DNA from: Candidatus Poribacteria bacterium
GTDB taxonomy: Bacteria > Poribacteria > WGA-4E > WGA-3G
Direction of reading: 5' to 3'
NCBI GenBank assembly: GCA_022827885.1
Contig: JAJEIP010000069.1
Coordinates: 1-64,000 of the forward strand
Length of the DNA stretch: 64,000 bases
Shown piece after piece: positions 1 to 64,000 of this stretch. The notes below the pieces were generated by a model. The model had not been told where the DNA came from, did no database searches, and saw only the letters and a list, made by a program, of their open reading frames with translations. Both the position numbers and the translations under genes were made by a program. Numbering within the stretch: the stretch's first letter is position 1; every line of letters starts with the position of its first letter.

Positions 1-106
1 TGGAGACGCTTGTCAACCCTGGGTGCATAGTCATCTTTTCGGCGGGTTCATTGGAGTAGATACACCTTATTCCGATGCACATGTTATATTAAGGAAGGAT
101 TGCCTG

Positions 107-1879
107 ATGTCTTATGAGGTTCTCGCTCAAAAATGGCGTCCCCAAAACTTCAGCGACGTTGTCGGACAGGAGCACATTACCACAACGCTCAAAAATCAGA
201 TCCTCTCCGAACGCATCGGGCATGCTTACCTTTTTTGGGGACCGCGCGGCACCGGGAAAACCACAATCGCGCGTATCCTTGCCAAAGCCGTCAATTGTCC
301 CAACCGCATTCAAGAAACCCAATTTGACGCTATTCAAACAGCAGAACCTTGCAATCAATGCGAATTTTGCAACGAAATTTCGCACGATAGGTCCTTCGAT
401 GTAATTGAGATGGATGCCGCCTCCAATCGCGGTATTGATACAATCCGAGACCTCCGTGAAAACGTCAAACTCTCGCCAGCGACCTGCCCCTACAAAATCT
501 ATATCATAGATGAAGCGCACATGCTCTCCACGGAGGCATTCAACGCCTTACTGAAAACGCTTGAAGAGCCGCCGCCCCATGTCATATTTATCATGGCAAC
601 AACGGAACATGCCAAGATACCGAAGACAATCAGTTCTCGCTGTCAAGATTTCGATTTTCGATACCTCGAAGATGAAAAGATAATCGAACGTTTGCAGTTA
701 ATTGCTCAAAAGGAAGGTATTTCAGCGGATCTGGACGTACTCACCCTCATCACGCGTCAATCCGAGGGATGTCTGCGAGATGCAGAAAACCTATTGGAAC
801 TCGTTTCCGCCGCTGGAAAAGAGTTAACAATCGAAGCCGTTGAACAGACCATCGGACTCGGCTCCAGCTCCCTCCTCCAAGAACTTAGGGAAGCTATCGC
901 GGAAAGAGAGCTCACAAAGGGGCTAAAAACTCTGAATAACCTGATGAAACAAGGCACAGACTTGTCCCAATGCTTGGATCAACTGATCGGTTATTTCCGG
1001 GACTTGCGGCTTTTGGCAATCGACAGCAGCCTCAGTGAACAGGTTCAGAGTCCCAAGTCAGATATCCCCAGACTCAAGCAGAAGGCAGAAGCGATGTCGG
1101 TGAACAGGTTGTCCCGGATTATCAAAATTTTGATGCACACCAATCAAGACATCAAACAGTACGGTTATCCACAACTTCAATTAGAGACAGCACTCATCCA
1201 ACTTAACTCCCTTGAAGAAGGCATGCCCCTTGAGGAAGCCATCGGCAAATTATCGGCATTAGAGCAAAAATTCGATTCAGCAGGGCTTTCAGCCGTCAGT
1301 CATCAGCCGCCACTAAGCGGCAGCCACCAATCGGCAGCCGATTCTCGGAAACCTGAGAACCGGGGAACACTTCCAGAATTCGAGGATATAAACCCCGCCT
1401 ATGATAACAATCGCCGCAAGGGACTACCGAGAACCGAGAACCGAGAACCGAGAACCATTCCGGCTGATAGCCATCCCAATGTTTCACACGGGCTCAGAGA
1501 CTTGAAAGACCTGCCTTCATTTTGGGATGAGGTAAAATCAAAACTCCCGATGAGATTCAGGTACGCATTGCCAGAGGGAGCTGTCCCAACAGTGAATGGC
1601 GCAAATACGGTCGAAATTCCCTGTTCATCCTCTTTCATAGTACTTTCTACGGATGAAAACAAAAAAATTGTAGCCGATATCCTAAAACAGGAAGTCGGCA
1701 AACCCGTAAAAATCGAATTTGTTGCTTCGGATATAGTGTCAGAATCGGTGGTGTCCGAGGATGAACCAAAGGAAACAGAACAGAAAACATCAATGATGCG
1801 TAGAGTTGAAGCGCAAGATGATCCACAACTTAAAACCGCTCTTGACCTTTTCGAGGCAACGGTTGTAGAGACGCAGTAA
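107..1879 (+). CDS. dnaX: DNA polymerase III subunit gamma/tau
   Basis: Clamp-loader ATPase of the replicative polymerase. The N-terminal AAA+ module shows the Walker A (GPRGTGKTTIARI) near residues 45-57, a four-cysteine zinc module (C-x8-C-x2-C-x2-C type around NQCEFC), Walker B with IIDEAH, and the sensor region TTEHAKIP. The open frame begins earlier, at 23, but the ATG at 107 is preceded by AAGGAAGG at 91-98 and gives the usual MSYEVLAQKWRP start, so it is preferred. The linker between the AAA+ and C-terminal tau parts contains repeat-derived sequence (about 1286-1466, CCGAGAACCGAGAACC units) that keeps the frame open. It is followed by a YbaB-like gene and recR, the classical dnaX-ybaB-recR order, which supports all three calls. 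Confidence 0.96.
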   Translation: MSYEVLAQKWRPQNFSDVVGQEHITTTLKNQILSERIGHAYLFWGPRGTGKTTIARILAKAVNCPNRIQETQFDAIQTAEPCNQCEFCNEISHDRSFDVIEMDAASNRGIDTIRDLRENVKLSPATCPYKIYIIDEAHMLSTEAFNALLKTLEEPPPHVIFIMATTEHAKIPKTISSRCQDFDFRYLEDEKIIERLQLIAQKEGISADLDVLTLITRQSEGCLRDAENLLELVSAAGKELTIEAVEQTIGLGSSSLLQELREAIAERELTKGLKTLNNLMKQGTDLSQCLDQLIGYFRDLRLLAIDSSLSEQVQSPKSDIPRLKQKAEAMSVNRLSRIIKILMHTNQDIKQYGYPQLQLETALIQLNSLEEGMPLEEAIGKLSALEQKFDSAGLSAVSHQPPLSGSHQSAADSRKPENRGTLPEFEDINPAYDNNRRKGLPRTENREPRTIPADSHPNVSHGLRDLKDLPSFWDEVKSKLPMRFRYALPEGAVPTVNGANTVEIPCSSSFIVLSTDENKKIVADILKQEVGKPVKIEFVASDIVSESVVSEDEPKETEQKTSMMRRVEAQDDPQLKTALDLFEATVVETQ

Positions 1880-1993
1880 CCATAGTTAGAAAAATGACTA
1901 TGCTTGATTATATTCTGTATAGGTCACGCCAAAAACGAACGGATCGTTTGCAGAACATAGTGGAGCAATGAGGGAAGGACCATAGTTAAAAAT

Positions 1994-2302
1994 ATGAAAA
2001 TGAACGACTTGATGAAACAAGCACAGCAAATGCAGAAGCGAATGCTTGAAATTCGAGAGGAACTCGCAAATCGTACTGTCGAGGCAACTGTCGGCGGGGG
2101 TATGGTAACCGCTGTTGTCAATGGACAGCAGGAAATCGTATCGCTCCGAATTACACCAGAGGTGGTTGACCCGGAAGATACTGAAATGCTTGAAGACCTC
2201 ATCGTCGCAGCAGTCAATGAAGCATTGCAACAATCGCAAGAAATGATGTCGGCAGAAATGAGCAAATTGACCGGTGGCATTAAAATACCGGGGCTCCCAT
2301 AG
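1994..2302 (+). CDS. YbaB/EbfC family nucleoid-associated protein
   Basis: A 102-residue DNA-binding nucleoid protein of the YbaB/EbfC family. It begins MKMNDLMKQAQQMQKRM, the typical amphipathic helix, followed by the conserved VEATVGGGMV and PEVVDPEDTEMLEDLI segments. Family members bind DNA as dimers. Position between dnaX and recR is the standard one. The function in this organism is inferred from the family only. Confidence 0.93.
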   Translation: MKMNDLMKQAQQMQKRMLEIREELANRTVEATVGGGMVTAVVNGQQEIVSLRITPEVVDPEDTEMLEDLIVAAVNEALQQSQEMMSAEMSKLTGGIKIPGLP

Positions 2303-2338
2303 TTTTTTACGATTGAATAGAGACCCATAATTAGAAAA

Positions 2339-2953
2339 ATGCAAGAATACCCGAAACCGCTGGCGAAGCTCATAACCGAGCTCCAAAAGCTGCCAACGAT
2401 CGGTCAGAAGACAGCGCAACGCTTGGCATTTTTTATGCTAAAGTTACCTGATCCTGAGACTGCCCAAATTGCTGAAGCCATCGCACAGGTAAAACAACGC
2501 CTATCTTATTGCGATATATGTGGCACTATTACAGATACAAATCCCTGCTATATCTGTACAAATCCACGCCGCGATCGGCAAGTCATTTGCGTCGTTGAAG
2601 AATCTGATGATCTTTGGGCAATTGAGAGAACCAACGGATATAAGGGACTCTACCACGTCCTCGGTGGAGTTCTTTCACCCTTGGACGGGACCGGACCCGA
2701 TGAACTCGGTATCAATACCCTCTTTCAACGAATTCGCGATGCCACTGTAAACGGAGAACCCGTGCGCGAAGTAATTCTTGCTACAAACTGGACAACGGAA
2801 GGACAAGCAACCGCACTCTACCTTACACAACACTTGGAGACCTTTGAAGTCGCTGTCACTCGAATCGCTTACGGTATTCCCGTCGGAGGCGATTTGGAGT
2901 ACATCGATGAGGTAACGCTCGCAAAAGCACTTGAAGGTAGACGAAAAGCCTAA
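2339..2953 (+). CDS. recR: Recombination protein RecR
   Basis: A 204-residue recombination mediator that acts with RecO and RecF to load RecA at gaps. It shows the N-terminal helix-hairpin-helix (LPTIGQKTAQRLAFF), the zinc finger of the type C-x2-C-x8-C (SYCDICGTIT then NPCYICTNP) and the Toprim domain with VEESDDLWAIERT and YHVLGGVLSPLDG. The C-terminal Walker-like segment ARIAYGIPVGGDLEY form is also recognisable. Starts 36 bases after the YbaB-like stop, so a dnaX-ybaB-recR operon is likely; a hairpin with a T tract follows the stop. Confidence 0.96.
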   Translation: MQEYPKPLAKLITELQKLPTIGQKTAQRLAFFMLKLPDPETAQIAEAIAQVKQRLSYCDICGTITDTNPCYICTNPRRDRQVICVVEESDDLWAIERTNGYKGLYHVLGGVLSPLDGTGPDELGINTLFQRIRDATVNGEPVREVILATNWTTEGQATALYLTQHLETFEVAVTRIAYGIPVGGDLEYIDEVTLAKALEGRRKA

Positions 2954-2959
2954 GCCTGC

Positions 2960-2984
2960 AACACCGGCGCTGGGTGTTTTTGTT
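2960..2984 (+). terminator. Rho-independent terminator after recR
   Basis: AACACC (2960-2965) and GGTGTT (2973-2978) form a 6-bp stem with a 7-base loop, followed by TTTGTTT. It closes the dnaX-ybaB-recR unit and argues that the next gene starts at the ATG at 3044 and not further upstream. Confidence 0.6.
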
Positions 2985-3043
2985 TGGGTATTTCTGTGGA
3001 TTTCTTCAACTCGAACACGAAAATTGTTAATTTCACAGAGACT

Positions 3044-4033
3044 ATGACTTATCCGCAAGGTATACTTAAAATATGGTTCGTCGCGCTTTTAATCAGTTTG
3101 CAGTGCGGCATATTTAGTATTGCGTGCGCAGGACCGGATTCAGATAGCCGAAATAGAGGACACAGAAACGCGACTCGTAATAGCGTTAATATCGCGCGCC
3201 AAGCGAACGCTGCTTTTGACGCACAACGCGCCTTTGACATGTTAAAAAAACAGTGTGATTTCGGACCGCGTCCTCCGGGTTCGGTGGCACATCGCAAAAC
3301 GCAGAATTTTCTATTCACAGAACTTCAGAAATATGCAGACAGTGTAGTCCTTCAACCCCATCAGTATAAAACAAAAACGGGAACCACGCTTCATCTAAAC
3401 AATATCTTGGCAGAATTTGGACCATCAACGGGGGGCGAGACTCTTTTACTCGCAGCACATTGGGATACCCGTCCTTTCGCCGATCGGGACCCAAAAAGAG
3501 AAAATCAGGATAAACCGATCCTTGGTGCCAATGATGGTGCTTCCGGGGTCGCTGTTCTCCTTGAAATGGCGAGAGTCCTCAAGGAACGCCCACCCCCACG
3601 TAGAGTTGTTATCGTTCTTTTCGATGGCGAGGATTACGGTAGATCGGTCGATGATATGTTTATCGGCTCTCGATTTTTCGCTCGAAATTTGGGGAAGTGG
3701 AGACCGGACTATGGAATCCTGTTAGACATGGTTGGAGACAAGGATTTGGCACTCCCGATTGAACGCTATTCTTGGAATGCAAATTCGGGCTTCGCGGAGG
3801 CAATCTGGCAGCGCGCAGCAACGCTCGGTTTAGCACCGTTTCAATCCCGTGTAGGGGATGCCATCTGGGACGATCACGTCCCACTAATCAAGGTGGGGAT
3901 TCCGATGGTAAATATTATCGACTTTACTTATCCCTATTGGCATACAGTGGAAGATACAGTCGATAAATGCAGTCCAAAAAGCCTGGAAATTGTCGCGACA
4001 CTTGTTATCAGCATCACTTATGATGGACTCTGA
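3044..4033 (+). CDS. M28 family metallopeptidase / glutaminyl cyclase-like
   Basis: Predicted membrane-anchored or secreted zinc enzyme of peptidase family M28, closest in pattern to glutaminyl-peptide cyclotransferases, which cyclise N-terminal Gln to pyroglutamate. After a hydrophobic N-terminus (ILKIWFVALLISLQCGIFS) it has the zinc-ligand segments AAHWDTRPFADRD, GANDGASGVAVLLEMAR, LFDGEDYG and the terminal YPYWHTVEDT. The frame is open from 2984, but that would overlap the terminator, so ATG 3044 is chosen. Monocistronic by context; the separation from aminopeptidases of the same family rests on pattern memory and is moderately sure. Confidence 0.82.
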   Translation: MTYPQGILKIWFVALLISLQCGIFSIACAGPDSDSRNRGHRNATRNSVNIARQANAAFDAQRAFDMLKKQCDFGPRPPGSVAHRKTQNFLFTELQKYADSVVLQPHQYKTKTGTTLHLNNILAEFGPSTGGETLLLAAHWDTRPFADRDPKRENQDKPILGANDGASGVAVLLEMARVLKERPPPRRVVIVLFDGEDYGRSVDDMFIGSRFFARNLGKWRPDYGILLDMVGDKDLALPIERYSWNANSGFAEAIWQRAATLGLAPFQSRVGDAIWDDHVPLIKVGIPMVNIIDFTYPYWHTVEDTVDKCSPKSLEIVATLVISITYDGL

Positions 4034-4086
4034 TGCGTTATCGATTTTCAGCTAAGATTGTAACTGACAACTGACAACTATTAAAA

Positions 4087-5979
4087 ATGAATACATATCA
4101 AAAACATTACGATGTTATCGTAGTCGGAGCGGGGCATGCAGGGTGTGAAGCCGCACTTGCTGCCGCGCGAATGGGCTGCGAGACGCTCATCGTTACTATC
4201 AATCTCGATACGATCGCGAAGATGTCTTGCAACCCCGCTATTGGTGGACTTGCCAAGGGGCATCTCGTTAAAGAGATAGACGCGCTCGGCGGTGAGATGG
4301 CGAAAAATATTGACAAGACCGGAATCCAATTCCGACGTTTAAATACCAAAAAAGGACCCGCAGTTCGATCGAGCCGCGCGCAAGCCGATAAAAAGGCGTA
4401 CCAAGATGAGATGAAACGTGTCCTTGAGGCACAGAAACGGCTCGACATTAAACAGGTATTAGTTGAGGAACTACTCGTCGAAAATGGTCGATGCATCGGA
4501 ATCCTGAGCCAGACAAAAACCGCTTATTTCGGAGAGACTGTGATTCTAACGACAGGTACTTTCCTGAAGGGCATAATCCATATCGGGGATGTATCATATA
4601 GTGCCGGGAGAGCAGGCGAGTCTTCCGCAGAGAAACTTTCTGAAAGCTTTTTAAGTCTTGGATTTGAGATTGGTCGGCTCAAAACTGGTACCCCACCACG
4701 GGTCAACGCCCAAACCGTTGATTTCAGCGAAATGGAAATTCAACCGGGCGATGAAAATCCGCGCCCCTTCTCGTTTTTAACCGAACGGATTACACAGCCC
4801 CAACTCCCTTGTTACCTGACGTACACGAATCCACAAACGCACAAGGTAATCCGTGAAAACCTCCACCGATCCGCGATGTACAGCGGGCGTATTGTCGGCA
4901 TCGGTCCCCGCTACTGCCCGTCAATTGAGGATAAGGTTGTCCGCTTCGCAGAGAAGACGGAACATCAAGTCTTCGTGGAACCTGAGGGACGAGATACCGA
5001 TGAAATCTATCTCAACGGTATATCTGCAAGTCTACCTGAAGATGTACAGGTGGAGATGGTACATAGCATCAAGGGGTTAGAGAATGCTGAGATTATGCGC
5101 TTCGGGTACGCCGTTGAGTATGATTTCGCACCCGCAACCCAACTGCAACCGACACTTGAGACAAAGCAGGTGCCAGGGCTCTATTTCGCGGGACAACTCA
5201 ATGGAACCACAGGCTATGAGGAAGCCGCTGCGCAAGGGCTCATGGCTGGGATCAACGCTGCTTTAAAGGTAAAAGGTGAGAACTCTCTTATCCTCGACAG
5301 ATCGGAAGCTTACATAGCAGTCCTTATTGATGATTTGGTTACCTTGGACATCCGGGAACCTTACCGTATGTTCACATCGCGTGCCGAATACAGGTTAGCA
5401 CTGCGAGAGGACAATGCAGATTTGCGACTCACTCAAATTGGTAGACAGATCGGACTCGTTGATGATGAGAGATATCACCAGTTCCAAAAGAAGGCTGCCG
5501 CTGTCGAAACAGAATTGGGCCGTTTACAGCAAACCCTTCTCAAACCGACACCTGCGACGCTGGAGAGCTTGGCAAGTATTCTTGAGACAGGTGAAATGAA
5601 GCAACCCACATCCTTGGCAGAACTTTTGAAACGCCCCGAACTGCATTACCAGCAGATAACTGAGATCGTGCCGCCCATTGAATCCTTGGCGCCTGCTGTG
5701 ACTGAGCAGGTGGAAATCCAGATAAAATATGACGGATATATTCAACGACAACAGCGGCAGATTCATCAATTTAAAAAATTGGAAAATTTCCGAATCCCCG
5801 ATGCCTTCGACTATGCCAACGTTCAGGGGTTAAAAACAGAAGCGCGTGAGAAACTCACAAGGATCCGGCCCGCCTCCATCGGGCAAGCATCACGTTTGCC
5901 TGGTGTTTCGCCAGCGGACATTTCGATCTTGACGGTTATCCTTCATCAATACAACGCAAAACAGCAGTCGGCAGGATAG
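4087..5979 (+). CDS. mnmG: tRNA uridine-5-carboxymethylaminomethyl(34) synthase MnmG
   Basis: FAD-dependent enzyme that, with MnmE, modifies wobble U34 of several tRNAs. At 630 residues it has the usual length. The N-terminal FAD motif VIVVGAGHAGCEAALAAARMG, the MSCNPAIGGLAKGHLVKEIDALGG block, the GTFLKG segment and YFAGQLNGTTGYEEAAAQG near residue 370 are all conserved, and the C-terminal MnmE-binding helical region is present. It is followed by rsmG, the common gidA-gidB arrangement. Upstream, 4051-4083 carries a copy of the CTGACAACTGACAACT repeat arm just before the start codon. Confidence 0.97.
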   Translation: MNTYQKHYDVIVVGAGHAGCEAALAAARMGCETLIVTINLDTIAKMSCNPAIGGLAKGHLVKEIDALGGEMAKNIDKTGIQFRRLNTKKGPAVRSSRAQADKKAYQDEMKRVLEAQKRLDIKQVLVEELLVENGRCIGILSQTKTAYFGETVILTTGTFLKGIIHIGDVSYSAGRAGESSAEKLSESFLSLGFEIGRLKTGTPPRVNAQTVDFSEMEIQPGDENPRPFSFLTERITQPQLPCYLTYTNPQTHKVIRENLHRSAMYSGRIVGIGPRYCPSIEDKVVRFAEKTEHQVFVEPEGRDTDEIYLNGISASLPEDVQVEMVHSIKGLENAEIMRFGYAVEYDFAPATQLQPTLETKQVPGLYFAGQLNGTTGYEEAAAQGLMAGINAALKVKGENSLILDRSEAYIAVLIDDLVTLDIREPYRMFTSRAEYRLALREDNADLRLTQIGRQIGLVDDERYHQFQKKAAAVETELGRLQQTLLKPTPATLESLASILETGEMKQPTSLAELLKRPELHYQQITEIVPPIESLAPAVTEQVEIQIKYDGYIQRQQRQIHQFKKLENFRIPDAFDYANVQGLKTEAREKLTRIRPASIGQASRLPGVSPADISILTVILHQYNAKQQSAG

Positions 5980-6081
5980 CGGTCGGCAAGGGTTTTCTTG
6001 TGGCATTCAGGCGAAGCGAGCATGCCAGACATCGAGGGGCCCTGACGGCTAATCGCTGATAACCAATATGAGGCATGGCAA

Positions 6082-6771
6082 TTGGCGAGGTACGAGCAGG
6101 ACTTAAAAGAGACGTTCAATCATTATGGATTTCCGCTAACTGAACATCAGGCGTCACAATTCAATCTGTATCGCACTCAATTACTGCAGTGGAATCAACA
6201 CATGAATCTAACTGCGATCACAGATAATGATGAGATCGTTCATAAACATTTTCTCGATTCGCTAAGTGTCTTGGAATATATCTCGTTGGGGAGTGGTGAT
6301 GCTGTGATTGATATTGGGACGGGTGCCGGGTTCCCGGGACTCGCATTAAAAATCTACATGCCTGATATACGGTTAACGCTTGTTGAAGCAGCGAAAAAAA
6401 AGGTGAGTTTCCTAAAATTTATAGTCGCCCAATTGAATCGGCATCAGGCGGTAAACGCACATCAAAGGGTGGACGTTGAAATGTTCGCGGAACGTGCGGA
6501 AATTTGTGCACAACAGCAGAAACACATCGGCGCATACGATTGGGTTTTCACCCGTTACGTTGCAGCAATTCGAGACTCGGCACCGTATTGCCTACCGCTG
6601 CTGAAACCGACCGGAAAGTGGGTGGCTTATAAGTCCGGCGATGCAACTATTGAGAACGAAATTAACAAGAGTTCGGCATGCCTCAAGGCACGCGGTGGAA
6701 TCGTCGAAACTGTCTTAAAGAATCCAAGGTTCAATCGAAGTTATGTTGTGATACACCGCGGCACCCCATAA
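6082..6771 (+). CDS. rsmG: 16S rRNA (guanine(527)-N7)-methyltransferase RsmG
   Basis: SAM-dependent methyltransferase acting on G527 of 16S rRNA. It has the family helix with QWNQHMNLTAITD, then VIDIGTGAGFPGLALKI as SAM-binding motif I, and VEAAKKKVSFLKF. The only reasonable start is TTG at 6082, with GAGG at 6070-6073 eight bases upstream; a nearby ATG is out of frame. Follows mnmG after about 100 bases of repeat-like sequence (CGGCTAATCGCTGATAACC). Length of 229 residues is normal. Confidence 0.95.
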   Translation: MARYEQDLKETFNHYGFPLTEHQASQFNLYRTQLLQWNQHMNLTAITDNDEIVHKHFLDSLSVLEYISLGSGDAVIDIGTGAGFPGLALKIYMPDIRLTLVEAAKKKVSFLKFIVAQLNRHQAVNAHQRVDVEMFAERAEICAQQQKHIGAYDWVFTRYVAAIRDSAPYCLPLLKPTGKWVAYKSGDATIENEINKSSACLKARGGIVETVLKNPRFNRSYVVIHRGTP

Positions 6772-6933
6772 TCTTCGTTCTAAACGACTTCAAATGAATC
6801 TCTCCAGTGGAGAGCGCCCACTGCTTTGCAGGGTCCTGCAAGTCTCTATAAGCGTGCGAAGCATAAAATAGGAATTCCTTTTAAGCACTCCAGCGGGGTG
6901 CCATGTCTATAGCCAGGAGCAATAGTTTAAAAA

Positions 6934-7269
6934 ATGAATGTTGAGACAACGATTGCGAAGAAAAATATCTCTATCCTTCATATAGAAGGAAAAATTCTGG
7001 GAAACGCATCCGACGCGTTCCGTAAAGAAATGAGCGAACAACTTCAAACTGGACGTGATAAGTTGGTGATTGACTTAATGAACGTGCCGTTAATTGATAG
7101 CAGCGCGTTAGGGGCAATTGTAATCACTTTGAAGTCCTGTCAGCAATCGGGTGGAAAGTTAGTGTTACTCAACCCTCAGAAAGCCGTTAGAGAAGTTTTG
7201 GAGGTGACAAAACTCAGCACTGTCATTGAGATTTATGATACGGAAGAAGGCGCATGCGCCGCCTTTTAA
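6934..7269 (+). CDS. STAS-domain anti-sigma factor antagonist
   Basis: A 111-residue SpoIIAA/RsbV-type protein. The motif LIDSSALGAIVITLKSC carries the serine expected to be phosphorylated by a partner anti-sigma kinase; the rest follows the STAS beta-alpha pattern (ISILHIEGKILG, GKLVLLNPQKAVREVLEVT). It is the first gene of a signalling cluster with a sensor kinase, a PP2C-type phosphatase, an RsbW-type kinase and a second STAS protein, so it is likely the unphosphorylated/phosphorylated switch of that system. The 160 bases upstream hold only repeat-like sequence (CTCCAGTGGAGAG, ACTCCAGCGGGGTGCC) and no gene. Confidence 0.9.
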   Translation: MNVETTIAKKNISILHIEGKILGNASDAFRKEMSEQLQTGRDKLVIDLMNVPLIDSSALGAIVITLKSCQQSGGKLVLLNPQKAVREVLEVTKLSTVIEIYDTEEGACAAF

Positions 7270-7303
7270 TTATACCATTTGAGGCATAATTTCATTACGG
7301 GCT

Positions 7304-9886
7304 ATGCGTTCTTTAAACAAACTCGTAGCCTGCAACAACGGCGCAGGCGGATATACGGAAAGACACTTTATGCATCAAACCCACCTGACCGAACCGCAAG
7401 GAATAATTAAAAAGCCGCAAGGTAAATTAAAAAAATTTAACGTGGGGTTACGCGGTCAGCAGGTAGTTCTGTTTCTCTTAGTTTCTCTGATGCCGTTGTT
7501 CGTCGTTGCTTTGACCATCAAATTTTTAGGCGAAAATGCGTTGAAGGAGTCTGTTGGCGAAAATCTTGTGCTACTGGCGCAAGAGAAACTTGCCCGAGCG
7601 GACAATGCTATCTCGGAAAAAATCGAAAAAATTCAAGCGGAGCTTCCAAATATCCAAGCAGCAGTTGTGTATTCAAACACTGCCAACGACAAACAGAGCG
7701 TATTTCTCAGTGTATGGGCACGATTGGAGGATAGTATTCGCCTCCTTGAGACCTACGCAGGCTATAAAACTGAAGTAACCATTACAAATGCCTTCGGGTA
7801 CGTTCTACGTTCAAACAATCAACAGTTGGATTATGACACCACGAAAATGTTCCCACATCGAGTGCAGCACAAAGACTGGTGGAAAAGAGCCTATAACAAC
7901 GGCATAGGTTATCCATTTGTGGAAGATATCGTCTATGATGAAGGGCGAGGCGTACATTTTCTTCCAATCGCACTGCCAATACGTGCAGCGCCCCAAGGCT
8001 CCGTTGCGCACAAAAAAAATAACACAGTCGGCGTGCTAAGAACATTTCTGTTTTTACCGGAGCTTACCGGTTTAGTGCAATCGCTACCGGAATTGGCGGA
8101 AACATATACGATTCTAACGAGTTCATCTGGCAAAATTATTGCCGCTTCACCCCAAAGCGAGTATCGAATAGATAGTTACATTGAGATGAGCAATGCCGCA
8201 GAGGAGGCAATTATTGAAGCAAAAAAAGGCAGGAATGGAAAGTCTTACGACTATGAAGCCGAAGGTGAGACAGATACTTTCGGTGAACCTCGTATCTATG
8301 GGTGGGCGCGAACGCAAGGAAACATCCAAACAAAAACACTCTCAAGTATGGAGCCTTGGAAGGTTCAACAAAACTTTAGCAACTGGATACTCTTTACATC
8401 GCGTCCCATCGCATCGGCTTATGCTGGCGTTGGCAAACTGAACAGATATATTTTTTATGTTACCATTGGGTCAAGTTGTATCGTTATATTAATTGCGTGG
8501 TGGGCTGCCCAGCGTATAGCCACACCTATATTGAAAGTCGCACAAGCAGCGCGGAGCATCGGACAAGGTGAATTTGATAGCGAAATTACGGTGGATACCG
8601 ATAATGAAGTGGGGGTGCTTGCTGAAGAATTCAATGTGATGCGCCGGAATCTGAAAAATGCTGTTGATCGATTAACACAGGAAGAGAAAAAACTTACGGC
8701 TATTGTAGACAATCTCGGCGAAGGTTTGATTGTTGTTGATCCTACTGGGCGTGTGCTCTATGTCAATCCTGTAGCTGAACGTCTGCTGAATTTAGAGGAT
8801 ACCGCTGCCTACGAAAATTTTATCGCTGTTGATACGGCTAACAGTACAATCTGCTGGACAAAAACATTGGAGAGGGAAGGGGATACGGAAACCGATACAA
8901 GAACTGTTGATATGAAAATATTGTCCTTCTCTCGGCGCGAAGTCACACAACACCAAACAATGGTCGTCGAAGTGAATATTGATGGCAATGGACAGGACAG
9001 TTTGACGCTCAACGCCGCTTCGACGCTATCTAACAACATGCGAGTTGAGAGTCAAAATTCTCGAGTACTCCGTATCATCGCAAGCCATTTTTCCGATGAA
9101 CATAATAACATCGTCGGCACCGTGTATGTCTTTGATGATATTACCGATGAACACGAAATAGAAAAAATGAAGTCGGAGTTCGTTTCGCTTGTATCACATG
9201 AATTGCGAACACCACTAACATCTATTATCGGATTTATTTCGCTAATACTTGAGGGGAAAACTGGGAAAATTAATCGGAAACAGCACGAAAGTTTGAGCCG
9301 GGCGCATCGCCAATCGAAGCGGCTCGCCGCTCTTATTAATGACCTACTCGACATCTCCCGAATTGAAGCCGGACGTGTCGAGATGAAGCAGGAACGGGTA
9401 CAGATAGACAGAATCGCCAAACGACGAATCGAGGAACTCCGTCCACAAGCAGACCAGAAAGTCATCTCGCTACTTTTTGAAAGGCAGTCTGATCTGCCAC
9501 CTATGATTGGGGATGCAGATCGGATTGGGCAGGTTTTTATTAACCTCATCGGAAATGCCATCAAATTCACACCAGAGCGCGGGAAGGTAACAGTAAGGAT
9601 ATCGAAGTCTCAGCAGAATCGGAGTGTAACCGAGGGATTCCATGTGGAAGTCATTGATACGGGGCCAGGAATTCCGCCTGAAGATAGAGAAAAGGTGTTT
9701 GACAAATTTCGACAACTCGGAGGTATCCACACACGGAAACCACAAGGCGGCACTGGTTTAGGACTCTCAATCGCCGCTGGGATAGTTGAAGCCCACGGTG
9801 GACAATTATGGGTGGATAGCGGAGATAACGGCTGCGGATGCAACTTCCAATTTTTTATGCCGTTGGAAAAAGAGGAAAATGATTGA
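7304..9886 (+). CDS. Membrane sensor histidine kinase
   Basis: An 860-residue sensor kinase. A membrane segment near residues 52-72 (QQVVLFLLVSLMPLFVV) precedes a large extracytoplasmic region of Cache type by pattern, then a second membrane segment (YIFYVTIGSSCIVILIAWW), a HAMP domain (AQAARSIGQGEFDSEI), a PAS-like domain (VDNLGEGLIVVDPTGRVLYV), the phosphoacceptor SLVSHELRTPLTSIIGF, and ATPase boxes GQVFINLIGNAIKFTP, DTGPGIPPED and GGTGLGLSIA. Its last codons overlap the next gene by 8 bases (ATG inside the stop region), indicating translational coupling with the response regulator, its expected phosphate acceptor. Start could also be the ATG at 7370. Confidence 0.94.
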   Translation: MRSLNKLVACNNGAGGYTERHFMHQTHLTEPQGIIKKPQGKLKKFNVGLRGQQVVLFLLVSLMPLFVVALTIKFLGENALKESVGENLVLLAQEKLARADNAISEKIEKIQAELPNIQAAVVYSNTANDKQSVFLSVWARLEDSIRLLETYAGYKTEVTITNAFGYVLRSNNQQLDYDTTKMFPHRVQHKDWWKRAYNNGIGYPFVEDIVYDEGRGVHFLPIALPIRAAPQGSVAHKKNNTVGVLRTFLFLPELTGLVQSLPELAETYTILTSSSGKIIAASPQSEYRIDSYIEMSNAAEEAIIEAKKGRNGKSYDYEAEGETDTFGEPRIYGWARTQGNIQTKTLSSMEPWKVQQNFSNWILFTSRPIASAYAGVGKLNRYIFYVTIGSSCIVILIAWWAAQRIATPILKVAQAARSIGQGEFDSEITVDTDNEVGVLAEEFNVMRRNLKNAVDRLTQEEKKLTAIVDNLGEGLIVVDPTGRVLYVNPVAERLLNLEDTAAYENFIAVDTANSTICWTKTLEREGDTETDTRTVDMKILSFSRREVTQHQTMVVEVNIDGNGQDSLTLNAASTLSNNMRVESQNSRVLRIIASHFSDEHNNIVGTVYVFDDITDEHEIEKMKSEFVSLVSHELRTPLTSIIGFISLILEGKTGKINRKQHESLSRAHRQSKRLAALINDLLDISRIEAGRVEMKQERVQIDRIAKRRIEELRPQADQKVISLLFERQSDLPPMIGDADRIGQVFINLIGNAIKFTPERGKVTVRISKSQQNRSVTEGFHVEVIDTGPGIPPEDREKVFDKFRQLGGIHTRKPQGGTGLGLSIAAGIVEAHGGQLWVDSGDNGCGCNFQFFMPLEKEEND

Positions 9887-11117
9887 AACGATTTTAATCG
9901 TCGATGACGATCTTGACATCCTTGAATTGCTAAAAATGAATCTTGAACCGGAAGGCTATAACGTCCGAACCGCAAACAATGGTGAGAGCGCGGTCCAAAG
10001 CGCATGCGCGAACCCGCCGGATCTCATTCTTCTTGATGTCATGATGCCACAAAAAAGCGGCTTTGAGGTCATTGAAGAACTAAAAAATATCGAACATACA
10101 AAAAATGTTCCAATCATTTTAGTAACGGCTCGTGGACAGACAGAAGATAAAGTCCTCGGTTTAGATACCGGCGCAGACGATTATATTACCAAACCTTTTG
10201 ATCTCCGTGAGGTAACCGCACGGGTCGAAGCCGTCTTAGGTAGAACTCGACCCATTAAATACATTAATCCGTTAATGCGCGCAATGGGGGATAAGTTCAG
10301 TGAAGAAGGATTGCAACAACTCGCTGGACATCTTCAAGCCGCTGCAGCTATTCAAAATAAATTGTTACCAGAACAGGCACCAAGTCTTGACGAATTTGAT
10401 ATTGAGACACTGCTCCAAAGTTCAACATCCGTTTCTGGTGATTTCTATGACTTCATCCCCTTGAATGAGACACAGATCGGACTCGTGCTCGGTGATGTAA
10501 AAGGCAACGGTATACCTGCAGCACTGTTGATGGTCATGATTCGGACAGCACTCCGCTTACTCTGCCATGAGGAAGACACCCCCGCGTCAATCCTCAAACG
10601 GGTGAATGACTTAGTCGTCCGAGACACTGAGGCAGATTTGTTCGCAACAATGGTTTACGGTATATTGGATATAACAAATTCAACCTTTACATATTCGAAT
10701 GGGGGACACTGTTATCCATTCCACTGGAAGCATACCGGCGAGATGGGGGTCTTAAAGACTGAAGGCATGTTGATAGGCGCATTTGAGGAGGCGACATTTT
10801 CAAGCGACATCTGTGAGCTATCTCCGGGCGATATCCTCGTTTTCTATACCGATGGTATTACCGAGACGGAAACGCGAAAAAGTGAGGTTACAGCGGGGAA
10901 CACCAGTCAGAAAGAGGAAGCAGGTTCATCGGAAAACGGCTTGCCGATTACTGAGAGCCACTATGGGACTGATAGGCTTGCCACCTGTATTTCCAAAAAC
11001 GCCGGATTGTCAGCATCAGCATTATGTGATACGATTGTTAACGATCTAACACTGTTTAGTGGAAGCACAAATCCGCATGATGACAGAGCATTAATTATTA
11101 TCAAGCGACATATTTAA
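9879..11117 (+). CDS. Response regulator with PP2C-type (RsbU/SpoIIE) phosphatase domain
   Basis: Receiver domain (residues about 1-120: ILIVDDDLDILELL, phosphoacceptor Asp in PDLILLDVMMPQKSG, switch VTARGQ, KPFDLREV) joined to a serine phosphatase of the SpoIIE/RsbU class (SVSGDFYDFIPL, GLVLGDVKGNGIPAALLM, YSNGGHCYPF, DILVFYTDGITE). Such proteins dephosphorylate a STAS antagonist when the receiver is phosphorylated. The frame is open from 9786, but the ATG at 9879 that overlaps the kinase stop is the natural start. It links the two-component input to the STAS/RsbW switch on either side. Confidence 0.94.
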   Translation: MIETILIVDDDLDILELLKMNLEPEGYNVRTANNGESAVQSACANPPDLILLDVMMPQKSGFEVIEELKNIEHTKNVPIILVTARGQTEDKVLGLDTGADDYITKPFDLREVTARVEAVLGRTRPIKYINPLMRAMGDKFSEEGLQQLAGHLQAAAAIQNKLLPEQAPSLDEFDIETLLQSSTSVSGDFYDFIPLNETQIGLVLGDVKGNGIPAALLMVMIRTALRLLCHEEDTPASILKRVNDLVVRDTEADLFATMVYGILDITNSTFTYSNGGHCYPFHWKHTGEMGVLKTEGMLIGAFEEATFSSDICELSPGDILVFYTDGITETETRKSEVTAGNTSQKEEAGSSENGLPITESHYGTDRLATCISKNAGLSASALCDTIVNDLTLFSGSTNPHDDRALIIIKRHI

Positions 11118-11278
11118 AATAGGCGTCAGTTATCAGTCGCCAGCTAAAACGGGTTTGGGGGACAATCTACCCAAACTTGGAGTATTCCAGAGAGGCGAAT
11201 TGTTAAAAAAAGAACTCTTAACTGAAACTGGGAACTGATAACCGACAACTGATAACTATAAAAGAAGGAGCTTCAAAC
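11118..11278. repeat. Inverted-repeat intergenic element, family A
   Basis: Between the phosphatase and kinase genes a left arm GTCAGTTATCAGTCG (about 11125-11139) is answered by a right arm AACTGATAACCGACAACTGATAACT (about 11233-11257), with an internal GTTAA...TTAAC hairpin around 11202-11221. The same architecture recurs at 12445-12520 and, in parts, at 13361-13398, 4051-4080 and inside coding regions. The start codon of the next gene lies just beyond the right arm with its own AAGGAG. Confidence 0.6.
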
Positions 11279-11968
11279 GTGGGCGAGAGAACTGAGCAGG
11301 TTATTACGCTTTCTCTCCCAAGTTCAATGCAGCATGTTGATCTACTCGAAGTTATTGTCACTGAGATTTTGAAAGAAACAGATTTCACAGAGGACATCCA
11401 AGAGCAGGCTAACCGTGCTGTCATTGAAGCGGGTATAAACGCGACCAAACACAGCAACAAGGAGAGACCGGAAAAACAAACGACTTTTCAGCTGATTTTT
11501 GCTGAGGATCAATTCAATGTTGCCATTGCGGACGACGGTGAGGATGCTACGCCTGAGGAGTCTGAAACTGAACGGGTGGTTAGACTTTCCCTCCCAAGTT
11601 CAATGCGACATGTTTACCTACTCGACGTTGTTGTCACTGAGATTTTAAAAGAAACGGATTTTACAGAGGACATCCAAGAACAGATTAACCTTGCTGTCAT
11701 TGAAGCGGGTACAAACGCTATCAAACACGGTAATAAAGAAAATCCAAATAAAAAAGCGACTATCGAATTCACGCTCGCCGAGGATAGACTTGAGATCTTC
11801 ATTGAAGACGAAGGCGATGGATTTACACGAAAGGAAGTCGCCGATCCCCTTGACCCAGAAAACTTGCTCAAAAGCAGTGGGAGAGGCTTATTTTTGATGG
11901 AAGCTTGCATGGACTCTGTAACTTACGAAAATAACGGGACCATCATCAAAATGGTCAAATATAATTGA
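11279..11968 (+). CDS. Tandem RsbW-type anti-sigma regulatory kinase
   Basis: A 229-residue protein made of two consecutive copies of an RsbW/SpoIIAB-like HATPase domain. GTG start, preceded by AAGGAG. Copy 1 (about 9-95) and copy 2 (about 101-229) share LSLPSSM, EILKETDFTEDIQEQ and EAGxNAxKH, the last being the N-box of GHKL ATPases. Only copy 2 continues with the G1-like DEGDGF and the G2 SSGRGLFLME; copy 1 has a short degenerate DDGED and stops there. Hence one catalytic and one probably non-catalytic half. Neighbours (STAS proteins, PP2C-type phosphatase) fit an anti-sigma/antagonist kinase; no cognate sigma factor is adjacent. Confidence 0.88.
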   Translation: MGERTEQVITLSLPSSMQHVDLLEVIVTEILKETDFTEDIQEQANRAVIEAGINATKHSNKERPEKQTTFQLIFAEDQFNVAIADDGEDATPEESETERVVRLSLPSSMRHVYLLDVVVTEILKETDFTEDIQEQINLAVIEAGTNAIKHGNKENPNKKATIEFTLAEDRLEIFIEDEGDGFTRKEVADPLDPENLLKSSGRGLFLMEACMDSVTYENNGTIIKMVKYN

Positions 11969-12078
11969 AGCCATCAGCGATCAGTAAAGAGTCGTTTGTC
12001 GCACGGAAGAACGCTCGCAACTGCCAGACGTTCTACTGATGGGTTCCGATGGCTGACGACTATTCCTAAGGAATTTCT

Positions 12079-12444
12079 ATGCAAGTCAACCTTCGACACA
12101 AAGGTAGTATTACAATTTTAGATATTGAGGGAAAAGTTATTGGAGCAGATGCCTTAGCTCTCAAGGATATCATTAATGAGCAGATTCAGATGGTTGAGAG
12201 CCAAGGAGAACTTGGAGAAAAAATCAACATAATTTTAAACATGGAACGGGTCCAGATGATGGATAGTTCCGGTTTAGGGGTACTTGTTGCTTCTCATACC
12301 ACCATCCAACGCAACGAAGGGAACATAGTCCTCTTAAATCTCGGCGGCAACGTCAGAAGTCTTATTGTCATGGCAAAATTAATGACAATTTTTGACTGCT
12401 ATGATACCGAAGCAGAAGCAATAGCTGGAATCGTACGGACTTGA
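12079..12444 (+). CDS. STAS-domain anti-sigma factor antagonist (second copy)
   Basis: A 121-residue STAS protein with MMDSSGLGVLVASH carrying the conserved phosphorylatable serine, a 4-7 residue longer loop than the copy at 6934 (VESQGELGEKIN), and LLNLGGNVRSLIVMAKL near the end. RBS AAGGAA precedes the ATG. Together with the tandem RsbW protein immediately upstream it completes a partner-switching module; which of the two STAS proteins is the phosphatase substrate cannot be told from sequence. Confidence 0.9.
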   Translation: MQVNLRHKGSITILDIEGKVIGADALALKDIINEQIQMVESQGELGEKINIILNMERVQMMDSSGLGVLVASHTTIQRNEGNIVLLNLGGNVRSLIVMAKLMTIFDCYDTEAEAIAGIVRT

Positions 12445-12560
12445 TGGGTATCGGTTGTCAGTTATCCATTACAAGAGGAATTTGTTAAGCGAAAATCTCT
12501 TAACGAAAGACCGACAACTGAAAGGGGGCGTAGCAATCCGCACTGAAAACTAAGAAAAAA
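12445..12560. repeat. Inverted-repeat intergenic element, family A
   Basis: Left arm ATCGGTTGTCAGTTATCC (about 12450-12467), central perfect hairpin GTTAAG...CTTAAC, right arm GACCGACAACTGAAAG. The core TTAAGCGAAAATCTCTTAA reappears in reverse orientation at about 13364-13383 upstream of galK, so the element is mobile or multiplied within the genome. Confidence 0.6.
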
Positions 12561-13301
12561 ATGGAAACACATATCTCCAAAGACCTTGAAGAAAACACCA
12601 GTCTATGGCATAAATGCACCGGGTGCCAAGAGTTCGGTTTCAAAAACGAACTTGAACGGAACCTTTATATTTGCTCATATTGTGGCGCGCTGTTCCCGCT
12701 CCTCGCTGAAAAACGGCTTGAGTATTTACTTGATAACTTACCAACAACAGAAATCATATCCGCTAAAGAATCCGGGCTTATCGCTGAAGGAATGATTTCA
12801 GGATACCCAACCTGTCTGTTCATCGCAGACATGGATGTGATCCCCGCCGAGCTCAATGCATCCTTTTTTCTCACAGCGATTGAAACTGCCTTACAAAAAC
12901 AGATTCCATTGATTACGATTATCGCCTGCCAACCGACCGGACCGCGAGCAGCTTTGGCGGAAACCACCTATTTAACAATGCAGATGGAGCGATTAGCAAA
13001 TATACCACTTCCCCATATCACTGTTCTAACTGAAACGGAAGTGTATCCACTGGCGACGTATCTCCCGGTCGGCGAACTGGTTATCGCAGAAGGCACAGTC
13101 CCTACAAAAAAGTCGGCATCACCCAATCTACAACCCGCACTGCATGCCCCAGAAGAGCAACTTCTGACACAGCCATCACCATCCGAAAAGGACGTTGAAC
13201 CTGACATAAGCGTTGATTGTTATATCCCTCGTGAGGAACTGCCAAGTACATTGGGGTTATTTCTGAGATTCTTTCTTGGCAATCAATTGTCGGAAGAATA
13301 G
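12561..13301 (+). CDS. AccD-like zinc-ribbon protein of unknown role
   Basis: A 246-residue protein with an N-terminal zinc ribbon (W-x-K-C-x2-C at residues about 15-21 and C-x2-C in YICSYCGALFPL) followed by ERN-LYIC and an alpha/beta region reading EKRLEYLLDNLP, GMISGYPTCLFIADMDV, QKQIPLITIIACQPTGPR and LPHITVLTETEVYPLAT. The order and wording follow the acetyl-CoA carboxylase carboxyltransferase beta subunit (AccD), but the core is shorter, the Gly-Gly-Ala-Arg-Met type oxyanion segment is not intact, and a proline-rich tail follows. A degenerate or repurposed AccD relative is the best reading; enzymatic activity is doubtful. Confidence 0.6.
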   Translation: METHISKDLEENTSLWHKCTGCQEFGFKNELERNLYICSYCGALFPLLAEKRLEYLLDNLPTTEIISAKESGLIAEGMISGYPTCLFIADMDVIPAELNASFFLTAIETALQKQIPLITIIACQPTGPRAALAETTYLTMQMERLANIPLPHITVLTETEVYPLATYLPVGELVIAEGTVPTKKSASPNLQPALHAPEEQLLTQPSPSEKDVEPDISVDCYIPREELPSTLGLFLRFFLGNQLSEE

Positions 13302-13399
13302 GGGCGGTTTTAACCAGCAACTCGTGCTTTAATATTTATGCTGGGGTCGAGTTGATGGTTAAAGTTAAGAGATTTTCGTTTTGTAACCGATAACTCATT

Positions 13400-14701
13400 A
13401 TGAAAAGAAACATTTTGCGTGAAGATTCGAGTAATATAGGTATCTCCCGGGACACGACTGAACGCGTATCCTTCACTAACCAGAAATTTAAAGAAATCTT
13501 CGGTAGGACATCCACATTTGTGGCATCTGCTCCAGGCAGGGTGAACCTCATCGGCGAACATACGGACTACAATGACGGTTATGTCTTTCCAGTGGCGATT
13601 GATAAGTATCTCAACATCGCCGTTCGGAAGCGAGCTGATAGACGTGTCAGGTTACATGCTTTAGAGGTCAACGATTCCTACGAATTCTGTTTGGATACAC
13701 TCGCTGCTATTCAGCAGGATGCACCAGCATGGTGTCGTTATCTCATTGGGGTTGCGTCTCTCCTACAAGCATCAGGTAAAAAAGTATCTGGGATAGATGC
13801 CATTATTACAGGCGACGTGCCGATTGGTGCTGGTTTGAGTTCTTCGGCGGCACTTTCAGTTTCAACCGCACTGGCTTTCTTAACCGCCAGTTCTCCATCT
13901 GAGACTTGTAGGAGCGAGATGTGCTCGCGACAATCAGAGATTGATAATAAAGAACTCGCGGCGTTGTGCCAGCGGGTAGAACACGAATTTGTCGGTGTGA
14001 ATTGTGGTATCATGGATCAGACCATCTCGCTACTCGGACGGGAAAATCAGGCACTCTTTCTGGACTGCCGTTCGCTTGAACACGAACATGTCCCGCTCAA
14101 CTTGACAACGCACTGTATTGCTATTTGTAATACGAAAGTGAAACGCGAACTTGCCGCTTCTGAATACAATAAACGCCGCGCGGAATGTGAAAGAGGCGTT
14201 GCAATCCTTAAAAAATCGTTGCCCGATCTCTCTTCACTTCGGGACATTACGCTAACAGATTTCAAAAAACATGAAGAAGAACTGCCCGCGCTAACACAAA
14301 AGAGGTGTCGGTATGTGATTGAAGAGAACACCCGTGTGTTAGACGCGGTTGCTGTGCTGAAGACGCGACACCCCCAAACGGAAACCCGTGAAATAGACAA
14401 ATCGCTCATACAATTCGGTAGACTCATGAACGCTTCACACAACGGACTCCGAGATGATTACGAAGTCAGTTGTAGTGAGTTAGATTTGCTTACCGACATT
14501 GCCCGCAGCGTCCCAGGGGTCATTGGCAGCCGAATGACAGGTGCAGGGTTCGGTGGATGCACAGTTAACATCGTTCATAGAGATGTTTTAGAAACGTTTC
14601 AAACGCTCGTGATGACGAAGTACCACAAACACACCGGTATTGAACCTGAAATTTATCTCTGCAATGTCAGTGACGGCGCACGCGTCTTCTGGAACAGTTA
14701 A
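13400..14701 (+). CDS. galK: Galactokinase
   Basis: GHMP-family kinase phosphorylating galactose at C1. The galactokinase signature GRVNLIGEHTDYNDGYVFP, the phosphate loop GDVPIGAGLSSSAALSV, and the C-terminal MTGAGFGGCTVNI are all present. At 433 residues it is somewhat long: an N-terminal extension of about 25 residues and an insertion between GHMP motifs (SSPSETCRSEMCSRQSEID) encoded by a palindromic repeat at 13906-13933. A ROK-family sugar kinase follows, suggesting a sugar-use unit, but no other Leloir genes are adjacent. Confidence 0.93.
   Translation: MKRNILREDSSNIGISRDTTERVSFTNQKFKEIFGRTSTFVASAPGRVNLIGEHTDYNDGYVFPVAIDKYLNIAVRKRADRRVRLHALEVNDSYEFCLDTLAAIQQDAPAWCRYLIGVASLLQASGKKVSGIDAIITGDVPIGAGLSSSAALSVSTALAFLTASSPSETCRSEMCSRQSEIDNKELAALCQRVEHEFVGVNCGIMDQTISLLGRENQALFLDCRSLEHEHVPLNLTTHCIAICNTKVKRELAASEYNKRRAECERGVAILKKSLPDLSSLRDITLTDFKKHEEELPALTQKRCRYVIEENTRVLDAVAVLKTRHPQTETREIDKSLIQFGRLMNASHNGLRDDYEVSCSELDLLTDIARSVPGVIGSRMTGAGFGGCTVNIVHRDVLETFQTLVMTKYHKHTGIEPEIYLCNVSDGARVFWNS
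13906..13933. repeat. Palindromic repeat inserted in frame in galK
   Basis: GTAGGAGCGAGAT followed by GTGCTCGCGAC forms an imperfect palindrome inside the coding sequence. It adds about ten residues at a surface position of galactokinase without breaking the frame. Confidence 0.55.
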
Positions 14702-14820
14702 GAAAGTGTTCTAAAGTGCCTAAAGTTGAGGAGAGCCCTCTTTCAACTTCACAACTTGCAAACTTTACTGACTTTACTGACTTCCTTAACTGCCAACTCT
14801 CTTGGCGCAAAATTAAAAGT

Positions 14821-15954
14821 ATGGAATATAGCATCGGTGTCGATCTTGGCGGAACGGACATTAAGGCTGGATTAGTCTCATCAACGGGTGATATTTCTTG
14901 CCGTGTCGTGCTCCCTACAGATGTTGACGTAGGAGGTCCCAAAGTAGTAGCGACTCGAATTGCGGAAGCCGTGCGTCAAGTTCTTGTAAAAGCCATCAGT
15001 CATCAGAAAGAGAGGGATCAGCGCTCAGTACTGACCGCCGACCGCCGACCGCCGACCGCCATTGAAAACGAGGTTTGGATTGGGCTCGGAGCACCCGGAC
15101 TTATCATCGCTGAAACAGGCGTTGTCCACTTCTCACCTAATTTTCCCGGTTGGACCGACATCCCGCTTGTGGATTATGTGAACGCTGAACTGGCGAAGTT
15201 GCACCTCCCAAGGTCAACCGCAAATGATGACTCACAAACCCATAATATTGCCCCGCAGGTTTCCGCTATAGGCTTGCACAGGGAGTACAAACTTATATTA
15301 AAAGGTATGGACAACGATGTGAACGCGATGACACTGGGTGAATTTCGCCACGGTGCTGGCGTTGGATATAAAAACGTCGTCGCATTAACACTCGGCACGG
15401 GCGTGGGTGGGGGCGTCGTGATTGACGGACAAGTTTACCATGGCAGTCAGAATACCGCAGGCGAACTTGGACATACTGTCGTGGAACCCGACGGACGTTA
15501 CTGTGGGTGTGGAAATCAAGGGTGTCTTGAGGCGTATGCTGGCGCGAAGAATATCGTTGAACGGACGCAGGAAAAAGTAAAGACAGGACGGTCTACGGTT
15601 TTGGCGAAAGCCATAAAGAGTGGAACGGCTCTAACCCCACGGCAAATAGCAGAGGCGGCACATGCAGGAGATAAAGTCGCAAGGGAGATTTTTGCTGAAA
15701 CAGGACGCTATATAGGCATTGCTCTCACTTCAATAGCCCACATTCTCAACCCACAACTTGCAATTATCGGAGGCGGTATAGCGGAGGCTGGTGAAACGCT
15801 TCTCTTTGAGCCTATCCGCACTGAGCTCTCCAAGCGTGCTATGGATATTCCAGCGCGGATGAAGATCGTAAAGGCATACCTCGGAAACGACGCAGGCATT
15901 GTGGGGGCTGCGATGCTTGCTCTTGAAAGTAGCACAAGGAATTCCGGGTTATAA
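14821..15954 (+). CDS. ROK family kinase (glucokinase-like)
   Basis: Sugar kinase or related ROK protein. N-terminal phosphate loop SIGVDLGGTDIKAGLV, the ROK segment LTLGTGVGGGVVIDGQ, the catalytic-type NDVNAMTLGE, and the ROK zinc motif YCGCGNQGCLE near residue 225 are conserved. The open frame starts at 14716, but those 35 residues are repeat-encoded (TTTACTGACTTTACTGACTT) and ATG 14821 gives the canonical N-terminus. Residues about 58-80 come from another repeat (GACCGCCGACCGCCGACC, about 15037-15060). No helix-turn-helix, so an enzyme is more likely than a repressor. Confidence 0.88.
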   Translation: MEYSIGVDLGGTDIKAGLVSSTGDISCRVVLPTDVDVGGPKVVATRIAEAVRQVLVKAISHQKERDQRSVLTADRRPPTAIENEVWIGLGAPGLIIAETGVVHFSPNFPGWTDIPLVDYVNAELAKLHLPRSTANDDSQTHNIAPQVSAIGLHREYKLILKGMDNDVNAMTLGEFRHGAGVGYKNVVALTLGTGVGGGVVIDGQVYHGSQNTAGELGHTVVEPDGRYCGCGNQGCLEAYAGAKNIVERTQEKVKTGRSTVLAKAIKSGTALTPRQIAEAAHAGDKVAREIFAETGRYIGIALTSIAHILNPQLAIIGGGIAEAGETLLFEPIRTELSKRAMDIPARMKIVKAYLGNDAGIVGAAMLALESSTRNSGL

Positions 15955-16004
15955 ACCCCTTCTATAACATGCTACGGAAAAATCTGTAGCCATGGAGATA
16001 AGAA

Positions 16005-16733
16005 ATGAAAAATACAGTCAGCCATCAGCAAGACGATGTTACTTCACGAGAAAACCTCTTTGCTGAAAGCCGAAAGCCGAGAGCCGGGAGCCAATTTAAA
16101 GTATCTATCTTAAAAATTTTAGCAGTGCTCTGTTTGTCACTAATCCCGCTGAGCTGCACGAAGATCCCTGAAGTTCCAGATTTCGTCAAAGATACCTTCC
16201 AGCCAGAGATGATTGTCCCTGTGTTTGATCCAGATGCGCATATCATGCCCCAGACAGGAACTGTTGGTTATGTCAAAAACGGCGTGAAAGCAATGGCGGT
16301 CCCACTAAATGATGTGAAGGCGGTTGATGCGTTTGGCATCTTTATCTACAATGGGACCGATCACTGGATCTCCTTCAAAAAAAAGGATTGCCAGATGCTG
16401 GATGGCACGGGAAACGTTACGAAACCGATCGATAAATCACAGGAATCCTTTTACCTAAAAAAGAACTTCAGACCGAAACTGCCCCCTGAATTCGGCGCCG
16501 AAGTGTTCCGATGGGATAAGGCTATTAGAATACAGGGCGATCCAGCGATACTCCCCAGGGAAGACATTGAGAAAACAACCGTGATGCCCGGACAACACGC
16601 GAGATTCTTCCTCTATTTCCGTAAGCGAAGTATTAAATATAGCAGCTTACGAATCATTGTGCCAAGAGTCACGAGTGATTTCAATGAACAACAGACGACG
16701 TTCGTTTTCAAATTTAAAGTGCAACGCGGCTAA
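16005..16733 (+). CDS. Predicted lipoprotein, unknown function
   Basis: A 242-residue protein with a lipoprotein signal (ILAVLCLSLIPLSC, lipobox Cys near residue 46) preceded by an unusually long polar N-terminus that is repeat-derived (about 16014-16100, same repeat as in the barrel gene at 18880). RBS AGATAAG lies before the ATG; a later start closer to the signal is possible. The mature part is rich in beta-strand-like segments (GYVKNGVKAMAVPL, FGIFIYNGTDHWISF) with no recognised catalytic motif. It overlaps the start of the next open frame by 77 bases if that frame begins at 16657. Confidence 0.65.
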   Translation: MKNTVSHQQDDVTSRENLFAESRKPRAGSQFKVSILKILAVLCLSLIPLSCTKIPEVPDFVKDTFQPEMIVPVFDPDAHIMPQTGTVGYVKNGVKAMAVPLNDVKAVDAFGIFIYNGTDHWISFKKKDCQMLDGTGNVTKPIDKSQESFYLKKNFRPKLPPEFGAEVFRWDKAIRIQGDPAILPREDIEKTTVMPGQHARFFLYFRKRSIKYSSLRIIVPRVTSDFNEQQTTFVFKFKVQRG

Positions 16734-17904
16734 ACGCGCATGCGAGAAGCGGAAATTCCGAGAAAAAGTTGCGGAGTGTACTAAAGTTAAGAAAGTTTCA
16801 AAGTGTGCTAAAGTTGCAAGGGACGCTTGCGATGTCCAAATACCTCTTTCAACTTTACAGACTTTACGGACTTTAGATACACTTTACCCGACTTTCTTTC
16901 CTTTACGGACTTTAGGACATTTTACAGACGGCCTCTGTTTGCTCCTCCTCGTGCTCTATTTGGGTTGCACCCTACCCGAAGGCGAAATTGCGCAACCAAT
17001 CGAAATACTCCCCTCGAACCGTGAACGGCACGCACCCCCTATAGTAGGTATTCGGTATATCGAAACGATCGGTAGAACCGGACAGGGCGCGGGCGAATTT
17101 CGGACCCCTTTGGGACTCGCAATAGATGAGGAGGGCAGAATCTACATCGCCGATGCCGGTAATAATCGGGTCCAAGTAATTGACGATACTGGAAATTATA
17201 TCATAGAATTCGGAAGTCGCGGATGGCAGACGGGGGAGTTCGATCACCCCACGGATATAGCGTTAAGTTTTCAAAGAAGGTACCGCCTCTATGTAGCAGA
17301 CACCGGGAACAATCGGGTGCAATACTGCAATTTCGTTGATCTTATCTTTTATCCACTCAGTGAGAGCGCAGATGATGTCCTGCTCGACCGTCCCGAAGGT
17401 ATCGGTATCGGGCGAAATGGCGAAGTTTATGTCGTCGACACAGGCAATCACCGTTGGATTGAATTCAATGTGGCAGGGGTGCCTGTTGTCGCACGAGGAA
17501 GTTTCGGGAGCGGCAGCGAACAACTCTGGAACCCAACAGATCTCGATGTTGATGCCCACGGAAATGTTTACATCGTTGATACCGGCAATCATCTCATAAA
17601 AAAATACGACTTCAGTGGTAATCCTATTGATGTGTGGGGCGGCGAAGGCGACGCACTTGGACAACTCCGGGAACCGAAGTGTATCACTTTGGACGAATGG
17701 AATTATCTCTATGTAACCGACAGCGGCAACCGCCGTATTCAGGTGTTTACATCTGATGGTAGGAGTATCACGGAATTCAGTGCCCCCGCACTTCAGGAAC
17801 CAGCAGGCATCGCCGTCTCGAAAACCGGACGCGTCTTTGTTACCGATGCCGAAGCGAATGACATAAAGGTGTTCCAAGTTTTTCGGAAAAAGTCTGAACT
17901 ATGA
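16657..17904 (+). CDS. NHL-repeat beta-propeller lipoprotein
   Basis: At least six NHL repeats (units such as GEFRTPLGLAIDEEGRIYIAD, then AGNNRVQVID; DTGNNRVQYC; DTGNHRWIEF; DTGNHLIKKYD; DSGNRRIQVF) predict a six-bladed propeller of about 280 residues. A lipoprotein-like signal (LCLLLLVLYLGC) lies around residues 93-105. Everything before it is encoded by a repeat block (16765-16930, GACTTTACGGACTTTAG units), so the true start is uncertain: ATG 16657, ATG 16684 or a later TTG. Probably surface or periplasmic; the partner is unknown. Confidence 0.78.
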   Translation: MCQESRVISMNNRRRSFSNLKCNAAKRACEKRKFREKVAECTKVKKVSKCAKVARDACDVQIPLSTLQTLRTLDTLYPTFFPLRTLGHFTDGLCLLLLVLYLGCTLPEGEIAQPIEILPSNRERHAPPIVGIRYIETIGRTGQGAGEFRTPLGLAIDEEGRIYIADAGNNRVQVIDDTGNYIIEFGSRGWQTGEFDHPTDIALSFQRRYRLYVADTGNNRVQYCNFVDLIFYPLSESADDVLLDRPEGIGIGRNGEVYVVDTGNHRWIEFNVAGVPVVARGSFGSGSEQLWNPTDLDVDAHGNVYIVDTGNHLIKKYDFSGNPIDVWGGEGDALGQLREPKCITLDEWNYLYVTDSGNRRIQVFTSDGRSITEFSAPALQEPAGIAVSKTGRVFVTDAEANDIKVFQVFRKKSEL

Positions 17905-17915
17905 TTTATCATAAA

Positions 17916-18034
17916 TAGGACTTACGCACTCCACCGGTAGGTGCGGTTTCTAACCAGGGTTCCCACCCGTTACTGGGGAGGGACACCGAATCCTGTGAAA
18001 ATAGGTGAAAATAGGTTATTTTGCGTAAGTCCTA
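17916..18034. mobile_element. MITE-like element with GGACTTACGCA termini
   Basis: A 119-bp element bounded by perfect 13-bp inverted repeats TAGGACTTACGCA (17916-17928) and TGCGTAAGTCCTA (18022-18034) and flanked on both sides by ATAAA (17911-17915, 18035-18039), a likely 5-bp target duplication. It has no transposase and contains a copy of the CCGGTAGGTGCGGTTTC repeat. Non-autonomous; a second element with the same ends is at 29613-29761. Confidence 0.8.
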
Positions 18035-18039
18035 ATAAA

Positions 18040-18380
18040 TCAGGTAAATCTTGGTCATGATTGATGAACCAGCGATATAAGAAGGCAGATGTGTCGTCAA
18101 TGCGCCATCCTCATGATAAATCATGAGGCTTGCTTCTCGGGCTATGGTTCGTAACTTTACCTGTATACCCCCGAGGGGTCCAAGCGACCCACGATACAGA
18201 ACCTCAGACACTTCCGACTAAGGAAGTAGAACGAACGTCCTAATGTCTTTGAGTTACTTGAAAATGTATGGTATGCGAAAAATCGCCATTTCCATAGGAA
18301 TATTATAGCATTTTTGACGAAATATTTCAAGAAAAAGGGGAGAGATTTTCCTCTCCAATCTAAAGATTGGAGTTTCCAAA
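18040..18380. other. Structured non-coding stretch upstream of the barrel gene
   Basis: No coding potential was found here. The stretch has a series of strong hairpins: CCTCATGA/TCATGAGG (18109-18128), GGGTC/GACCC (about 18176-18190), CTTCC/GGAAG (about 18211-18226) and CTCCAATC/GATTGGAG (18352-18371). The arrangement of an outer hairpin at each end with two short internal hairpins resembles a palindrome-ended remnant of an IS200/IS605-type element, possibly including the omega-RNA part, but no tnpA or tnpB remains. A cis-regulatory leader of the next gene is the alternative. Confidence 0.4.
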
Positions 18381-18393
18381 TCTGAGGAACTTG

Positions 18394-21300
18394 ATGATTA
18401 TCGGAGGTCTCGTCATCAGGGTAATCAAACAAATCATAAAAATCCTGGTTCTGACTGCTTGTTTGTGTCTACTACCACATCCCAGTGGTACAGCCCAAGA
18501 CCTCCCTAACGGCGAAACCCAAGCTCTTGAACTTCCTACCTTTTCCGTCCTCCAGAAAACAGAGTCCATTGAACTGGACGCAGCCGGGCAAGACTTTACG
18601 GTGAGATACCCACCGATCCTGCCAAACAGCGAACGGATAACGGATGCAGATGGAAAAATGCTCGTGCGGGGTATCGATTATCAGATTGATTTCTATTTGG
18701 GTAAAATTACTTTCGGAAAAACGGGAGAATGGAAGAATGAGAGAATGGAAGGAGAGGAGGTCCCGCAGTCTGCCACCGCTCCATCTTTACAACCAAACGC
18801 TTCTCAGCTTAAGATAACCTACCAGACGCTGCCCTTCGCGATTAAACAGGTCTATAAACGCGACCTTTACGGAACAGATGTCAGAAATCAGCAATCAACA
18901 GTCGGTAATCAGCAAGACGCTGCCGCTTCATCAGAAAACCTTTTTGATGAAAACCGGGTGCCGCCGGAAACCGACAACCAATTAGAGGTATCTGGGAGTC
19001 AAACATTCGGTATTTCGGTGGGAAGTGGGCGTGGCGTGTCGCCGAATCAAGAACTCCGCGTCAATGTGGAAGGGAAAGCCTCTGAAAGTATCACCGTCCT
19101 GGCACTCCTATCCGATCAGGATCTGCCTATCCAACCTGAAGGCACGACTGAAAATATTCAAGACATCGATCAGAAATTGATTCGTATTACGCATCCGAAC
19201 ATGAGGGGAACCTTGGGAGACTTTGAGGGATCACTCGGTGCCTCGGAATTTATTTTCTTTCCACGGGCATTAGAAGGTGTGCAGGTTGAAGGCGATTTCA
19301 AGTGGGTGGACTTTCATTTCATTCCGACTGCTATTCCGAAAGGGCAATCTACAAGTTTGGTGCTTCGCGGTGAGGAAGGACGCAGCGAATATCGGCTCAC
19401 AGTCGATGGGCAATACGTCATTGTGAAAGCAGGCAGTGAAATCGTCTGGCTGAATGGCGAGAGAATGCGGCGCGGCGAAAACAACGATTATATTATCCGT
19501 GAATATGGGGATCCAATCGTCGAGTTTAACAGCAAACATCTCATAACGAGCAACGATGTGATTCGGATCGATTTTGAATACATTCCAGAAGATCGAGCGT
19601 ATCAACAGAATCTTTACGGACTCAGTAGCGTCTTTACACTGCCCGGTGAGCGTTTAACCCTCGGAGCGTCCTATGCTGTTGAAACAGATCTGAATCAACC
19701 CGAACAGACGCTCATCAAATTTGAAGATGTGGAACTGGAGGCGCTTCACCAAAACATCCTTAATCCAAAGGAAGACGAGTCACCCCTCATACCACCACAG
19801 AAGCATACAGTATGGGGCGTGGAGAGTCGTCTGAATATTACAGAGCAGGCATGGATTCAAGGCGAACTCGCCTATAGTAATCTTGATAAAAATACCTACT
19901 CCACTGTTGATCGGAAAGAGGTCAGCCGGGCATGGAAATTAATCGGTTATGCCGACTGGGACTTTGCGACATGGACCGACCAATTACGCCCTAAACTGAC
20001 CACAAATCTCGACATACGGTCAATGGATGCCGACTTTGTGCCCGTCGGTGCTTCAAATAGCAACCGGACCCGTTCGCGTTACGAAACACAATACGCCAAA
20101 GAGAGTTTTGATGATGCGTTCCTTCTTGACACTGGAGGCAGCCCACGAGGTTCCCAAGACGAGAGAACCATGAACTTCGACATCCGAATGGTGCCAACAG
20201 ATTGGTTAGAGGTCGACGCAGGGGTCGGTAGAAGCGAAGAGAGTACCCCAGAGAGTCGTCAGTTATCAGATGTAGGGGCGGTGTTGCCCCGCCCTTACGG
20301 AGGAGATCGCACTCAATCAGATCTCTCTTTAACCGACAACCGACAACTGACAACCGATAACTATTCAACCATCCGCAATAATTTCAACTGGGGAGTCAAC
20401 TTCAATCGACGTTCTGGCAGTGGGCGGGTAAGCCCAACCCTCATGCCTGTAGGAGGGAACTCCGATTCCCGACTGCCTATAGTTGGACAAGAGAAGAATC
20501 AGGTAGGAGGAAATTCCGATTCCCGACAAGGGACATCTGCCGGAACACAACTACTGAAGAAATTGCCGAATCTCCGTTGGGACGACTACCGTAGCAGTTC
20601 CCGAACAGAGGGTGAAGATGCCACAAGGGCGCAATCATTACAGAAATCTCGTCAAGAAGGAAATCTGTCGTATCCGATCGGTCCGTTCAGAATTTTGGGG
20701 ACACTCGGGAGGGTGGAATCCAACGAGGCGCGTAATGCTCCGCTCAACCGAAAGCGGAACCGCGCAACCGGACGTATCGACCTCGCTGATTTCAAGTGGG
20801 CATCTTTGAACACCAGTTATGAGCTTGAAGAGGCTTTTGCGAAAGAACCGTTGCTTACGGTCGATGACGAGCCTATCGGGGTGTCGGATTGGCAGCGGAA
20901 CACCACAGCACGCACTTGGAAAGTCGGTATCCTTTCACAGCAACAATCCTTTCTCAACGGAGGGGTGGATCTGACAGCAAACATTGCGCGACGGATGCTA
21001 AAAGCGCACACCGATCTCGGCGCAGATACAACGACACAACTCGCGGATGTCAATCTCCAACTCACACCCCTCAGTCGGGCGATTGATATAGAAATCGCTT
21101 ATGAATTAGATAAAAAACTGACAAGTCAACGCCGCGAGGTCTATACCGACATCCATCCACACACCGGTATTCTGCTGCAGCCGGGCGAGGGATACTACGT
21201 GAAATTAGATGATCTGCACTATGTAGAGGATCCCGAGGAAGGTACCTATATCAAAATCTATCAAAATGTGGGGGATAAACCGACAACCGCAGTAGATGCA

Positions 21301-22380
21301 GAATTCCGAATCCGTTTTCAGCCGCGCCAGTTTTTCGCACGGCGTGCCAGAGCAAGACAACAACAGCAACGCGAATTAATGTCGCAACGCGATAGCTTAC
21401 GTCCAAATAACCGTAGGGGCGAGGAATATAATACAAGGAATGGATTTCGCCTCTCTCCAGACGAAATCCCCTCGCCCGTGCCAGACAAAACGTCTACAAC
21501 TGCCACACAATCTATCGGCAGCCGACAGTTGACAACCGATAACCGGTTAGAATGGTTTCTAAAGGCACTCAGAGGTCAAACACGGTTGTGGCTCACCGAA
21601 GAACAGGAGGTCGAGGATGTCGTATCGCTCTATCTGCTCCAAAGTCTACAAGGTTCAGAAACGCTTTTCGGACGAGTGAACCAGCACCATCGCTTTGAAT
21701 TTTCGCCATCTCCAGCGTTTAGTTTCGAGGTCAATCTGCGTGCCGGCGAAACACTCAATCGGCGGATTAATAACCAAGAACGCCACAGACGACACCGGAC
21801 GTATGATGTTGGTCTCTCGGTGAATCCAACGCAACGTCTGTCTGTTGGTGTGAATTGGGAGCAACGCCGAGAAACCGAAAAATACAGTCAATTCCAATTG
21901 GAGGAGCTTGCGCAGGAAACCGAGACGATACCGACCCGCGGAGACCTCCCATCAACACCTATCTCAGACTTGCGCCAATTTGAGCAGACGACTGAATTTA
22001 GTCTCCGATATGAATTGAGCAGTTCTGTACGATGGAGTGGTATCGGAGGGTATAAATGGACAATTGACGAGGAGCAACTCGATGAGGAGCCGGAAGCCAG
22101 AACGCGGACGTTCTCTTATGAAAATCGTATCACGTATAGCCTCATCGGCAGAGGACGTATTGATGTCAATTATAAGCTGGGTTATGGTGAGAGTACCGGT
22201 GGCATCCCCTTTGCGCAATACACATTCTACGAAGGCATCAGCCATGAAATCCGCACGACCGCAGATTACAGATTGCGGAAATTTACCGATCTCCTGTTTC
22301 GGCTCAATTACCGCTTACTCTCCACGAAGCAACGGAAACCCGAACACCGCTTGGAGATGACAGTCAGTGCAGAGCTCTAA
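18394..22380 (+). CDS. Very large predicted outer-membrane beta-barrel protein
   Basis: About 1,328 residues. The frame is open from a TTG at 18367, but ATG 18394 with GAGG seven bases upstream gives a clean signal peptide (IKILVLTACLCLLPHPSGTAQ). The mature part opens with LVRGIDYQIDFYLGKITF, a pattern seen in large surface translocon-like proteins such as SprA, and then shows long stretches of alternating polar/hydrophobic strands with frequent aromatic residues, ending in LEMTVSAEL, a plausible barrel-terminal strand. No enzymatic motif was seen. Four separate repeat-derived segments lie in frame (about 18880-18985, 20260-20370, 20440-20535, 21515-21555). Role in export or adhesion is inference. 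Confidence 0.6.
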   Translation: MIIGGLVIRVIKQIIKILVLTACLCLLPHPSGTAQDLPNGETQALELPTFSVLQKTESIELDAAGQDFTVRYPPILPNSERITDADGKMLVRGIDYQIDFYLGKITFGKTGEWKNERMEGEEVPQSATAPSLQPNASQLKITYQTLPFAIKQVYKRDLYGTDVRNQQSTVGNQQDAAASSENLFDENRVPPETDNQLEVSGSQTFGISVGSGRGVSPNQELRVNVEGKASESITVLALLSDQDLPIQPEGTTENIQDIDQKLIRITHPNMRGTLGDFEGSLGASEFIFFPRALEGVQVEGDFKWVDFHFIPTAIPKGQSTSLVLRGEEGRSEYRLTVDGQYVIVKAGSEIVWLNGERMRRGENNDYIIREYGDPIVEFNSKHLITSNDVIRIDFEYIPEDRAYQQNLYGLSSVFTLPGERLTLGASYAVETDLNQPEQTLIKFEDVELEALHQNILNPKEDESPLIPPQKHTVWGVESRLNITEQAWIQGELAYSNLDKNTYSTVDRKEVSRAWKLIGYADWDFATWTDQLRPKLTTNLDIRSMDADFVPVGASNSNRTRSRYETQYAKESFDDAFLLDTGGSPRGSQDERTMNFDIRMVPTDWLEVDAGVGRSEESTPESRQLSDVGAVLPRPYGGDRTQSDLSLTDNRQLTTDNYSTIRNNFNWGVNFNRRSGSGRVSPTLMPVGGNSDSRLPIVGQEKNQVGGNSDSRQGTSAGTQLLKKLPNLRWDDYRSSSRTEGEDATRAQSLQKSRQEGNLSYPIGPFRILGTLGRVESNEARNAPLNRKRNRATGRIDLADFKWASLNTSYELEEAFAKEPLLTVDDEPIGVSDWQRNTTARTWKVGILSQQQSFLNGGVDLTANIARRMLKAHTDLGADTTTQLADVNLQLTPLSRAIDIEIAYELDKKLTSQRREVYTDIHPHTGILLQPGEGYYVKLDDLHYVEDPEEGTYIKIYQNVGDKPTTAVDAEFRIRFQPRQFFARRARARQQQQRELMSQRDSLRPNNRRGEEYNTRNGFRLSPDEIPSPVPDKTSTTATQSIGSRQLTTDNRLEWFLKALRGQTRLWLTEEQEVEDVVSLYLLQSLQGSETLFGRVNQHHRFEFSPSPAFSFEVNLRAGETLNRRINNQERHRRHRTYDVGLSVNPTQRLSVGVNWEQRRETEKYSQFQLEELAQETETIPTRGDLPSTPISDLRQFEQTTEFSLRYELSSSVRWSGIGGYKWTIDEEQLDEEPEARTRTFSYENRITYSLIGRGRIDVNYKLGYGESTGGIPFAQYTFYEGISHEIRTTADYRLRKFTDLLFRLNYRLLSTKQRKPEHRLEMTVSAEL
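20260..20370. repeat. Composite repeat inside the barrel gene
   Basis: An outer pair of arms (GTCGTCAGTTATCAG and ACTGACAACCGATAAC) encloses a separate palindrome GTAGGGGCGGTGTTGCCCCGCCC. The whole segment is read in frame as about 37 extra residues. It is a nested version of the intergenic family A element. Confidence 0.55.
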
Positions 22381-22408
22381 TAGCGTCCATGAACCAGAGA
22401 CGATTGTA

Positions 22409-23737
22409 TCACAGTGCAGCGTCTATAGAGATTGTTGCAAGAAAAGAATTGACTTTCCCTTCTCCACTGAACGAATTCCCGGTGGCTCCCAACTTAAAGC
22501 GTGTGCCTTCGTCAAAACGATGCGTGATTCGTCCGCCTTTACCCGGTATAATTCCTGATGCTGCGGTAAGGACGACTTTAGGCATACCATCTGTTAAGAG
22601 TTCGTTATCGTTTGTGAACAGAATGAAAGCACCCGCACCCTCGGCACCCCCAATCCAGAGATCGATCGTGAGCGTCCCACCCTCTTTAAACGCTGTCGTA
22701 TCAATTTCAACAACGCTATAATCTTGATAACCGGCTGTCGGTGTTCGGAAAACACCCAAAACCTGTTGTGAAGGCTCCGTCTCACTGAGGACAACTTTCT
22801 TTGTTTGTGTGGGGAGAAACCTGGGTATGTATTCCGATGGATCCGCATTCGGCGCAAATCCATCACCTGTACTCGGTGTCGTAGATTTACCAACCTGTGT
22901 CCGCACATCCGGTTTTGATGCAATATCCAGAGCAATAGGCGTGTCAATGAGTTCCACCGTCATCTCCGACGGGGCAGCAAAATTGTAAGGTTGTTGGAAA
23001 CGTGTTAAATACTGACTGCTTGCGCCAAACGCCATTAAAACAAGGACAAGGGTTGAGGCAGCAATTGCCCACGGCACGAACGGTTTACCACTGGACGGTG
23101 GCGTAGGTTGGATACGGGAAATCTCTTGCATGATTTTCTCGGTGAGATTCGCCCTAATTTGGAAACCTTCCAGTGCCTCTCGGATCATGGGCTCCGCCTT
23201 CTTCAAGCGGTTCCGAGCACGATGAAGACGACTCTTTACGGTACTCGCTGACACCCCTAAAAATCGGCTAATCTCTTCGCACGTCATTTCTCCGAAGTAA
23301 TGGAGTGTGACGACAGTGCGTTCGCTCTCCTGGAGTCGGGCAAGCAATCTTTGGACGATACCGCGCTGTGCTTCTGTAGCGGCTTTCGCCTGCTCTTCGG
23401 CAACATATTGAGAATACGTCACACCTTCTATGAGTTCGAGGTCTGTGTCTTCTAACGATTGCGTCTGCATCCGTTTTTTTCTAAGCCACGCGTGGCATTG
23501 ACGTGCTGCGATTCTATAAAGCCATCCCGCAAAACGATTCGGATCCTTGAGCGTCGATAGGTTTTTATAGACCCTCAGAAAGGTATCCTGTGTAATCTCT
23601 TCAGCAGTGTGAAAATCGCCTACCTTCCGCCACGCGAGTGCATGAATCTGCTTCTGATATTTTTTTACCAATTGCGCAAAGGCGTTTTCATCGCCTGTGA
23701 GACTGCGTTGAATGAGTTGGACATCGTCGTTCTTCAT
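22409..23737 (-). CDS. ECF sigma factor fused to a membrane segment and extracytoplasmic domain
   Basis: Residues 15-90 form sigma region 2 (AFAQLVKKYQKQIHALAWR, EEITQDTFLRVYKNL, FAGWLYRIAARQCHAWLRK) and 125-182 region 4 (ESERTVVTLHYFGEMTCEEI, SASTVKSRLHRARNRLKK). Unlike ordinary ECF factors of about 190 residues, it runs to 442: a membrane segment at about 221-240, a linker, and a 120-residue domain (323-442) that is also the C-terminal domain of both neighbouring selenoprotein N paralogues. The sigma may be tethered and its activity set from outside the membrane. RBS GGAGG precedes the ATG. It converges with the barrel gene, 28 bases apart, and follows SelN copy 1 by 108 bases. Confidence 0.9.
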   Translation of the reverse strand: MKNDDVQLIQRSLTGDENAFAQLVKKYQKQIHALAWRKVGDFHTAEEITQDTFLRVYKNLSTLKDPNRFAGWLYRIAARQCHAWLRKKRMQTQSLEDTDLELIEGVTYSQYVAEEQAKAATEAQRGIVQRLLARLQESERTVVTLHYFGEMTCEEISRFLGVSASTVKSRLHRARNRLKKAEPMIREALEGFQIRANLTEKIMQEISRIQPTPPSSGKPFVPWAIAASTLVLVLMAFGASSQYLTRFQQPYNFAAPSEMTVELIDTPIALDIASKPDVRTQVGKSTTPSTGDGFAPNADPSEYIPRFLPTQTKKVVLSETEPSQQVLGVFRTPTAGYQDYSVVEIDTTAFKEGGTLTIDLWIGGAEGAGAFILFTNDNELLTDGMPKVVLTAASGIIPGKGGRITHRFDEGTRFKLGATGNSFSGEGKVNSFLATISIDAAL

Positions 23738-23845
23738 CCGTTACCTCCAAAGAACTAAACTTGGAGAACCTTTAAGAATGATAGCGAGGTTGACAGGTCA
23801 GACGTAAATCCGTAGACATCCATCCAACCTGCTTATATATTTCAA

Positions 23846-25843
23846 TCACTCGACTTCATAAATGAACCAGCTACCTTCCACTTTTCGCATCTTAACAGAT
23901 ACCTCCGGGGGGGCTCCCGCAGGGACTCTCAACCGAAAATGGAATTCATCACCGACATATTCGCTGCTCAAAATCTGGATCTGGCTCAACATTTGACTGA
24001 TCTGAGTCCGCACATCCTCCGGCATGCCCTCAAAATCACCTTCAAATGTTTCTCTGGCATCCCCTGTAAGCATCGGATCTATTATCTCTGCGTCAAGCTT
24101 CTTAAATGCTTCCACGAAAGCGTTCATTACATCTTCCGCAGGTTGACCCAAGTGTGCTGATGACACTTCCTTCGCTTCCAATGCCTGATTCGGTTCGACA
24201 GAGATTTTTGCCCAAAAAGCGTTGGTACTCCCTTTTTGGCTGAACCAACTGCCAGTAGCCCCCAACTTAAAAACTTTGCCCTCGTCGAAACGGTATTTGA
24301 TTGTTCCTCTTTTACCGGGCGGAACATCCCACACAGAAGTAAGGGCTTCGTGAGGCATACCCTGTCTTGGGAGTTCGGTGTCGCCATCGTAAAGATCGAA
24401 CGATCCCATGGGTTCAGCATTCCCTACCAGAATATCAATCGTAAGCATACCGCCGCTTTTAAACGCTGTCGTATCAATTTCAATGACAGTATAGTCTTGC
24501 AATCCGTTTCCTGGTGCTCGAAAAATGTTGAGGACCTCCCGCTTCGGTATTTCACGGGTGAGTTTAACTTTTGAATCCTTTGACATAGCATCTAATTCAG
24601 GAGAAGACTCTGAATCAGATTCTAATGAAGGTTTCGCTGTCTCCTCCCGAAATCCGGGAAGTTTTCCATCTAAGGCTTCCGTAAGAAATAAAAGGTACCC
24701 GTTAGCACCGTTGTAAGGTGATATACGTTCATTAACGGGGAGTCTACCCATGAGTTCAAATTCTGTTGATAGCACCAAAGAATCTGCGGGTGAGTATTTC
24801 TTCCAGCCTTTCATGATTGCCTGTGCCAAGGCGTGGGTTGTATCGAAGGTCTTGGATTCACGCTCGCGTCTTTTCGCAATAGGTTCCTGTAAACTGCGGA
24901 CACGTCCTAATTCGGAATTGGGGACCCAAGTATTGATGAAATTTTCATTCAAGAACTCAATAATTTGATCGTCGGAGAGGACACCTGCCCTCAAGGATTT
25001 GCCGCTCCCTCAGCACGCCTCATCGGCAAGTGGTCCATCTATTGAGATGACGTGAATCGGTTTTTGCTGTGCAGGTCCCATTTCCAATGCTTCCTCCAAT
25101 GAAACCCATTTGATTTGCTGCGATTTGTAGAAACGCAATATCAGCTGACGTTCAGCCGCTTCCTGTGTAATCGATGCTACAAACTCGATATCTGGAGCAA
25201 TCTCTCCAATCTCAGCACGGAGTTCTATTTGCGGACAAAAACCGACATCTATGGTTCTGGTACTGTTGCGCCCAACATCAAAATTCAGGACACCTTCAGG
25301 AACGTACATCTTGAAAGAGGCAACCTTTCCCTTAATTCGATCAATGACAAGATGCCCAGTGAATTGGGACGGTGTAAATCGACCATCTTCTAAGATGAAT
25401 TCTGCATGGATACGGAACACAATCTCAGCATATTTATCATTATAGGCGCGCAGGCATGCCCACAACCCGTAGGAGTCCCCCGCATTCATAATAATATCCA
25501 GGTTTGGCGTAGGGTTGAGTTGTCGCAGTAATTCCAGCACACCCTCTTCTTCAATCTTCCAGAGATCGCCAACAGAAACCGCTGTAGGCGGGAGGAACGC
25601 ATGGAAAACCGATGTCGGATACCGCTTCTCCGGCTCAGCGACTCGCAGATTTGCCAGTTCATCCCACGCTACATGAAAGCCATATTGCGTATATTCAATC
25701 GGTGCGATGAAACCTGTTACTAACACTTCCGATGTATCATTAAGATTAAGTGTAATTTTGGTGTCAGTTGTCTGATGGTTGTCGGCATTCAGGTGTCCGC
25801 TCATCGCAATCAGAATAAGAAGTCTAATCGTTAGGGTTTTCAT
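23846..25843 (-). CDS. Selenoprotein N homologue, copy 1 (UGA read as selenocysteine)
   Basis: Two abutting open frames, 25843-25010 and 25009-23846, are in the same frame and separated by one TGA (25012-25010). Read through as Sec278 it gives a 665-residue secreted protein. ATG 25843 follows AAGGAG and a signal peptide (TIRLLILIAMSGHLNA). Residues about 145-225 match the selenoprotein N core (TPSQFTGHLVIDR, MYVPEGVLNFDV), then DGPLADEAC-U-GSGKSLRA, which parallels the vertebrate SCUG redox motif, and LLFLTEALDGKLPGF, which parallels the vertebrate C-terminus. Beyond it are the 120-residue domain shared with the sigma factor (433-551) and an NTF2-like tail (about 567-665). The alternative of two split genes is unlikely because copy 2 has the same TGA. 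Confidence 0.85.
24977..24992 (-). promoter_or_regulatory. Candidate bacterial SECIS element, SelN copy 1
   Basis: On the minus strand, 17 bases after the TGA, GAGGGC and GTCCTC form a 6-bp stem (one G-U pair) capped by the tetraloop AGGT. Loop position 24 bases past the UGA and a G-G-U in the apical loop fit bacterial SECIS hairpins read by SelB. Confidence 0.7.
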
Positions 25844-25933
25844 TTTTAATCTCCTTGTCATAAGTAACAATAACATTCTACACCAACAATGCTTACACAA
25901 CAAGTTGTGTTCGCGTAGATTTTCATTTTGATA

Positions 25934-25973
25934 TATAGTGACGCGAGGAACCGACAAAACGGTTGCCTAATTC
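25934..25973 (-). promoter_or_regulatory. ECF-type promoter candidate A (upstream of SelN copy 1)
   Basis: Minus strand: GGCAACC (25967-25961), 17-base spacer, CGTC (25943-25940) followed by ACTATATAT. The predicted start lies about 90 bases before the SelN copy 1 ATG. Nearly identical sequences are at 29478-29517 and 30668-30706, each upstream of a minus-strand secreted-protein gene. Confidence 0.65.
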
Positions 25974-26446
25974 TGTTCCTTAAGGACGTTCATATTAAAT
26001 TGTTCTACGATGTTTCTACATATCGTTCTTATATTAGACACATCATCGTTATACAATCCCGTCACAGGTTCCTGATAAAGATACTTCGTTTCTTGGTAGA
26101 CCTGTCTACGGAGTTCTGGCATGTCCTCTGGAATCAGGCTGACGACCCTATTATTATGGTATGCTGTTAGAATACTGCAGACTACTGCAATATCACCAGT
26201 TTTTTCCTGCCTGTCTTTAGTTTTAGTCTCAATGGCAATTACGAACAACTTGTAGGTGCTCCATGTCGGATCCACCACCTCAATGTCTCTGATCTCCTTG
26301 AGTTCCTCTATGAGGAGAGTCTTTACCTTCTCACCCACCTCGTTTTCATCGCTAAACACATGAACACCAACATCATACCGGACATTCTGAGCATTTCCAA
26401 TAATTACTATAGCCATGCTCAAGGCTATTATTGAGAACCATTTCAT
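25967..26446 (-). CDS. Small secreted protein of unknown function
   Basis: A 159-residue protein with a signal peptide (MKWFSIIALSMAIVIIGNAQ) and a mature alpha/beta-looking domain (YDVGVHVFSDENEVGEKVKT, IRDIEVVDPTWSTYKLFVIA). RBS AAGGAAAA precedes the ATG. I do not recognise the family. It sits between the two selenoprotein N genes on the same strand; its stop codon forms part of promoter candidate A (CAGAATTAGGCAACC), so the promoter for the next gene begins exactly at its end. Confidence 0.7.
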   Translation of the reverse strand: MKWFSIIALSMAIVIIGNAQNVRYDVGVHVFSDENEVGEKVKTLLIEELKEIRDIEVVDPTWSTYKLFVIAIETKTKDRQEKTGDIAVVCSILTAYHNNRVVSLIPEDMPELRRQVYQETKYLYQEPVTGLYNDDVSNIRTICRNIVEQFNMNVLKEQN

Positions 26447-26592
26447 GGTTTATTTTCCTTCTATATCTGTAGTCTATAATTAATTACCAAGTCAAAATCA
26501 TGTCTGCACGAAGAATGTCTACATGTTTTCAAACTTTAAATGTTAACATGAACAGACTTGGACTGATTGTTCAAAAGATCGCCGCACTAATT

Positions 26593-28257
26593 TTAGTCTC
26601 TTTTTTCCGACGCAGGTTCCACAGAAATTATAGCGAAAAAAGCATTGGTGCTTCCTTTCTGACTAAACCAATCACCAGTAGACCCCAACCGAAAGGATTG
26701 ACCTCGCTCAAAAATATACGTGATTTTCTTTGTTCCTCCGGGTGGAATACCCCACGCTGAAGCAAGGGCATTCTCAGGTACCCCTTCTGTTGGCAATTTA
26801 CTATCGCCAGCAAATAGATCAAACGAACCAGCGGCTTCAGCATGCCCAACAGAAATATCAATCGTGAGCGTTCCACCGTTTTCAAACACCGTAGCGTCAA
26901 TTTCAACGACAGTATAGTCTTGGAATCCGTGTCCGGGTGCCCGAAAAATGTTCAGGATCTCCTGTGAGGTCCGAACATCGTTGAGTACAACTTTCAAGTT
27001 ACTCAAGACAGTATCCGAATTGAACGGTTCCGGTTCTGAAGTATCTTCACCGAATCCGGGGAGTTTTCCGTCTAAAGCTTCCTTGAGGAACGTTAGGTAA
27101 CGTTGCCCCATGTTTGCTCCGATAAGATCATTGACCGGTTGTCTACCCATCAATTCGAGATCTGTTGAGAGAATCAAGGAATCTGACGGTGAGTGTTTCT
27201 TCCATCCTTCCATGATTGCCTCTGCTAAAGGGTGCGTTTTGTCGAACGGTTTAAATCCTCGCTCGCGGCGCACTGCCATGTATACTTTCTTATTAGCGGT
27301 GCGCTCCAATTCAAAATTCGACACCCAAGTGTTGATGAAATTTTCGTTCAAGAACGCAATGACTCGGTTATTAGAGAGGACAACTGCCCTCAGTGCTTTG
27401 CCGCTCCCTCAGCACGATTCATCCATCAACGGTCCGTCTATAGAGATAGCGTGGATAGGCTTCTGCTGTGTCTCTACCATCTCCAATACCTGCTCTGGCG
27501 GCACCCAATTAATCTGTTGTGATTTGTAGAAACGCTGTATCAGGGCATGTTCCGCAGTTTCTTGGAGAATAGAGGCTGTGAATTCAACGTTTTTCAGAAG
27601 ATCTTGGGTCCCAGCACGAAGCTCCATTTGGCAAAAACCGCCTGCGACAATGCTGTGGCTTGCGTCTTTGTGCCGTTTCCAGTTAACATCAAAGTTGATT
27701 GGACCATCAGGGACATACATCTCAAAGAAAGCAACCTTCTCCTCGATCCGATCAATCACAAGATGTCCAGCAAACTGGGATGGGGTAAACCAGCCGTCTT
27801 CTAACTTGAATTCTGCATGAATCCGAAACACGATGTCGACGAATTTATCGTTGTAAGCGCGCAGACATGCCCACAAACCATAGGAATCGCCCGAGTTAAT
27901 ATGCATATCCAGGCTTGGATTGGGATGTAATTGCCGAAGCAAGGTAAGTGCCCCTTCCGCCTCAACCTTCCAAGATTCACCAATTGAAACCGGTTCATCG
28001 GGAAGAAAAGCGTGGAAAACCGAGGCAGGATACCGTTTCTCAGGTTCAGCAACGCGCAAATTCATCAAGGTGCCCCACTCCTTAAAAGAGGATTCGGACA
28101 AATTCTCCTCAATAGGCGCGATGAAGCCTGTCACTAATATTTCTGTTGTCTCATCAAGGTTAAGCGTGATTTTGGTATGAGTTGCCAATTGATCATCGGC
28201 ATGCAGTTGTCCGCTCATTATTACCAGTATCAGGAAACCAAGGGTTAGAATTTTCAT
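26593..28257 (-). CDS. Selenoprotein N homologue, copy 2 (UGA read as selenocysteine)
   Basis: Frames 28257-27409 and 27408-26593 are continuous across a TGA at 27411-27409; reading it as Sec283 gives 554 residues. ATG 28257 follows AAGGAG, 21 bases after the TolB-like stop, so the two genes are probably cotranscribed. A signal peptide (LTLGFLILVIMSGQLHA) precedes the selenoprotein N core (TPSQFAGHLVIDR, MYVPDGPINFDV), the redox motif DESC-U-GSGKALRA, EFLNENFINTW-type helix, FLKEALDGKLPGF, and the 120-residue domain shared with copy 1 and with the sigma factor (431-549). It lacks the NTF2-like tail of copy 1. Conservation of Cys-U-Gly-Ser-Gly-Lys in both copies argues strongly for recoding. 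Confidence 0.85.
27376..27391 (-). promoter_or_regulatory. Candidate bacterial SECIS element, SelN copy 2
   Basis: Minus strand, 17 bases after the TGA: GAGGGC and GTCCTC pair identically to copy 1, with loop AGTT in place of AGGT. Stem, spacing and loop G are kept although the flanking codons differ. Confidence 0.68.
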
Positions 28258-28277
28258 TTTTGAATCTCCTTATCAGA

Positions 28278-29315
28278 TTAATCCGTTTTGATTTTTCCCC
28301 ACATTGTCGTTAGCAATTGCACCGATGGCGAAACGCTTAATGTTGGATCAAACCAATCTGGACTCGAATTACTGCCATCATGTGTCAGTTGTGTTGGATC
28401 ACCACCGTTCAGGTCGATTTTGAAGATTTGTGAGAGACCCACCCGAGCGTTGTAAATGAGTTCACTGCCATCTGCAGACCAGGTGGGGGCGTGGGAGTTT
28501 TCGTCCGTAATTTGATGAAGTTTCCCACCAGCACTATCTATGGTGTGAATTGTGCCTTTATTAAACCTAAGGAAACCTTGGGCATCAAAAGCAGCACCCT
28601 CGAGTTTCGCGAAAGCGATTTTGTCGTCTCGAGACCAACTTGGATCAGATATCCACGGCATCTCTTTTAAGAGAAGCATCTTTCGGGAGCGTTTCTGTAG
28701 ATCGAAAATGCCCAGTGGTGTGCCTTTGCGTCCGCCCACCCTAAAGACTATCTCATGTCCATCAGGAGACCAGCTTGGCGTGAAGCCATCTGTCAATTTC
28801 TCAACGGAGTCCCCATTTACCGTCGCGACGCAAAGTGTGAGATCCCCATAAGGGACAAATCGCATCCCAAATTGTAGTTTCGCCTTTCCTGGATCTCCTT
28901 GAGCATAGGCAATTCGTTTGCCATCGGGCGCCCAAGCAGGCTCCCATCTATATTTACTGCTTGCGAACACCTTCCGCACATTTGTGCCATCTGGGTCCAT
29001 AAGATACAAATCGAAGATTCCATCTCGATCAGAACTGAAAAGTATGTGTTTTCCGTTCGGCGACCACACTGGATGGTAATCGGCTGCGGGATGCTGGGTT
29101 AGATTTATCTGATCACTCCCATCGGAGTTCATGCTATAGATTTCAGCATTCCCATCTCGCTTTGACATAAACACAATTTTCGCTGTCGTTGGGGCGTTTG
29201 CCCACACAGCACTGCTGCTACTAAAGAGAAATAATGTACTGATAGCGTAACTTAATATGGTAAATTTGATGTAATCCCGAGCCCCTGAACAGGGAGAAAT
29301 AGGCTTGCGTTTCAT
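28278..29315 (-). CDS. TolB-like WD40/PD40 beta-propeller secreted protein
   Basis: A 345-residue secreted protein. Signal peptide (SYAISTLFLFSSSSAVWANA), then repeated PD40 units of TolB type (AEIYSMNSDGSDQINLTQHP, HPVWSPNGKHILFSSDRDG, EPAWAPDGKRIAYAQ, TPSWSPDGHEIVFRVGG, APTWSADGSELIYNA), predicting a five- or six-bladed propeller. It ends LLTTMWGKIKTD, the extreme C-terminal motif shared by six secreted proteins here. Promoter candidate B lies about 165 bases upstream and SelN copy 2 follows after 20 bases. Confidence 0.85.
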   Translation of the reverse strand: MKRKPISPCSGARDYIKFTILSYAISTLFLFSSSSAVWANAPTTAKIVFMSKRDGNAEIYSMNSDGSDQINLTQHPAADYHPVWSPNGKHILFSSDRDGIFDLYLMDPDGTNVRKVFASSKYRWEPAWAPDGKRIAYAQGDPGKAKLQFGMRFVPYGDLTLCVATVNGDSVEKLTDGFTPSWSPDGHEIVFRVGGRKGTPLGIFDLQKRSRKMLLLKEMPWISDPSWSRDDKIAFAKLEGAAFDAQGFLRFNKGTIHTIDSAGGKLHQITDENSHAPTWSADGSELIYNARVGLSQIFKIDLNGGDPTQLTHDGSNSSPDWFDPTLSVSPSVQLLTTMWGKIKTD

Positions 29316-29477
29316 AGGAGGTTCTCCATCATGGATGAATTGCGATCTTTGATTTTACACGATACGAACATAATTTGAGTTCTATAAAGAGATTTGTAAC
29401 ATAAACTTAACGGAAATATTCTACATCAGTGATACCTATACAAAAAATTATTGCTCGCGTAGATTCTCATCTCGATA

Positions 29478-29517
29478 TATAGTGACGCGAGTAACAGACA
29501 AAACGGTTGCCTAATTC
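29478..29517 (-). promoter_or_regulatory. ECF-type promoter candidate B (upstream of TolB-like gene)
   Basis: Minus strand: GGCAACC (29511-29505), 17-base spacer, CGTCACTATATAT from 29487. Identical to candidate A over the boxes and most of the spacer, and similarity extends downstream (GATGAGAATCTACGCGA). Confidence 0.65.
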
Positions 29518-29612
29518 TGCAGAAACATACCTTAGATGACAATGCTTAAATATCCCCTTCGTTATCACTTACAGGATTCTGAAGCGTCAATAAGGGTGAA
29601 AGTATCTAATTT

Positions 29613-29761
29613 CAGGACTTACACAGTTTACCTGTTTTTGTGCCGTCTTTGGTTCGTGGTGGCACAATGGCGCAAGTCGCGTGTGGACTTGCGGGACAAT
29701 GCGCTTTCTTCGGAAATATCACCTCGATTTTGGCATAGAAACCAATTTTGCGTAAGTCCTG
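29613..29761. mobile_element. Second MITE-like element with GGACTTACnCA termini
   Basis: About 149 bp bounded by CAGGACTTACACA (29613-29625) and TGCGTAAGTCCTG (29749-29761), one mismatch between the arms. The right-hand 16 bases match the element at 17916-18034, while the interior is unrelated. No clear target duplication and no coding content. It separates promoter candidate B from the 3' end of the LamG gene. Confidence 0.7.
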
Positions 29762-29778
29762 TAAGTTGTAAACCTGCT

Positions 29779-30600
29779 CTAAGGAGCAGAAGATCGCTTT
29801 TTCACACCCGCCCAGGTCGTCGCCACTTTATCACTCGGTGAAACAGCGAGAAGGTTCCCTGTCATAGCTTGTTTGATTTCATCATCACTCAATGCCCGTT
29901 GCCAAACTGCCGCTTCATCGATAGAACCATTCGTGAATGTAAGATGGGGAACATCTTTTGCACATCCGATCCGAACGTCCGCTTCGTTGTCACCAAAGAA
30001 ATCGAATTTCTTCTTTTCTTTTCCTATGACTTCACCATCCACATAGATTTTCATGGTTTCGCCATCGTAACTTCCAACGACATGATGCCATTTTTTTTCG
30101 TCCATTTTATGCGGAGTTCTGAACTCCTGCCGGTCCCATTTCCCCCCTACCTGTGATCCCAAAAACAAAAAGATTTCTGGTCCGTTACCAGCATCAGTAC
30201 CCGCGATACCGTAACAGTGTGCCCAACCGACTGGAACAACGAAATGGCAGTCTTTTTCCAGCCAATGCATCCGCTTGTTGTTCCATGTTTCTGGAGAATA
30301 AATCCATGCCATCATTGTTATCTCACCTATAACTTTCAATTTCTCTTGAGCAGGGATATTGACGCAATCCCCACTTTGACCTTTAAGACGAATTGCATCT
30401 CCATATTTACCCTTGACAATCTCGACACGCTCAAGTATTTCTGCATCAAGACCATTTCCAGATTCATCAATAATCGTCTGACCTTTAACGTTGTCAAACG
30501 TTAGATAAAAAACGAGGTCTTCCTCCAAACTCGCGTTTGCAGAAGCCACCAACAACAGTAGAACGACACTCGAAAAAGCAGCAATAAATGCCCGTAACAT
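29779..30600 (-). CDS. Secreted LamG/concanavalin-A-like protein
   Basis: A 273-residue protein: signal peptide (FIAAFSSVVLLLLVASANA), then a LamG-type jelly roll (LVFYLTFDNVKGQTIIDESG, EITMMAWIYSPETW, KKWHHVVGSYDGETMKIYVD, GSIDEAAVWQRALSDDEI) and the tail KVATTWAGVKKRSSAP. Such domains bind glycans or proteins; no enzyme module is attached. RBS AGGAGG precedes the ATG, and promoter candidate C lies about 70 bases upstream. Related in domain, not in close sequence, to the protein at 40709. Confidence 0.87.
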   Translation of the reverse strand: MLRAFIAAFSSVVLLLLVASANASLEEDLVFYLTFDNVKGQTIIDESGNGLDAEILERVEIVKGKYGDAIRLKGQSGDCVNIPAQEKLKVIGEITMMAWIYSPETWNNKRMHWLEKDCHFVVPVGWAHCYGIAGTDAGNGPEIFLFLGSQVGGKWDRQEFRTPHKMDEKKWHHVVGSYDGETMKIYVDGEVIGKEKKKFDFFGDNEADVRIGCAKDVPHLTFTNGSIDEAAVWQRALSDDEIKQAMTGNLLAVSPSDKVATTWAGVKKRSSAP

Positions 30601-30667
30601 GTTTCTTTTCCTCCTATAGAGTCATTTGAATCTTCCAAAATTTGTCACACAAATCTCGTGTTAATAT

Positions 30668-30706
30668 ATAATGACGCGGAGGATCGGAAAAACGGTTGCC
30701 TAATTC
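30668..30706 (-). promoter_or_regulatory. ECF-type promoter candidate C (upstream of LamG gene)
   Basis: Minus strand: GGCAACC (30700-30694), 17-base spacer, CGTC (30676-30673) then ATTATATAT. The boxes and spacer length are kept although the spacer sequence differs from A and B at about a third of positions, which points to selection on the boxes. Confidence 0.65.
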
Positions 30707-30959
30707 TGCAAAAAATCGTGGAAAATCGGATGTATACGTAATAGAAAAGACATAACACCATCAACTTGGGCATGTATTCAATAAAAACGTAGGTATGCAG
30801 TCACACGTCGACAGGTAGGTTAGGATAATATATCCTGTGGTATGTTTGTAGTCGTGCGATAAATATTTCGGTAATTCTATAAAGGACAGTTTTCGCACAA
30901 GAAGCGGAAACCCTAATCACATAAATCACGATTCAGACAGTTCTCAGTTTCAAGCATCC

Positions 30960-30987
30960 TTGACAAAATAAAAAACATGCATAGAAT
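30960..30987 (+). promoter_or_regulatory. Sigma-70-type promoter for the GH32 gene
   Basis: TTGACA (30960-30965), 16-base spacer, TAGAAT (30982-30987), 61 bases before the ATG at 31049. The rest of 30720-30955 holds no gene; a palindrome AGGATAATATATCCT is seen near 30823. Confidence 0.55.
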
Positions 30988-31048
30988 AGTGTCAAAACAG
31001 AAATAGCACGTATCTCTTTGCAACGTTCAAGACAGAAAGGAATATTTA

Positions 31049-32395
31049 ATGATTCAGACGGCTTACAAGGAAGCATATCGTCCGCAATTCCACTTTACAC
31101 CGAAAACCAACTGGACCAACGATCCAAACGGCTTAATCCACTACAAAGGCGAGTTCCACCTCTTCTTCCAACACAACCCATTCGGCATCGACTGGGGCAA
31201 CATGACGTGGGGACACGCCGTTAGCACCGACCTCGTCCATTGGAAGCAACTCCCGCATGCCATCCATCCAGATGAACTCGGCACAATCTTCTCAGGCTCT
31301 GGTGTCGTGGACTGGAAGAATACCGGCGGTTTTCAGACGGGTGACGAAGCAGTGCTCGTCAATTTTTATACATCTGCAGGCAGCCACGCCCCGAAAGAGG
31401 TCCCGTTCACACAAAGCATCGCCTACAGCAACGATCGCGGACGGAGTTGGACAAAATATGAAGGGAACCCTGTGATTGAGCATATCGTGAGGGATAACCG
31501 GGACCCGAAGGTGATCTGGCACGAACCCACACAGAAATGGGTTATGGCACTCTACCTCGACCAGAATGACTATACCCTGTTCGGTTCAACAGACCTGAAG
31601 GAGTGGACGCGGTTATCCGACCTACAGATTCCCGATACAGAATGTCCAGATATTTTTGAACTTCCCGTTGATGAGGATCCCGATAATACGAAGTGGGTTT
31701 TCTGGGGTGCGGCGGGGAAATATTACGTCGGTAGTTTCGACGGAACGACCTTTACACCCGAAGGTGACGCGCAGCGTGCTGATTATGGCGCTAACTTCTA
31801 TGCCGCCCAAACATGGAGCGATGTCCCAGAGTTTGATGGGAGACGCATACAAATCGCTTGGATGAGTGGCAGTAAACCCCCGGATATGCCTTTTAATCAG
31901 CAGATGAGTTTCCCCTGCAAGTTGACCCTTCGTACGACCCCAGAGGGTATCCGTCTACATCGGGAACCCGTCACAGAAATCGAGAACATCCACACGTATA
32001 CCCACGCCTGGAGCGACCTTCCGCTCAAACCGGGTGAAGATCCACTCGCAGGATTGACAGGTGAACTGTTCGATATCCGTGCTGAACTGGCATTGAACGA
32101 TGCGACCGCCGTTGGTTTCAAAATTCGCGGACAGGATGTTCGTTACGATGTCGCAGCACAGGAACTCACGTTCTTAGAAAGGAGCGGACCCCTCGCACCA
32201 CAAAATGGGAAAATCCGCTTACAAATTTTAGTCGATCGTATCTCTATTGAAGCCTTCGGTAACGATGGCAACCTCTCAATGACGTCCTATTTCCTCCCAG
32301 ATCTGGACAACGCAGACATCGGAATCTACGCCGAGGGAAGTCCAGCGACGTTAGTATCACTAAAGGTGCACGAGTTAAAATCTTCATGGGTGTAA
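31049..32395 (+). CDS. Glycoside hydrolase family 32 (levanase/inulinase/invertase type)
   Basis: Five-bladed propeller hydrolase of beta-fructosides with a C-terminal beta-sandwich, 448 residues. The nucleophile motif WTNDPNGL is near residue 22, the transition-state stabiliser in NRDPKVIW, and the acid/base Glu in DTECPDIFEL; HLFFQHNPFG and WGHAVSTDLVHW are further family blocks. No signal peptide, so a cytoplasmic enzyme acting on imported fructosides is likely. RBS AAAGGAA precedes the ATG. No transporter or phosphotransferase gene is adjacent, so substrate remains open. Confidence 0.93.
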   Translation: MIQTAYKEAYRPQFHFTPKTNWTNDPNGLIHYKGEFHLFFQHNPFGIDWGNMTWGHAVSTDLVHWKQLPHAIHPDELGTIFSGSGVVDWKNTGGFQTGDEAVLVNFYTSAGSHAPKEVPFTQSIAYSNDRGRSWTKYEGNPVIEHIVRDNRDPKVIWHEPTQKWVMALYLDQNDYTLFGSTDLKEWTRLSDLQIPDTECPDIFELPVDEDPDNTKWVFWGAAGKYYVGSFDGTTFTPEGDAQRADYGANFYAAQTWSDVPEFDGRRIQIAWMSGSKPPDMPFNQQMSFPCKLTLRTTPEGIRLHREPVTEIENIHTYTHAWSDLPLKPGEDPLAGLTGELFDIRAELALNDATAVGFKIRGQDVRYDVAAQELTFLERSGPLAPQNGKIRLQILVDRISIEAFGNDGNLSMTSYFLPDLDNADIGIYAEGSPATLVSLKVHELKSSWV

Positions 32396-32437
32396 TACCG
32401 AATGAATAAAATTTATTGGGAAACCCAATCCACCAAA

Positions 32438-32476
32438 AAGCGCGCCTGAAAATCATAGAAACTCTCAGGCGCGCTT
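32438..32476. terminator. Strong hairpin between GH32 and hesB-like genes
   Basis: AAGCGCGCCTGA (32438-32449) and TCAGGCGCGCTT (32465-32476) form a perfect 12-bp stem with a 15-base loop, located between convergent genes; A-rich on the left and AT-rich on the right, so it could terminate both. Confidence 0.6.
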
Positions 32477-32555
32477 GAATAACGATTAATATTTTAAAGC
32501 GATCAGTTCCTACGGACGTGCTTGCCCAGCGCGCCTACAGAACAGACCAAACGTA

Positions 32556-32891
32556 CTAAACACTAAACGACTCACCACAACCGCATGTATTTTTAGCGTT
32601 CGGATTTGTTATCTTAAAGCCTGAATCCATTAAGCCATCGTTGTAGTCCAGCACGGAACCTGCGAGATAGAGCGTGCTACGAGGGTCGATGAAAACCTTC
32701 AAGCCGTGAAATTCAAAAACTTTGTCGGTCCCTTTTGCGGTGCCAAACTCAAGATTATATTGGAAACCGGAGCATCCACCGCCAATGACCTGCATCCGCA
32801 AGCCAAGTTCGGATTCATCTGAGGTTTCGCTGTTGTTAATGAGAGTGGTCGCTTTTTGGGCGGCAGATTCTGTAACAGTAATCATAGTCAT
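32556..32891 (-). CDS. HesB/IscA-type iron-sulfur carrier protein
   Basis: A 111-residue A-type carrier. The three ligand cysteines are present as GGGCSGFQYN and CGCGESF at the C-terminus. It starts with TVTESAAQKATTLI, the family N-terminus; ATG at 32891 or two codons later. The start overlaps the stop of the IscU-like gene by 4 bases, indicating coupled expression of scaffold and carrier. Confidence 0.92.
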   Translation of the reverse strand: MTMITVTESAAQKATTLINNSETSDESELGLRMQVIGGGCSGFQYNLEFGTAKGTDKVFEFHGLKVFIDPRSTLYLAGSVLDYNDGLMDSGFKITNPNAKNTCGCGESFSV

Positions 32892-33262
32892 TGCACCCCC
32901 TTCTTAGACAGAAAATCAGCAATTGCCATTTTTAGGACTTTTTCAGCAGTATTCGCGTAACGCTGTTTATCCGACGGCAGTCCTCCCAACGCATCAGAAA
33001 GTTGGTCAGCTGTAATCTCTAATGCATCCGGGATATGAACGCCCGTAATGAGTTCAGTAAGAATCGAAGCACTCGCGATAGCAGTAGGGCAACCGAATGC
33101 CCGAAATTTTGCTCTAACGATTATGTCATCCGTTATCTTAAGTGTCAATTTTATCATTTCACCGTCAGCAGGAGAACCAACACTGGCCGTGCCATCAGCA
33201 TCGACAATAGTTCCGATATTGCACGGGTTTTCGTAATGTTCGGTTACCTGTGGCGTATACAT
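32888..33262 (-). CDS. IscU/NifU-N-like scaffold with missing cysteines
   Basis: A 124-residue protein of the IscU/NifU N-terminal family (YTPQVTEHYENPCNIGTI, KLTLKITDDIIVRAKF, LSDALGGLPSDKQRYA). Canonical scaffolds have three cluster-binding cysteines. Here only the middle one is visible (FRAFGCPTAIASAS); the first position reads GSPADGEMIK where GAPACGD is usual, and the third reads RYANTAEK where HCS is usual. Cluster assembly would therefore need another ligand set or a partner. The HesB-type gene overlaps its stop by 4 bases. No cysteine desulfurase is nearby. Confidence 0.85.
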   Translation of the reverse strand: MYTPQVTEHYENPCNIGTIVDADGTASVGSPADGEMIKLTLKITDDIIVRAKFRAFGCPTAIASASILTELITGVHIPDALEITADQLSDALGGLPSDKQRYANTAEKVLKMAIADFLSKKGVQ

Positions 33263-33426
33263 GAGGCATCTCTGACACCATGGAAGACATAATCTACAAC
33301 TCTATTAGGAAGAAACCTATTTTTACAATTATACGACATTTTCAAATGCCTGTCAAATTTTTTAGGTTTACAATTTCAAGTTAATTCGTTTAAACTGATT
33401 CCAAACAAAATGTAGGAGAATACACA

Positions 33427-34125
33427 ATGTTTCAGAGATTTCAATTAACGCTTGGTTTAACCCTTTGTTTCCTGCTGCTCCAACCGTTTGTCAGCTTTGC
33501 CGTAGAAGAATTCAAGGTTTCAAAAAACGGAAAAGGCGAACAGATTTGGTTTCAAGCGGAAGCCTTTGACGAAAGGGATTCCGATGAGGTCTATAAATTG
33601 GGTAAGGCCGAAAAGGCTGTAGATCCCGCCGATGGTGCCTTCGGAGATATTATCACAAACGCCGGTGCTGGGAAAAAAGGGTGGATACTCTATAGATTTG
33701 ACATCAGTCGTGCCGGTGGAAAAGCAGGAGATTGGCGGTTCATTGGACGTGTCATTAATCCGAGCAACCATTCAGACTGGCTGTGGGTCTTGGGCGACGA
33801 TGGCAATAAGATTCCGGATGCAGAACCTGCCTTTGTCCGTCCTAATCATATTATCTTTGAAGAAAATATCCCCGAATGGACATGGAAGAAAACAGGGGAT
33901 TTTGGACAGGATGCTGGGACGATTAATAAATTACAGAACGGTGAGAACGTTATGATGATATGGACACGGCAGAGTTCTCTTCAGGTCCAGTACGACGTTT
34001 TCTGCTGGTCCAGTGATTTAGAATATCAACCTACGGACGAAGACTACGAAAAAGCGGACGAAAAAACTTTACCCGTGCAGCCCGATGGATTGCTAACCAC
34101 GACGTGGAGTCGACTCAAGCAGTAG
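33427..34125 (+). CDS. Secreted protein with C-terminal TTTWSRLKQ motif
   Basis: A 232-residue protein with a signal peptide (LTLGLTLCFLLLQPFVSFA). The mature part (IWFQAEAFDERDSDEVYKLG, GWILYRFDISRAGGKAGDWR, NHSDWLWVLGDDGNKIPD) looks like a carbohydrate-binding-type beta-sandwich. It ends PDGLLTTTWSRLKQ, a variant of the motif found at the end of five other secreted proteins in the window. RBS GTAGGAGAA precedes the ATG. Its 3' end overlaps the convergent fur-like gene by 11 bases. Confidence 0.75.
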   Translation: MFQRFQLTLGLTLCFLLLQPFVSFAVEEFKVSKNGKGEQIWFQAEAFDERDSDEVYKLGKAEKAVDPADGAFGDIITNAGAGKKGWILYRFDISRAGGKAGDWRFIGRVINPSNHSDWLWVLGDDGNKIPDAEPAFVRPNHIIFEENIPEWTWKKTGDFGQDAGTINKLQNGENVMMIWTRQSSLQVQYDVFCWSSDLEYQPTDEDYEKADEKTLPVQPDGLLTTTWSRLKQ

Positions 34126-34615
34126 CTTCCTCACTTTCATCAGATGTCTTTGGTTCTAACTCTGCTTGGCACTCATCGCAGTAACCGATGATCTCATTGC
34201 GGAAGCGCACAGCTTTAAAGGCGTGTGCTTCACACACCGCTTTCTGCAAGGCATCAATTTGCGGTTCTTTAAACTCAACAATCTGATTACACCGCAGACA
34301 GATAAGATGCGCGTGTTCCCGAAGTGAATGAATACTCTCATAGCGAGTATTCTTCTGCGCGTCGATGAATTCTGTTAACAGCCCACTTCTCACCAGCAGC
34401 GGCAACGTCCGATAGATCGTCGGACGCGACACACGGTAACCGTTTCGACGCATCTGAACCAAAAGATCTTCTGTCTGAAAGTGTCCGGGATAGTCAAAGA
34501 CTTGGTTTAAGATGTCTAATCGCTTTTGGGTCAAACGGAGTCCGTAGCTTTTGAGATAATCTTCAAATTGCTTTGCAAACTCTGTATCGCGAGTCGTTTC
34601 TTCAGCGGTTTCCAT
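34115..34615 (-). CDS. Fur family transcriptional regulator
   Basis: A 166-residue metal- or peroxide-responsive repressor. The winged helix shows LRLTQKRLDILNQVF and YRVSRPTIYRTLPLLVRSGLL; the metal region has HAHLICLRCNQIVEF and GYCDECQAEL, giving the two CxxC zinc pairs. An N-terminal extension of about 20 residues and an acidic tail are additional. Whether it senses iron, zinc or peroxide cannot be assigned. The iron-sulfur genes about 1 kb away are possible targets. Confidence 0.92.
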   Translation of the reverse strand: METAEETTRDTEFAKQFEDYLKSYGLRLTQKRLDILNQVFDYPGHFQTEDLLVQMRRNGYRVSRPTIYRTLPLLVRSGLLTEFIDAQKNTRYESIHSLREHAHLICLRCNQIVEFKEPQIDALQKAVCEAHAFKAVRFRNEIIGYCDECQAELEPKTSDESEEATA

Positions 34616-34627
34616 TTTCCGACCCTT

Positions 34628-35467
34628 TCAACTGGTAGCGAAAGATATACGACGGTCTGGCGGCGCAAGATCGTTCTTCACGGCATACTTGTAATACAGT
34701 TCAAGACCTTTGATCTCAGGTTCATCCAAGTCGTATTTGATGTGATGTTGCAAATAATTGCGGCAAAGTTTTTCAGGGAAATTAAGCTTTCGCGCCTCAA
34801 TCCGTGCAATTTCTGGAATGCGTGTGATACCCCGCGCTTTTGATTCGAGGAGTACCTCCGATAAATTACCAAGCTGCGTTTCTGTCCGGGCAACCCAACA
34901 CGCATAAACAAAAGGTAAACCGGTTAACTTATACCACGCCTCACCAAGATCTAAGTTATACTCCGTTGAACCCAAATGCCTGAGTGCTGAATCTCCGATG
35001 AGAAGGATCGCATCAAAAGAGGGGGCCTGCCGATCTTGAAGGACTGTCTTCGGATTTATGGTCGGTCTACATGTTGTGAACGCTGCGGAGATTTGATACT
35101 TCTCAGCGAGTAGGATTTTCAGCAAGGCAATAGAAGTTCGGGAATTCGTATCGAGTCCGATACGTCGAATCTCCGGAATCGGAACGCGACTGAAGAGTTG
35201 GATGCTTTTGACGCTTCCGTGAGACGCAATTGATATTTTGGGTAAAATGCAGTAAGATGTATCCAAAGGATTCGCTCGAAAATATTCAATAATCGGAATT
35301 AACCCGACATCCAGCTCACCTTCGCTTAAAAGTGCTGCAACGCGGCTTGGTATGTCAACACTCAAGGCAATATCCGTTTGGATTTCTTCCTTTAAAAGGG
35401 GATAAATAAGCGGTTTGGTATTCAGAAACGAGACTGCCCCAACCCTTAAGCGGCTTTTCTGTACCAC
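34628..35467 (-). CDS. mqnA: Chorismate dehydratase MqnA (futalosine pathway)
   Basis: First enzyme of the futalosine route to menaquinone, 279 residues. LRVGAVSFLNTKPLIYPL at the N-terminus, the SDIPSRVAALLSEGELDVGLIP-type segment (read here as SVDIPSRVAALL and GLIPIIEY), and DSRTSIALLKIL-like NSRTSIALLKILL, IGDSALRH and LPFVYACWVA are characteristic. GTG start at 35467 lies inside mqnE, overlapping its end by 22 bases, so the two are translationally linked. A fur-like gene follows 12 bases after the stop. Confidence 0.9.
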   Translation of the reverse strand: MVQKSRLRVGAVSFLNTKPLIYPLLKEEIQTDIALSVDIPSRVAALLSEGELDVGLIPIIEYFRANPLDTSYCILPKISIASHGSVKSIQLFSRVPIPEIRRIGLDTNSRTSIALLKILLAEKYQISAAFTTCRPTINPKTVLQDRQAPSFDAILLIGDSALRHLGSTEYNLDLGEAWYKLTGLPFVYACWVARTETQLGNLSEVLLESKARGITRIPEIARIEARKLNFPEKLCRNYLQHHIKYDLDEPEIKGLELYYKYAVKNDLAPPDRRISFATS

Positions 35468-36582
35468 CGATTCCCCTCTCGAATGACCTCATTGTAAAGC
35501 GTATCACGCTCAACAGGCACGAAGCCAGCCTCCTCAATGAGGTGTGTAAGTGTCGAAACTGAAACCGCCTCTGGCGTGTCCGCTCCTGCCATGTGTGTGA
35601 TTTTTTCCTCGGTTACAGTGCCATCAATATCATCAGCACCGAAACGGAGGGCAACTTGGGCAGTTTTCAAGCCGGTCATAATCCAGTAAACTTTAATGTG
35701 CGGCAAGTTATCGAGCATCAAACGTGCAACAGCGATGTTCCGAAGATCCGTCAGACCCGTCGTCGAAGGTAGATACGCCATACGAGTGTTGAGAGGATGG
35801 AACGCAAGTGGAATGAACGTCACGAAACCACCCGATTTATCCTGCTGCTCTCGCAACCGAATGAAATGATCAACTCTATCCTCATTTGTCTCAAGGTGCC
35901 CATAAAGCATCGTTGCGTTCGTCGAGATACCGAGACGATGTGCAATATCGTGAACCTCCAGCCACCCGTCTGCACTCAGTTTTCCTGGGCAAATCTTCTC
36001 CCGCGTTTCTTCCGCAAATATTTCAGCACCACCCCCGGGCAACGAATCCAAACCCGCATCCCGCAATTGCGTTAAAACTTCTTCTATCGACATTTTAAAG
36101 ATACGTGAGAAGTGATGAATTTCAACGGCTGTGAAGAATTTGAGATGGACCTGCGGCATCCGTTCCTTGAGTCCGCGGATGATGTCTAAATAGTAATCGA
36201 AGGGTAGTTTAGGATGTAACCCACCGACGCTATGGATCTCAGTGCATCCTTGCTCTATAGAATACATCGCCTTGTCTAAAAATTCATCAACACTCATTTC
36301 CCATGCCCCTTCGGTTTGCATGTTTTTCCGGGCGAAGGCGCAAAAATGGCACCGGGCGTGTAGAATACAGACATTCGAATAATCTATATGCTGGTTGATG
36401 TTATAGTAAGCGACGTTTCCATTTAGGCGTTCACGGGCATGGTTCGCTATGAATCCAACTCCCGTAATATCTGGGCTTTCATAAAGCGCGACCCCCTCCT
36501 CAAAAGAGAGTCGTTCTTCCGTCTTGACTTTCTCGTAGATTTCAGGCAACTTGGGATCCGTAAAACGGCTATAGTTCTCCAT
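35446..36582 (-). CDS. mqnE: Aminofutalosine synthase MqnE
   Basis: Radical SAM enzyme of the futalosine menaquinone pathway, about 378 residues. Family blocks: VAYYNINQHIDYSNVC, CHFCAFARK, EIHSVGGLHPKLPFDYYLDI, LPGGGAEIFAEETR, ATMLYGHLET, FIPLAFHPLNTRM and MAGADTPEA. The cluster motif reads C-ILHAR-C-HF-C, a CX5CX2C spacing, where MqnE proteins I recall have CX3CX2C. ATG 36582 is preferred; an upstream TTG at 36636 would add 18 atypical residues. Works with the overlapping mqnA; a UbiD-family decarboxylase of the same pathway type is at 46564. Confidence 0.9.
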   Translation of the reverse strand: MENYSRFTDPKLPEIYEKVKTEERLSFEEGVALYESPDITGVGFIANHARERLNGNVAYYNINQHIDYSNVCILHARCHFCAFARKNMQTEGAWEMSVDEFLDKAMYSIEQGCTEIHSVGGLHPKLPFDYYLDIIRGLKERMPQVHLKFFTAVEIHHFSRIFKMSIEEVLTQLRDAGLDSLPGGGAEIFAEETREKICPGKLSADGWLEVHDIAHRLGISTNATMLYGHLETNEDRVDHFIRLREQQDKSGGFVTFIPLAFHPLNTRMAYLPSTTGLTDLRNIAVARLMLDNLPHIKVYWIMTGLKTAQVALRFGADDIDGTVTEEKITHMAGADTPEAVSVSTLTHLIEEAGFVPVERDTLYNEVIREGNRWYRKAA

Positions 36583-36664
36583 TATTTTTTTTATCCTAAT
36601 TGGTTCTCCATTTTCCCACGAATTTGGCAAACCCAAATTTGCTATAGTTAAAGTGAAAAATTGC

Positions 36665-36694
36665 TTGACACCTGTTTCTTAGTAAAGGTATTAT
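36665..36694 (+). promoter_or_regulatory. Sigma-70-type promoter upstream of the TIM-barrel gene
   Basis: TTGACA (36665-36670), 18-base spacer, TATTAT (36689-36694) on the plus strand, in the 350-base gap between the divergent mqnE and TIM-barrel genes. Nothing else in that gap looks coding. Confidence 0.5.
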
Positions 36695-36935
36695 AGCATA
36701 GCAACTTTAAAGATGCAAATCTTTTTTATCGTGAAACTTACAATTACGTTTACACATACCCTGAACGAGGAAATGTGGGTAGGTGTGAGATGCATCGCAC
36801 GTCGTGTGAAAAAGGGTCAAAGTATTTTTCTAATTCACCATAGTTGTCAACAGTCAGCGGTTATTTACACGCGGTGAGAGCGGGTTGTCGCTGCTTTTAT
36901 CGGATTTGGACACTCAAAGCGGAGCAAATAAATTC

Positions 36936-37736
36936 ATGCCAAAATTAGGACTTATTCATTACAATTACGCAAGTAAATCACTTGACGATTTTCTGAAATT
37001 TACGAGTGAAACAGGGTTCGGCTACGTCGAACTGCAAATTAGCGATGTATGGAATCCCGACGCCGCGAATCCTGAACAAAACGCAGAAGCCGTGAGAAAA
37101 CAGGCTGAAGGTTATGGTTTACAAGTCTCCGCACTTGCTGCGGGAAACGATTTCGTTGTGCTGGAAGAGGAATCTATCCAGGCGCAAGTCGCACGAATGG
37201 AACGCATCGCAGGGCTTGCGAAACTTCTCGGCACTTCGGTGCTCCGCACTGAGGGGGGCACCGCAAAAGACGCTGTCCCAGAAAGTCGATGGGTTGACGC
37301 AATGGCTGGATGTCTCACACGGTGTCTTGAATTCGCCGAACGGGACGAGGTCTACTTGGCAGTGGACAACCACGGCATCGTTACAAATGACGGGGACCTG
37401 CAGGTAGAGCTCTTTGAACGCGTCGGTTCCAAATATGTCGGTGCGAATATGGACACAATGAATTACCGGTGGGCGGGCCACGATTTGGAAACCGTGGGCA
37501 GATATTACGAGATCGTCGCACCTTATACACTGCACACACACCTCAAAGACGGGACAGGTTCACGCGCAGATTACCGCGGCGAGGCACTCGGTGAAGGTGA
37601 AATAGATCTCGCGAAGGCGATCCGCTGTCTCAGAGAAGTAGGCTATGATGGGGTCTGGTGCTGTGAATATGAAGGTAGAGAAAACGACGGCACGGGTCAA
37701 AGAAAAAGTTTTACATGGATGCAAGCGAACCTGTAA
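36936..37736 (+). CDS. Xylose-isomerase-like TIM-barrel (sugar phosphate isomerase/epimerase)
   Basis: About 266 residues of the AP endonuclease 2/IolE-like barrel family. Segments include LDDFLKFTSETGFGYVELQ, RMERIAGLAKLLGTSVLRTE, EVYLAVDNHG, GANMDTMNYRWAG and YTLHTHLKDG, followed by GEGEIDLAKAIRCLREVGY and WCCEYEG; the Glu/Asp/His residues in these are the usual metal ligands. The frame is open from a TTG at 36885, but ATG 36936 begins directly at the first strand. Four bases separate it from the next gene. Substrate unknown. Confidence 0.85.
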   Translation: MPKLGLIHYNYASKSLDDFLKFTSETGFGYVELQISDVWNPDAANPEQNAEAVRKQAEGYGLQVSALAAGNDFVVLEEESIQAQVARMERIAGLAKLLGTSVLRTEGGTAKDAVPESRWVDAMAGCLTRCLEFAERDEVYLAVDNHGIVTNDGDLQVELFERVGSKYVGANMDTMNYRWAGHDLETVGRYYEIVAPYTLHTHLKDGTGSRADYRGEALGEGEIDLAKAIRCLREVGYDGVWCCEYEGRENDGTGQRKSFTWMQANL

Positions 37737-37739
37737 CCG

Positions 37740-38567
37740 ATGAATGAACGCCCTCGTATCATTACACTAACAACAGATTTCGGCACGAGCGATACTTATG
37801 TCGGAATCATGAAAGGTGTCATTCTCAGTATTAATCCGAAGGCACAGATAGTTGACCTCACGCACGCTATTCCACCACAAGATATCTACGAAGCGGCTTT
37901 CTCAATTTATGCCGCCCGCGACTACTTCCCGAAAGGAACAATTCATATTATCGTAGTGGATCCAGGGGTAGGGAGCGATCGACAGGCAATAGTGAGTCAT
38001 ATAGACAACGCATTCTTCGTATGTCCCGACAATGGCGTGTTGAGTTATCTATTGCATAGTGCTGAGAGCGCGGGGGCACACCCCATAGATTCCGTGGCGA
38101 TTCAGAACGCGGCATACTATTTGCCAGAAGTAAGCAATACATTCCACGGTAGGGACATTTTCGCACCCGTCGCGGCACACCTATCGCTCGGCGTGCCGCT
38201 TGGCGACATCGGTCCGCCGGTGAAAACCCTCGTTCGACTATCAATTCCTAAAATAGATACCTCAGGAGATACCTTAATAGGACAGATTATTAAGATTGAT
38301 AGGTTCGGAAATCTGATAACGAATATCTCGAAAGGGACTTTTGAAGCGTTTTTGAACGACGATGTCAACTATGAGATCAGGGCTGGAAACGCGAGTCTGA
38401 ACCGACTGAATTCTGCTTACGCAGACGCTGAAATCGGGGAACCACTGGCAATTATGGGGAGTTTGGCACGCTTAGAGATTGCCGTGAATGGCGGCAATGC
38501 CGAAAAGCAGTTAGGCTTAAAACGTGGGGAGACCGTTGTCATACGGAAAGTCGGTCAAAAAATTTGA
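37740..38567 (+). CDS. SAM hydroxide adenosyltransferase family protein (DUF62)
   Basis: A 275-residue member of the family that hydrolyses S-adenosylmethionine to adenosine and methionine, related to fluorinase and chlorinase. Conserved blocks: ITLTTDFGTSDTYVGIMKG, VDLTHAIPPQDI, IIVVDPGVGSDR, VCPDNGVLSY, TFHGRDIFAPVAAHL and IDRFGNLITNI. Starts three bases after the TIM-barrel stop, so cotranscribed. A halogenase reading would need active-site comparison; the ordinary hydrolase is more likely. Confidence 0.92.
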   Translation: MNERPRIITLTTDFGTSDTYVGIMKGVILSINPKAQIVDLTHAIPPQDIYEAAFSIYAARDYFPKGTIHIIVVDPGVGSDRQAIVSHIDNAFFVCPDNGVLSYLLHSAESAGAHPIDSVAIQNAAYYLPEVSNTFHGRDIFAPVAAHLSLGVPLGDIGPPVKTLVRLSIPKIDTSGDTLIGQIIKIDRFGNLITNISKGTFEAFLNDDVNYEIRAGNASLNRLNSAYADAEIGEPLAIMGSLARLEIAVNGGNAEKQLGLKRGETVVIRKVGQKI

Positions 38568-38639
38568 CGTGCTCAATATTTTCGGGTATACTTAACCAAT
38601 ATATATCTGGAAACACACGACATAAAAGGAGAGGCTCCC

Positions 38640-39323
38640 ATGGAAACTTCCCCAAACGCGCTTTCACTCCCTTACGCACCGACCGAAACGGCGGATCTCT
38701 ACCCGGAATCCGATGGGAAACCGATGGCTGAAACCGATCTTCATATAGACGAAATATTCCGCATGCGGCAAATCCTCAGAGCTTACTTCGCTGAAATGTT
38801 GGATGTTTATGTCTCCGGCAACCTCATGATGTATTACGAAGAGGGGACACCGTCAAAGGCGGTCTCGCCGGATATGCTTGTTGCGTTCGGGGTGGGTAAG
38901 AAAGCCCGGCGCACCTATAAAATATGGGAAGAAGGAAAACCCCCAGACTTTGTGGTAGAATTTTCAAGTAAAGGCCCCGTTCAAAACGACTTAGACAGGA
39001 AAATGAAACTCTATGCGCGGCTTGGGATTTCCGAATACTTCCTCTATGATGTTGATAGACGCTATCTTCCTACCCCGTTGATGGGATTTCGGCTGACTGG
39101 AGGCGAGTATGTTGAGATTTCACCGAATGCTGATGGGGGTGTCCCTTCACAAATTTTAGGCTTAGATTTTCATCTGCTGGCGAATAGTTTCGGCATTTAC
39201 AACCCGGGTGTGGGAGAATGGCTACAAACCCCGGCTGAGGCAGCTGAGACGCGAGCGGAACGGGCCGAAGCTGAAGCCGCACACCTCCGAGAAGAACTCG
39301 CCCGTTTGAAAGAAGGTAAGTAG
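38640..39323 (+). CDS. Uma2 family restriction-endonuclease-like protein
   Basis: A 227-residue Uma2/DUF820 protein with a PD-(D/E)XK-type fold, judged by AVSPDMLVAFGVGKKARRTY, PPDFVVEFSSKG and KMKLYARLGISEYFLYDVD. The C-terminal 30 residues (AAETRAERAEAEAAHLREEL) form a short coiled coil. RBS AAAGGAGAGG lies before the ATG. These proteins are abundant in Poribacteria-like and cyanobacterial genomes; the function is not established. Confidence 0.9.
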   Translation: METSPNALSLPYAPTETADLYPESDGKPMAETDLHIDEIFRMRQILRAYFAEMLDVYVSGNLMMYYEEGTPSKAVSPDMLVAFGVGKKARRTYKIWEEGKPPDFVVEFSSKGPVQNDLDRKMKLYARLGISEYFLYDVDRRYLPTPLMGFRLTGGEYVEISPNADGGVPSQILGLDFHLLANSFGIYNPGVGEWLQTPAEAAETRAERAEAEAAHLREELARLKEGK

Positions 39324-39362
39324 TAGCAGCAGTTCCTAACCCGAGAAGGAGCACATATCCAA

Positions 39363-40352
39363 TTGAAACAGATTACTTTAACAGGAATCAAACCGACAGG
39401 ACAGCCGCACATCGGGAACTATCTCGGCATGATCAAACCGGCATTGGAGCTCGCAAAGGATTTTCAGGCACTCTACTTTATAGCGGATTATCACGCACTC
39501 ACGACCGTCCGGGATAAGAAGGAATTGGCGCATTTAACCTATCAAGCCACTGCGACGTGGTTAGCATTGGGATTAAACCCTGATAACGTGATTTTCTACC
39601 GGCAGTCAGACATCCCAGAAGTATTCGAGTTGTCGTGGGTGTTATCCTGTTTTACAACCAAGGGGTTGCTCAACCGGGCACACGCCTACAAAGCGATTGT
39701 TGACGACAATGTCGCCGAGGGACGTGAAGAGGATAAGAACATTAACGCCGGACTCTTCACCTATCCGGTTTTGATGGCAGCTGACATTCTGCTTTTCGGA
39801 ACACACATCGTGCCCGTTGGGCTTGACCAGCAGCAACACCTTGAAATTACACGCGATGTTGCCTTGACTTTCAACAAAAATTACGGCAACGTCTTGACGA
39901 TTCCAGAAGCCGTAATTCGGAAAGAGGTGATGACGATTCCCGGAATCGATGGCAGAAAGATGAGCAAAAGTTATAACAACGTCATCCCGATCTTCGCACC
40001 TTCTAACCAAGTACGCAAACCCGTCATGCGCATTGTAACCGATTCCAAGCGGCCAGAAGATCCCAAAGACCCGGACGAATGTAACATCTTTGCAATCTAT
40101 CGTCATCTTGCAGAGGTAGATGCCGTTGAAGCGAAGCGGAAACTCTATCTTGAAGGTGGACTCGCGTATGGTGAGATGAAAAAAGAGCTATTCGCGTTGC
40201 TGGAAACTACCTTTTCCGAGCAACGTGATCGGTATAATGCCTTAATGGAAAATACAGATGAGTTGGATAAAATACTTGAAAAAGGCGGAGAAAAAGCACG
40301 AGACATCGCCGGACCAATTCTGGCGAAGGTTCGCAAAGCAGTCGGCGTGTAA
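39363..40352 (+). CDS. trpS: Tryptophan--tRNA ligase
   Basis: Class I synthetase of 329 residues. HIGH-type motif in GIKPTGQPHIGNYLG, the KMSKS loop as DGRKMSKSYNN, and the dimer-type MAADILLFGTHIVPVGLDQQQHLEITRD block are intact. Start is TTG at 39363 with AAGGAG at 39346-39351, 11 bases upstream; no in-frame ATG precedes the first strand. Confidence 0.96.
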   Translation: MKQITLTGIKPTGQPHIGNYLGMIKPALELAKDFQALYFIADYHALTTVRDKKELAHLTYQATATWLALGLNPDNVIFYRQSDIPEVFELSWVLSCFTTKGLLNRAHAYKAIVDDNVAEGREEDKNINAGLFTYPVLMAADILLFGTHIVPVGLDQQQHLEITRDVALTFNKNYGNVLTIPEAVIRKEVMTIPGIDGRKMSKSYNNVIPIFAPSNQVRKPVMRIVTDSKRPEDPKDPDECNIFAIYRHLAEVDAVEAKRKLYLEGGLAYGEMKKELFALLETTFSEQRDRYNALMENTDELDKILEKGGEKARDIAGPILAKVRKAVGV

Positions 40353-40708
40353 GTTCGGTGAAATAAAGCCCCTTATGGGAAAGTTGGGGAAGTCTATAAA
40401 CTTGATTCGCGCATGTACTGAAATATTCTATTGTCAACTTGTCAACTGAAAAAATTGCGCAAGGGACGGATATTAATTTCGTTTGATAATTATGGGGCAT
40501 GTCTGCTACAATGGTAAAATGGCGTTGCTACAAAAAAAACTTGCATTTTAATGCAAAATATGTCAAAATATATTTAACTCCTATTTCTATGTTACGCGGG
40601 ACATCAGGCAACCAACATGCGCCGATAGTTTGACAGACAGTGGAGTAGTGCCACGAAACAGTCCGCGTTGCGACGCGGCAAATCTCTAAAGAAAGTGAGA
40701 GGATTCAA
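40353..40708. other. Non-coding stretch with palindromes, upstream of LamG gene
   Basis: No gene seen in these 356 bases. It contains a palindrome TTGCATTTTAATGCAA (40541-40556), a hairpin CCGCG/CGCGG (40663-40678), and AGGCAACC at 40606-40613, which resembles the -35 box of promoter candidates A-C, followed after 17 bases by TGACAG in place of CGTC. Some of these are probably control sites of the LamG gene at 40709. Confidence 0.4.
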
Positions 40709-41479
40709 ATGAAATTTAACACTTTAACATTTATCCTGTTTAGTTTAGGGCTGATAGCGATCAGTCTCGTTACGGTGAACAGTAGTAGTGCTGCAATTGA
40801 TCCGAGCAGTGTTGTCGGTATTTGGCTGTTCGACGAAGCGGGCGGAGACACAGTGATGGACTCTTCAGGAAACAATAATCATGGAACGATTGTCAACGCA
40901 CCCATTTGGGTGGATGGACGATTCGGTAGTGCTTTAGCATTTGACGGCAGCTGTGTCAACACAAACAAAAAACTTCTTAACGGCAGGAAGGAATTCACAG
41001 TTGTTGCGTGGGTGAAACCGGGGACGATTACCGAGAATCGCATCGGGTTGATCGGACAGAACGATTCACCGGAATTCGGTTTTATTAACCCTGATACCGT
41101 CACGCTATGGACTCCCTCAGCCGGTAGTAATAATCATCCGTATGAGCATCCACCGGGTGAGTGGCACCATGTCGCCGCTGTGGCTTCCGGAGAATTCACA
41201 AAGGTTTACGTGGATGGCGATGCAACAACGGTAAATGGAAGGTGGTCCAATCACGGTAGATCCGATTTCAACGTGAACATCGGCGGATGTGGTGTTTGGG
41301 ATCCTAACGGCAATTGGTTCACTGGCGCAATGGATGAAGTCGGACTCTTCCACGCACCTTTGACAGATGCCGATATCGCTGATATTATGAATAATGGCTT
41401 GACTGCCTTAGGCGTTGCAGTAGAACCCGCAGGGAAAATCGCAGTAACGTGGGGTATCCTCAAGCAGAAAGAATACTAA
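40709..41479 (+). CDS. Secreted LamG-domain protein
   Basis: A 256-residue protein with a signal peptide (ILFSLGLIAISLVTVNSSSAA), a LamG jelly roll (SVVGIWLFDEAGGDTVMDSS, KEFTVVAWVKPGTITENR, PGEWHHVAAVASGEFTKVYV, GAMDEVGLFHAPLTDADI) and the terminal motif KIAVTWGILKQKEY. RBS GAGAGG precedes the ATG. The domain is the same type as at 29779; it may attach to the cell surface or matrix. Confidence 0.87.
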   Translation: MKFNTLTFILFSLGLIAISLVTVNSSSAAIDPSSVVGIWLFDEAGGDTVMDSSGNNNHGTIVNAPIWVDGRFGSALAFDGSCVNTNKKLLNGRKEFTVVAWVKPGTITENRIGLIGQNDSPEFGFINPDTVTLWTPSAGSNNHPYEHPPGEWHHVAAVASGEFTKVYVDGDATTVNGRWSNHGRSDFNVNIGGCGVWDPNGNWFTGAMDEVGLFHAPLTDADIADIMNNGLTALGVAVEPAGKIAVTWGILKQKEY

Positions 41480-41492
41480 GCAATTTTAGCAC

Positions 41493-41608
41493 AGGACAGG
41501 TGAGTGGAGCGGTGCTCACCGTTGTATCCGCAACCTGTCCTATGTCGATTTTAACCGATAAACCCCGGTTCAAGACTCGTTTAAAGAAAACAAATCCCAA
41601 AACCGGGG
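41493..41608. terminator. Two successive inverted repeats after the LamG gene
   Basis: First: AGGACAGGT (41493-41501) with ACCTGTCCT (41533-41541), enclosing a second stem GGTGAG/CTCACC. Second: CCCCGGTT (41563-41570) with AACCGGGG (41601-41608). They lie between convergent genes and probably end transcription from one or both sides; neither has a clear T tract. Confidence 0.45.
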
Positions 41609-41723
41609 CAAAATTTATCAACGCAACAGGACGCAAAAACTGTTGCCATCCCATCGCGGCATTTTCAATCTAACTCCAACTGTCTAAGTAGATGGAATCA
41701 CACTGAAACGATTACAAAACAGA

Positions 41724-42014
41724 CTACATGTTTCTATCCGCATCGTCATACCGACGGGGCTCGCGGCGTTGTTCGCGCGGGCGCGCGGGATTGACTTTCA
41801 GCGGACGTCCCATCATCTCTTGGCCATCTAATGCTTCTATCGCTCGCTCGCCGTCCTCTTGGTTTTCCATCTCAACGAAGCCAAACCCTTTGGAGCGACC
41901 ATCGTACCGGTCACGGATAATCGTAGCCGTTGCAACCTGACCATACTCTCCAAAGAGCTCTTCGAGGTCGGTTTCCGTGGCCGCATAAGGCACGTTGCCA
42001 ACGTAGATATTCAT
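41724..42014 (-). CDS. RRM-type RNA-binding protein
   Basis: A single RNA-recognition motif protein of 96 residues. RNP2 is MNIYVGNVPY and RNP1 is KGFGFVEM; a basic tail (PREQRREPRRYDDADR) follows. The frame is open upstream, but ATG 42014 with AGGAGAAACGAG in front gives the normal family start. Similar small RRM proteins in cyanobacteria are cold- or stress-responsive; the long leader upstream fits post-transcriptional control but is not proof. Confidence 0.93.
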   Translation of the reverse strand: MNIYVGNVPYAATETDLEELFGEYGQVATATIIRDRYDGRSKGFGFVEMENQEDGERAIEALDGQEMMGRPLKVNPARPREQRREPRRYDDADRNM

Positions 42015-42034
42015 CTCGTTTCTCCTTCTAAAAA

Positions 42035-42298
42035 TTATAGGTCCCCTAACCAAGCATTACGAAGACAAACGGCACATTCACGCGAACCGAGTCTCTCAAA
42101 AAACCGGTATAGGGAATAGAAATACGGGAAAATGAGAAAACTGAGCACTGTCAGCATTTTCAAAGGCAGAAATTTGGCAGCAAGCGTAGACGGACATTGC
42201 ACGCAATGCCCAAATTGCAAGGATTGGGAAAAAGTAACTCTCATCAATCTCTTGTTGGAAGCCTCGTCACACTTACAATGAGCATGTTTCGGTTCCAA
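42035..42298 (-). CDS. Possible small membrane protein or leader of the RRM gene
   Basis: An open frame of 87 codons on the same strand, ending 20 bases before the RRM start. It has one hydrophobic segment (LTVLSFLIFPYFYSLY) and two CxxC pairs (GHCVQC, CAVC). I do not recognise it and no convincing RBS is seen; the stretch may simply be the untranslated leader of the RRM gene. The rest of 42299-42432 is AT-rich with no gene. Confidence 0.22.
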   Translation of the reverse strand: MEPKHAHCKCDEASNKRLMRVTFSQSLQFGHCVQCPSTLAAKFLPLKMLTVLSFLIFPYFYSLYRFFERLGSRECAVCLRNAWLGDL

Positions 42299-42432
42299 AC
42301 CGTAAAACTGTCAAAACACTACTCGTAACTTTGCCAGCGGACACTATCCACATTTCCCTTAAATAAATTTACATAAAATTATATCACAATTTATATTACT
42401 TGTCAATATTAATTTTTATCTGTTGAATAATT

Positions 42433-45330
42433 TTATTTCGCGATCATCCAATTATCGCCAATTCCTGCCTCTGTCCGAAGCGGTACCCGAAGCGACATCG
42501 CGTTCTCCATCTCTTCACAAACAATTGCGGCGCACTCCACCGCGAGTGCCTCTGGGGCTTCAAGCACTAACTCATCATGAATCTGTAGAAGCATTTTTAA
42601 CGGAAGTTTGTCCGTATCAATGCGACGCTGTACCTGGACCATCGCTGCCTTCATTAAATCTGCAGCAGAACCTTGCACCACAGTATTGATTGCCAATCGT
42701 TCGCCGAGGCTTCGCCGACCCCTATTCGTCGCGTAGATTTCAGGAATCGCGCGTCGCCTGCCCGTGAGCGTGCGAACATACCCATGATCCGATGCCTGCT
42801 GGACACACGCCTGCAGAAAACGATCTATGCCCGGGAAACGCGTTTTATAATCATCAATAAGAGCCGCTGCTTCTTTCACACGCATCCCCTTAATCCGACG
42901 TGAGAGACCCGTTGGCGAGACACCGTAAATGATACCAAAATTGATGGTCTTCGCCTTATCACGAAGTTCACGCGTAACCGAGGCAGCCGGAACTTTAAAT
43001 ACCTGTGAAGCAACGGCTGTATGGATGTCTAAATCTTGTGTAAACGTATCGATTAAACTGTCATCTTCGCTAAAGTGTGCGAGAATGCGAAGTTCAATCT
43101 GTGAATAATCGGCACAGATTAACTTATGCCCCTCTGGTGCCCTAAAAGCGCGCCGCAACTGTCTTCCGATCTCAGTGCGGACAGGAATGTTCTGGAGATT
43201 CGGGTGGTCGGACTTCAAACGTCCTGTCGCTGTTGTTAACTGATAGAGGTGTGTGTGGATGCGTTCTGTTTTTGGGTCAACAGCGTTCTGGAGTTGCGCC
43301 AGATACGTGCTCTGTAACTTACGGAATTGGCGGTACTCAATTATTAAACGCGGCACACTCGTCTTCGCATCGTTGATATCCTCTCTCAATGAGAGTGCCT
43401 CTAACACCGTCACATCAGTGGAGACTTTGCCACCCCGCGTCCGTTTCACAGGTTTGAAACCGAGTTCATCGAACAGCACCCGCGCCAGTTGTCTCGGTGA
43501 ATCAATATTACACGGATATCCAACGATTTCGTGAATCTCCTTTTGCCGAGCATCAACAAGTTCACTAATCACAACGTTTTGACGTTTGAGTTCCTCCTTA
43601 TCGCAAACGATACCGTTATACTCCATTTCAGCGAGAATAGGCGCCAGCGGTGACTCTATATCACGCGCTAACGCTGTGATCCCCATTTCATCAAGTTTGG
43701 GCATCAGGAAATGATAGAGTCGAAGGGTAACGTCAGCATCTTCCGCGGCGTAAATTGTGGCTTGTTCCAATGGCACTTCATCGATTGTTTTCTGCTGATC
43801 TGTCTTCGCTCCAAACAGTTCACCGGAGTCCGTCGCTTGTAGGGGCGAGGTTGCCTCACCCGTCCTATCGCCTGAACCCGTCGTTAGTTCTTCAAACGAA
43901 ATCATCTTGTGTTCTAAATGGAGCAACGCCAGTGTATCAAGGTTGTGGGAGGGGATCTGTGCATCAACTAATTGGCTCGCGAGCAGTGTATCAAAAGCAG
44001 CACCTTGGAGTTTAACACCGTTCCTGATAAGAATGCTGGCATCAAACTTTAGATTGTGTCCACATTTCGGTAGTGCTGGATTCTCTAAAATCGGCTTAAG
44101 TGCCGAAAGCACAGTGGCTGTATCCAGATGATCTTTGGGATGCGGGGAACGAACCGGAACGTAAACACCTTGCTTCGGTTTCCATGAGAAACTCAATCCG
44201 CAGAGCCTCGCATCGCGTTCCAAGCCATCCGTTTCGGTATCAAAACTGATAATCTCTTGGGTTTCCGATAGTGTATCAACGAGATCTCGCAGTTGGTCGA
44301 GCGTAACGATCGCCGAATAGTCCCCCGTTTCAGCGGTGTCGTAGTCACCTTTGTTCAAAATGGCATCTGTTTTCTGCGCTAACTCCGCAACCCGTTCCTT
44401 GCGCGTCGTTGGTGTCGAAGGAACGATGGACGTAGAATCACCCCCCGCAAGTTCCCGAACAACCTGCTCGTAACGTTTGAGTTCTAACGTTTGGAAGAGT
44501 GGGAGGATCTTCTGGAGATCAAGTGGTTTGACACGGGCTTGCGCTATGGAGAAATCCAAAGTCGCATCTCGCTTCAAGGTTACAAGCCGTCTTGAAAGAT
44601 CGAGCTGTAAACGGGACTTCTCCAAATTTTCGCGACGTTTCCCTCGAATCTCATCGATATTCTCAAAGATGCCTTCAATCGAGTCGTACTGCTGAATCAA
44701 TTGCGATGCGGTTTTCAAGCCGATTTTCTCAACACCTGGGACATTGTCTGAAGTATCTCCCATTAAAGCAAGTGTATCCACAACTTGAGACGGTTTTATA
44801 CCTTTCGTCTCCAGCAACGACCGCTCGTCGATAATCTTATCGTTATGGAGGTCAAGCATTGTAACCCGGTCGTCCATTAACAACTGTTCGAGGTCTTTAT
44901 CTTTAGAAATAATAGTGACATTGACATCACTCGCCTCTGGATCGTCAAGGATCGCCTGTGTGACAGAGGCGATGATGTCGTCCGCCTCCAATTCAGGTTT
45001 ACCGAGCGTCAAGATACCAAATGCCTCAAGCAACTCCAGAATCCGATGAATCTGTGTCACCAGATCATCAGGTGCCGGAGAACGATTCGCCTTGTAGTCC
45101 GAATAAAGTTCATTGCGAAACGTGTCCCCCGGTGTATCAATCGCAGCGACAACATATTTTGCCTGAAGTTGCGTCAAGATCCGAAGAAGGGTGCCAGCGA
45201 ACCCGAACACAGCATGGGTCGCCTCGCCGGTGATGCTACTCGTCAATCCGCTACGAATCGCATAATAAGCCCGAAATATTTCGGCGTGCGTGTCAATAAT
45301 ATAGACAGTATCTTTTTGCTCGTTTTGCAT
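42433..45330 (-). CDS. polA: DNA polymerase I
   Basis: A 965-residue polymerase with all three parts: N-terminal 5'-3' nuclease (IIDTHAEIFRAYYAIRSG, DDIIASVTQ, DTSDNVPGVEKIGLKTA), 3'-5' exonuclease (SFDTETDGLERDARLCGLS, CGHNLKFDASIL, YAAEDADVTLRLY) and polymerase (DYSQIELRILAHFS, RDKAKTINFGIIYG, LQIHDELVLEAP). The exonuclease acidic residues appear intact, so proofreading is likely. An insertion before the YAAEDAD block (about residues 490-520) is encoded by a palindromic repeat at 43836-43866. The thioredoxin-reductase-like gene lies immediately upstream. Confidence 0.97.
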   Translation of the reverse strand: MQNEQKDTVYIIDTHAEIFRAYYAIRSGLTSSITGEATHAVFGFAGTLLRILTQLQAKYVVAAIDTPGDTFRNELYSDYKANRSPAPDDLVTQIHRILELLEAFGILTLGKPELEADDIIASVTQAILDDPEASDVNVTIISKDKDLEQLLMDDRVTMLDLHNDKIIDERSLLETKGIKPSQVVDTLALMGDTSDNVPGVEKIGLKTASQLIQQYDSIEGIFENIDEIRGKRRENLEKSRLQLDLSRRLVTLKRDATLDFSIAQARVKPLDLQKILPLFQTLELKRYEQVVRELAGGDSTSIVPSTPTTRKERVAELAQKTDAILNKGDYDTAETGDYSAIVTLDQLRDLVDTLSETQEIISFDTETDGLERDARLCGLSFSWKPKQGVYVPVRSPHPKDHLDTATVLSALKPILENPALPKCGHNLKFDASILIRNGVKLQGAAFDTLLASQLVDAQIPSHNLDTLALLHLEHKMISFEELTTGSGDRTGEATSPLQATDSGELFGAKTDQQKTIDEVPLEQATIYAAEDADVTLRLYHFLMPKLDEMGITALARDIESPLAPILAEMEYNGIVCDKEELKRQNVVISELVDARQKEIHEIVGYPCNIDSPRQLARVLFDELGFKPVKRTRGGKVSTDVTVLEALSLREDINDAKTSVPRLIIEYRQFRKLQSTYLAQLQNAVDPKTERIHTHLYQLTTATGRLKSDHPNLQNIPVRTEIGRQLRRAFRAPEGHKLICADYSQIELRILAHFSEDDSLIDTFTQDLDIHTAVASQVFKVPAASVTRELRDKAKTINFGIIYGVSPTGLSRRIKGMRVKEAAALIDDYKTRFPGIDRFLQACVQQASDHGYVRTLTGRRRAIPEIYATNRGRRSLGERLAINTVVQGSAADLMKAAMVQVQRRIDTDKLPLKMLLQIHDELVLEAPEALAVECAAIVCEEMENAMSLRVPLRTEAGIGDNWMIAK
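43836..43866. repeat. Palindromic repeat inserted in frame in polA
   Basis: TTGTAGGGGCGAGGTT followed by GCCTCACCCGTC is a copy of the GTAGGGGCG palindrome family also present at 20271-20299, 21410-21480 and 50367-50395. It is translated as part of an extra loop in the exonuclease domain. Confidence 0.5.
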
Positions 45331-45348
45331 AATTCCTATACCTGCCTC

Positions 45349-46419
45349 CTAATCGGGGAAATGCCATTGACGTAAGGAGTCTGACGCTGACAAACCCGCC
45401 TCTTGCCCGAGCGCGAACGCAGTCGCAATCAGGTTTCGCTCACCAGATATGATGTCACCCGCCGCGAAGAGTCCCGGAATCGGTTCTCCACTGCTGTCCA
45501 ACATTTGCATGTCCTCGTTTGCGATAATCAACCCTTCTTCATCCTTCTGATAGTCCCATCCGTCAAGAAACTTCGTATTCGGGATGAGCCCTTCATCGAC
45601 GAGAAAACCGTGGAAAAACAAGTCGCTCCCATCAACCATCTCAAATCCTAAGAGGTCGGTTTTTTCACCAATATGCCGTTTAATCTTTGTTTCAATGATA
45701 TTAATTTTACGGGCTTTCACCTGTTCCAACACGGGTGGCGACATCCCGTGCGGTCTACCGTTTGTTAGAATTGTAATTTTATCCGTAAAATCTTGTGCTC
45801 CAATCGCTGCCTCGTAGATATAGTCGCCAACACCGAGGAGTGCAAGATGTTCGTTAACATGGAGATGTCCATCACAACGAATGCAGACATGCCATCCTTT
45901 TCGATTGCCGGCATAGCGAAATACCGTCGCATACTGCTTATATAAACGCTCAGCATCGGGGTCAAATTCAATATCGGGCCACTTATCATCAAACCCAGCG
46001 GCAACGACGACAGTGCGAGATTTAAAAGATACCATCTCCAGGGGCGTATTTTTTTTCAGTGTTTTTGCAGATGCTTCGAGTTCAAATAGGTCGCCGTTCC
46101 GTTTGAGTTTCGCAACCATGCCGTCGCGTATGTCAATGCCTGTCTTACGTTTCTCCGAACCCAGCATGAAATCGACGACCGGGCGGCTTTCCATCCATTT
46201 CATGAGTTCTTTCGCAAAGTGGGGTCCAATGATACCTGGAAAGACCGGCGCATCTTCAATTTCTACGGACTTTGACCAGTAAGCGCGACCTCGACTAAAA
46301 CTCACCTTTCCTGAGTGCAGCACCAAAACGTGCCGCATTTGATGGCTCGCTGAAACCGCCGCTTGTGCACCAGCGGGTCCTGCACCAATCACCGCAACAT
46401 CGTAAATCGTTTCTTGCAT
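45349..46419 (-). CDS. Thioredoxin-reductase-like FAD/NAD(P) oxidoreductase
   Basis: A 356-residue flavoprotein. FAD motif VAVIGAGPAGAQAAVSASHQ at the N-terminus, a redox-active CxxC in HVCIRCDGHLH near residue 197, NAD(P) motif LLGVGDYIYEAA, and the C-terminal GLFAAGDIISGERNLIATAFALGQEAG. The order matches thioredoxin reductase, but the NAD(P)-domain glycine pattern and a longer FAD domain (SRGRAYWSKSVEIEDAPV) are atypical, so an alternative electron acceptor is possible. The distance to polA is 18 bases, same strand. Confidence 0.85.
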   Translation of the reverse strand: MQETIYDVAVIGAGPAGAQAAVSASHQMRHVLVLHSGKVSFSRGRAYWSKSVEIEDAPVFPGIIGPHFAKELMKWMESRPVVDFMLGSEKRKTGIDIRDGMVAKLKRNGDLFELEASAKTLKKNTPLEMVSFKSRTVVVAAGFDDKWPDIEFDPDAERLYKQYATVFRYAGNRKGWHVCIRCDGHLHVNEHLALLGVGDYIYEAAIGAQDFTDKITILTNGRPHGMSPPVLEQVKARKINIIETKIKRHIGEKTDLLGFEMVDGSDLFFHGFLVDEGLIPNTKFLDGWDYQKDEEGLIIANEDMQMLDSSGEPIPGLFAAGDIISGERNLIATAFALGQEAGLSASDSLRQWHFPD

Positions 46420-46563
46420 GGTTTTTCTCCTTTTTTAATAACGTACAAATCCGCAGAGGAGTCCCGAATTAACCAGAAACCCGCTCGTAATGAAATTAGG
46501 TTCTCCTTAAATGGCATAATTTGTTTTAGCTTTGCATTTGGAGAGCGGTCCAGGATCAATAAA

Positions 46564-48009
46564 TTAAAAACCGTATTTTTTCCATTTTTCATCAACCAAC
46601 GCAATCACCTCGTCAGACATCTGAATCTCCTGGGGCCATTCGCGTTCATACCCTTCTTCCGCCCACTTCGTTGTCGCATCAATCCCCATTTTAGACCCGG
46701 CACCCATAAGCGGTGCCGCATGATCCAGCACATCAACAGGTCCCTCAACAATCGTTACGTCCCTTTTCGGGTCGACATTACTGCCGACATAGAACAGCAC
46801 CTCTTCGAGGTTCTGAACGTCTACCTCTTTGTCAACGACGATGATGATTTTGCTGAACATCAATTGTCCGAGTCCCCACAAACTGTGCATAATCTTCTTT
46901 GCGTGGTAGGGGTAGCGTTTGTCGATAGAAATCAACGCAAAATTGTGGAATACACCAAATAAGGGTAGATTCATATCGACGAGTTCTGGCAACTGCGTCT
47001 TAATCAACGGCATAAAGATCCGCTCAGTCGCCTTACCCATATAGCAATCCTCCATCGGGGGTTTACCAACGATGATCGTCTGATAGATAGGGTTTTTCCG
47101 ATGTGTAATCGCTGTGATATGGAGGAGCGGGTATTCATCTGCCAAGGAATAGAACCCGGTATGGTCACCGAAGGGACCTTCTATACAGGTTTCATTTGGC
47201 TCAATGTATCCTTCAATCACGATGTCTGCCTCCGCAGGCACAAGCATATCAATCGTTTTGGCAGGCACCATCTCCACATTCGATTTTCGGAGAAACCCCG
47301 CGAAGAGGAGTTCATCAATCCCGGATGGAAGCGGTGCGGTCCCGATATAAGACATCACCGGATCTCCACCGAGTGCGATTGCGACGGGCATCTGTTGCGC
47401 TGCTTGTTGATACTCGCGATGATGCGCAGCACCATCGTGATGGATTTGCCAGTGCATCGCTAAAGCGTATGGCGTTATTTTCTGTAAACGATAGGTGCCA
47501 ACGTTCCGTTGACCCGTTTTAAGGCTATGCGTGAAAACCTGGGGTAAAGTGATGTATCTATCGGCATCAAGGGGCCAACATTTTATGAGCGGCAGGACAT
47601 CTAAGGATGCGTCCTCACCCGTCCGGACGACCTCTTGACACGCGCCTTTCTTTACCGTCTTCGGCGGAAAATTCGTCAATTGCGACAGCAGACGGAGAAT
47701 TTTTATCTTGTCAAGGAGGGAATCCGGGGGTCCCAATTTAATCATACTCTCAATTTCCGACGCGATTTGCCCAAGATCGTCAACTCCCAGAGCCATCGCC
47801 ATCCGTTGGTAAGACCCATAGGTATTGATGAGGAGCGGCATTCGGCTGCCTTCTACCTTTTCAAAGAGAAGCGCAGGACCACCTGCTTTACTCACCCGAT
47901 CGGTGATCTCAGCGATTTCCAAATCCGGGGATACAGTTGTTTTAATCCGTTTGAGTTCACCTGCTCGATCTAAGGCTTTGACGAACTCTGTGAGACTATT
48001 GTATGCCAT
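46564..48009 (-). CDS. UbiD family decarboxylase
   Basis: A 481-residue prenylated-FMN-dependent decarboxylase (YNSLTEFVKALDRAGELKRI, PALLFEKVEG, LPQVFTHSLKTGQRNVGTYR, IALGGDPVMSYIGTAPLPSG, GPFGDHTGFYSLADEYP). The Arg-Glu-Glu type catalytic residues lie in the blocks seen. Because mqnA and mqnE are in the same window, the likely role is the menaquinone-pathway decarboxylase rather than ubiquinone synthesis, but this rests on context alone. No UbiX gene is nearby. Confidence 0.88.
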   Translation of the reverse strand: MAYNSLTEFVKALDRAGELKRIKTTVSPDLEIAEITDRVSKAGGPALLFEKVEGSRMPLLINTYGSYQRMAMALGVDDLGQIASEIESMIKLGPPDSLLDKIKILRLLSQLTNFPPKTVKKGACQEVVRTGEDASLDVLPLIKCWPLDADRYITLPQVFTHSLKTGQRNVGTYRLQKITPYALAMHWQIHHDGAAHHREYQQAAQQMPVAIALGGDPVMSYIGTAPLPSGIDELLFAGFLRKSNVEMVPAKTIDMLVPAEADIVIEGYIEPNETCIEGPFGDHTGFYSLADEYPLLHITAITHRKNPIYQTIIVGKPPMEDCYMGKATERIFMPLIKTQLPELVDMNLPLFGVFHNFALISIDKRYPYHAKKIMHSLWGLGQLMFSKIIIVVDKEVDVQNLEEVLFYVGSNVDPKRDVTIVEGPVDVLDHAAPLMGAGSKMGIDATTKWAEEGYEREWPQEIQMSDEVIALVDEKWKKYGF

Positions 48010-48104
48010 TTTTTTTTCCTATAGGCTCCTTGGACTGCGCTTCACTTCGTTTCGCGCGAATTTTCAGTTAACTTTTTATGTCTTTATGACAATTCAACAG
48101 GCGA

Positions 48105-49646
48105 CTAACGAATTCTACCAGAAATTTGTTTTAACCCCTGCTGATAGTTCCGGTTTTCCGGTTCAAGTTCCAGTGCTTTTCGGATGGATTTCTCTGCCTG
48201 TGAATAGTCGCCGCGCCGAAAATCAATGAGTGCGAGGGTGTTGTAATAACTTGCCACGTTCGGATCCAAGCGGATGGCTTCTTGCGCATAACGCCGCGCC
48301 GCTTCTAAATCCGCTTTCGCTTGACGCGCATAACATATACCTAAATTATGGTGTATCTCGGCAGTGTCAGGCGCTAATGCCGCGCTCGCCTTATATGGAT
48401 CGATCGCCTCCGCATAACGCTTCTGTTTCAGCAAGATTGTTCCAATCTTTAAGTGTGCCTCTAAAAGTTGGGGTGCCAGCGCGGCTGCACGTCGATAATG
48501 TTCCAAGGCGGATTCCATTTGATTCTGACTGAAATACGCCAAACCGAGTCCCGCGTGTGCCTTGGCGAAATTCGGTTGGAGTTCCAACGCTTTCCGCTGT
48601 GAAGTAACGGCTTCTGCGTGTTTTCCAAGCATCGTATAAGCGATACCCAAACCGTTATAAGCCGGCACAAGTTCAGGGTCCATTCCGAGTGCTTTTTGGT
48701 ACTCCCAGACCGCTTTCTTGTAAAACCCGTTTTTGAGATAGAGTCTCGCAATGTTGGCGAGAATCCGGGCGCGTTCCGCTGTTCCCTGTTCCCGCTGTAA
48801 AGCCCCTTGCAATTCCTGGAGCGGCATCAGTGCCGATTTTTGCCTCTCAAAGAGAGCCATCTGCTCACGCGCTGCCACCGGATTTCCAGCGCGGAGGGAC
48901 GCTTGTGCGAGATTATAGAGCACCTTAACTAACGTCTTATCGTGTCTGTATGCCGACTGATACGACGCGATTGCATCGGTCCACCGTTGTTCTTGGGCGT
49001 AGAGTTGCCCTAACTGATAGTGTGCCTCTGCAAATTCTGGGGCAATAGCAATCGCACGTTGTTGGTGTTTTATCGCTGCGGAACGTTCGCCACGTTTGCT
49101 ATAGACATTCCCGAGTTGATGATGAATCATTTTATCGTTCGGATCCAAAGCAACCGCTACTTTGTAAGCGTTGAGTGCTTCGGCATAACGGTGCATGTTC
49201 GCGTAAGCACTCGCCAAAGCCGCGTGCGTATATGCCCAATCAGGTTTATGTGCGATGGCGCGTTCATATGTGGCTATGGCATCCTCAAACTTTTCAAGTC
49301 CAGTGTATGCCAATCCCAAACCGTAGTAGGCGGTGGAAATATCGGGATTTTGCTCCAGACGCTCGTTGTTCGGGACTGTATGCGCTTCTATCGAAGTTAT
49401 GATTTGATGATACTCGTCAACTGCTTCCGTGTAAGCCTCAATTTGGAGGTAAACCTTCGCGAGTTGCAATCGAGTCTCAATTCGTGTGCCATCAACCGCT
49501 AATTCTGCTTTGTAAGCACGAATCTGTGCTGTGATGTCCGCAGCAGTCGTTTCTTGACAGAATCCGACTGAGACGTGATGGAAAGCAAGGTGGCACGCGA
49601 TGAGTGCCACCAATACAACTGGGGAATACGAAAGTTTCCGGACCAC
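48105..49646 (-). CDS. Secreted TPR-repeat protein
   Basis: A 513-residue protein with a signal peptide (VVLVALIACHLAFHHVSVGF) and about twelve tetratricopeptide repeats (for example AYYGLGLAYTGLEKFEDAIA, AHYQLGQLYAQEQRWTDAIA, AYNGLGIAYTMLGKHAEAVT, YYNTLALIDFRRGDYSQAEK). The repeats span nearly the whole mature chain, implying a superhelical scaffold for protein binding in the envelope. GTG start. It lies 34 bases downstream of the secreted protein gene at 49681-50349 and may be cotranscribed with it. Confidence 0.88.
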   Translation of the reverse strand: MVRKLSYSPVVLVALIACHLAFHHVSVGFCQETTAADITAQIRAYKAELAVDGTRIETRLQLAKVYLQIEAYTEAVDEYHQIITSIEAHTVPNNERLEQNPDISTAYYGLGLAYTGLEKFEDAIATYERAIAHKPDWAYTHAALASAYANMHRYAEALNAYKVAVALDPNDKMIHHQLGNVYSKRGERSAAIKHQQRAIAIAPEFAEAHYQLGQLYAQEQRWTDAIASYQSAYRHDKTLVKVLYNLAQASLRAGNPVAAREQMALFERQKSALMPLQELQGALQREQGTAERARILANIARLYLKNGFYKKAVWEYQKALGMDPELVPAYNGLGIAYTMLGKHAEAVTSQRKALELQPNFAKAHAGLGLAYFSQNQMESALEHYRRAAALAPQLLEAHLKIGTILLKQKRYAEAIDPYKASAALAPDTAEIHHNLGICYARQAKADLEAARRYAQEAIRLDPNVASYYNTLALIDFRRGDYSQAEKSIRKALELEPENRNYQQGLKQISGRIR

Positions 49647-49680
49647 TTACTGCCATCCCAGTGGTGCGATGGAACACCAC

Positions 49681-50349
49681 CTAAAAACGTTGTTTGAGGT
49701 GGCCCCATGTGGTAGCCAATTTGTTTAGGGGTTCCACCGGAGTGAGACCGGCGATAGCATCCCCGGAGACCTTGACATCATCAAAACTCGCGGCTGTTTC
49801 CCATGCCCAAACCCCAGCTTGACCGGCGGGATATCCAGCTCCGGTTTCATCTTTGAGTTCTCCCTGCTCTTCACCGTTAATCCAGAGTTTCATTGAATCG
49901 CCTTCCACGACGACCCGCATGTCAAACCATTCGTCGTTCGCGATGGTGACATTAGATCCCGGGAGTTCACCGATTTTGTCACGAGCGTCCCATGCCCCCG
50001 TCTTATGTCGCCAAAGCTCGGTTTTGTTATTTGGGACATTGAGATAGTAGACGTAGTATTCCATCTCACTTTGGGCGCGATAAACAACACCTGCCCAATT
50101 CCCTTCATCAAGCCGAACTTTTGCCTCAACAGTGTAATTTTCCCATGCAGCGTCACCGACGAGGGAGTGCTCGGCTCTACCGCCCTTAGCGAGTTTGTAT
50201 ATGCCGTCCTCAACACTCCAAGAACCGTTAGCGGGTGTCCAGTCGTCTGCCTCCGATTCAAAGGACCAAGTTTGTTCGCCCGCAAAAGCGAAGGAGGCTA
50301 CGAGGACGAGAAAACAACAACCGATAACAGCTGAAAAAAGATATTTCAT
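49681..50349 (-). CDS. Secreted concanavalin-A-like (DUF1080-type) protein
   Basis: A 222-residue protein: signal peptide (VIGCCFLVLVASFAFA), a single jelly-roll domain (TWSFESEADDWTPANGSWSV, YTVEAKVRLDEGNWAGVVYR, MEYYVYYLNVPNNKTELW, DMRVVVEGDSMKLWINGEEQ, AGVWAWETAASFDDVKVSGD) and the terminal motif KLATTWGHLKQRF. It is a close paralogue of the next gene upstream (50511-51210). Family members bind or cleave sugars; no catalytic residues were identified here. Confidence 0.85.
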   Translation of the reverse strand: MKYLFSAVIGCCFLVLVASFAFAGEQTWSFESEADDWTPANGSWSVEDGIYKLAKGGRAEHSLVGDAAWENYTVEAKVRLDEGNWAGVVYRAQSEMEYYVYYLNVPNNKTELWRHKTGAWDARDKIGELPGSNVTIANDEWFDMRVVVEGDSMKLWINGEEQGELKDETGAGYPAGQAGVWAWETAASFDDVKVSGDAIAGLTPVEPLNKLATTWGHLKQRF

Positions 50350-50366
50350 AAAGTCTCTCCGATTGT

Positions 50367-50395
50367 AGTAGGGGCGGGGTTTCCCCGCCCGTTAC
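50367..50395. repeat. GTAGGGGCG palindromic repeat
   Basis: GTAGTAGGGGCGGGGT pairs with TTCCCCGCCCGTTAC; a related GGCGAGGTTAAAAACCCCGCC hairpin follows near 50437-50457. It occupies the gap between the two paralogous secreted-protein genes. Confidence 0.6.
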
Positions 50396-50510
50396 CAATG
50401 AATAATGTGCATATTTAATACTCAGAATTGCTTATGGCGAGGTTAAAAACCCCGCCAGCGAGAATGGACGATTTTTTCCCTAAAATGTCTGAGGTAGAAT
50501 CGTCCAGAAA

Positions 50511-51210
50511 TTAGTAGACCCTTTTGAGACGTCCCCACGTTGTTGCGAGTTTATCCTTCGCATCAACGGCAAGGGTATCTATCACCGGTAATCATGACGT
50601 CATCAAAACTTGCGCCGGTCTCCCATCCCCACACACCGATCTTGCCGGTTTTGTAGCCATCATCTTTCTGTTCACCTTGGAGTTCACCGTTGATATGCAG
50701 TTGGAAGATACCTCCTTCAACGATGACTTTAACGTCATGCCACTCTTCGTTCTCTATTTTCACTTTTTTAGTGGCCGGAATATTACTGTTAATCGCTTGA
50801 CGCGTATCCCACGCCCCTTTGCTATGCTTCCAGAGTTCAGACTTGTTGTTCGGAACGTTCAGGTAATAGACGTAATACTCATGCTCACTTTGTGCCCGAA
50901 AGATTAAGCCTGCCCAGTTCCCTTCGTCCATCCGAATCTTGGCTTCCACGGTGTAGTCGTCCCAGTCCTCTTCACCGACGAGGGTGTGTTCGGCTTTACC
51001 GCCTCTCTCGAGTTGATAGATACCACCCTTAATTTCCCAGTTCCCGTTCGCGACTTTCCAGTCATCGTGCTTTTCCTCAAAGTCCCACAATTGGGTCCCT
51101 GCGAAAGTTGGTAGCGAAAACGCGAACCCCAAAAGCACAATGAGGCTTAACGGAACTAACTTCGAGAATCCAATAGCCGTTCTCATATTTCTCCTCCTAT
51201 TTTCTGTCAA
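50511..51210 (-). CDS. Secreted concanavalin-A-like paralogue, frameshifted at its 3' end
   Basis: Paralogue of the gene at 49681 (LWDFEEKHDDWKVANGNWEI, YTVEAKIRMDEGNWAGLIFR, YYVYYLNVPNNKSELWKH, GVWGWETGASFDDVMITGD). The uninterrupted frame ends at 50563 in an odd tail (DRYPCR). One base later, around 50581, the other frame continues as DTLAVDAKDKLATTWGRLKRVY and stops at 50511-50513, restoring the conserved motif. A single extra A in this sequence explains it: either an assembly error or a recent mutation that removes the tail. Signal peptide PLSLIVLLGFAFSLPTFA; start at 51210 or the ATG at about 51183. Confidence 0.82.
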
Positions 51211-51365
51211 TACGATATAGGACTCGTCAACACATTTTCTGCCATCGTAGTGATCGCAGAAATCCTACAATAGAATAACGTTAAAAGTCAAAAAAGTCAA
51301 CATTAACTTCAAGAATGTTAGAGGCATTTGGTTCTCTATTTTTAGGAGAGTTTGGACCCCACAGT

Positions 51366-51395
51366 CCGGTAGGTGCGGTTTCCTAACCGCACCGG
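51366..51395. repeat. CCGGTAGGTGCGGTT palindromic repeat
   Basis: CCGGTAGGTGCGGTT, loop TCCT, AACCGCACCGG. The same left half occurs inside the MITE-like element at 17932-17956. The surrounding gap 51211-51560 has no gene. Confidence 0.6.
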
Positions 51396-51560
51396 AACGG
51401 GAAAAAAGATGTGAAATCCAATAGTTTCTTAAAACTGAATAGTCCTACAAGAACCACAATAACACTTGCATCTAACCCTATTATCGTGTATTCTAAATAG
51501 TACTTAGACACACTTAGGCTTTATCTCTCAAATGACACAGCATTTGGAAAGGAAAATATT

Positions 51561-52538
51561 TTGCGTATAAGGATTTTAATCACACTTTTAATCACCTGCT
51601 TTGCTGTAATAGAGGCAACTCCGGCAGCACTAAAAGTCGGTCTCATCTATGATGTCACCGGGCGCGGCGATCTCTCCTTCTGCGATGCCGCCTACGCAGG
51701 CGCGAAAAAAGCAAAAGACGAATGGGGATTCAAACTCACAGAGGTCACGCCAAGCCTCAGCACGGATAACGAGTTAACGCTCCGCAGACTCGCGAAACTG
51801 AAATACGATCTCATCATCGGAGTCGGTTTCCTTTTTCAAGAACCGATGAACCGCGTCGCAAGCGATTTCCCGGATGTCAAGTTCGTACTGATTGACGCAG
51901 TTATAGAACAACCCAACGTTGCCTCGTTGACCTACCGAGCACACGAAGGCACATTTCTCGCAGGGGTCATTTCAGCGTTGAAAACCGAGGAAAAGCAGAT
52001 AGGTTTCATCGGCGGGATGAAGGTGCCGCTGGTGGAGGCTTTTGAGATCGGCTATCGCGCCGGTATTGCGGCAACAAACCCCGATCTTGAACTGGTGGCG
52101 GATTACGTAGGTGTTACGCCGCAAGCTTTCAACGATCCCGCGAAAGCCAAGGAGCTCGCGCTTTCGCAATACAACCGTGGCATAGATATTATCCTTGCCG
52201 CTGCCGGTGCGAGCGGCTTGGGGGTTCTTGAAGCCGCAAAAGCAACACAAAAGTCAATCATCTGGGTCGATTCCAATGGTAACAACCTCGCCCCCGGTTT
52301 AGTGCTCACGAGTGTTATCAAGGGCGTGGAAATATCGGTTTATGAGACAATAAAGAGCGTCCAAGAAGGGAATTTCTCTGGCGGTTTGAAAGAATACGGG
52401 CTTAAAGAGGGCGGTGTCGAGTACATTATTGATGATGTCAATCGCGCGCTCCTCTCGGACGAGATTCTGGAACAGGTCGAGGCGTTTAAGGCGAAAATTA
52501 TCGCGGGCGATATCGTCGTTCCGCACGAACGGCAGTAA
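51561..52538 (+). CDS. BMP family (PnrA-like) substrate-binding protein
   Basis: A 325-residue periplasmic binding protein of the basic membrane protein family, which usually binds nucleosides. Signal peptide (ILITLLITCFAVIEATPAA), then KVGLIYDVTGRGDLSFCDAA, DLIIGVGFLFQEPMNRVASD, FLAGVISALKTEEKQIGFIG, VEAFEIGYRAGIAATNPDLE and WVDSNGNNLAPGLVLTSVIK. TTG start with GGAAAGGAAA upstream. The ABC ATPase gene follows after two bases, forming a transport operon without an adjacent permease. Confidence 0.9.
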   Translation: MRIRILITLLITCFAVIEATPAALKVGLIYDVTGRGDLSFCDAAYAGAKKAKDEWGFKLTEVTPSLSTDNELTLRRLAKLKYDLIIGVGFLFQEPMNRVASDFPDVKFVLIDAVIEQPNVASLTYRAHEGTFLAGVISALKTEEKQIGFIGGMKVPLVEAFEIGYRAGIAATNPDLELVADYVGVTPQAFNDPAKAKELALSQYNRGIDIILAAAGASGLGVLEAAKATQKSIIWVDSNGNNLAPGLVLTSVIKGVEISVYETIKSVQEGNFSGGLKEYGLKEGGVEYIIDDVNRALLSDEILEQVEAFKAKIIAGDIVVPHERQ

Positions 52539-52540
52539 AG

Positions 52541-54082
52541 ATGGCGCATACATCAAGCATCGAGATGCATGGCATCAACAAGCGTTTTGGACAAGTGCAG
52601 GCAAACGACGCAGTAGATTTCACGCTCCATCGGGGTGAGATCCACGCCATTGTTGGCGAAAACGGGGCAGGCAAGTCTACACTGATGAAAATTCTTTACG
52701 GGCTGTATCATCCGGATGCAGGCGAGATTTTCGTCGATGGACGTGCCGTAACTATCTCCTCTCCACGACGCGCAATGCAGCTCGGTTTAGGGATGGTCCA
52801 GCAACACTTTACGCTGATTCCTGTCTTCACGGCACTTCAAAATATCGTCCTTGCCAAAGAGCCTCGCAAATTCGGGGCACTTCTCGATGAGCAGCAGGCA
52901 GGAGAACAGATTGCTGCACTCGCAGCACAACTCGGTTTCGATGTCCCACTGAACACCCCTGTCGAGTCCCTCCCAATTGGGGCACAACAACACACCGAAA
53001 TCCTGAAAGTCCTCTACCACGGGGCAGACATCCTCATCATGGATGAACCGACAGCCGTGCTCGCACCCCAAGAGGTTGAAGGACTCTTTAATTGTATGCG
53101 TAGCCTCAAAAGTGAAGGGAAAAGCCTCATAATCATTACACATAAACTCGATGAAGTCATGGCAATCGCTGACCGTGTCACTGTAATGCGACGCGGGAGA
53201 GCCATCGCTTCTTGTCCGATCGACGACACCGATGCCGCAGTGTTGGCAGAAATGATTCTCGGTGAACCCGTTATCCCTCCATCTGTGACGCGAGAACAGA
53301 CGATAGGCACAGCGCCTTTGCTCCGTTTGGAAAACGTCACGCTCTCAGGAGATTCTGACACCCACAGAAGACACACATGGAAAAAAGTGAGGACGAATAA
53401 AGCACCCAGCAAACGGTATCTCAACGAAGTGAGCCTTGAAGTATTCCCCGGTGAAATCGTCGGTATAGCAGGGGTCGAAGGGAACGGACAGTCAGAACTC
53501 GTTCAGGTCCTGACAGGATTACGGCAGATAGATAGCGGGACACTCACGTTAAACGGAGAACGCATCGCACACATCCCCGCCGATAGACATCGACACGGCA
53601 TTAGTCTGAACGATCGAATTGACGATAATTTCATCATCAGGCATCATAAACACAGTCGGTTCTGCCGATACGAACTGCTGCAGCGCAAATCAATTCAACG
53701 GTATGCGCTGAATGCTCTTGATAAATACCAAATTCGTGTTGGAGATATAGTGGATCCGATTCGGACCCTTTCCGGTGGAAATCAGCAGAAGGTCGTCGTC
53801 GCGCGCGAGTTGGAAGCGCGTCCTGAAGTTATCATTGCAGCCCACCCAACACGCGGCTTAGACATCCATGCAACCGAATTCGTCCACACACGGCTTATTC
53901 ATGCCCGCAACCGCGCCAAAGCCGTTTTACTCGTCTCCTCTGAATTGGATGAACTCCTTCATCTAAGCGACAGGATCGCAGTGATGTACGATGGCGAAAT
54001 TGTCGGTATTGTGAAGCCTGCGGAAACCAACAAGCAAGAGTTGGGTGCCCTGATGCTCGGTTTGACGCAGGGCTCACGTTAG
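52541..54082 (+). CDS. ABC transporter ATP-binding protein, double domain (nucleoside/sugar type)
   Basis: A 513-residue protein with two ABC domains of the RbsA/YufO type. Domain 1: Walker A GENGAGKSTLMKIL, signature-like SLPIGAQQHTEIL, Walker B ILIMDEPTAVL. Domain 2: GVEGNGQSELVQVL in place of Walker A, as usual for this group, LSGGNQQKVVVARE, and a shortened Walker B (VIIAAHPTRGLD). It should energise uptake of the ligand bound by the upstream BMP protein. Two permease genes normally complete the system, but none follows within the window. Confidence 0.92.
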   Translation: MAHTSSIEMHGINKRFGQVQANDAVDFTLHRGEIHAIVGENGAGKSTLMKILYGLYHPDAGEIFVDGRAVTISSPRRAMQLGLGMVQQHFTLIPVFTALQNIVLAKEPRKFGALLDEQQAGEQIAALAAQLGFDVPLNTPVESLPIGAQQHTEILKVLYHGADILIMDEPTAVLAPQEVEGLFNCMRSLKSEGKSLIIITHKLDEVMAIADRVTVMRRGRAIASCPIDDTDAAVLAEMILGEPVIPPSVTREQTIGTAPLLRLENVTLSGDSDTHRRHTWKKVRTNKAPSKRYLNEVSLEVFPGEIVGIAGVEGNGQSELVQVLTGLRQIDSGTLTLNGERIAHIPADRHRHGISLNDRIDDNFIIRHHKHSRFCRYELLQRKSIQRYALNALDKYQIRVGDIVDPIRTLSGGNQQKVVVARELEARPEVIIAAHPTRGLDIHATEFVHTRLIHARNRAKAVLLVSSELDELLHLSDRIAVMYDGEIVGIVKPAETNKQELGALMLGLTQGSR

Positions 54083-54132
54083 ATTGACAAATGCTGCAGG
54101 ACACGCTATACTATACAATGGAGGAAGGCATT

Positions 54133-54573
54133 ATGAAATATACTTTATTTTTCTTTGCTGCGTTTTTTGTAATTATATCGCCTACCTTTGGTGAATTAAC
54201 ATCTCAAGATCTTGACAAAATTCGCCTAATTGTCAAAGAAGAGGTTTCTGAAGTGGAGACACGGCTCAGAGCAGAAATCGCTGAGTCTGAAGAGCGGCTC
54301 AGAGCAGAAATCGAGAAATCCGAGTCGAATATGAAAGGATATGTTGACCTCAAATTTGAGGGGGTTAACACCAAATTTGAGGGGGTTGACCAACAGCTTA
54401 CCTTAGTCGTAGGATTCGTATCCGCGCTCACAATTCTCATCGTTGTAACTGTAGGCATTCCGCAAATTATCATAGCATGGCGAGGGAAAAACGAGCGAGA
54501 ACAAGACAAAAAAATCGAAGAACTATCGCGAGAAATAGAAGCCTTGAAACAAAGGCACATTGTAAGTCCGTAG
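54133..54573 (+). CDS. Small coiled-coil membrane protein
   Basis: About 146 residues: signal peptide (LFFFAAFFVIISPTFG), a charged coiled coil with two near-identical units (ETRLRAEIAESEERLRAEIE) and a twice-repeated KFEGV segment, then a membrane helix (LVVGFVSALTILIVVTVGIP) and a basic/acidic tail. ATG 54133 with GGAGGAAGG upstream is preferred over 54091. Function unknown. Confidence 0.75.
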   Translation: MKYTLFFFAAFFVIISPTFGELTSQDLDKIRLIVKEEVSEVETRLRAEIAESEERLRAEIEKSESNMKGYVDLKFEGVNTKFEGVDQQLTLVVGFVSALTILIVVTVGIPQIIIAWRGKNEREQDKKIEELSREIEALKQRHIVSP

Positions 54574-54598
54574 TGTCTGAACAGAGGACTCCAGAAAA

Positions 54599-55447
54599 AT
54601 GATAATTGATTCACATACCCACGCATGGCCCCGGTGGCCCTATCAACCCCCGGTTCCCGATGACGAAAGTCGCGGCAAAGTTGAACAACTCCTCCACGAA
54701 ATGGATCTGCATGATGTCGACAAAGCCGTGCTTATCTGTGCACGTATCGATCGGAACCCCGAAAACAACGATTACGTCGCAGCGTGTGTCAAACGTTACC
54801 CTGAGCGACTCATCCAGTTTGCCGATGTGGACTGCTCATGGACAGAGACGTATCACACGGAGGGTGCTGCCGATCGGTTGAAAACTGCAGCGGAGGCGTA
54901 TTCCCTCAAAGGCTATACGCACTACCTCAGAGGTGATGACGATGGGAGTTGGTTCTTCTCAACGGAGGGACAACGTTTCTTCCAGACAACAGCTGACCTC
55001 GGACTCATTGCCAGTATTGCCATGGGAAGCCATCAGCACGCGGCACTCCGAAAACTCGCCGCGCAGTTCCCGACTGTGCCATTTCTGTGCCATCACATGG
55101 GCGGTGCGCGCGCCGGTGAAGAGCCTCCGTATCCGCAGCTCAAGCAGGTACTTGCCTCAGGGGACGTACCGAACATTCACATCAAGATGTCAGGTTTCGC
55201 GTATGTCTCGCAGGTCCCATGGGATTATCCACAATCGGATACCCATTGGATTGTGCGCGCCCTCTACGAACACTTCGGGCCTGCTCGTCTCTGCTGGGGG
55301 TCCGACTATCCAGTTGTTCGAAACTTTATGACCTATCAGCACGCACTTGAGGCGTTCCGAACACACTGTCCATTTATCCCGGAGGCAGACAAAGCAGAGA
55401 TTTTAGGCGGGACGCTCCATCGTCTGTTAGCGGATGCCGGGAAATAG
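54599..55447 (+). CDS. Amidohydrolase-family TIM-barrel metal-dependent hydrolase
   Basis: A 282-residue amidohydrolase-2 type protein. The N-terminal metal site HTHAW (residues 6-8 His-x-His), the central His in PFLCHHMGGARAGE, and the C-terminal CWGSDYPVVRN Asp are present. VDKAVLICARIDRNPENNDY and RFFQTTADLGLIASIAMGSH follow the family pattern of lactonases/decarboxylases. Substrate unknown. The next gene starts 4 bases after, or overlaps its end. Confidence 0.88.
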   Translation: MIIDSHTHAWPRWPYQPPVPDDESRGKVEQLLHEMDLHDVDKAVLICARIDRNPENNDYVAACVKRYPERLIQFADVDCSWTETYHTEGAADRLKTAAEAYSLKGYTHYLRGDDDGSWFFSTEGQRFFQTTADLGLIASIAMGSHQHAALRKLAAQFPTVPFLCHHMGGARAGEEPPYPQLKQVLASGDVPNIHIKMSGFAYVSQVPWDYPQSDTHWIVRALYEHFGPARLCWGSDYPVVRNFMTYQHALEAFRTHCPFIPEADKAEILGGTLHRLLADAGK

Positions 55448-55451
55448 GACA

Positions 55452-55934
55452 ATGACTCGTTTAAGTTTAGTATTAATATTCGTCGCCTGTACCATTATGT
55501 CTGTCGGGATTATCTTCGCGCAACAGGGTGGTACCGTCCGCGGACGGATTACCGATACCACCGAAACACAGGACCCGATTGAAGGCGTTGAAGTTGTAAT
55601 TGTCGCTCAAGATGGTACAGAATACACGACAACGACAGATGCCAACGGTGCCTATAAACGCACCAACATTCCCGCTGGTAGATACCTCATTAGCATCTAC
55701 AAAGAGGGATACGGTGATCGGCTTGGCAAGCCTGTCACAGTTGTTAATGGCGGAGATCATTTCGTACCACTCAAGATGACAAAAAGTGACAATGTCCTTA
55801 TCATCATTCTCAAAAACTTCGGATTTCTATTCTGGATTCTGTTCTTTTGCTGTATCACGGCGTTAGTAACTTTTCTATTCACGAAAAGATGGATGGTGGA
55901 AAGGTATACAGCCGGCGAACGCCAGAGGCAATAA
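55452..55934 (+). CDS. Membrane protein with carboxypeptidase-regulatory-like domain
   Basis: About 160 residues: signal segment (LSLVLIFVACTIMSVGIIFA), one transthyretin-like beta-sandwich (GTVRGRITDTTETQDPIEGV, YTTTTDANGAYKRTNIPAGR, YLISIYKEGYGDRLGKPVTV) and a C-terminal membrane helix (NFGFLFWILFFCCITALVTF) with a short basic tail. ATG 55452 is chosen; the ATG at 55434 would overlap the amidohydrolase stop. Likely a periplasm-facing anchored module; role unknown. Confidence 0.82.
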   Translation: MTRLSLVLIFVACTIMSVGIIFAQQGGTVRGRITDTTETQDPIEGVEVVIVAQDGTEYTTTTDANGAYKRTNIPAGRYLISIYKEGYGDRLGKPVTVVNGGDHFVPLKMTKSDNVLIIILKNFGFLFWILFFCCITALVTFLFTKRWMVERYTAGERQRQ

Positions 55935-56050
55935 GAAGAAATCAGAAACTGATCGAACGCTACAATTCAACTAATTCGTTAAAAACATTCAGTGTTCCTA
56001 TAGTTTCGATTTCCAACTGCGAAGTTGTCCTGAGAGATATAACAAAAAAG

Positions 56051-56079
56051 TTGCTTTTTTAATTAATTTGCGGTATAAT
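56051..56079 (+). promoter_or_regulatory. Sigma-70 promoter for the DUF1326-like gene
   Basis: TTGCTT (56051-56056), 17-base spacer, TATAAT (56074-56079), about 80 bases before the ATG at 56159. This is one of the clearest housekeeping-type promoters in the window. Confidence 0.6.
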
Positions 56080-56158
56080 AACGGTTAAGGTTAAAATGAT
56101 ATAGTGTTACTATTGCGTTTAGTAAGGTGAATCCCCCCAAAAAAAGGGAGAAATCAAG

Positions 56159-56812
56159 ATGAGAAATATCTTTGTTTTAACGGTACTCGCGCTGACCTTC
56201 ATAGCGGGTTTCGCTTTTGCCAGCGAATCGCCGACTGTGCAAGGCGAATACATTGAAGCCCGTTCAGCGAGTGTCTATGTCGGGGCATGCCACTACGGTT
56301 CCGAATTCGTGGAAGGTGGCAGAGAGGCAACCGCCGTTTGGAACATCCAGAGTGGAACGTGGAACGATGTTTCACTGGAGAACCTAACAGTCGTCGCTGT
56401 GATTAGTGCGAAAAACAATTTGGCAATTGAGACCAAGACCCGTAAGAGCGTGTTATACATGGATCCGAATACGACCGCAGAACAGCGCGCCGCACTCAGC
56501 GACCTACTCACGACGAAATACGCTGATGTTTTGGGTGAAGTCGTCGCGACCCAAACCGCTTCCATTGAATTCACGAAGGAAGGCACCAAATATGATGTAA
56601 CCGTTGGTGAAGTTCTCAAACTTTCTGCCAACCGTTATCCGTGTGCCGGATGCACACAGCCCCATCAGATCTGGTACAAACCGCTGACAACGATTCAGAA
56701 CGCCATTGTCGGTAAATCCGAAGTTTATCGCTATAAAGATGCTCACCTCCCGGTGACATGGCAGCAGAGTGGCACAGAGAATAACGTCTTCGTCGGCACC
56801 TTCTCGATTTAA
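56159..56812 (+). CDS. Secreted DUF1326-like protein
   Basis: A 217-residue protein with a signal peptide (IFVLTVLALTFIAGFAFA). The mature sequence matches the DUF1326 pattern: VQGEYIEARSASVYVGACHY, ATAVWNIQSGTWNDVSLENL, TVVAVISAKNNLAIETKT and DPNTTAEQRAALSDLLTTKY, followed by a beta-rich part and a CAGC motif (YPCAGCTQPHQ). The function of the family is not known. Transcribed alone from the promoter at 56051; a hairpin follows the stop. Confidence 0.85.
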   Translation: MRNIFVLTVLALTFIAGFAFASESPTVQGEYIEARSASVYVGACHYGSEFVEGGREATAVWNIQSGTWNDVSLENLTVVAVISAKNNLAIETKTRKSVLYMDPNTTAEQRAALSDLLTTKYADVLGEVVATQTASIEFTKEGTKYDVTVGEVLKLSANRYPCAGCTQPHQIWYKPLTTIQNAIVGKSEVYRYKDAHLPVTWQQSGTENNVFVGTFSI

Positions 56813-56821
56813 GGCAGTGAA

Positions 56822-56854
56822 TGTCTGTAGTTACCTCTCGGGTAGCTACAGACA
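56822..56854 (+). terminator. Hairpin after the DUF1326-like gene
   Basis: TGTCTGTAG (56822-56830) pairs with CTACAGACA with an extended inner stem TTACC/GGTAG. There is no T tract, so it may be a processing or attenuation structure. The following 56860-57160 has no supported gene on either strand. Confidence 0.45.
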
Positions 56855-57160
56855 CCCCTTACACGCCTCAAAATCGTGATTTTTAACCTACCCAGTCGAT
56901 TTACTCCTACTTTTCTGAACTCTTCAATCCAACTTTGGTGCCCATTCCGAGATCAACGAGCCAGACTTCTCACTATGCCCTGAAAACCATTCTTGCCCTT
57001 TCAGATGCTTTTTATCTGGGATCCCACCTTTTTTATTCAATGCCCTCGGAATTTGATGGCACAGAAATTTCTAATCTGCCGCCTGTCAACACCTATTCTT
57101 CGGGTGCCACATCTTCGTTAGTATATGTCAGCCGCTTTGAATTCTTTACTGTTTTATCTC

Positions 57161-57991
57161 TTAAGGTTCCTTGATACGGTCAGGGACGCGGAATTCGATC
57201 AGGTTGTGCAAAACTGTAACATCCTCAATGAAACTTTCCGATGTATGGTTATAAATTTTGACATTTTTCGGGTGCGTACTAAGCGAAACGCGGATCTTTT
57301 CAACGCCAACAATTGAGCTACCATCTGCTGGGTCTGATCGCCGAAAATCAGCCACAGCATTGTCTGGCTCATTGAGATAAGACAACCTCACTTTGCCTCC
57401 TGCCCATGTAACGGTAAATTGGATATCAGGGACAAAGACGGGTTGTGTGAGAGAGACTTCAACGGTATTGCCTTTCACAATTGCCTGATGAATTTCCTCT
57501 GAGGCTTCTGTTATTTTAACATCCGTTGGTCTGTTATTAAAATAAAGCGTAATGGTTTCAACGCCAATAATTGAAAAACCGTCTTTCGGGTCTGACCGCA
57601 GGAAATTTACGGACACTCCTGCTTGCGGCTTGACATCGTCAATTTCAATCGCATCCAGCGATTTATTACCCTCCGGTCACACGCCAGTGACATGGAAATT
57701 CAGTTCCCGACTTCCACCGACCCATGCGACTGTAAACTTGAGGTCGCCTGACTTGAAGGGGCCCTCAATTGCGACACTTTTGCCAACAACAGTAACGTTA
57801 CCCGCGGTCGATGTGACACCAGTTGGTATATTATCAAAAGTGAGAGTGATGGTAGCATTTCCCGCAATCTCACCGCCGGGTGGAGTTACCGATACAAAAT
57901 TTACTGGCACATCTTCCGCGTCGTCAGCGCCACAGCCGACAATATGAATGGCGAGTAAGATCGAAATCACTATAGCTAAGATTCTGAACAT
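57161..57991 (-). CDS. Lipoprotein with Ig-like repeats, interrupted by an in-frame TGA
   Basis: ATG 57991 with AAGGA upstream opens a lipoprotein signal (ILAIVISILLAIHIVGC). Three related modules follow, each starting with a V-x-F-x3-x-P-x-x-G pattern and containing a TFTVxW-type strand (KFTVAWVGGSREL, FTVTWAGGKVRL); the third is truncated. One TGA (57679-57677) splits the frame after NFHVTGV; reading continues in phase as PEGNKSLDAIEIDD. A perfect hairpin AATCGC/GCGATT with loop TGGAT starts 13 bases after it. Options: point mutation (for example CGA to TGA), sequence error, or selenocysteine; no neighbouring Cys supports the last, so I treat it as probably disrupted. Confidence 0.65.
57647..57663 (-). 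other. Hairpin downstream of the in-frame TGA of the lipoprotein
   Basis: Minus strand: AATCGC (57663-57658), loop TGGAT, GCGATT (57652-57647), a perfect 6-bp stem whose loop begins 19 bases after the TGA. Position and loop G-G would suit a SECIS, but the host protein gives no redox context. Confidence 0.35.
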
Positions 57992-58136
57992 ATCAACAAA
58001 TTCCTTACGCATCTATATCTCAATAGATAGTAGGCAATACCGGAAATGTACGATGAGATTTGAGACTGAAAGTAATTATGGATTAAAAACATATTCTACA
58101 AAATTTAGAGAAAATATTAAAGAGAAATCAACTTAT

Positions 58137-59963
58137 TCATTTTCCGGCTACATCCACATTCCCTTGCCATAATCCTTGCATCTCCACGCACGTTTCCAAA
58201 AGCACTTCTAACGTTCCTTCCGCTTCTATTTTTCCGCTCTTGAGGACAATAATATTATCGGCGTGTCGTAAGGCAATAGGGCGATGTGACACGACAAGAT
58301 ACGTGCGTGTGGGTAAACTATTTGAAGTTGCCTCGCGTCGTTCAAATACCCGACGCCATAACTTTTGCTCTGTTTCCACATCAAGAGCGCTGGAAAGATC
58401 GTCAAACACCAATAGTTCAGACTCACGCACCAACATCCGAGCCGCTGCTGTTCGCTGTAGTTGCCCACCGGAGAGTCTAACACCTCTGGGACCAATCACC
58501 GTATCCAATCCATTTTCCAATGTTCTCAGATCATCCTCCAGCGCAGCTGCCCAGATAGCAGCAGGAAGATTGACGTTATCTTCCGGTAGTCCCATCAGAA
58601 TATTCTCTCGAAGGGCATCGCTGAAAAGTCGTGGGACTTGAGGAGTGTATGCACAGCGTGGGGGGACAAGGAACGATGCCACATCCACGATGGGTTTACC
58701 ATTCCAGTAGACGTTTCCGGCGTCTCGAGGTAGATGCCCCAATAGGACCTCCAAAAGCGTTGTTTTACCGGAACCGACCCGTCCGGTGATGACAGTAATG
58801 GTGCCTGCTTCCAGGCTGAGATTGATGTTTTCAATCCCGCGTCCAGTATCTGGGTAATGATAGATCATCCCTTCGACTTCAAGGCGGCTTAGATGATGAC
58901 TTCTGTTTTTGACGATGAAGGGAACGCTCGGGAAATTACCGCGTAGGTATACCGGTCCAAGCCTGAGTAGTTTCTCTTGCACATCATCGGCTGTCAATTC
59001 AGAGAGTCGTTTCAGAGAAACGTCTGCCTGCTTGAATGCTGTTAACAAACGTCCAAGCCAATTAGCAAACCCTAATACCGAAACCTGCCCGAGTGCGATG
59101 TAATTAACGAACAGTGCGAAATCGCCTACGGTAAAAACGCCACCTCTCATCATCTCGCCAGCCAATATCAAAATTACGCCCATCGCTAAGTTGATTGTTG
59201 TCGAATTCATCGAAACCAGCAATTGGTTGAAAAGGTTCTCTTTGACAACAGCCTTGCGTCTTACCTCGCTGAGACCATCAAAATGATGGACAGCATTTGC
59301 CTCGGTGGTTGCCACCTTGATTGCCTGTGCTGCCCCGAAAAGTTCGCCGAGAAAGCCGGTGACACGACCTGTGGCTTCGCGGTTCATTCGTCGATACGTT
59401 TGAATGCGCTGACCCAACCCGTTTGTCAGGGCTACAATTGCTATCATCGGTAGAAAGGCGAAAAGTGTAATGAAAGCATTGACACGCAATAGCACAACCA
59501 ACGCAATAAGAGCAGATAGCGCGTGTCCACTCAATTCAATAACGATTGTGATTGGGGCGACTGCCCCTTGTGTATCATCGTCAAAACGATTGATTATCTC
59601 GCCGGGATTTTGTCCAGAATAGATCTCTGCGTCTTGCAGGAGGGATTTGAACAAATTCCTGCGAATTAGTGTTTGAAGTTTACCTTCAAAGTAGGCATAG
59701 GTTGCAGCGTAGCTCTGTTCAAATATTTGGATAGTCAACCGTGTGACCAAGAAGAGGATCACCAAGGTCCACAGATCAAAGCGGGCAGGTGTTTCACCAG
59801 TCAAGGCGTTGAAGAACTCACGTAGGATTAACCCAATGAGAAGTGGTAGACCATAATAAGCCAGGGAAAAAATGAAACTTAGACCATACAACAACGGGCT
59901 AAAGCGTATCAGTCGCCAGAAATAGTGTCGTTTCTTTTTATTGTTCAGAGATAGTGTTTTCAT
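58137..59963 (-). CDS. ABC exporter half-transporter, degenerate Walker B
   Basis: A 608-residue fused permease-ATPase: six-helix exporter domain (about 1-320), then an NBD with Walker A GRVGSGKTTLLEVLLG, signature VRLSGGQLQRTAAA, Walker B ELLVFDDLSSALD and VSHRPIALRHAD. The catalytic Glu after Walker B is Asp. Paired with the next gene, which has a proper Glu but a degenerate signature. Together these give one consensus and one degenerate ATP site, as in heterodimeric exporters. Its start overlaps the partner's stop by 4 bases. An N-terminal basic stretch (LNNKKKRHYFWRLIRFSP) precedes the first helix. Confidence 0.92.
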   Translation of the reverse strand: MKTLSLNNKKKRHYFWRLIRFSPLLYGLSFIFSLAYYGLPLLIGLILREFFNALTGETPARFDLWTLVILFLVTRLTIQIFEQSYAATYAYFEGKLQTLIRRNLFKSLLQDAEIYSGQNPGEIINRFDDDTQGAVAPITIVIELSGHALSALIALVVLLRVNAFITLFAFLPMIAIVALTNGLGQRIQTYRRMNREATGRVTGFLGELFGAAQAIKVATTEANAVHHFDGLSEVRRKAVVKENLFNQLLVSMNSTTINLAMGVILILAGEMMRGGVFTVGDFALFVNYIALGQVSVLGFANWLGRLLTAFKQADVSLKRLSELTADDVQEKLLRLGPVYLRGNFPSVPFIVKNRSHHLSRLEVEGMIYHYPDTGRGIENINLSLEAGTITVITGRVGSGKTTLLEVLLGHLPRDAGNVYWNGKPIVDVASFLVPPRCAYTPQVPRLFSDALRENILMGLPEDNVNLPAAIWAAALEDDLRTLENGLDTVIGPRGVRLSGGQLQRTAAARMLVRESELLVFDDLSSALDVETEQKLWRRVFERREATSNSLPTRTYLVVSHRPIALRHADNIIVLKSGKIEAEGTLEVLLETCVEMQGLWQGNVDVAGK

Positions 59964-61705
59964 GCCAGAAACTCCTCTAACCCTGTTCGTAAGAGACCGA
60001 AAAGAATGGAATTGGGATTGGCTGCCAAATTTTCATATTCTCCATATTCTCTGATTCGCCCTTCTTCGAGAATCATAATTTCGTCTGCTCGTTGCACAGT
60101 CGAAAGGCGATGGGCAATTATAATCGCAGTCCGATTTCTCAGGAGTGTGTCTATTGCTCGTTCAAGGTGTCTTTCAGTGGCAGGATCCAGACGGGATGAG
60201 GCTTCGTCCAAGATTATCAATCCTGGATCCTTGAGGAAAACTCGCGTAAACGCCAACAACTGCGCTTCGCCAGCAGAAACTCCACCCCCACCTGAAGGAA
60301 GTTCTGTATCAAGTCCATCAGGCAGTGTATCGTACCAAGCACCCAATTCCAGGGCTCGGAGACCCGCAAGGACTTGATTATCCTCAATTGTTTGATCGAA
60401 CAAGGTTAAGTTATCTCGAACAGATGCCTGAAAGAGTTGGACTTCCTGTGTGACGATGCCGATGTGCCGTCGTAGGTCAGACAGTTGTAGGTCTCCTATG
60501 TCCGTGTCGCCTAAGTAAATCGTGCCATCACTGATGTCGTAGAGACGAAATAGAAGACGAGAAAGCGTGGTTTTTCCGCTCCCGGTGCGTCCGAGTAGTC
60601 CCAGAACTTTACCTGGACTCAGATGAAATGACAGGTTCTTGAGAATGGGTTGTTCTGGCTGATAGGAAAAGGAAATATTTTGGCATTCAACTGACAATGC
60701 CCCTGGAGGAAGAACCGCTCCTGGACCATCTTGGATTTTGGGTTTGGTCTGCATAAGTTCCCTAACACGCCTGATGCTAACCTTAACCATTTGGAAGTCT
60801 TCTATCTGGCGTTGAATCCTGTTCAAGGGTGCATGCAACATCTGGAGATAATGGAGAACGAGGTAGACCGTCCCAATGGTAATAGCGTTGGCTTGGAATA
60901 GGTATGCGCTAACCCCCATCACAATCGCGAAACCAACAGCAAATACAATGTTCGATATAGTCCACCCCATATCGGTGATAACGTCGGCTTTGAACTTTGA
61001 TAGGACTGCTCGTCTCATAACCTCATGAAAACGCCGCATCGCATAAGCAATTGCGCCATTAGCCCGAATGTCTCGGAGTCCAGAAAGACGTTCCTCAAGA
61101 AAACTCGACAGATCGGCACTTGCCTGTCTCTCAACATCCCAGTAAGGCTCAGAGATGAGCTGGGAGCGAATATGAACCATCAAATAGACCGCCACAAGGA
61201 CTCCAAGGATCGCACTCAGTCGCCAGTCTTGGTAAAAGAGAACAATCAATGTGCCAACCGACAACAGAATGCCGCCCAATATCTCCATCACAAATTGCGA
61301 GAAAAAGTTGGCAAGTCTATCCACATCGCCATCAACGCGTTCAATCAATTCACCGGGTGTATGGGTGCTATGGAAGGAAATATCCAATCCCAAGATATGA
61401 AGGGTCAAATCTGAACGTAGGTGGTTGGTTGTCCGCCAACTCACATCACTGCTGATGTATACTGAAAGGGCAGATACAGCCTGATGAATCAATCCCACAC
61501 CAATGAAAAGCAGTCCAGCTTGAATCAATTTCTGTAGTGCCTCGGTGGATCTTGCAGTATCAATGAAATGACGCACAATTAGTGGGTTGATGAGTTGTAG
61601 ACCGATACTGCTAAACAAGAGCAGGGTCATCAGCAAAACTCTTGACCACTGCGGTTTTAGGTAGTCAATAAGTAAGCCCCAATATTGACTGTGTGGTATT
61701 TTCAT
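59960..61705 (-). CDS. ABC exporter half-transporter, degenerate signature
   Basis: A 581-residue fused permease-ATPase, first gene of the pair. The membrane part has six predicted helices (RVLLMTLLLFSSIGLQLINP, LAGLLFIGVGLIHQAVSAL-type segments). The NBD shows Walker A GRTGSGKTTLSRLLF, a deviating signature GVSAGEAQLLAFTRV in place of LSGGQ, and a full Walker B LIILDEASSRLD with IIAHRLSTVQRADEIMILE. Complementary to the defects of the downstream partner. Substrate unknown; lipids, peptides or drugs are all possible for this class. Confidence 0.92.
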   Translation of the reverse strand: MKIPHSQYWGLLIDYLKPQWSRVLLMTLLLFSSIGLQLINPLIVRHFIDTARSTEALQKLIQAGLLFIGVGLIHQAVSALSVYISSDVSWRTTNHLRSDLTLHILGLDISFHSTHTPGELIERVDGDVDRLANFFSQFVMEILGGILLSVGTLIVLFYQDWRLSAILGVLVAVYLMVHIRSQLISEPYWDVERQASADLSSFLEERLSGLRDIRANGAIAYAMRRFHEVMRRAVLSKFKADVITDMGWTISNIVFAVGFAIVMGVSAYLFQANAITIGTVYLVLHYLQMLHAPLNRIQRQIEDFQMVKVSIRRVRELMQTKPKIQDGPGAVLPPGALSVECQNISFSYQPEQPILKNLSFHLSPGKVLGLLGRTGSGKTTLSRLLFRLYDISDGTIYLGDTDIGDLQLSDLRRHIGIVTQEVQLFQASVRDNLTLFDQTIEDNQVLAGLRALELGAWYDTLPDGLDTELPSGGGGVSAGEAQLLAFTRVFLKDPGLIILDEASSRLDPATERHLERAIDTLLRNRTAIIIAHRLSTVQRADEIMILEEGRIREYGEYENLAANPNSILFGLLRTGLEEFLA

Positions 61706-61714
61706 ATGTTATAT

Positions 61715-61864
61715 CTAATGAAGTAGTAACCCGTCCTTTTGTTTTCCGGAGTTTTTCATATCTGGCTTCTCGCAGCGCACACTAATACAGAGCGCATCCT
61801 CATTGTATATAACCCTAACTTCAGTGTTTAATTCAGCAGAATATGTGATGCCTTCTTTGCTCAT
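61715..61864 (-). pseudogene. Possible remnant of a CBM9-like carbohydrate-binding domain
   Basis: A 49-codon frame ending 9 bases before the exporter start. ITYSAELNTEVRVIYNEDAL followed by CISVRCEKPDMKN resembles the TEVRVLYDDEALYIGVRCYEPDM strand pair of family-9-like binding domains as I recall them. Too short for a domain and without a good RBS, so probably a fragment. The rest of 61865-62112 contains a CTTTCGC/GCGAAAG inverted repeat and no gene. Confidence 0.3.
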
Positions 61865-62112
61865 AACAAGTTGGGTGCACTTTCGCGCGTTTCCAGACCG
61901 GTGCGAAAGCCTACTTAGAACACCACCTACATAGAGACGTTACCAGGGAAGAAATTGTTTGGATACATAGAGTATTCTACTGTATAATAAGTGGTGTCTA
62001 CCGAAGTATATAACGCAACCGACCATCAGGAAAACTATAGACATGTGGGGCATATAATGAATAGGCAACTCAAGAGAAAATGAAGAAAACACGTATATTA
62101 TAAGGAGAATGC

Positions 62113-62961
62113 GTGAATACAAAAATAACAGCCGAAGAACGGAAGTTTAAACTAACACCTGAAGAACGATCCGCTTGGGAAGAGAACGGATACTTTGTCC
62201 GTTACGACGTTTTTACAAAAAAAGAAAACGACATTTTAGCGCAAATTGCGGATGACATCGTCATCGGAAAACGCTCTTTCCCGGACTATCATATCTTTCA
62301 AAACGCTTTGGTCAGAGACGGTAAAGTCGAAGCACAAGGCATCTACGCCATGCACAATATCCAATATGTGAGTTGTAATTGTTCAGAATTCCTCGCACGC
62401 ACGCGTGATCCGCGTCTCACCGACCCCGTTGTTGACATACTCGGTCCAGATCTCCTCGGTCTCAACAATCTTTACATTTGGAAACCGCCAAAAATCGGTC
62501 TCGGTTTCCCGTGGCACCAAGATAAATGGTATTTTAACCACCAATATAAAACCGGAACGACAGTCGCGACGTGGTCTGCGATTGATAATGCGGATAAAGA
62601 CAACGGGTGTCTCTACGTTATCCCCGGTAGCCATAAATATGGCGTTCGTGAACATGCGGAACTTGAAGGTTCACAACAGGGGGAGTTTAAACAGGCACAA
62701 GGGGCTCGTGATGAAGACGGTGTTGCGGTAGAAGTCCCTGCTGGAGCGGTCATCTATTTTAACAGTCAAGTTCTCCATAAAAGCACCGATAACCACAGTG
62801 AGCGTTTCAGACGCGCAAACATCGCACATTATATCAGTGCCAAAGCAGAATGGACACGTCCGGAGGCTGTGAATAAAAAACGACCTCCCATGTGGATTCG
62901 TGGTGAAACCTATCCCGGTATGGCAAATGAAGTTCAAAGGAACGTTATATCAATTTTATAA
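62113..62961 (+). CDS. Phytanoyl-CoA dioxygenase family protein
   Basis: A 282-residue Fe(II)/2-oxoglutarate dioxygenase of the PhyH family. The facial triad is visible as HQDKWYF (His and Asp) and the distal His in VLHKSTDNHSERFRR, whose Arg should bind 2-oxoglutarate. Other blocks: ERSAWEENGYFVRYDVFTK, LYVIPGSHKYGVREH, VEVPAGAVIYFNS. GTG start at 62113 with AAGGAGAA upstream. PhyH homologues are numerous in Poribacteria; the substrate is unknown. A secreted pectate lyase follows 31 bases later. Confidence 0.93.
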   Translation: MNTKITAEERKFKLTPEERSAWEENGYFVRYDVFTKKENDILAQIADDIVIGKRSFPDYHIFQNALVRDGKVEAQGIYAMHNIQYVSCNCSEFLARTRDPRLTDPVVDILGPDLLGLNNLYIWKPPKIGLGFPWHQDKWYFNHQYKTGTTVATWSAIDNADKDNGCLYVIPGSHKYGVREHAELEGSQQGEFKQAQGARDEDGVAVEVPAGAVIYFNSQVLHKSTDNHSERFRRANIAHYISAKAEWTRPEAVNKKRPPMWIRGETYPGMANEVQRNVISIL

Positions 62962-62992
62962 TCCGATTGACGACTAACGAAACGGAACTCTC

Positions 62993-64000
62993 ATGAAACT
63001 GCGACTGACTACCCTCTATGTCTTGCTGCTTTTACTTCTATCATCTTCCGATGCAACCGTTCCTTCCAGATACACCAAGCAATCCGTTGAATGGTTCCAG
63101 AGCGCGGAAGGTCGTCGTATTGCCGACAACGTCCTCACGTGGCAGACACCGCACGGCGGTTGGCCCAAAAGTAGAGACACGGCATCTCAACCGTTTGATG
63201 GGAAGCGTGAGGATCTGCACGCAACGTTCGACAACGGTGCGACCACTAACGAACTGCGGTTTCTTGCCCGTGCGTTTCGTGCGACAAACGAGTCACGCTA
63301 CCAACAAGCATTTCTCAAAGGTCTCTCTCATATCCTTGAAGCACAATACCCAAATGGCGGGTGGCCACAGTTTTATCCGCTAAGCAAAGGATACCATCGT
63401 CACATCACGTTCAATGACAATGTTATGGTCCGCATTCTTGAACTGCTCCGAGATGTCTCTGAATCTTCGGACTATCGATTCCTGAAAACGGACTACCGCA
63501 CTCAGGCTGAAGCCGCTGTAACCAAGGGCATTGACTGCATCCTGCGCACGCAAATCAAGCAGAATGGCAAACGCACCGTCTGGTGCGCGCAGCATGACGT
63601 GAAAACGCTTGCGCCTGCATGGGCACGTTCCTATGAACCACCATCGCTCTCAGGTGCCGAAAGCGTCGGCGTCGTGCGATTCCTGATGTCAGTCGAAGAA
63701 CCCACGCCAGCGATCATTGCCGCTGTCGAAGGGTCCATCGAGTGGTTCAGGAGCGTCGCTATCCACGGCATGCGTTTTGACGAGTTCACCGACGCAGCGG
63801 GGAAAGACGATAAGCGGATCGTAGCGGATCCCGACGCGGGACCGCTCTGGGCGCGTTTCTACGAGATCGGCAGCAACCTTCCAATCTTTCTCGACCGCGA
63901 CTCCGTGGTCCGCTACTCGTTATCCGAGATTGGGCAGGAACGTCGCGGTGGATACGACTACTATGGCGGTTGGGCCGCCAGGCTCCTCGCAGATGAATAC
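62993..64000 (+). CDS. Pectate lyase (PL10-like), partial at window end
   Basis: An open frame from ATG 62993 to the last base, 336 codons without a stop. Signal peptide (LTTLYVLLLLLLSSSDA), then the PL10-type all-helical toroid: NVLTWQTPHGGWPKSRD, FDNGATTNELRFLARAF, QYPNGGWPQFYPLSKGYHR, ITFNDNVMVRILELLRDV, QNGKRTVWCAQHDVKTLAP and GPLWARFYEIGSN. Cleaves polygalacturonate by beta-elimination in this family. The 3' end is cut by the window, so the length cannot be judged. Downstream of the PhyH gene in the same direction. Confidence 0.88.
   Translation, partial: MKLRLTTLYVLLLLLLSSSDATVPSRYTKQSVEWFQSAEGRRIADNVLTWQTPHGGWPKSRDTASQPFDGKREDLHATFDNGATTNELRFLARAFRATNESRYQQAFLKGLSHILEAQYPNGGWPQFYPLSKGYHRHITFNDNVMVRILELLRDVSESSDYRFLKTDYRTQAEAAVTKGIDCILRTQIKQNGKRTVWCAQHDVKTLAPAWARSYEPPSLSGAESVGVVRFLMSVEEPTPAIIAAVEGSIEWFRSVAIHGMRFDEFTDAAGKDDKRIVADPDAGPLWARFYEIGSNLPIFLDRDSVVRYSLSEIGQERRGGYDYYGGWAARLLADEY

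Follow-up and report, generated by a model that had tools for sequence, protein, structure and literature searches.

This locus raises the question of whether two neighbouring reading frames, each interrupted by a single in-frame TGA codon, are intact selenoprotein genes and, if so, how they relate to selenoprotein N (SELENON), an animal protein whose gene is mutated in human muscle disease. The stretch of DNA analysed, here called the window, comprises positions 1-64,000 of contig JAJEIP010000069.1 from a Candidatus Poribacteria bacterium (GCA_022827885.1; genome of 5.13 Mb in 148 contigs). The original prediction held that both UGA codons specify selenocysteine (Sec) in exported and duplicated SelN orthologues, whose similarity to SELENON extends beyond the redox motif. 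As tests, it named a search of the genome for selA, selB, selC and selD and an inspection of homologues to see whether the TGA column contains only TGA or Cys.

Both genes lie on the minus strand and represent paralogues that are split, as proposed, by one TGA at the same site. When read through, gene 1 (26593..28257) encodes 554 amino acids and terminates with TAA, with its Sec codon at 27409..27411 (residue 283, context DESC-U-GSGK). Gene 2 (23846..25843) encodes 665 amino acids, including an extra C-terminal tail, and terminates with TGA, with its Sec codon at 25010..25012 (context DEAC-U-GSGK). Each of them starts with ATG (28257 and 25843), preceded by AAGGAG. The segments on either side of the TGA are in phase, and reading through it gives two proteins with 62% identity across this codon, in agreement with the uninterrupted homology originally described. 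A small ORF of 159 aa without any convincing family (25967..26446, minus strand) separates the two genes. Searches of the read-through proteins against Pfam and NCBIfam gave nothing significant, searches of PDB sequences with the bacterial SelN proteins returned chance matches only and no relative, and an Rfam scan of the window yielded no match.

The window's own genome contains the complete Sec machinery, comprising selA (601 bits), selB (350 bits, above the cut-off), tRNA-Sec (selC; 75 bits), located directly downstream of selB, and selD (360 bits), which itself contains one TGA; all four genes named in the first test are thus present. In a metagenomic study of sponge symbionts (PMC5649159), most symbiont bins were noted to contain SelA together with SelB, both of which most of the closely related references lack. 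Since nearly all Poribacteria carry the Sec machinery, the co-occurrence of SelN with selA and tRNA-Sec across the phylum is uninformative. TGA also serves as the stop codon of several further long ORFs in the window, among them an ECF sigma factor gene and the second of the two SelN genes, indicating that the genetic code is standard.

To follow the TGA column through the family, 190 distinct read-through ORFs bearing the motif were extracted from the Poribacteria loci fetched, including the window's own copies. In all 190, TGA occupies the motif column and occurs nowhere else in the aligned region, and most copies have SCUG or ACUG as the redox motif. This result was not favoured by the search, because one search pattern lay away from the motif, the other was back-translated with Cys, and all stops were read through. 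Two loci (L081 and L105) contain the TGA within a slightly different motif, CUANGK. A further copy (L087, 4336-5982) has Ser at the Sec column, followed by Glu, and is the one member of the close family observed without TGA there.

The bacterial SelN family is large. At least one SelN-like match was obtained in 65 of 85 Poribacteria genomes, with 1-18 matches per genome and exactly one TGA inside every match listed, and the genes form tandem arrays of up to seven in 9.6 kb. In the array at L058, which has seven SelN-like ORFs in tandem within this distance, several of the ORFs overlap slightly. All 73 distinct SelN-like loci recovered from named genomes belong to Candidatus Poribacteria; a tblastn search of plasmids gave no match, and two small extra phyla yielded nothing useful. 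The window's genome contains seven SelN-like loci, comprising the two in the window and one each on contigs C121, C80, C123 (cut by the contig end), C148 and C64. The C80 copy (G000:C80:11334-12853; L010, L011) is frameshifted between its halves and represents either a pseudogene or an assembly error. In a phylogenetic tree, a C148/C64-type clade stands apart from the expanded clade that includes both window genes, and these two fall into different subclades, which identifies them as old paralogues. The notion of a duplicated pair thus holds in that the genes are paralogous, but the duplication is not recent, the two genes being long-established members of a family with seven loci.

A second line of evidence lies in the nucleotide sequence downstream of the TGA. 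At codons +6 to +11, the choice among synonymous codons, which is mostly unconstrained before the TGA and again farther downstream, breaks down: Arg is always encoded by AGG or AGA and Ala nearly always by GCA, while codon +9, specifying Gly, Val or Arg, invariably ends in T. These codons form a hairpin with the stem GAGGGC/GUCCUC and the loop AGGU or AGUU, located 20-35 nt after the T of the TGA (27376..27391 in gene 1, GAGGGC-AGUU-GUCCUC; 24977..24992 in gene 2, GAGGGC-AGGU-GUCCUC; both on the minus strand). Stem pairing is preserved in variants, in which AGG goes together with GTC and AGA with GCT, even though the GCT change turns Val into Ala. Moreover, the excess of folding over synonymous randomisation is greatest in the segment covering the hairpin (mean z of -1.84, compared with -0.44 to +0.52 for other segments). 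The underlying counts come from related sequences and thus do not represent independent events. Since synonymous change is suppressed and the stem changes are paired, as predicted for a SECIS element, the hairpin inside the coding sequence is, on comparative evidence and without protein data, a bacterial SECIS.

More distant relatives show an exchange of Sec and Cys. Redox-domain matches were detected in 19 genomes of a second bacterial phylum, for which 291 genomes were searched. At the Sec column, some of these genes have TGA (DEFC-U-TNARTLRA, GRC-U-GGAF), whereas others have the Cys codons TGC or TGT (DEEMP-C-ANARTLRA). A hairpin was predicted at the equivalent place in at least five of the nine second-phylum TGA genes examined but in none of the Cys genes examined. 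The second test thus also had a favourable outcome, since the motif-bearing close relatives have TGA throughout, apart from the single Ser copy mentioned above, and the distant homologues have either TGA or Cys. The GRC-U-GGAF group (L148, L152, L154, L156, L167) consists of second-phylum relatives. In L148 and L154, for which both domains were matched, the redox domain comes first and the SelN-type beta domain second, which is the reverse of the usual order.

For the comparison with the animal protein, a human SELENON sequence not taken from a database was used; its residue positions were cross-checked against the published ones (Sec462, Arg466 and codon 315, encoding Gly; PMC12839072; and U428 in the isoform without a 34-residue exon; PMC7474598), and all of them agree. 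When SELENON was compared by BLASTP with six bacterial proteins that are complete or nearly so, E values ranged from 6e-46 to 2e-31, with alignments of about 300-360 residues; the best shuffled control reached 0.12. Among 24 diverse bacterial proteins, 83 columns show at least 95% conservation; SELENON has the identical residue at 47 of these, which are distributed over both domains, and the common blocks include FRIHAEF, PAQFTG and N-x-D. The proposal that similarity reaches beyond the motif is thus well founded, with about 340 residues and both main domains involved. Like SELENON (SEPN1), the bacterial proteins combine an N-terminal beta domain with a thioredoxin-like domain containing S-C-U-G-S-G, with Sec at the equivalent position in the SCUG redox motif named for SELENON (PMC12839072), and they also have its short C-terminal FLxxxL helix. 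However, they lack its EF-hand, since the strict pattern was found in none of the 190 bacterial ORFs and Pfam reported no EF-hand. In addition, SELENON has an ER type II anchor, where the window proteins have a signal-like N-terminus that could be either a signal peptide or an anchor, and a SECIS in the 3' UTR rather than in frame, whereas the bacterial family features many copies, sigma-factor fusions and, in most copies, an extra C-terminal beta-sandwich. Given the missing EF-hand and the added beta-sandwich, the original designation as orthologues goes too far, and we refer to the proteins as SelN-like homologues, a term that their homology in both domains does support. The SELENON branch is too long to root the tree or to place SELENON among the bacterial proteins, leaving the direction of any gene transfer unresolved. 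SELENON orthologues have been described for vertebrates and some invertebrates (PMC12839072, a 2026 review), and a 2012 survey listed few selenoprotein families common to prokaryotes and eukaryotes, with SelN not among them. We found no report of SelN in bacteria in the open-access literature searched; subscription papers and preprints were outside this search, so that an earlier report remains possible.

Other readings of the two TGA codons need to be weighed against these data. Each UGA could be a real stop that leaves split gene pairs or pseudogenes, given that this genome uses TGA as a normal stop codon, even for the second SelN gene, and that the related copy on C80 is frameshifted. However, the downstream frames are open and conserved in 190 ORFs, TAA and TAG never occur at the TGA column, and both the covarying SECIS hairpin and the complete Sec machinery would otherwise be purposeless, which makes this possibility highly improbable. 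Even less can be said for a genome-wide reassignment of UGA to another amino acid, such as Trp. It would account for the read-through of an in-frame TGA but not for the termination of other long window ORFs by this codon, its absence from the interior of the window's other genes, its single occurrence per aligned region, always beside Cys, or the presence of Cys rather than Trp in distant homologues. Both the pseudogene and the code-change readings were rejected, based on the single TGA at one column in 190 of 190 copies and the TGA codons that end other window ORFs. Convergence, with Sec present and nothing but a thioredoxin-like redox motif common to SELENON, has similarly little to recommend it: thioredoxin folds with a Sec motif have arisen more than once, and no Pfam family links the bacterial proteins to SELENON, but the similarity also covers the N-terminal beta domain with its conserved blocks and shared columns. 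We consider it very likely that both genes are true selenoprotein genes whose family is homologous to the catalytic region of animal SELENON. The claim that both UGAs encode Sec is borne out by the Sec machinery, the invariant TGA, the SECIS hairpin and the Sec/Cys exchange, albeit in the absence of protein-level or selenium evidence. SelB and tRNA-Sec would then decode the UGA, directed by the hairpin that starts 20 nt downstream within the coding sequence.

The AF2 model of the gene 1 protein (pLDDT 82.7) comprises an N-terminal beta-rich SelN domain (27568..28176, residues about 28-230), which contains FRIHAEF and FTPSQF and is also supported by the homology to SELENON, a thioredoxin-like redox domain (27070..27564, residues about 232-396), with Cys282-Sec283 immediately before a helix, and a C-terminal beta-sandwich (26608..27000, residues about 420-550), all encoded on the minus strand. 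Foldseek matched the redox domain to a thioredoxin DsbH-type protein (7tkv) and the C-terminal part to beta-sandwich domains of the PPC, collagen-binding and related kinds. Since the domains match separately, TM-scores are low when normalised to the whole protein. Apart from the fold of the redox domain, seen with 7tkv and in one weak Pfam match (E 0.024), Thioredox_DsbH/DUF255 proteins differ from the SelN-like proteins in showing no significant family-level sequence match and no SelN beta domain, and we know of no Sec motif in them. Both window proteins have hydrophobic, signal-like N-termini that could serve as either signal peptides or membrane anchors, and the Cys-Sec pair, located where the thioredoxin-like helix begins, thus most likely works outside the cytoplasm. 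Export as originally predicted is plausible for these two proteins but is not indicated for some paralogues, such as the one on C121, which lacks such a sequence. The C148 protein (L013) has a lipoprotein-like signal (LILQGCADK), while the C121 protein (L009) has no signal; judging by their N-termini, these family members seem to reside in different compartments.

It is somewhat more likely than not that the SelN-like proteins are Sec-dependent thiol-disulfide oxidoreductases of the cell envelope, an activity that is inferred and may involve thiol/disulfide exchange through a selenenylsulfide of the vicinal Cys and Sec. The family could instead be non-enzymatic and provide Sec-dependent adhesion or metal binding at the cell surface. 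The resemblance of the C-terminal beta-sandwich to collagen- and carbohydrate-binding domains, the copper-binding protein CorA as a top Foldseek match for part of the model, and the tandem arrays typical of surface repertoires speak for this alternative. However, in selenoproteins that have been characterised, a Cys-Sec pair heading a thioredoxin-like helix serves as a redox site, and Cys at the Sec position in distant relatives fits thiol chemistry. A surface function is thus unlikely but deserves to be kept in mind, and we favour the oxidoreductase reading.

A link to transcription is suggested by the ECF sigma factor gene adjoining the SelN pair (22409..23737, minus strand), whose product has one TM segment, at residues 220-238, and shares 49% identity with the SelN proteins in its C-terminal domain. 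We infer that the beta-sandwich common to both probably serves to bind either a partner or a ligand in the envelope. Sigma ORFs were found in 42 of the 115 SelN loci scanned, but adjacency alone is only weakly suggestive, because ECF sigma genes are so abundant in Poribacteria, with 40-125 candidates, at a first look, in most genomes of the window organism's genus. Stronger evidence comes from fusions: in four of 85 Poribacteria genomes, including the window's own, a Sec-containing SelN domain is fused behind sigma and TM modules. The fusion ORF on C64 (L014:1486-3555, minus strand) spans about 690 aa, with further cases at L103, L104 and L109; the copies from the other three genomes are 86-88% identical to it. 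The fusions and the 22409-23737 product resemble membrane-anchored ECF sigma factors with C-terminal extensions in having sigma regions 2 and 4, a single TM segment and a part presumed to be extracytoplasmic, but differ from them in that the extension is a Sec-containing SelN domain in four genomes. To our knowledge, no selenoprotein sigma factor has been described. Because some SelN domains are fused directly to sigma factors, part of the family probably reports the envelope redox state to transcription, although this function is inferred. That Sec-containing SelN domains are extracytoplasmic redox sensors wired to ECF sigma factors, and hence selenoprotein transcription factors from a family that Poribacteria have in common with animals such as their sponge hosts, is an inference that we regard as tentative, somewhat short of an even chance. 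The structure prediction for a sigma-SelN fusion was poor (pLDDT 54.5) and was left out of these conclusions. Poribacteria genomes each contain dozens of ECF sigma factors that combine a sigma and TM module with long, varied C-terminal extensions, in ORFs of about 350-1050 aa.

The expansion to up to 18 matches per genome and the sigma fusions turn both the origin of SELENON and the direct use of selenium in transcriptional signalling into testable questions. Moreover, the bacterial branch offers soluble targets for the structural and enzymological analysis of a human disease protein, together with many natural variants of its active site; SELENON was without a solved structure as of PMC7474598. 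Codon 315 is altered in patients (c.943G>A; PMC12839072), and the Gly at this position is conserved in the bacterial proteins, corresponding to G164 of the first window protein.
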